From positions 1 to 21,117 of the IMG/VR virus record IMGVR_UViG_3300005882_000028: 21,117 bases of DNA. One strand, written 5' to 3'. The stretch is from a virus. Positions 1 to 21,117 of this stretch are shown piece after piece. The notes under the pieces are model-generated. The model worked only from the letters and a program-made list of their open reading frames with translations. It was not told the DNA's origin and ran no database searches. Positions within the stretch are counted from its first letter, which is position 1, and every line of letters begins with the position of its first letter. Both the position numbers and the translations under genes were made by a program.

Positions 1-1841
1 ACAGAAACGGACTCAGAAACAATGTCCTGAGTGATCTCAGTGGTTTCCGACTGAGTTTTGTTCAGATCCACTGCTTTGGCATCTGCCTGAACCTTCCGCA
101 TCTGAGGAGAGTTCACCAATTTACGAGCCTGTGCCTGCACATTTTCAGGGAGAGTTTCGATCATCCCTTTCAGACGTGTGATCTGAGAAGCAGCATAGGT
201 TTTCTGAGCATCCGTCGGTTTGAAGGATTTCTGGGAAAACTGTTGTGCAACACGAACAACGTTCTGAAGGAACGGACCAGATTCCACACCTTCAGGAGCT
301 GGAGCAGTATCCCGCTGAGTGACAACCTCTTGCAATTCAGGAGTCACATTGCCTTCATTGATGGCATTGGAAACCTCAACCATGGTATCACGAGCAGCCT
401 GAACACCAGCAGCTTGGCCTTCAGTATCAGGACGTTGAGCACGTTCCTGAACAGCATCCACAACCGGTTGAGCAACAGTTTGTGCCAGATCCCCAGCAGC
501 ACGAGCAATTTCAGGGGCAGCCTGAGCTGCATCACTGACAATACTGGCACCTTCAGAGACTGCACCCAGTGCAGCAGCAGGAGAAGCAGAAACACCAGCT
601 TGACCGATACCACCAATGGCACCTTCAACAGCTTGTTGTCCTACACCCTGAGCCAGAGTACGACCATCCAGTTCTTGCAGAAGTTCGTTTTGGTTCAGTT
701 GGCTTGTCGATCCTTGGAGAGATTCTTCCAAACCTTCACCAACAATGGTGCGAAGACCACCAACAACCCCACGTTCAGCAAATGCCCCAACAGGAGCAGC
801 GTTGAAACGAGACGAGATGAAACCAATGGCCATAGCCGTAGGCAGTTGACGAACGAAGGCAGTTTCACCGGTCAAACCAGCAAACTGAATACGAGCTTCT
901 TGCTCGGTCATACCTTCAGCAATCATGGCTTGGAATACTTCAGAGTTCTGGAGGTTTTCCAATGGCATATCCAGAACAGCATTCACGGTCTCAGAGTAGG
1001 TTCCACCTGCTTCAGCAGCACCTGCACCAATGGCAGAGCCGGTAGCCGTAGCCACACGACGTGCCAGTTCAGCACGGGTAAGGAGACTTGCACCACCACC
1101 CACGAGGCCAGCTCCTGTGGCAGCAAGAGCAGCAGATGGAATCAAGGAACCAACGCCCTGAGAAACGATTTCGCCAGAAACACCCGGATCCAACAAAGCA
1201 CGTTCACCAGTTGCCAAAATATCCCGGCCAATCTGACGAGCATCAGCCAAGAGAGGGGAAACCCCTGCTTCGATTTGACGAGCATGTTCAGCAGCAGAAT
1301 CTTGTGCATCGAGATGGGCTTCAGTGCCGATGAGACGTTCACGATCACGGATGGCCTCAGAACGTTGATCCCGAATGAACTGAGTAAAGTCATTCGAGAA
1401 GTCAGCCATTTCTACGGCACCCTCACGAAAAGTGCCACCATCACGCATAGAAGCAAGACCGGAAATAACGGCACCAGAAGTATTAGCAACTCCACTGACA
1501 AAACCTGAAGTCGCACTGTGCAGAGCATCAGATAGCATCTCACCAGTTGTACGATCTCGGTCACGTACACGTTGGTTATCAGCAACTTGGTTTCGCAGTC
1601 GAATCTGATTGTCCGCAACTTCCGGACCATAATTGACGAGAAGTTCTTCATAGGACATCCCTGCAAGATCTGCCCCAACACCGGGGGTTTCGGTGAGGTC
1701 GTTTTCACGTTCAATGGAAACAGCGAGAGCTTCACGAGAAGCAGGATCTGTCAGGAGCGTATTCGCCCCCGCAGAAGCATCATTGTTGAACAGTTGAAAG
1801 GCTTCATCAATGATGGAAGTAGCAGGGGAGCGATCAGCCAT
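1..1841 (-). CDS. Giant virion RNA polymerase (N4 gp50-like), N-terminal 613 residues, cut by window edge
   Basis: An open frame begins at ATG 1841 and runs off the left edge without a stop. It is preceded by AGGA with a 9-base spacer. The protein is rich in Ala, Gly and Gln, with a hydrophobic stretch near residues 224-256 and a Gly/Ala-rich stretch near 400-425. Short motifs match, in the same order, my memory of the N-terminal domain of phage N4 gp50: EAGGTY near 277, a GMTEQEAR block after it, SRFNAAP near 342, EESLQGSTSQLNQN near 372-385, and a following GVG...EGA segment. In N4 this about 3500-residue protein is packaged and ejected, and transcribes early genes from single-stranded hairpin promoters. 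The catalytic domain would lie beyond the window, so polymerase activity is inferred from homology and from its place as the last gene of the block. Another giant ejected protein is the alternative. Confidence 0.82.
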   Translation of the reverse strand, partial: MADRSPATSIIDEAFQLFNNDASAGANTLLTDPASREALAVSIERENDLTETPGVGADLAGMSYEELLVNYGPEVADNQIRLRNQVADNQRVRDRDRTTGEMLSDALHSATSGFVSGVANTSGAVISGLASMRDGGTFREGAVEMADFSNDFTQFIRDQRSEAIRDRERLIGTEAHLDAQDSAAEHARQIEAGVSPLLADARQIGRDILATGERALLDPGVSGEIVSQGVGSLIPSAALAATGAGLVGGGASLLTRAELARRVATATGSAIGAGAAEAGGTYSETVNAVLDMPLENLQNSEVFQAMIAEGMTEQEARIQFAGLTGETAFVRQLPTAMAIGFISSRFNAAPVGAFAERGVVGGLRTIVGEGLEESLQGSTSQLNQNELLQELDGRTLAQGVGQQAVEGAIGGIGQAGVSASPAAALGAVSEGASIVSDAAQAAPEIARAAGDLAQTVAQPVVDAVQERAQRPDTEGQAAGVQAARDTMVEVSNAINEGNVTPELQEVVTQRDTAPAPEGVESGPFLQNVVRVAQQFSQKSFKPTDAQKTYAASQITRLKGMIETLPENVQAQARKLVNSPQMRKVQADAKAVDLNKTQSETTEITQDIVSESVS

Positions 1842-1849
1842 GGGGAGAT

Positions 1850-1879
1850 ATCCTAGCAGATTATGTTTTCTGCTAGGAT
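1850..1879 (-). promoter_or_regulatory. Perfect 11-bp hairpin covering the Shine-Dalgarno of the giant vRNAP gene
   Basis: Arms 1850-1860 and 1869-1879 are exact inverted complements around an 8-base loop (1861-1868). On the minus-strand transcript the second arm contains AGGA (1854-1851), the only good Shine-Dalgarno for the ATG at 1841. No U-run follows, so it does not look like a simple terminator. It most likely limits ribosome access or marks a processing site between the SleB-protein gene and the polymerase gene. It is unlike N4 vRNAP promoters as known (5-7 bp stem, 3-base loop). Regulatory function is inferred. Confidence 0.6.
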
Positions 1880-1910
1880 CTTTGTCATAAAAATTTTCAG
1901 AGGTCCAGTA

Positions 1911-3866
1911 TTACTGCGACGGAGTTCCGAAGAGTTCTGCGTTTTGCGAACGGATCGAAGACAATTGCAGCATGAGCTGTGCGATCTGTTGACCAATTTC
2001 CGTCCGATCCCCACCTTTGGCAGCCTGTTGCTGCAAACGAGTGATCTGAGAATTGATACTGGCAACCTGTTGGTTGATTGCTTGAGCACGTTCACGATTG
2101 GCACGGAAACCACTGACACGCTCATTGCTGAGAGATTCTTCAATGATCTGACCAACGTCAGCCATCGGGAACCGGTTTTCAACAGTATTCCGGGTAAGGT
2201 CAGAGTCATACCAGAAGCTCGACTCTTCATCATCACCGGGGTCACGAATGTAGATTTCACGCATGGCAGCAGCAGCCACCTCACGAGTAACCCCATATTC
2301 ATCAGCAATCCGGTTGATATGACGGTTCACCTGTTCCGGCTGGAAATAATCCGGGGTCTGTTCGTCTGTGGCAATGCCCAGTTGTTCGATCAGAGTTCCA
2401 GCAGGATCATTCGCAAAGGTCGGAATGGAGTCAACCAAACGAGCCTGAGAGTTGTCAGAGGCCAGAGCAGCTTCCAAATCGGCACTGATTTGTTGAGAGA
2501 TACCAGTCACCCGTGCATCTGCTTCCACTTCCGGAGCCAAGAGACCCGGATTGGCTTCAGCGATACCTGTGGCAGCCCGAAGGTTTCCAAGGTTCTCAGT
2601 TGCCGTAAACCGATCATCAACCAGCATGTCACGACCCAGATCCACACCAGACAGGTTATTTGGATCCAGCAGAGCATCAATCTGTGCTTGTGCTCGACGT
2701 TCAGCCAAGATCTCAGCATCCCGTGCTTCCACTTCAGCGTCACGAGTTTCACCAGCACCAGTGATGTCAGCCATCATACGGTTGATTTCAGGACCAGTGT
2801 ACAAACCAGTCTCAATCAGAGCTTGACGATAGGCTTGGACAGGAGAAGCACGTTCAGTCGAGAACGATGCAGGATCTGAACCAGCAATAGGACCAGTGTT
2901 CCCTTGAATTGCTCCTTCACCATCAGCACGACCAAAGAAGTGATCTCCATCAATTTGACGGAAAGAACTATTCGACCAGCTTGGAACACCAGAAACACCG
3001 GGGATGTTGGCGTAATAGTGAGTCGCACCACCAGTACGGTCTTGGTATTGACCAGACAGAATGGCATCAGCAGCCCGGAGAGCTTCTTCATTGGGGGTGA
3101 AGTTCATGTTCTGGCCTTGCTCACCACCAGCATAGCCAGTCACAGAGTTCCATGCCGAGAATTGACCCGGACGCATGATAACCCCTTGAACACCATCACC
3201 ATAATTGCCTGTGGCAGCACGGTTACGAATAACCGAACCCACATCCAACATACCCTGATAACCTTGGTTCCCGGCTTCAGCTTGCAGAGTACGAGCAAGC
3301 ATCAGACGAGTATTTCCAAGATCAGCAGTTTCTGTGATCGGACCAACAGTTGTTCCGTGGTTCCGGGCAAACTCTTGAGCCGAAGAAAACTCACCGGCCA
3401 ATGCACGAGCTGCATCACGACGGTTGTTGCCGTCCATCCAGTCAGCAGCGGTACGAGCTTCACGAGCAGATTGAATCCCAGTCATAACATTGACCCGGTT
3501 GGTATTTGCACCGATCAAACCAGTCTGAGCATCAGTCTGTCGATTGGCAGCACGACCACCTTCAATATCAACCAGACCACCACGAAGACCCAGAATATGT
3601 TGACGCATGTTGTCAGACAGGTTTCGACCAGCCAGACCCCCACCATCAATGAAAGCATCAAAGGCAGCTTCATCCTGAAGACCGGCAATCTCTGCCAGAA
3701 TGGCATCATCTGCTTTGGCTTGCTGTGCAGCACCATAGCGTTCGAGAATACCGGCTCCAGTTTCGAAGCCGTTGTTGAAAGATTGGTTGGCCCGTGCCAC
3801 GGCAGCCGCCGCTGCACTGAGATCCGGGGCGGAAATTTGATTCCAGACAAGACGACGGTCGGCCAT
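1911..3866 (-). CDS. Internal virion protein with SleB-type cell-wall hydrolase domain (651 aa)
   Basis: ATG 3866 follows AAGGAA with a 6-base spacer; that Shine-Dalgarno overlaps the stop codon of the gene before it. Residues about 183-312 read as a SleB/Hydrolase_2 domain: AEAGNQGYQGM with the presumed catalytic Glu197, then VIRNRA, a PGQFSAW block, GGATHYY, and a terminal DGDHFFG with His309. SleB-family enzymes cleave peptidoglycan glycan strands. The N-terminal 170 residues are Ala-rich and helical. The C-terminal 330 residues are Gln/Glu-rich and end in a probable coiled coil (about 600-645). The position equals N4 gp51, an ejected virion protein, so the likely role is local peptidoglycan digestion while DNA and the polymerase enter the cell. 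It is not part of the lysis cassette, which has its own amidase. Confidence 0.78.
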   Translation of the reverse strand: MADRRLVWNQISAPDLSAAAAAVARANQSFNNGFETGAGILERYGAAQQAKADDAILAEIAGLQDEAAFDAFIDGGGLAGRNLSDNMRQHILGLRGGLVDIEGGRAANRQTDAQTGLIGANTNRVNVMTGIQSAREARTAADWMDGNNRRDAARALAGEFSSAQEFARNHGTTVGPITETADLGNTRLMLARTLQAEAGNQGYQGMLDVGSVIRNRAATGNYGDGVQGVIMRPGQFSAWNSVTGYAGGEQGQNMNFTPNEEALRAADAILSGQYQDRTGGATHYYANIPGVSGVPSWSNSSFRQIDGDHFFGRADGEGAIQGNTGPIAGSDPASFSTERASPVQAYRQALIETGLYTGPEINRMMADITGAGETRDAEVEARDAEILAERRAQAQIDALLDPNNLSGVDLGRDMLVDDRFTATENLGNLRAATGIAEANPGLLAPEVEADARVTGISQQISADLEAALASDNSQARLVDSIPTFANDPAGTLIEQLGIATDEQTPDYFQPEQVNRHINRIADEYGVTREVAAAAMREIYIRDPGDDEESSFWYDSDLTRNTVENRFPMADVGQIIEESLSNERVSGFRANRERAQAINQQVASINSQITRLQQQAAKGGDRTEIGQQIAQLMLQLSSIRSQNAELFGTPSQ

Positions 3867-3876
3867 GGGCTATTCC

Positions 3877-4323
3877 TTACAGGCTGTGTTCAGACAGGTA
3901 CGCATCAGTTTCCGAAGAAGCACGGCCTTCAGTGTTGTGACGAGCACGAATACGATCTTCCAGAGCCGTATTGTACGTCTGACGGTTGTTGGCAAGGTTG
4001 GTCTCGAAGGTTTCACGAGCAAGGCCCAACTGTTCTTTGGCGATTTTGTGCTGTTGATAGGAGTTCCAGAGATTCCCCAGCATTTGAACACCACCCAGCA
4101 CAAGCTGCATGTTGTTCGTGTTGAACGAGCCATCACCATTTCGCCAGAAAGTGCCTTGTCCCTGCGTACCACCAACAGGATTCACCCCAGAGGTTGCAGT
4201 CACATCGACACCAGTAACTGCACCACCAACCGGTTGAGTCCCGATTGGAGCCATTGCAGCTTGGTTCATACCGATTTGGGTATTGGTCAGAGTAGACCCG
4301 TTTTGAGTTGCATCATTATACAT
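3877..4323 (-). CDS. Small virion protein, N4 gp52-like (148 aa)
   Basis: ATG 4323 follows GAGGA with a 6-base spacer, overlapping the end of the preceding gene; the stop is TAA at 3877. The N-terminal half is Gly/Thr/Gln-rich and probably flexible. Residues about 75-125 form a predicted helix rich in Gln, Lys and Arg with a Trp-Asn-Ser-Tyr segment and an ETFETNLANNRQTYN stretch, typical of the small internal proteins of N4-like phages as I remember them. Length, position between the 899-aa and SleB proteins, and composition all fit N4 gp52, an ejected virion component. No catalytic motif is visible. The assignment rests mostly on position. Confidence 0.65.
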   Translation of the reverse strand: MYNDATQNGSTLTNTQIGMNQAAMAPIGTQPVGGAVTGVDVTATSGVNPVGGTQGQGTFWRNGDGSFNTNNMQLVLGGVQMLGNLWNSYQQHKIAKEQLGLARETFETNLANNRQTYNTALEDRIRARHNTEGRASSETDAYLSEHSL

Positions 4324-4332
4324 GGCCAGTCC

Positions 4333-7032
4333 TCAGTTTCTTGGCAGAGTTTGTTGTACGTCAACGAAGTCATAGATCTGGGATTGCGTGATTTCCACGA
4401 TATCAGTTCCCGTCATTGTCGTCCGTCGGATAAACTCATCTGCGGTTTCAGGCATATACCCTCCACTTCCGCTACGACCTGAGTCATTGCCTCTGACGCT
4501 ATCTGTAAGGAAAAGTGGATTGAAATTCAAATCGTTTCCACCCAACCCAGCGATCAGGTCATTGATGTAGTCCATCTGTTCTTCATAGGTATCCAGTTCA
4601 TTTTGGTAATCTTCCTGCATCTCAGCGATATCACCCTGAACCCAACCAGCGTAACCATTTGCCAGAGCATTGCCCAAACCAAGAAGACCTTCTGCACTGA
4701 AGATGTTCATACCAGAGATTGCAGCTCCCAGAGCGAACGAAGCCAGAGCTGCAAACAATGCACCCCACTTCTCACCAAACAGAGCTGTACCAACCACCTG
4801 CAAGAGCTGGGAGATCACGATGGAAGCCAGATAGTTGGCAACCACACCTGCCACAATGGCAGCCGTACCCGTGAGGCCCAAGGCAGCGCCAACGGCGACA
4901 TTCCCTCCCAGAATGCCACCACCTGCTGCAAAAGCCCCCGGAGCGATGATCACCGCCACGACAATGATTAGAATAATCAGGAAGATCTTAAAGAACCCTG
5001 TCTGCCACCACTTCTGTTTTGTCACCTCATAGGAGTTGAAAAGGATGTGGACATTGGCTGTAGCCATCTGAGTATAGTCCACAATACTCATAGCCTTCAT
5101 CGTCGGATAATGAAGAGGGATCACAAAACCAGAAGGCTCATTGTCGGCCAGAGCCTCCTTGGATGTGATTTTCACCGATTTCCCACCGTAGATGTAGTTG
5201 TAGTGAGTCAAACCAAAGATCTGAAGACGACGATACTGCGTGTCAGAAACCTGCCAATACATGTACATCGAAGGAATCGACTTGGTGACAGTACGGAATT
5301 CTTCCCCATCACGAGACGAAAATCCTTCCTGCTCAGTCCATGTGATATCTGGTCCATCAACGAATTGGAGTTCGTCTTTCTTGGCATCACGAGGAGCACC
5401 CACAATCGGGGTGTAGGTGTATTTCCCGTTGAACTGTTCATCTTCGATGTGAACCCACTGCAACCGAATATCGAAGGACGGCATCAAGGAAGAACCAGTC
5501 CGAAGATTCAACGAGGTTGTTGGAGGAACACTGATATCCGGAATAACCGGACGGGGAGGCCGAGAATTCCATGGAGTATTGTCCCAGTCAGTTGCCAACC
5601 AAGCAGCCAAATCAGCCTGTGCTTGATCATATGCAGCAATACTGGCTTGGAAGTTGGAAATGGCATTGGAACCAGAGTTCTGAAACTGGATCATCTCTTC
5701 AAAGAAATTGAAGGCATATTTCCGGCACGCCTGTTCCTTCACATTCAGGGAAACCCCATAAATGATGTAGGCATAGTCGATGTCATCAATGGAGTCGTTG
5801 TCTTCAACTTCGTCGATGATCTTGTCGATGTTTTTCAGGTCGGTTGCACGACGATATGCTTTCTTGGTTTCGTCATACAAACCATTGGTGTCATAGGGGG
5901 ATTCCCGTAGACCAACGTTGTTCAGACGAATTGGCAGGAAAGGAAAAAACTCTTGGAAACCAGAAGCATCAGCTTCAGTTGCCAAAGCATCCAGAGTCGG
6001 TTCACCGGTCCCAACTTCATAGATGAACATCTGTTCTCCACCAACGACCGTTGATTCATAGATCGTCTGGGTATCATGTTGTTCATCCCAACGGACAGCT
6101 ACCTGCTCACCTGTGGTGACAGTTGTCGTGGTTTTGGTGGAACCATTACCAAGATCTTCAACAACCACCTGAGTATCAGAATACCCACCGATGACGTGAT
6201 CAGTTCCAGTATAGGTGTAACGTTCGAAGAGACCTTCTGTTTCATACCCAACAGCACCAACAGTCGTGGTTCGTTCATAGACATCCACAGACCGGTTCAA
6301 CTGAACTGCCAGATCAGCATTCTCATTGGTGACGGTAGGAGCACCAGCATCAATAACCACAGTGATCTCAGCATTTCGAACCAAGGTGTAATTCTGGAAA
6401 GCCCCAGATTGAGAAATGACATCCCAACCAGTCAGATCCACCTGAGAGGTCACAGAAACAGGGGTTCCTATCACTTCTGGTTGGGTATTGTCAGCAATCA
6501 CATGGAAATACCGGGCTTCAATGTATCGTTTGGTCGGATCATATGATGCGTTGGTGAACGAATAGAAGTCCCCATTTGGAAACTGCAAATTGAAATCACC
6601 AGTATTTTGATCGTACTCCCCCAGCCAGTCTTCTCCAATACGAGAAGGATGGTTTTGGAGGATCCACTGTTCAAAGAAGATCTCAGGATCACCATCATTT
6701 ACCTGAGCATTTTGGACCACACATTCCTGACCAGCAGGAGCACCAATGACGGCAGCCACAGTGGCACCGTCAACTGGGTTGTTATTGGTTGCAGTCACAT
6801 CAGGTAAACCAGCCAGATTATTCCGATCAGCGTAGCGAAAGAACTGACGCTGTTTAATCCCCGGACCACTGAAATAACTGCTTGTGATGTCATCAGCCAA
6901 AGAAGGACTGTTCGCCATCACTGACGAAAACAACGTCCCTTTCAGGAAGTTAGGACGGTCATCCTCATCCCCTGCCATATTGTACAGGGTTGAGGAGACC
7001 GTGATGATTTTCTTTCCGGAGAACAGACCCAT
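4333..7032 (-). CDS. Large virion protein with membrane-inserting C-terminal segment (899 aa)
   Basis: ATG 7032 follows AAGGGG with a 7-base spacer; the stop is TGA at 4333. The start (MGLFSGKKIITVSS) is the conserved opening I associate with large structural proteins of N4-like phages at the gp53/gp54 position. Residues 1-660 are mixed alpha/beta with many aromatic and acidic residues and no recognisable enzyme motif. From about 676 to 800 there is a long hydrophobic region: a run of Ile, Leu and Val after a WWQTGFF segment, then Gly/Ala-rich helices that could make several membrane spans. A Glu-rich coiled coil follows at about 804-830. A soluble virion protein with such a segment suggests ejection and insertion into the host inner membrane, forming part of the DNA-transfer channel. 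That role is inferred. Confidence 0.7.
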   Translation of the reverse strand: MGLFSGKKIITVSSTLYNMAGDEDDRPNFLKGTLFSSVMANSPSLADDITSSYFSGPGIKQRQFFRYADRNNLAGLPDVTATNNNPVDGATVAAVIGAPAGQECVVQNAQVNDGDPEIFFEQWILQNHPSRIGEDWLGEYDQNTGDFNLQFPNGDFYSFTNASYDPTKRYIEARYFHVIADNTQPEVIGTPVSVTSQVDLTGWDVISQSGAFQNYTLVRNAEITVVIDAGAPTVTNENADLAVQLNRSVDVYERTTTVGAVGYETEGLFERYTYTGTDHVIGGYSDTQVVVEDLGNGSTKTTTTVTTGEQVAVRWDEQHDTQTIYESTVVGGEQMFIYEVGTGEPTLDALATEADASGFQEFFPFLPIRLNNVGLRESPYDTNGLYDETKKAYRRATDLKNIDKIIDEVEDNDSIDDIDYAYIIYGVSLNVKEQACRKYAFNFFEEMIQFQNSGSNAISNFQASIAAYDQAQADLAAWLATDWDNTPWNSRPPRPVIPDISVPPTTSLNLRTGSSLMPSFDIRLQWVHIEDEQFNGKYTYTPIVGAPRDAKKDELQFVDGPDITWTEQEGFSSRDGEEFRTVTKSIPSMYMYWQVSDTQYRRLQIFGLTHYNYIYGGKSVKITSKEALADNEPSGFVIPLHYPTMKAMSIVDYTQMATANVHILFNSYEVTKQKWWQTGFFKIFLIILIIVVAVIIAPGAFAAGGGILGGNVAVGAALGLTGTAAIVAGVVANYLASIVISQLLQVVGTALFGEKWGALFAALASFALGAAISGMNIFSAEGLLGLGNALANGYAGWVQGDIAEMQEDYQNELDTYEEQMDYINDLIAGLGGNDLNFNPLFLTDSVRGNDSGRSGSGGYMPETADEFIRRTTMTGTDIVEITQSQIYDFVDVQQTLPRN

Positions 7033-7043
7033 ATGGGAACCCC

Positions 7044-8396
7044 TTAGCTTCCGAGGTTGTTGTTCGAACGAACTGCGGACAGAACTTCATTGACTTCGTT
7101 GTTGGTGAACTGAGCCGGTGCGTTCAGACCTTCATCCAGAGTTTTCTGAGTGATCCAGCTATCCAGATACATCTTCGCAGTTTTGTGCTGTGCATCTTTG
7201 ATGAAGCTGTCGATCTGTTGATCGTACAGGTCTTTCTGTTTCCCAACCGAACCTTCAACAGTCGCACCATCAGAGCGGACATCGAGAGTTTTGGCCCGTT
7301 CACTTTCACCCTGTTCAGTGGTCAGAGTGATCTGCTCACCGATCAAGGCCACCTGTTGAGGCAGTTGGTTCGCAAGGACATAATCCTTGGTATCTGCATC
7401 GGAAGTCAGGTTCCGTTTCTGCAAACCAACAACACCAGTCACCGGAGTCAGACCATCAGTCCGGGTATCCAGAGTATTTGCACGTTGAGTTTCCACCTGC
7501 TCGTTGATCAACTGAGTTTCAGCAGGCTGACGGAAGTTCAGCAAGTGCTGTTGTTGAGCCAATTCAACAGGCTGGAGGTTGTCACGTTTGAAGTCTTCCA
7601 TGTCAGCCTGAGTCGGGATGATCCGATCACGTTGCAGTTCCTGAAGATCCTGTTCCAGAGGTTGAAGAACCCGGTGTTGGAATTCAGCAATGGCAGCCTG
7701 TGCAGGAAGAATACGATCCACTTGGATCTCATTCATGGCCACAGTCGAAGGCATAACTGCCATACGCTCGTATTGCGTAACGGCAAGATCTGCTGGCATC
7801 TGGTGTTGCAAAGCGAAGTTCTTCGAGGCCACATCCATGGTCACAGAGTCATGGTTGGCTTCTTCAGTTGCTGTCTGCATCTTGGTTTGTGCAAATTGAG
7901 CAGCAGTCAGGTTCATCGAGAACTGAGCTTGGATAGTTTCGAACTTGGTTTTTTCCAAGTTGATCAATGCTTCAGTGGCCTGAATCTCAGCGATCCGGGC
8001 TTGCATCTGAGCAGTGATGGCATTCCATTTGGCTTGATCCTTTTGCAGAGCAAAGGTCACAGATTGACCCATGATCTGATTGGCCAGAGCCACATAGGCT
8101 TCAGCATACTGTGAACCAGTGATGCGATTGCCTTTGAATTCACGTTGAAGGTGAAGATCCATGGCACACATGAACTTATCAAATGCACCATCCCCTTCCA
8201 GATCAACAGTCGTCACATCAGAGATATTGACCGTTGCGACATCCGAATAAAGCTCGGAGTTTTTATCCGGCGTGACGGTATATTCATCACCTGAAAAGTC
8301 AGGTGCGGAGGGGATCGTAATCCCCGCCGTGAGAGTGGTGAACAGATCATTCGCCAAACCAGACGAATTATCAACATTTTCTACAGTTTGGGACAT
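7044..8396 (-). CDS. Repeat-rich virion protein, N4 gp54 position (450 aa)
   Basis: ATG 8396 follows AAAGGTG with a 7-base spacer; TAA lies at 7044, 12 bases before the next start. Residues 70-190 are Gln/Ala-rich and helical (likely coiled coil). Residues 200-304 consist of seven units of exactly 15 residues, each with proline second. A longer pair of repeats carrying LDTRTDG and LDVRSDG follows at 290-391. The C-terminal part (KQKDLYDQQIDSFIKD, then KMYLDSW and KTLDEG) resembles a motif I know from gp54-like proteins of N4 relatives. No transmembrane span or catalytic site is seen. An elongated helical virion protein, perhaps ejected or forming an internal or tail tube, is the best reading. 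It sits between the HeH-domain protein and the membrane-segment protein in one leftward unit. Confidence 0.68.
   Translation of the reverse strand: MSQTVENVDNSSGLANDLFTTLTAGITIPSAPDFSGDEYTVTPDKNSELYSDVATVNISDVTTVDLEGDGAFDKFMCAMDLHLQREFKGNRITGSQYAEAYVALANQIMGQSVTFALQKDQAKWNAITAQMQARIAEIQATEALINLEKTKFETIQAQFSMNLTAAQFAQTKMQTATEEANHDSVTMDVASKNFALQHQMPADLAVTQYERMAVMPSTVAMNEIQVDRILPAQAAIAEFQHRVLQPLEQDLQELQRDRIIPTQADMEDFKRDNLQPVELAQQQHLLNFRQPAETQLINEQVETQRANTLDTRTDGLTPVTGVVGLQKRNLTSDADTKDYVLANQLPQQVALIGEQITLTTEQGESERAKTLDVRSDGATVEGSVGKQKDLYDQQIDSFIKDAQHKTAKMYLDSWITQKTLDEGLNAPAQFTNNEVNEVLSAVRSNNNLGS
7485..7799 (-). repeat. Seven tandem 15-residue proline-anchored repeats within the 450-aa protein
   Basis: Residues 200-304 split without gaps into seven 15-mers: MPADLAVTQYERMAV, MPSTVAMNEIQVDRI, LPAQAAIAEFQHRVL, QPLEQDLQELQRDRI, IPTQADMEDFKRDNL, QPVELAQQQHLLNFR and QPAETQLINEQVETQ. 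Proline is invariant at position 2, position 1 is M/L/I/Q, and positions 7-10 are mostly a mixed helix core. The DNA units have diverged, so selection is on the protein. It suggests a rod or solenoid of short helices broken by proline. Confidence 0.85.
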
Positions 8397-8423
8397 CTCT
8401 GTTCACCTTTCTTTTGAAGTTAA

Positions 8424-8453
8424 ACCGCATATAGCAATTTTACTTGCTGCGGT
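8424..8453 (-). other. Hairpin over the stop codon of the 250-aa gene
   Basis: Outer arms 8424-8429 and 8448-8453 (6 bp) and inner arms 8434-8437 and 8444-8447 (4 bp) pair, with a TATA bulge and a 6-base loop. The loop holds the TAA stop of the upstream gene. No U-run follows, so a terminator is unlikely. It may be a stability or processing element between two cistrons; function unproven. Confidence 0.4.
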
Positions 8454-9192
8454 CGATAGCTCCACGGCCTTCCTGAGACACAGCCAGAGCATCCAGCTCT
8501 TTCTGAGTCAGATCCGGCAGAATTTCGATGTGGAATTTCTTCGCAACCACAGTCTTGTATTCTTTGACGCCGAAACTGGAACCACGTTTCTTGATCTCTT
8601 TCCGCATGTTGTAGGTGCGGGTGGCGAGTTCATCAAGAATGATCTGAGGAACGTGATACCCGTGATCATAGTTTTCCGAATCGTGGGGAATAACCTTCGA
8701 CACCTTGCCGGTGTATTTGGTGTAACACGTCACCAGAGTCGAGGGGACGGCTGCATCTGCCGGGTCAACGTTGGCGATACGAACACGACGCATACGAAGT
8801 GCTTGGGTCCGGATCACATTGCGACGAAGAGTCGGGTCTTTGACCTGAGCAGCATCCATCTCCATCATCTCAGCAACAGAGTATTTCGGCTTGACCTGTT
8901 TGACGTGAACATCGTCGTCTTTGTCTTCATCGGAGACTTGATTCTGAGCGGCCAGAGCAGCAGCAACAGGGTCCAGAGGTGCATTTTCTTCCGGCTCAGG
9001 GTCAGTTTCAGCTTTTTCAGCTTCAATCTGAATATCAACGATTTCGTTGATTTTCTCCTTTAGCGTCGCAACGCCAGTGTTGCCGGAGAAAGTCGCACCA
9101 ACATGTGAAGCGATCTCACGCAGAGCGTCTTTGTCTTCAGACTTTGCGGTGAGTTCCTTCAATTCGGTGGGGTTGAGGTTTGCAAGATCCAT
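8440..9192 (-). CDS. Virion-associated protein with HeH/SAP-like N-terminus, N4 gp55 position (250 aa)
   Basis: ATG 9192 follows AAAGGA; TAA lies at 8440. Residues about 7-50 (NPTELKELTAKSED, then ATFSGNTGVATLKEKI) look like the short helix-extended-helix fold (HeH/LEM/SAP-like) that phages use for nucleic-acid or protein contacts. An acidic, Pro/Glu-rich linker (55-95) follows. A conserved C-terminal domain (about 100-250) has an Arg-rich patch (RMRRVRIANVD) and a DHGYHVPQIILDELATRTYN block that I associate with N4-like relatives. It lies directly downstream of the capsid gene but after a terminator, so it may be expressed at a lower level. No enzymatic motif is seen. Role unknown; a head-associated or regulatory protein is possible. 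Confidence 0.6.
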   Translation of the reverse strand: MDLANLNPTELKELTAKSEDKDALREIASHVGATFSGNTGVATLKEKINEIVDIQIEAEKAETDPEPEENAPLDPVAAALAAQNQVSDEDKDDDVHVKQVKPKYSVAEMMEMDAAQVKDPTLRRNVIRTQALRMRRVRIANVDPADAAVPSTLVTCYTKYTGKVSKVIPHDSENYDHGYHVPQIILDELATRTYNMRKEIKKRGSSFGVKEYKTVVAKKFHIEILPDLTQKELDALAVSQEGRGAIDRSK

Positions 9193-9262
9193 TGGGATTT
9201 CCTTTGATTGATTACCTATAGGTGCCAGCCACTTAACATGGCCTAAAACCTAAAGCAAATAG
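9193..9262 (-). promoter_or_regulatory. Leader with possible late promoter for the internal-virion-protein unit
   Basis: This gap between the capsid terminator and the next gene holds ATTTGCTTT (9260-9252 on the minus strand). The same 9-mer occurs in the divergent leader at 19408-19400. TTGCTT with a 16-base spacer leads to TTAAGT, a weak sigma70-like pair, and a CCTATAGG palindrome sits at 9215-9222, 22 bases before the ATG. Transcription would have to restart here if the terminator is efficient. The promoter call is tentative. Confidence 0.22.
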
Positions 9263-9265
9263 TAC

Positions 9266-9295
9266 AAATGAAAAGGGAGGCCGAAGCCCCCCTTT
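9266..9295 (-). terminator. Intrinsic terminator after the major capsid gene (UUCG tetraloop)
   Basis: On the minus strand AAAGGGGGGC (9295-9286), TTCG loop (9285-9282) and GCCTCCCTTT (9281-9272) form a 10-bp stem with one G-U pair and the very stable UUCG tetraloop, followed by T-rich sequence (TCATTTG). It starts about 20 bases after the capsid stop codon and would end the head-gene transcript or let only part of it read through to the ejection-protein genes. Confidence 0.85.
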
Positions 9296-9315
9296 CCTTT
9301 CGCTTGGTTTGGTCC

Positions 9316-10542
9316 TTAGACCGGGATAACCGAGTAGGCCACCGCGATACGTTCACCACGCAGCTTGATGAAGCCGTAGTAGAACTTGATCGAGCTGAAG
9401 CCGATTTTGCCGAACGGGTCAGCAAGGTTGGCGATTGCTTCACCGGGCTTCTTCACGATGATGCGGAACTTCGACTTGCCTTTGCCACCCATGCCTTGCA
9501 GGCCGATGGTAGCGAAGGATTCATCACCGACAACCAGCAGAGGAGCAACGTCGTACTTGTCAGTACCGCCGTCGTCCGAAACTTGGTAGCCACGGTTCGC
9601 ACCGGTTGCATCAGCACCGGCAGCAGCCCAGTGCATCATCTGCGGAACAACAACCAGACGGAGGTTGGCAGCAGGGATGGCACCGATTTCACCGTTCATG
9701 ATGGTCGCAGCGTCAGCGTACTTCTCAACCGGCACGTAGGCAGGGTTGCCGTTGCCGTCCACCAGTTCGGTCAGATAGATCTGAAGTTCCGAACCAATGT
9801 ACGCAATCCGGGAAGCCGAGATCACCTTGGTATCCGTCATTTTGGAACCTTTGATGATGGTCGTTTTCTTCGGAGTGCGGTTGTCGTCGAGGGTGATCGA
9901 CATACGCTTCAGATCCGCCAGCGTGATGAGCGAGTCATCAGCAGCAGATGCAGCTTCGCCAGTCATCGTGGCCAGCGAGGTAGCAGCACCAGTGAAGACT
10001 TTCACGTCGGCAGAAGCCAACAGGTCAGCCTGCAACAGATCTTCCGTGATCTCGTTCGCACCACGCAGAAGCTCACGGCTCATGTGGCCGTACAGTTCCG
10101 AGTCGGTATCGAAGGTCATGGAATCTTCGGTCCATTCAGTGAAGAAGCCATATTCCGAGATCTCGCCCGAACGTTCGAGACGGGTGAAGCCAACGCGGTT
10201 CACACGGCCACCGTTCTCAGTCAGGGTCGGCATCTTGCCAACAACGTTACCAACGTCACGGCTGGAACCGTACAGGTTGCCGTCCACGATGGTTGCACCA
10301 GTCGCGTCGATACCTTGGTCGTTGACGTTCAGGTCGTCGAGCAGCGGAACGTAGTAGAACACTTTCAGCTCTTTACCGAAATGTTTCGGCATCGACTTGG
10401 CATCAGCCAGCGGCGAGAAATACATCTCTTCAGCAGCGTCGATCAGGGACTTGCGATCCCAGTAGTGAGTGTTGAACTGCGGACCAACGCTGGACTGGTT
10501 GCCAGCCACGTTGACAGTGGGGGAGTTATAAATTTGAGCCAT
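9316..10542 (-). CDS. Major capsid protein, N4-gp56 family (408 aa)
   Basis: ATG 10542 follows AAAGGA with a 7-base spacer; TAA lies at 9316. Length (about 400 residues), an N-terminal block YWDRKSLIDAAEEMYFSPLA followed by an EGxx-like LLDDLN segment, and a C-terminal block DPFGKIGFSSIKFYYGF leading to RIAVAYS fit the N4-gp56 major capsid family, which has the HK97 fold. About 400 copies would build the icosahedral shell. The gene directly follows the scaffold gene, as in most phages, and is followed by a strong terminator, consistent with very high dosage. Two 60-base samples read 55% and 58% G+C, above neighbouring genes near 50%, as expected for codon choice in a highly expressed gene. 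Confidence 0.9.
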   Translation of the reverse strand: MAQIYNSPTVNVAGNQSSVGPQFNTHYWDRKSLIDAAEEMYFSPLADAKSMPKHFGKELKVFYYVPLLDDLNVNDQGIDATGATIVDGNLYGSSRDVGNVVGKMPTLTENGGRVNRVGFTRLERSGEISEYGFFTEWTEDSMTFDTDSELYGHMSRELLRGANEITEDLLQADLLASADVKVFTGAATSLATMTGEAASAADDSLITLADLKRMSITLDDNRTPKKTTIIKGSKMTDTKVISASRIAYIGSELQIYLTELVDGNGNPAYVPVEKYADAATIMNGEIGAIPAANLRLVVVPQMMHWAAAGADATGANRGYQVSDDGGTDKYDVAPLLVVGDESFATIGLQGMGGKGKSKFRIIVKKPGEAIANLADPFGKIGFSSIKFYYGFIKLRGERIAVAYSVIPV

Positions 10543-10576
10543 TGCTGTATCCTTTCATCGCATTTGTCTCAGTGAC

Positions 10577-11899
10577 TTATTGAGGAGGAGGCATCTTCAG
10601 GAAGTCCTCATCCGACATTTTTCCATAATCAGGTTCACCGGATGGTTGGTTCGTCTGACTGGAGGGAGGTGTCGAAGAAAGATGTGGATTGGGCTGTGCC
10701 TTCTTCGCTGGCGGAGCCTTCCTTGCCCCCGACGCCACTGGCTGACCCTGCGGTTGGGTGTTGCTAGGCAATTGACCCATAGGATTAGCCCCCGGTGCGG
10801 GTTGCGGTTGAGGATCAAGAACACCAGCGTTCCGCATCGCTTGACCAACTTGGTCGAAGGCTTGCAGAAACGGAACATGAGTAAGATATCCCAGTCCCCG
10901 TTGATATTCGAGTTCATCAACAATTTTGCCGTAATGCCCGGATTGGCGAAGTTCCATGAGGTTGCCCAAGATACTTGGGTCTTCACGAAGACGAGCCTTG
11001 GACGCTTCATCCCAAGTTTGGTGAATCTCACCTACCAGAGCCTGTCCATCAGGGGTGGCAACAGTGGTATCCAACGCATCTCGGAAGGCATTGTCCTTCG
11101 GGTTTCCAGCGTAACTTTTGGCCTGATAGCCGGTTTCCCCGGAGATATCAAGGTCCATTGGATCCAAGTTGTTGTCTTTCAACAACTTAGTAATGGCAGT
11201 TTTGTCACCTTTCGACACGTCGATAAGGAAACTCAGCTTCGCTTGGTCGTTCAAACCATGGTCCTGAAGCATCCGGCTCATTGCCTTCATAGGCTTCAGA
11301 TCGTGCATCCGGCGAGAATAGTTCACACCTTGCTGCATCAGGCGAATTGCATCTTCCGGAGTACGGACGGTGAAATCTTTGCCATCAGCTTTGAACGGAG
11401 CAGTGATCTTGGTGAAGAAATCGAGAGCAGTGGTTGCCTGTTCCAGTGTCACACCTTCGGGAAGTTGTCCGGTGGGTTTTTTGGAATCAGGGGCAGCCTT
11501 CCCTTTTTCTTTGGGGTCTGCTTCGGGTTGCTCACCTTCCTTGGGTTTGTCACTTTCGGCAGCGGCTTCACCTGCTTCTGCGAGTGGGTCAACTTCGCCA
11601 CCTTCACCGGGGTTCGGATTCCCATCCGGGTTTTCTTCCCCGTTTTCAGCGGCATTGGCATCGCCACCATCCCCGGCATCGCCAAGCTCGCCAGCGTCAG
11701 CAGGTGGCTGATTGCCGTCCACGTTTTCGCCAGTTTCATTGGGGTCGGTTTCCGGGGTGAGTTCTGCATTGGGATCTTCCTCGTTTTCAGGGTTGGGAGT
11801 TTGGGAGGCAATTGCTGCCAAAGCATCCTGTTCTGAAACCTTCAGAAAATCTTCATCCGACATATTGTCGAAATCAAGTTCGGTTTGTTGTTCAGCCAT
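10577..11899 (-). CDS. Head scaffolding protein (440 aa)
   Basis: ATG 11899 follows AAGGA; TAA lies at 10577, 34 bases before the capsid start. Residues about 30-135 are very acidic and low in complexity (Glu, Asp, Asn, Gly, Pro), then turn Lys/Pro-rich. Residues 140-350 are mostly helical, with a block TPEDAIRLMQQGVNYSRRMHDL seen in phage scaffold-like proteins. The last 80 residues are Pro/Gln/Ser-rich. The octapeptide MSDEDFLK occurs at residues 13-20 and again at 428-435. Acidic helical composition and location just upstream of the capsid gene make a scaffold, needed to shape the procapsid and then lost, the best call. The positional counterpart is N4 gp57. Confidence 0.75.
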   Translation of the reverse strand: MAEQQTELDFDNMSDEDFLKVSEQDALAAIASQTPNPENEEDPNAELTPETDPNETGENVDGNQPPADAGELGDAGDGGDANAAENGEENPDGNPNPGEGGEVDPLAEAGEAAAESDKPKEGEQPEADPKEKGKAAPDSKKPTGQLPEGVTLEQATTALDFFTKITAPFKADGKDFTVRTPEDAIRLMQQGVNYSRRMHDLKPMKAMSRMLQDHGLNDQAKLSFLIDVSKGDKTAITKLLKDNNLDPMDLDISGETGYQAKSYAGNPKDNAFRDALDTTVATPDGQALVGEIHQTWDEASKARLREDPSILGNLMELRQSGHYGKIVDELEYQRGLGYLTHVPFLQAFDQVGQAMRNAGVLDPQPQPAPGANPMGQLPSNTQPQGQPVASGARKAPPAKKAQPNPHLSSTPPSSQTNQPSGEPDYGKMSDEDFLKMPPPQ

Positions 11900-11936
11900 A
11901 GCTGTATTCCTTCAATCAGTTTTTCAGAGGGGTGAA

Positions 11937-11957
11937 CTCAGGCTTATTCGGCCTGAG
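11937..11957 (-). other. Hairpin over the stop codon of the 130-aa gene
   Basis: CTCAGGC (11937-11943) and GCCTGAG (11951-11957) form a perfect 7-bp stem with a 7-base loop that contains the TAA stop. No U-run follows. It may slow 3' decay or mark a cleavage site before the scaffold gene; function not shown. Confidence 0.35.
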
Positions 11958-12336
11958 CTGCTTCTTCTGCCAGAATGGCTTCTTCGCGGGCTTCTTCCAG
12001 AGAGGCCAGCTCGGTACGAGCCATCTCACCCTGAGAAGTCATCTCACGCATGAAGTTCCGGAATTTGCCAATGGCGTCGAGTTCACGGGTGCAGTTTTCC
12101 ATGGACTGTTGAACCAGACGGCCAGATGCCATCAGATCCGCAAGACGCTTTGGCTCGTCAGACAGGTATCCCTGCATGACCAACTGTTTGAAGTCTTCGT
12201 TCTTGGACAGACGCAGAGCAGCATCAGCACGAACGATGATTGTCTCAAGGGACTTCTTGGCGTCTTCATATTCTTCGAGAGACAGCACCATAGGTTCTTC
12301 GTCCTCGACGACAGTGGAAGCGTTGTAAAGATCCAT
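11944..12336 (-). CDS. Small acidic protein between portal and scaffold (130 aa)
   Basis: The start is placed at ATG 12336, which has AAGAAGGA with a 7-base spacer. An in-frame ATG at 12372 has no ribosome site and lies inside a hairpin. The protein begins MDLYNASTVVEDEEPMV, is acidic, and appears almost fully helical. It ends in a Glu/Ala-rich probable coiled coil (residues about 105-130). I recognise no domain. It occupies the N4 gp58 position between portal and scaffold/capsid genes, which suggests a role in head assembly such as a portal-scaffold contact. That is inference from position only. Confidence 0.6.
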   Translation of the reverse strand: MDLYNASTVVEDEEPMVLSLEEYEDAKKSLETIIVRADAALRLSKNEDFKQLVMQGYLSDEPKRLADLMASGRLVQQSMENCTRELDAIGKFRNFMREMTSQGEMARTELASLEEAREEAILAEEAAQAE

Positions 12337-12356
12337 TTGTATATCCTTCTTTGGAC

Positions 12357-12383
12357 AGGCACCCCGAACCATTCAGGGTGCCT
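12357..12383 (-). other. 12-bp intercistronic hairpin with 3-base loop after the portal gene
   Basis: Arms 12357-12368 and 12372-12383 pair over 12 positions (one G-U on the minus strand) around loop 12369-12371. It starts 7 bases after the portal stop. On the minus-strand transcript no U-run follows. On the plus strand TTAGTTT follows, so it could stop antisense transcription from the left. A processing or mRNA-stability site between portal and downstream genes is the likelier role. Confidence 0.6.
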
Positions 12384-12389
12384 TTAGTT

Positions 12390-14687
12390 TCACTGGGTGC
12401 TCAATGGCCCCATTGGAAGCTGTTGTCCAGAGAATTGTGGCGGAACCATGGAAGGATCTGAAAAACCTGAACCCAGTTTCGGTGCAGTTTCCCGTTCATC
12501 CTTGGCTTCCGTCAGGGCATTATACCCAACACCAGCTTCAATCATCGCCGGGGGAGTTTCCCCTTTGAGGATTGCTTTGGTGACTTCCAGATCACGGTTG
12601 CCCCGTGCCTGAGCACCTTGTTTCTCGATCTCACGTTCATGCTTCATGCCGGATGCAACGTCATCAGTTTCCTGAAGCAGTTTCGCAGCTTGAGCACGAG
12701 CTTGTTCTGCACGAGCAGCAGCCAGATCGACATCAGCTTGTTTTTCAGCCAGTTCCAGTTCAGCCATTTGCTGTTGGATCGGATCAGGTTGAGGCTGATA
12801 CGAACGAATACGTTCTGCCAGATGAGGCATACGTTTCAGATCGGCAATCTCACCCAGAACAATCTGACGAAGCATCGGATCCATATCAGGACCAACAGTC
12901 TGAAGAATCATCCCCAGATCATTGGCTTTCTGTTCATCCACCGAAGCAGTCGAAATATCAACTTTCAGATCGAAGTTGCCCATCAATTCATCACGAGAAA
13001 TCTCAATGAATTCAGAGTTGGTGACACGAACAATCTCTTTTTCATCCAAGAACTTAGCGTTCATGGCGATCATCTTTTCACCAATCTTCTGCATCCCTTT
13101 GGCCAGACGACGAAGGATCGACATCTCACGAGTTGCAGCAGAGTCCAGAGCACCCCGGATACCAGTTGCCACTGAACCATACGCATCACCAGAGATACCA
13201 CCAGCGAAGGATTTTACCCCGGTTAGGGCTTCTGCTTCTTGGTTCTGGGACATGATGGTTTCATGTGCAGAGCGAGGAATTTCTGGGTAGGTCATCTGTT
13301 GGATCGAAGCACGAGGATCACCATTCGGGTTGAATTCAAAGTCTTCCCCGGAGGTGAAACGACGTTTGTTCACTGGATCCAAGAAACCCTTGGCATAACC
13401 AGACTGAGCATTCGCAGAACGACCCATCAGGTCAATCATACCACGAGTCACAGCACCAATGATCCGTTGGTTATCCTGAAGCAACGAGGCATCAGCTTCA
13501 CCAAACACAGACTTCAGGATCGGCATGTATGGAACAATGACGAACGGAGCCTGATCATCAGGAAATGGGTTTTCGGTCATCTGGATGATGGTATCACCAA
13601 CCCAAGTCACAACAATTGGAACCATGACGCCTTTATCATGGACATCGGCCACACCCCAATATTCATAAACCAGAACCTTCTGTTTATCAGACATGTTCCG
13701 GCTGTCAGTATTTGGGGTTGTGGATTCGTGATCAGGGTTTCCGTGTTGAGCCTGAATTTTGGCCTGTTCCCAGTTCACTTTGTCGAGGTTTTTGAAGTGA
13801 CCCTTCTTTTTCTTCAGATCGGAAGGAGCTGCTTCATACGTGTAAATCATGAACTGGGCGTTTTCCCACTCGCCATCACAAGAGGGATCCACAAACAGGT
13901 TCTTGATGTTGACGATACGAAGAGACGGACAGTTTTTGACCATCACTTCTTCAACAGCCTTGGTCACACCATTGGCCACAGCTTCCACGATCATCTGAAG
14001 TTCCATCGACTGTTCAGCCGACGCTTTCAGAGATTCAGGCAGAGATTCCCAATCAGGGGTCTCAGCTTGACGCATCTGGATAGCTTGTTGAATAAACTGC
14101 ATTTTCTGTGGATCGGCCACAGGATAGTAATCGTAATTGGTCTTCTCGACTTCACGAGTCATATACTCGCGTTCCCAACCAACACGAACAACAACAGAAC
14201 CTTCATCCACTGCGGTACGAACATACCGGTCGATGAAATCAACTTTGTTGATCTTGGTATCGAACTGCCAGTTCAGAATTGTTTGGTTCTGTTTGGCTTT
14301 GGGTTCATCTTCGTGGGTACGAGGCATGACGGTGAACATACGATCCGTATTCAGGAAAGGTTCACTCAGTGCCGGATAACGCCATTCATTGTGTTTACGA
14401 ACCAGTTTGGGCTGAACAGACGAACGACCGGGTTTTGCTTTCTTGGGAGCCTCAGCACCCGTAGCATTCCGGAGATCCAACCAACCATCCACATTAGCAG
14501 CCTGATCATTGGTCTCTTGCCGTGCAAATTCGAGATCAGCTCGAAGATCTGCAAGGGTAGGTTCCTTTTTCCAGTTGGTCAAAGGCTTGGGACCATCAGA
14601 ACTGATGTTGTTGGGATCTACGCCCATTTCACCAGACATCTCATTCCGGTTCGAAGATTGGTCAATGTGTTGATTTGGTTGTTCCAC
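12390..14687 (-). CDS. Portal protein (765 aa, GTG start)
   Basis: The start codon at 14687 is GTG, preceded by AAAGGAAG with a 7-base spacer; TGA lies at 12390. The length is close to the roughly 760 residues I recall for N4 gp59. The N-terminal part has a KLVRKHNEWRYPALSEPFL segment, then NTDRMFTV, KINKVDFIDRYVRTAVDEG and VRVGWERE, a pattern shared by large phage portal proteins. Residues about 634-707 form a long Gln/Ala/Glu coiled coil, probably the inner barrel. Twelve copies would form the ring through which terminase pumps DNA. It follows the lysis cassette and precedes the head genes, as in N4. Confidence is high for portal, less for exact subfamily. Confidence 0.85.
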   Translation of the reverse strand: MEQPNQHIDQSSNRNEMSGEMGVDPNNISSDGPKPLTNWKKEPTLADLRADLEFARQETNDQAANVDGWLDLRNATGAEAPKKAKPGRSSVQPKLVRKHNEWRYPALSEPFLNTDRMFTVMPRTHEDEPKAKQNQTILNWQFDTKINKVDFIDRYVRTAVDEGSVVVRVGWEREYMTREVEKTNYDYYPVADPQKMQFIQQAIQMRQAETPDWESLPESLKASAEQSMELQMIVEAVANGVTKAVEEVMVKNCPSLRIVNIKNLFVDPSCDGEWENAQFMIYTYEAAPSDLKKKKGHFKNLDKVNWEQAKIQAQHGNPDHESTTPNTDSRNMSDKQKVLVYEYWGVADVHDKGVMVPIVVTWVGDTIIQMTENPFPDDQAPFVIVPYMPILKSVFGEADASLLQDNQRIIGAVTRGMIDLMGRSANAQSGYAKGFLDPVNKRRFTSGEDFEFNPNGDPRASIQQMTYPEIPRSAHETIMSQNQEAEALTGVKSFAGGISGDAYGSVATGIRGALDSAATREMSILRRLAKGMQKIGEKMIAMNAKFLDEKEIVRVTNSEFIEISRDELMGNFDLKVDISTASVDEQKANDLGMILQTVGPDMDPMLRQIVLGEIADLKRMPHLAERIRSYQPQPDPIQQQMAELELAEKQADVDLAAARAEQARAQAAKLLQETDDVASGMKHEREIEKQGAQARGNRDLEVTKAILKGETPPAMIEAGVGYNALTEAKDERETAPKLGSGFSDPSMVPPQFSGQQLPMGPLSTQ

Positions 14688-14699
14688 GGGCAGCTTCCT

Positions 14700-14972
14700 T
14701 TACTGAGGACCACAGTCTTCGATTTCATTGGCTTCGCAAAGAACTTTCAACCGTCCGTTCACGATAATAAGGCTTTCTGTATTCTGCACGTAGGCTTCAG
14801 TCAAGTTTCCGACCGAAGATCCATCAGCATAAACAACCTCTTCCCCTTGGAACTCAGAGTCGGGAATTCCCTCTGAACCAAGAAGGTTGACGGTCTTATT
14901 GCTGCACGCGGTTATGAAAGTCAGACAGAACCCCACGAATGCTATCTGGCAAAGGCGTGTTGTAATCGACAT
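14700..14972 (-). CDS. Rz1: Outer-membrane spanin lipoprotein, Rz1-like (90 aa)
   Basis: The start is placed at ATG 14972, with GGGAGG and a 6-base spacer. A longer in-frame ATG at 15053 would bury the signal peptide and has no good ribosome site. The protein opens with a basic residue, a hydrophobic core and the lipobox ITAC, giving a lipidated Cys23. It overlaps the end of the Rz gene by 77 bases in another frame, the classic overlapped Rz/Rz1 layout. It should be an outer-membrane lipoprotein pairing with Rz to fuse inner and outer membranes in the last lysis step. It is longer and less proline-rich than lambda Rz1. Its stop is 12 bases before the portal start. Confidence 0.8.
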   Translation of the reverse strand: MSITTRLCQIAFVGFCLTFITACSNKTVNLLGSEGIPDSEFQGEEVVYADGSSVGNLTEAYVQNTESLIIVNGRLKVLCEANEIEDCGPQ

Positions 14973-15210
14973 CTGGAACCTCCCGAATACTGAGCAAGGC
15001 ATTTTCAGCAGCCTGCCGGGTGAGTCGTTCTTCTGAGAGTTGATCTGCCACAAGCATTAGGTTTGCTTCAGCTTTGTCACGAGCAATCTGGACGTTTTCC
15101 AGCTCATTTGACAATGCAGCATTTCGTTTCCACAAAAGAATGGTGGCCCCCCCGGAAACTACCGAGAAGGCCAGAAGCCCAAGAAGGGCATATAGTTGGA
15201 GCTGTTTCAC
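14896..15210 (-). CDS. Rz: Inner-membrane spanin, Rz-like (104 aa, GTG start)
   Basis: GTG 15210 has AAGGAG with an 8-base spacer and overlaps the amidase stop codon (GTGA). Residues about 5-27 form one membrane span with a short N-terminal tail. Residues 30-75 are a charged coiled coil in the periplasm. The C-terminus (PDVDYNTPLPDSIRGVL) resembles the tail of Rz proteins. Together with Rz1 it makes the spanin complex, which implies a Gram-negative host. Translation is probably coupled to the amidase. Confidence 0.82.
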   Translation of the reverse strand: MKQLQLYALLGLLAFSVVSGGATILLWKRNAALSNELENVQIARDKAEANLMLVADQLSEERLTRQAAENALLSIREVPDVDYNTPLPDSIRGVLSDFHNRVQQ

Positions 15211-15863
15211 AGGAATTTCTCCTTGAGACGCTCACGCAGGATGTTGCCAACCTCAACCGGATCACGGGAAACCGTATCACCGGGAAGAACCACATAATCC
15301 CATTTCCAACGCTGTTTCACGCCCAGAGTGGGTTGAACTTCAGCATGGGTAAGAGTGGTCCATTGTGAGATTGGAAAACCATACTCATCATGCAGATCAG
15401 CAGTTTGTTCGAGCATTGCATCAATGCCTTCCCAAGTGATCGGATGAGAACCCCAAGTGATAGGGTTGGTTTGTTTGGCACCAGCCATCGCATCAACAGA
15501 TTGGCCAATCCAACCAGTGTTCATGGATTTGGTATGGGAAGCACCAATGCCACGACGCCAGTCATACATGACCTGTTCAGCAACAGTGGAGTTTCCGTCA
15601 TACGTGTTGCCTTCGGTATCGTGAACGAAGTTGTAAGCATTCCGCTCCAACTCGATCACGCCATTGGCACCAGCAGTCCAGTGCCAGACAACACCACGAA
15701 CACCACGGTCAAACAGATCTTGCTTCCGACGAACACCAACTTTGGCCATTGCATCGGCAATGCCTTTACGAGTGTTGGGACCGCTCATACCATCAACAAC
15801 CAGTACAGGCCGGTTGAAGATGCCGTTGACTCGGCCTTGATAGTCTCGGACAGAAAAGCTCAT
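15207..15863 (-). CDS. Endolysin: N-acetylmuramoyl-L-alanine amidase (218 aa)
   Basis: The start is placed at ATG 15863, with AAGGAG and a 7-base spacer; it overlaps the preceding stop as ATGA. The upstream in-frame ATG at 15899 lacks a ribosome site. Residues 6-43 (YQGRVNGIF, DGMSGPNTRKGI) resemble a small peptidoglycan-binding fold. The rest is an Amidase_2/T7-lysozyme-like domain: VVWHWTAG gives His61, THAEV gives His173, and KWD gives Lys187 and Asp189, matching the T7 spacing of Lys128 and Cys130 (zinc ligand Asp instead of Cys). It would cut the bond between muramic acid and the stem peptide. No signal peptide is seen, so it depends on the holin. N4 itself uses a muramidase here. Confidence 0.85.
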   Translation of the reverse strand: MSFSVRDYQGRVNGIFNRPVLVVDGMSGPNTRKGIADAMAKVGVRRKQDLFDRGVRGVVWHWTAGANGVIELERNAYNFVHDTEGNTYDGNSTVAEQVMYDWRRGIGASHTKSMNTGWIGQSVDAMAGAKQTNPITWGSHPITWEGIDAMLEQTADLHDEYGFPISQWTTLTHAEVQPTLGVKQRWKWDYVVLPGDTVSRDPVEVGNILRERLKEKFL

Positions 15864-16033
15864 TCGCTTTCTCCTTGGTGGGTGTATGGAGCGGGACATA
15901 CAACTTCCCGCTCATTGAAGATTGCCCCGTAGGCAATCAGGCTCATCCACGCCAACAGGATCAGAAGAGGCCAGTTGAAGTGAATTCGGTGTCCGACGAG
16001 AAAGTAATTAACCGTTTGGTTTGGTTTGGTCAT
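15860..16033 (-). CDS. Small single-span membrane protein of the lysis cassette (57 aa)
   Basis: The start is placed at ATG 16033, with AGAGGA and a 7-base spacer, overlapping the holin stop as ATGA; its own stop overlaps the amidase start the same way. One hydrophobic span at about 20-40 (WPLLILLAWMSLIAYGAIF) is flanked by a basic N-terminal and an acidic C-terminal tail. Its place between holin and amidase suggests an antiholin, second holin or pinholin, but nothing in the sequence decides between these. A longer in-frame start at 16069 is less likely. Confidence 0.6.
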   Translation of the reverse strand: MTKPNQTVNYFLVGHRIHFNWPLLILLAWMSLIAYGAIFNEREVVCPAPYTHQGESE

Positions 16034-16389
16034 TTGGAGATCCTCTTCTCGACGAACATCTCGATCCAAGATGGAAGTTTCGTGATGAGCGCACGGAAGA
16101 TGTGTTCTCCTGAGATGACGAGGATGATTGTCATAGGGATGATCATCTCTTGAGTAAAGATACCCTCAAAAAACGAATCCGGAGTCAGGGACCACTGGAT
16201 CAGAAGTTCCGGACCATAATAGCCGCAGATCACACCAGCGATCATGCCACCATAAGTCCGTTTCCGGCGCGTACTACGCTGGGCTGGAGTCTCTCCTTCA
16301 GCCACAGGCTCCTCAGACATCAACCACTTCGCCAAAAGCGTGAGTGTGATGACGATGAAGAGTTCGAAATCTTCAAAAAACTGGTTCAT
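16030..16389 (-). CDS. Holin (119 aa, three membrane spans)
   Basis: ATG 16389 follows AGGGG and overlaps the preceding stop as ATGA. Hydrophobic spans lie at about 8-24, 47-66 and 82-102. Between the first two is an acidic then Arg/Lys-rich loop (RSTRRKRTYGG). Size, span number and position just before amidase and spanins fit a class I-like holin that makes lesions in the inner membrane and releases the endolysin. No family-specific motif is recognised, so the call rests on topology and context. Confidence 0.7.
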   Translation of the reverse strand: MNQFFEDFELFIVITLTLLAKWLMSEEPVAEGETPAQRSTRRKRTYGGMIAGVICGYYGPELLIQWSLTPDSFFEGIFTQEMIIPMTIILVISGEHIFRALITKLPSWIEMFVEKRISK

Positions 16390-17033
16390 ACGAAGCCCCT
16401 ATCTTGGAATCGGGTATCCTCGTCAGTGACTTCAGAAGTGCCGGACAGGTTTTCGATTGTATCGTCTGTCATCATCTTCAGATAAAGCCCGTAGTAGGAG
16501 TCTCCGGTTTTCTTGTGTTCTTCCCCACCCATGTGCGCCAGATACAGCCCTGAGACGTAAAGTACCAGAGCTTCATACAGGTGCGAGGGCAAATTCATTT
16601 CGCCGTCTTCTGCAATCGCAGGGTGAGTCGTCTGAAAACGAACATCAACTGCGGGTTTGTAGAAGTCCATGAATTTGCTGGAAAAACGCAGAGCTTCGGG
16701 GTTCGGTTGGGTGATGTGAGCATTCGTCTTTGGCGTGTGTTTGCGCTCATCGGATGTGACAACTTCCAACACACGCACAAAATTTTCGTAATCTGCGCCA
16801 GCAGTTGTATCGAGAGGATACAGATTTTGACCATCCACAAAGGTCAGAGCAACCGTACCTTCATAGAGTTTCTTCCGGGTGGTGATGTCCACAAGTCCTT
16901 GATTGGTCAGATCCAAGAGCTGATCAACATATTGCGGTTCAATTACCCCCGACTCGGAATCATCCGAGGCTGCCGTATTCTTCAACTGGCCACGAGCCAG
17001 CTTGAGAAGAAAGTTTTCAAAGGTCAAAATCAT
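16386..17033 (-). CDS. Head-tail connector/tail protein, N4 gp67 position (215 aa)
   Basis: ATG 17033 follows AAGGA with an 8-base spacer, 12 bases after the terminase stop; TGA overlaps the holin start. Residues about 30-60 contain DQLLDLTNQGLVDITTRKKL. A segment LPSHLYEALVLYVSGLYLAHMGGEEH lies at about 145-170, followed by an amphipathic YYGLYLKMM helix. This is the helical pattern of phage adaptor or connector proteins (T7 gp11/P22 gp4 type) that sit under the portal. Length and location beside the large terminase match N4 gp67. Function inferred from pattern and position. Confidence 0.65.
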   Translation of the reverse strand: MILTFENFLLKLARGQLKNTAASDDSESGVIEPQYVDQLLDLTNQGLVDITTRKKLYEGTVALTFVDGQNLYPLDTTAGADYENFVRVLEVVTSDERKHTPKTNAHITQPNPEALRFSSKFMDFYKPAVDVRFQTTHPAIAEDGEMNLPSHLYEALVLYVSGLYLAHMGGEEHKKTGDSYYGLYLKMMTDDTIENLSGTSEVTDEDTRFQDRGFV

Positions 17034-17044
17034 GGTCCGGATCC

Positions 17045-18652
17045 TTATACGATGTAGCTGTCCATTTCGGTTTGGAACTCATCCTCTGGTTCAAAGCCCC
17101 ACATTGGATCTCCCGCAGCGGTTTCTTTGTCCTGAACCTTGTCATCCGGGTTGGGTTTCCATGCGCTGATGAACTGAAGCATCGAGATAGTGTCGAGACA
17201 GTCATCCTTGCCTTTGATCCCATCCTTGGTTGCCAAGGAGATTTGTTCCATGAACAAGCCCAGAACTTGAGTTTCTTTCATCTCGAAGGGGAACCTGATC
17301 TTTCCCGCCTTAAATAGAGGAACCACGAGGTTAAATCTACTCAGTTTATCGGTGGTGGGTCGGATTCCCGGTTTTCCGTTCTGTTGGGACAGGTTGAAGA
17401 AGGTATCCCGATATTCCATTTCCCGTTGAATCCATTGAATAAAACCGCCTTGTTGGCCGGTGATTTCCACCCCAACACCTTGCGGTTTGTACTCATCAAC
17501 CAAGCGGAACAAATCATTGATCGAAGTGTCCATTGTCTGTCGAGCGCACACACCATCAACCCAATGCCAGTTGCCATCTTTGTCATAGGCCCAAACTGCG
17601 AGAACTGAATAGTCCGCAGTCTGTTTCGAAGAGGTGGCAAAGTCAGTGGTGATGTAGAAGTTGTATTTCCCTTTTTCGTCGAGAACGTCTTTTCGGGAGT
17701 ACCAGCCAATGTCTTTGTCTTGAACCAAACGAGACTCATCAGATGTAATCCGAAGCATAAGCTCCTGTCGGAAGGATTTCTCTTTCCCCTCCATAACAGC
17801 AGAATCCCACATTTCCTTGACGTACTCATAGGTGAATCGGTCTTCCCAAGCTCCTGAAAACTCATGCTTTTCACAAGGAAACTCTTTACAAACAGGCCAA
17901 ACGTTGACTTCCCATGCACCAGATTCAATCGCCTGATACACGATGTCCTCTTTGTTAAAGGGAGTCCCATTCAGGATCATCTTGTGACGGGTTGGATCCA
18001 ACGCATACTGAACACCGGAGTAAACCGTATCGTTGATTGCTTCCATCGCCGTCGGAGATTTGGAGTCCGCATCAGAGATCAAGTCATCCATGACCGCAAG
18101 GACAGGACGACGGTTGAATATCTTCGTACCACGGATACCGGATTTCGCACCAAACATCTTGACGCCAAACCGACCACCATTCTTGTTCCGGAACTCCATG
18201 TAGTTTTCCGTGAACCGAACATTCTCTTCTGGAATCCAATGTTGAAGAAACTCCGAGGAGTAGTAACGAGATTTGATCGACTCACGAGCCGATTTCACAC
18301 CGTTGTCCATAGAGTCCGAAACATACAACATTCCGGGGACAGAACCGAACCCCGGAAGTTTGTTGAACATGGCCAGATACAGCGTCAAATACTCCATGAA
18401 CAGGGTGGTTTTCGCCGTACCACGAGCACAGAGGTTTGTGACCTTTTTCTTCGGGGAGCACAATTTATCCAACATTGCCAAGTGCATAACTGGTGTTTTA
18501 TTGTCTTCCCCCCGACCATCATTGACCAGCTTGATGAAGTTCATAAATTCCAAGGCAAATTTCGAGGGGACGTATCCCCCCGAATTCAACCAATCGAAAT
18601 CCACCTCATTGAGATAGTCGTCAACGGTCTTATTGCCGAAGAACTTACTCAT
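17045..18652 (-). CDS. terL: Terminase large subunit (535 aa)
   Basis: The start is placed at ATG 18652, with GCGGAG and a 7-base spacer, overlapping the small-subunit stop by 8 bases; an in-frame ATG at 18676 has no such site. The ATPase half has a Walker A CARGTAKTT (residues 75-83) and Walker B VLAVMDD (184-190). The RNase-H-like nuclease half has Asp337 in YITTDFA, a GVEITGQQGG segment near 405-415, and Asp483, Asp484 and Asp487 in DDCLD. These give ATP-driven translocation and genome cutting. Length and domain order are complete. The first gene pair of the leftward block is packaging, as with N4 gp68/gp69. Confidence 0.93.
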   Translation of the reverse strand: MSKFFGNKTVDDYLNEVDFDWLNSGGYVPSKFALEFMNFIKLVNDGRGEDNKTPVMHLAMLDKLCSPKKKVTNLCARGTAKTTLFMEYLTLYLAMFNKLPGFGSVPGMLYVSDSMDNGVKSARESIKSRYYSSEFLQHWIPEENVRFTENYMEFRNKNGGRFGVKMFGAKSGIRGTKIFNRRPVLAVMDDLISDADSKSPTAMEAINDTVYSGVQYALDPTRHKMILNGTPFNKEDIVYQAIESGAWEVNVWPVCKEFPCEKHEFSGAWEDRFTYEYVKEMWDSAVMEGKEKSFRQELMLRITSDESRLVQDKDIGWYSRKDVLDEKGKYNFYITTDFATSSKQTADYSVLAVWAYDKDGNWHWVDGVCARQTMDTSINDLFRLVDEYKPQGVGVEITGQQGGFIQWIQREMEYRDTFFNLSQQNGKPGIRPTTDKLSRFNLVVPLFKAGKIRFPFEMKETQVLGLFMEQISLATKDGIKGKDDCLDTISMLQFISAWKPNPDDKVQDKETAAGDPMWGFEPEDEFQTEMDSYIV

Positions 18653-19334
18653 CCACAATCTCCGCTTCAGGAACATTCAGCGGCAGAGCTGCAACTTCTT
18701 GAGCAGTCATCGCAGAACCTTCGATGGTTTTCTGTTGAACCTCTGCCATCTCAGACAAACGTTGTTCCAGAGCAGCCATACCGTCGTTCATCTTCACTTC
18801 GATGCTCAGTTCAGCTTTGTTGTTTTCTGGTTTCTTCAGGTGGGTCAGAATCGAGTTGGCAGCTTCAACACGAGTTTTCCCAGATTCGTTCACGTCGTTC
18901 ATGATCTCGTATTGAGTATTCAGAGCTGATTGGAACATGTCCTGATTGAGAACCCACGTCGGAATCATGGCCCGCTCGTAAACCAAGTTGACCAGTTTCC
19001 CTTTGTTGTAGGCCGCCACGTAAGACGCAATATCTTTCGGTTGACGACCATCAGCCACCATTTGTTGATACCGTTCCGGGAAGGTCTGCTTGTAGGATTC
19101 CAGATTGGATTTCCCCATAACCTTGTGCGAGACGTACATGACGGCCCGGACGTAATCCCCCAGTTTGAAACGACCTTCTTGCAAAACCTGTGCGAAGGTG
19201 ATGAAGTTTTCACGAATATTCCGGGCTTCTTCAGGATCCTTAGACAAAGCATTGAGCTGAGTCACCATATCCTGAGTGATGTGACCCTTCTGGCCAGCCG
19301 GTAGCGTCTCTTGGACCTCTTGAAGTGTAAGCAT
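18645..19334 (-). CDS. Putative small terminase subunit, N4 gp69 position (229 aa)
   Basis: The start is placed at ATG 19334, which has GGAG with a 9-base spacer; the in-frame ATG at 19355 lacks a ribosome site. The protein opens MLTLQEVQETLPAGQKG, is mostly helical with a YVAAYNKGKLVNLVYERA block, and ends with a probable coiled coil at about 170-205 (NDGMAALEQRLSEM). It overlaps the terL start by 8 bases, so translation is probably coupled. The call as DNA-recognition subunit comes from that pairing; no clear helix-turn-helix is visible. Confidence 0.62.
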   Translation of the reverse strand: MLTLQEVQETLPAGQKGHITQDMVTQLNALSKDPEEARNIRENFITFAQVLQEGRFKLGDYVRAVMYVSHKVMGKSNLESYKQTFPERYQQMVADGRQPKDIASYVAAYNKGKLVNLVYERAMIPTWVLNQDMFQSALNTQYEIMNDVNESGKTRVEAANSILTHLKKPENNKAELSIEVKMNDGMAALEQRLSEMAEVQQKTIEGSAMTAQEVAALPLNVPEAEIVDE

Positions 19335-19406
19335 TGCTCGAAGCTCCGTTTTCATGGTAATGCGTCATATGACCGTCCTATAAACTGAAACAAGACTGGA
19401 AAGCAA
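19335..19406. promoter_or_regulatory. Divergent leader with probable late promoters
   Basis: This 72-base gap separates the leftward block from the rightward genes. TATAAA at 19379-19384 could be a -10 box for the rightward gene. Its complement TTTATA, with TTGCTT at 19406-19401 and a 16-base spacer, could serve the leftward one. The -35 matches are weak, as expected for activator-dependent late promoters (N4 late genes use host RNA polymerase with the phage SSB). No operator is recognised. Confidence 0.35.
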
Positions 19407-19724
19407 ATGCCTCAACTCTGCACAACCAATTATAATTGCACGCCCGTCTGGTACGATGCGTCGCACAACAGCGATAACGGTGGCGAAGATGTCATCGCTT
19501 ACGCCAAAGGCCCACACGCTGTCGATCTGAATGTGACCTGTGTGGTCAAGGGTGGTGACATCCAGTTTCAGGTGAAAGATGAAACTGGTGCGTGGTTCAC
19601 TCCGACTGAAGCATCTTATACCGTGAATGACTCGAATCTGGTTCGCCTGCCTCGTGCAAACATGCCAGACATCCGGATCATTGCCACGGCTGATGCGACT
19701 TTCTACGTCGAAGGCGCTCTGTAA
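19407..19724 (+). CDS. Small beta-rich virion-surface protein (105 aa), function unknown
   Basis: ATG 19407 follows TGGAAAG; TAA lies at 19722-19724. It is the first gene of the rightward set. The sequence alternates polar and hydrophobic residues (DLNVTCVVKGGDIQFQV, then DIRIIATADATFYVEGAL), which suggests a small beta-sandwich. No signal peptide, membrane span or catalytic motif is seen. It may be a capsid decoration or tail-fibre accessory protein. The basis is composition and the adhesin-like neighbour. Confidence 0.55.
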   Translation: MPQLCTTNYNCTPVWYDASHNSDNGGEDVIAYAKGPHAVDLNVTCVVKGGDIQFQVKDETGAWFTPTEASYTVNDSNLVRLPRANMPDIRIIATADATFYVEGAL

Positions 19725-19739
19725 GCGAAAGGATCTTCC

Positions 19740-20987
19740 ATGCCTATCACAAACACACAAGATGTTTGGAAGATCCGTTCAATTGACACGGTTCACATCA
19801 ATCCAAGTATTTTGGAGGGAACCAAAGCGTACCCTTCCATCCTCGGACCTGATGCAGCGGTGCAAGTTGTTCGGTATGCTCCAACATTTCTGGTGCAGCC
19901 TTCAATCTCTGGTTCATTCAAGATCCCATCGGTCTTGACCTGTAACCCAGGTGTGATTGATGCTTCGCCAAAACCAGACCTCTTCTATCAATGGCGTTCA
20001 GATGGAGTGGATATTCCGGGTGAAACTGGAACCACGCTGACAACCACTCTGGCTTTTGATGCTCATGAGTTGACCTGTGAAGTTACAGCCGTAAACCCTC
20101 TGGGGGTTGCAATTGGTGTTTCCAATGGAATCACGGCTGAACGAGTCGAACCGATCATCAACGAAGAACATGTATATTTTGGGGTTACTGGTCTGAACCA
20201 AGAACTCCAACAGAACATGATGCGGGATGAGATCGGAATCGTTTCCGGAATGTGGCACGAAGATCGTTTCGATGTCACAACTGGAGTGATTTATGCTGGT
20301 ACTGGTCTTTGGGTTGAAGGTCGTCTCGACAATGAAACCTTGATGGTCAATGCCATCACTGGGTTGGGGAGTGATCAACGTGTTCTAGCTGACACCTCAT
20401 ACATGGCAGCTTTGACTGGCTTGAATGCTCCGAACCGTCAAGATGTTCAAGAACATGAAGTTTATACAGTTTGGCAGCCTACCTATGTTCAGGATCTTCC
20501 TATTCTGAATGGGGATGCCGAGTTGGGTACGACTCATTGGACAAATGAAGTTGGGAATCTAACAATTCGGACCAACTCCCCTACCCCAATCCAAGGATCT
20601 CAGTATTTTATGGGTGGTTGGCAAGAAGCCTCCACTATCGCATATCAGGATATTGCCCTACCTGCTGGGGTTTTGACTGATGTGGATAATGGAAATTCAT
20701 TTCTTGGAGCATATTGGCAATGTGCCTCTTACGCCCGAATCGACCATTTTGGTTTGACCTTTGAATGTTTGGATGCTGGGGGTGTTTCTCTTGGTTTGCA
20801 AACATTGCACGCTCTTTCCAAACATGGAACTCAACACCAAGTATGGGAGCCGTCCTTTGCTGATCCAGTGGCAATTCTCCCGTTGACCCGTACTATTCGA
20901 CTGAAGTTGAACTTTGCTCTATATAGCGGGAACAACAGCGATGGATATGTGGACGATATTCATCTAACGCTCTGGAAAGACAGCTAA
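19740..20987 (+). CDS. Adhesin-like structural protein with Ig-like and carbohydrate-binding-like domains (415 aa)
   Basis: ATG 19740 follows AAAGGA with a 6-base spacer; TAA lies at 20985. Residues about 52-133 match the bacterial/phage Ig-like pattern: QPSISG, VLTCNPG, LFYQWRSDGVDIPG and LTCEVTAVN, with Cys68 and Cys113 and core Trp85. Residues about 255-412 resemble a galactose-binding-like (CBM-type) sandwich: ILNGDAELGTTHW, GGW, a YQDI turn and a final DGYVDDIHLTL strand. The middle part (137-235) is unassigned. Such modules sit in tail fibres, appendages or capsid fibres that touch host glycans. It probably helps recognise the host; which structure it belongs to is unknown. Confidence 0.68.
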   Translation: MPITNTQDVWKIRSIDTVHINPSILEGTKAYPSILGPDAAVQVVRYAPTFLVQPSISGSFKIPSVLTCNPGVIDASPKPDLFYQWRSDGVDIPGETGTTLTTTLAFDAHELTCEVTAVNPLGVAIGVSNGITAERVEPIINEEHVYFGVTGLNQELQQNMMRDEIGIVSGMWHEDRFDVTTGVIYAGTGLWVEGRLDNETLMVNAITGLGSDQRVLADTSYMAALTGLNAPNRQDVQEHEVYTVWQPTYVQDLPILNGDAELGTTHWTNEVGNLTIRTNSPTPIQGSQYFMGGWQEASTIAYQDIALPAGVLTDVDNGNSFLGAYWQCASYARIDHFGLTFECLDAGGVSLGLQTLHALSKHGTQHQVWEPSFADPVAILPLTRTIRLKLNFALYSGNNSDGYVDDIHLTLWKDS

Positions 20988-21003
20988 ACCAAAGGAACAT
21001 GAC

Positions 21004-21117
21004 ATGCCCAATATTCTGTTTGCCTCCAACAACCTTGCCCACTGGCCAACGGCTCGTGCAACATCTCAGGCCAATACCTTTGATGACAACCGGGTTCCCT
21101 ATGCCCTGATGCTCGAA
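21004..21117 (+). CDS. Start of a third rightward gene, cut by window edge (38 codons seen)
   Basis: ATG 21004 has AAAGGAA with a short spacer, 16 bases after the previous stop. The 38 visible residues (MPNILFASNNLAHW, then TARATSQANTFDDNRVPYA) stay open to the edge. The opening resembles the start of phage tail-fibre or appendage proteins, but too little is present to assign it. Confidence 0.6.
   Translation, partial: MPNILFASNNLAHWPTARATSQANTFDDNRVPYALMLE

Follow-up and report, generated by a model that had tools for sequence, protein, structure and literature searches.

In an N4-like phage fragment and its Rhodovirinae relatives, the ribosome binding site of the virion RNA polymerase (vRNAP) gene is buried in an RNA hairpin, usually just downstream of a promoter-like element from which transcription would begin inside the 5' arm of the stem. 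We consider it probable that the two form a gate, with vRNAP silent on read-through RNA and translated from its own transcript; both the promoter function and the silencing are read from the arrangement of the sequence. N4 virions carry 4 ± 1 vRNAP copies each, and the papers searched offered no explanation for how N4-like phages hold vRNAP to a few copies per particle despite the adjoining upstream structural genes. Nor did they describe a promoter-in-hairpin gate for N4-like phages, although such a gate is known in T4.

The window, the whole 21,117-nt stretch analyzed here, represents 21 kb of an N4-like phage (a virus record, with PHROG hits for the major head, the tape measure and the virion RNA polymerase). 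Among isolated phages, Sulfitobacter phage phiCB2047-B and Roseobacter phage RD-1410W1-01 (Rhodovirinae, Schitoviridae) stand closest to it, and a DNA search found no close DNA relatives among phages. The structural genes lie on the minus strand, with the gp51-like gene ending at 1911 and the vRNAP ATG at 1841, which leaves a gap of 69 nt. The window vRNAP is 46% identical to that of phiCB2047-B. It had been described as the last and largest gene; its position as the last agrees with synteny, and the window truncates it after 613 codons. In phiCB2047-B (L006), two overlapping annotated genes make up the gp51-like gene (998-2928), apparently through a frameshift or a split made in annotation. 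The features of the window junction are as follows.

3-1841, minus strand: N-terminal 613 codons of vRNAP (N4 gp50 homolog; PHROG 2206, E=1.7e-76), running off the window.
1850-1879, minus strand: SD-sequestering stem-loop, with the 5' arm at 1879-1869, an 8-nt loop at 1868-1861 and the 3' arm at 1860-1850; 11/11 positions complementary.
1851-1854, minus strand: Shine-Dalgarno (SD) AGGA of vRNAP, within the 3' arm and 9 nt ahead of the ATG at 1841.
1871-1873, minus strand: predicted transcription start within the 5' arm, placed by its distance from the -10-like hexamer.
1879-1889, minus strand: extended -10-like TATGA (1889-1885) and -10-like CAAAGA (1884-1879), with a 17-nt spacer to the -35 box.
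1902-1907, minus strand: -35-like box TGGACC (TTGAnn in most relatives), at a fixed distance from TRTG; T and G are invariant and A is present in 14/15 distinct sequences.
1911-3866, minus strand: gp51-like ejection protein with a cell-wall-hydrolase-like domain, upstream of vRNAP; its stop lies 31 nt ahead of the stem.

The original prediction of a perfect 11-bp stem with the only good SD in its 3' arm proved accurate, as all 11 positions pair and the window gap holds no better SD upstream of the AGGA. In the window, no other perfect non-overlapping inverted repeat within 60 nt is as long. Folding here was predicted throughout for naked RNA at 37 °C, warmer than the marine hosts grow. The 151-nt junction folded with z=-3.0, none of 200 shuffles being equally stable, and opening the SD and start cost 16.1 kcal/mol; with a shuffled upstream half the cost was 8.5 ± 1.8 kcal/mol (1/200 as high). 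Rfam covariance models gave no match for the hairpin. It does not fit the early promoter of the N4 vRNAP, a DNA hairpin with a short stem (4-5 nt) and a 3-nt loop ahead of early genes (PMC3715699), given its 11-bp stem, its 8-nt loop and its position at a late gene. Elsewhere, closedness in the window peaks at 12372 (16.0 kcal/mol), the start of a gene between the gp57-like and portal genes. In five relatives the equivalent start ranks in the top three, and most relatives instead carry a long hairpin just upstream of it.

A vRNAP scan of viral contigs with the window protein alone returned nothing; relatives were recovered by searching with aligned gp51, gp53 and RNAP-domain sequences. When the junction was aligned across them, the stem was kept in the clade and showed compensatory changes. 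An SD-sequestering stem is present in the gp51/vRNAP gap of all named Rhodovirinae examined and of nearly all contig relatives, and in DSS3phi2, EE36, R7L, DS-1410Ws-06, RPP1 and AX (where the SD is weak) it covers the start codon as well. Among annotated late-region starts, that of vRNAP took first place for closedness in 7/9 genomes; in the remaining two, one of them the window, it came second. The strength of this statistic is uneven: of the isolates compared, V13 and the window had the lowest opening costs. In member L117 the SD is visibly within a stem, yet the opening cost did not exceed that of shuffles (12/60).

RNAalifold gave no single consensus structure over all members because the register of the stem differs among them, and covariation was consequently counted inside two subgroups, the window's and that of DSS3phi2. 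These counts, like all the statistics here that draw on related sequences, are not independent: in the window's subgroup both sides had changed at 4/11 stem pairs and 96% of cells paired, compared with 23-48% in slid controls, while in the DSS3phi2 subgroup 98% of cells paired and there was one double change (1/14 pairs), which is weak alone, as 128/500 shuffles reached it. Members L021, L026 and L122 have stems different from those of other members; since different members carry different stems, it is concealment of the SD, not any particular sequence, that has been conserved. Taken across these sequences, the hairpin is real, with chance excluded by conservation and compensatory changes. That it would be a terminator or a chance structure is thus hardly credible: a simple scan calls it terminator-like on the plus strand, but no member has a terminator-type U tract after the coding-strand stem, and a coding-strand terminator was rejected for this reason.

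All tested stem-bearing rows fell into one group of 19 in the gp53 tree, with support of 100/100. Sixteen of these have both stem and element, L122 and L117 have the stem only, and L103 has neither (L117 and L103 were entered in the tree as unclear, and their folds were determined separately). A further contig outside the tree, L157, whose gp53 is 36% identical to the query, has both. The stem likely had a single origin, as judged from the rows in the tree, in which L157 is not placed. Two of the phage contigs, L157 and L156, came from MAG bins assigned to a Flavobacteriaceae and a Zixiibacteriota bacterium; because related isolates infect roseobacters, these placements are probably binning errors.

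Other subfamilies handle this gap differently. The vRNAP starts of N4, LUZ7, Pokken, Axy12 and ort11 are ordinary, with no SD stem. An intrinsic terminator was found in the gp51/vRNAP gap of Pokken, Axy12, ort11, RHphY38, L127 and L131 by scan, and of N4 and L128 by inspection of the sequence; the identical scan found no intrinsic terminator or coding-strand U tract in any of 18 stem-bearing members. This suggests that the terminators meet the same need in another way. A translational brake on vRNAP, as first proposed for the window, is well supported by the stem and its compensatory changes within the clade and by the terminator often seen in that gap elsewhere.

What the original prediction missed is the promoter-like element, whose predicted start in the 5' arm would provide a different route of release. 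This element, [C]T[TG]GA-N14-TRTG[AC]VA with constant spacing, lies just 5' of the stem (window 1908-1883, minus strand). When 15 distinct sequences were aligned on the invariant TRTG[AC]VA, a C-T-[TGA]-G-A block stood at an identical distance in each, with near-random letters between and a spacer of 17 nt in 15/15. TRTGA[ACG]A was absent from the -60 to -30 region of all 192 other gene starts. The strict whole pattern gave 11 hits per 626,558 strand positions, 9 of them in the vRNAP gap (one per genome searched), a count that is circular in that the pattern was derived from the very sequences searched. A leave-one-out matrix, which partly removes this circularity, ranked the vRNAP gap first in 9/10 genomes and second in the window; the score used for AX is that of the gap, which spans the ends of its record. 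Out of sample, at loci obtained once the element was already recognized and absent from the matrix, the L156 gap ranked 1 of 27,344 and the L157 gap 2 of 27,238, and in both the SD was predicted to be closed in read-through RNA and open in RNA from the predicted start.

The layout matches that of an extended -10 sigma70-type promoter in its TRTGn (T, T and G invariant, R at position 2), its TTGA/TGGA box and its 17-nt spacer. A TATAAT-like -10 with a final T was not found; the hexamer reads VANWNN, with an invariant A at position 2 and no conserved T at either end. We therefore describe the element as promoter-like and resembling the extended -10 sigma70 type, rather than as a confirmed member of that class. 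A weak sigma70-type promoter is plausible here because in N4 the late genes are transcribed by host sigma70 RNAP together with the phage SSB. The element occurs once per late region, where a general late promoter might recur.

Other candidate promoters were also seen. One with its -10 in the hairpin loop (ATGACA-N17-CATAAT) was rejected, as it is not conserved. A second conserved promoter-like stretch, TTGCTT-N16-TTAAGT at window 9258-9231 on the minus strand (in relatives TTGCCA...TTTAGGCTGTGTTAAGC), lies 3' of a terminator-like hairpin (9297-9270) and between the major capsid and gp55-like genes in nearly all of ten Rhodovirinae. A strongly conserved block, GGCATTTGCTTTCCAGTCTTGGTTTAGGTTATAGG in consensus, stands ahead of the first late gene in eight genomes and may be the main late promoter; in the window it lies upstream of the gp69-like gene (19356 upward, minus strand).

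Placement of the element relative to the stem is what leads us to the gate. Read-through RNA from the structural operon holds the whole stem, so that the SD, and in several relatives the AUG, would be buried and vRNAP hardly translated. From a dedicated promoter overlapping the stem (a TTGA-like -35, a 17-nt spacer ending in TRTGn and a weak -10), RNA would start in the 5' arm, 6-8 nt past the hexamer, that is at TRTG +16 to +18 or window 1873-1871. This shorter RNA would lack the SD-pairing part of the stem and be translated normally. Calculated opening costs agree with this scheme in 17/17 members, at 4-10 kcal/mol for RNA from the predicted start and 12-30 kcal/mol for read-through RNA, with late-gene medians of 7-9 kcal/mol. 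For the window the calculated cost is 9.8-7.6 kcal/mol instead of 16.1, which equals the genome median of 7.5 or exceeds it a little. A weak promoter of its own would then control vRNAP output and shield it from the strong expression of the structural genes, with low copy number as the presumed purpose. Counting against the gate are the poor -10-like hexamer, the single occurrence of the element per late region and the residual opening cost in the window; in addition, L117 and L122 keep the stem without the element, and L103 lacks both.

The same calculations bear on a simpler, and in our judgment unlikely, account in which the stem is a constitutive brake that trims vRNAP to a few copies per virion and TRTG/TTGA is not a promoter but some other feature, such as a binding site or a conserved signal of unrelated function. 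The strength and conservation of the stem and the low copy number in N4 virions would suit a brake of this kind, but an opening cost of 12-30 kcal/mol would nearly abolish initiation, not trim it. The fixed spacing of the element, and a placement that lets RNA escape the stem in 17/17, would also go unexplained.

Release of the stem by upstream ribosomes had been suggested as well. In members with the element, the stem begins 18-36 nt past the gp51 stop (the range in 17 members), and because of this distance a ribosome terminating on gp51 should not open it; for the window, where the distance is 31 nt, this part of the suggestion is not favored. Three members without the element (L117, L122 and L103) have gaps of 41-48 nt compared with 56-74 nt, and only 8-15 nt separate the gp51 stop from the stem. 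Such a distance could allow ribosome coupling in L117 and L122, two cases that do not make a rule. Coupling might instead run through a mini-cistron, the RTG at the foot of the stem serving as an initiation codon for ribosomes coming off gp51, whose passage would melt the 5' arm and expose the SD. An ATG or GTG does stand 15-26 nt past the gp51 stop in all element-bearing members, and the three that lack the RTG are those with shorter gaps and a nearby stem. We nevertheless regard this mechanism as decidedly unlikely, since the RTG has no preceding SD and leader length varies erratically between 2 and 50 codons, with some leaders ending short of the stem and others having no stop near the vRNAP start. 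The fixed-distance TTGA block is unexplained by it, and as the sole account of TRTG a mini-cistron start codon was rejected on these same grounds.

A trans-acting factor might also open the stem, whether a protein under autogenous control like T4 gp43 or gp32, or through an RNase processing site. SD stems are typical operators and vRNAP itself binds DNA hairpins, but the stem varies widely in sequence, length and loop, with no loop or stem motif common to the clade, and we consider this very improbable.

The promoter-in-hairpin gate might extend more widely. Tentatively, and with rather more doubt than confidence, we suggest that gating by transcript origin replaced the terminator throughout the subfamily and that the promoter-less members switched to ribosome-coupled opening. 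The gate itself would provide a specific mechanism, in cultured phages, for low vRNAP copy number, as an alternative to a terminator in the gap. It also supplies a promoter candidate for a phage group without a previously recognized promoter: the authors of the RPP1 genome found no promoter consensus in their phages (PMC4193335), and the element, if it is a promoter, would be the first such consensus for roseophage N4-like viruses.

Hairpins that hide ribosome binding sites are known from other phages. As cited in PMC3014915, an RNA stem likewise hides the ribosome site of the homing endonuclease gene mobE of phage Aeh1, which is unrelated to the vRNAP leader in sequence and gene. The terminator of N4 and other Schitoviridae occupies the same gap ahead of the same gene and would also stop structural-operon transcription from driving vRNAP; it differs in acting on transcription, leaving the SD open with no stem over it. 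The closest parallel is in T4, where genes e, soc, 49 and I-TevI have hairpin-sequestered ribosome sites and a late promoter within the 5' arm has been shown for e and I-TevI (PMC3014915). Long transcripts of gene e, with the structure, yield 100-fold less lysozyme than structure-free ones, and transcripts from the promoter lack the 5' part (PMC3014915). As in these T4 genes, the SD and/or AUG of vRNAP is computed to be paired in a helix on long read-through RNA, an arrangement kept in relatives, and as in gene e the promoter-like element is placed so that its own transcript would lose the 5' arm. The vRNAP case differs in belonging to an unrelated phage family and polymerase system, with another type of promoter and another gene, and in being known from sequence alone. 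In T4 the arrangement separates early from late expression; for vRNAP, both transcripts would belong to the late phase, and the arrangement would insulate the gene from a stronger operon.
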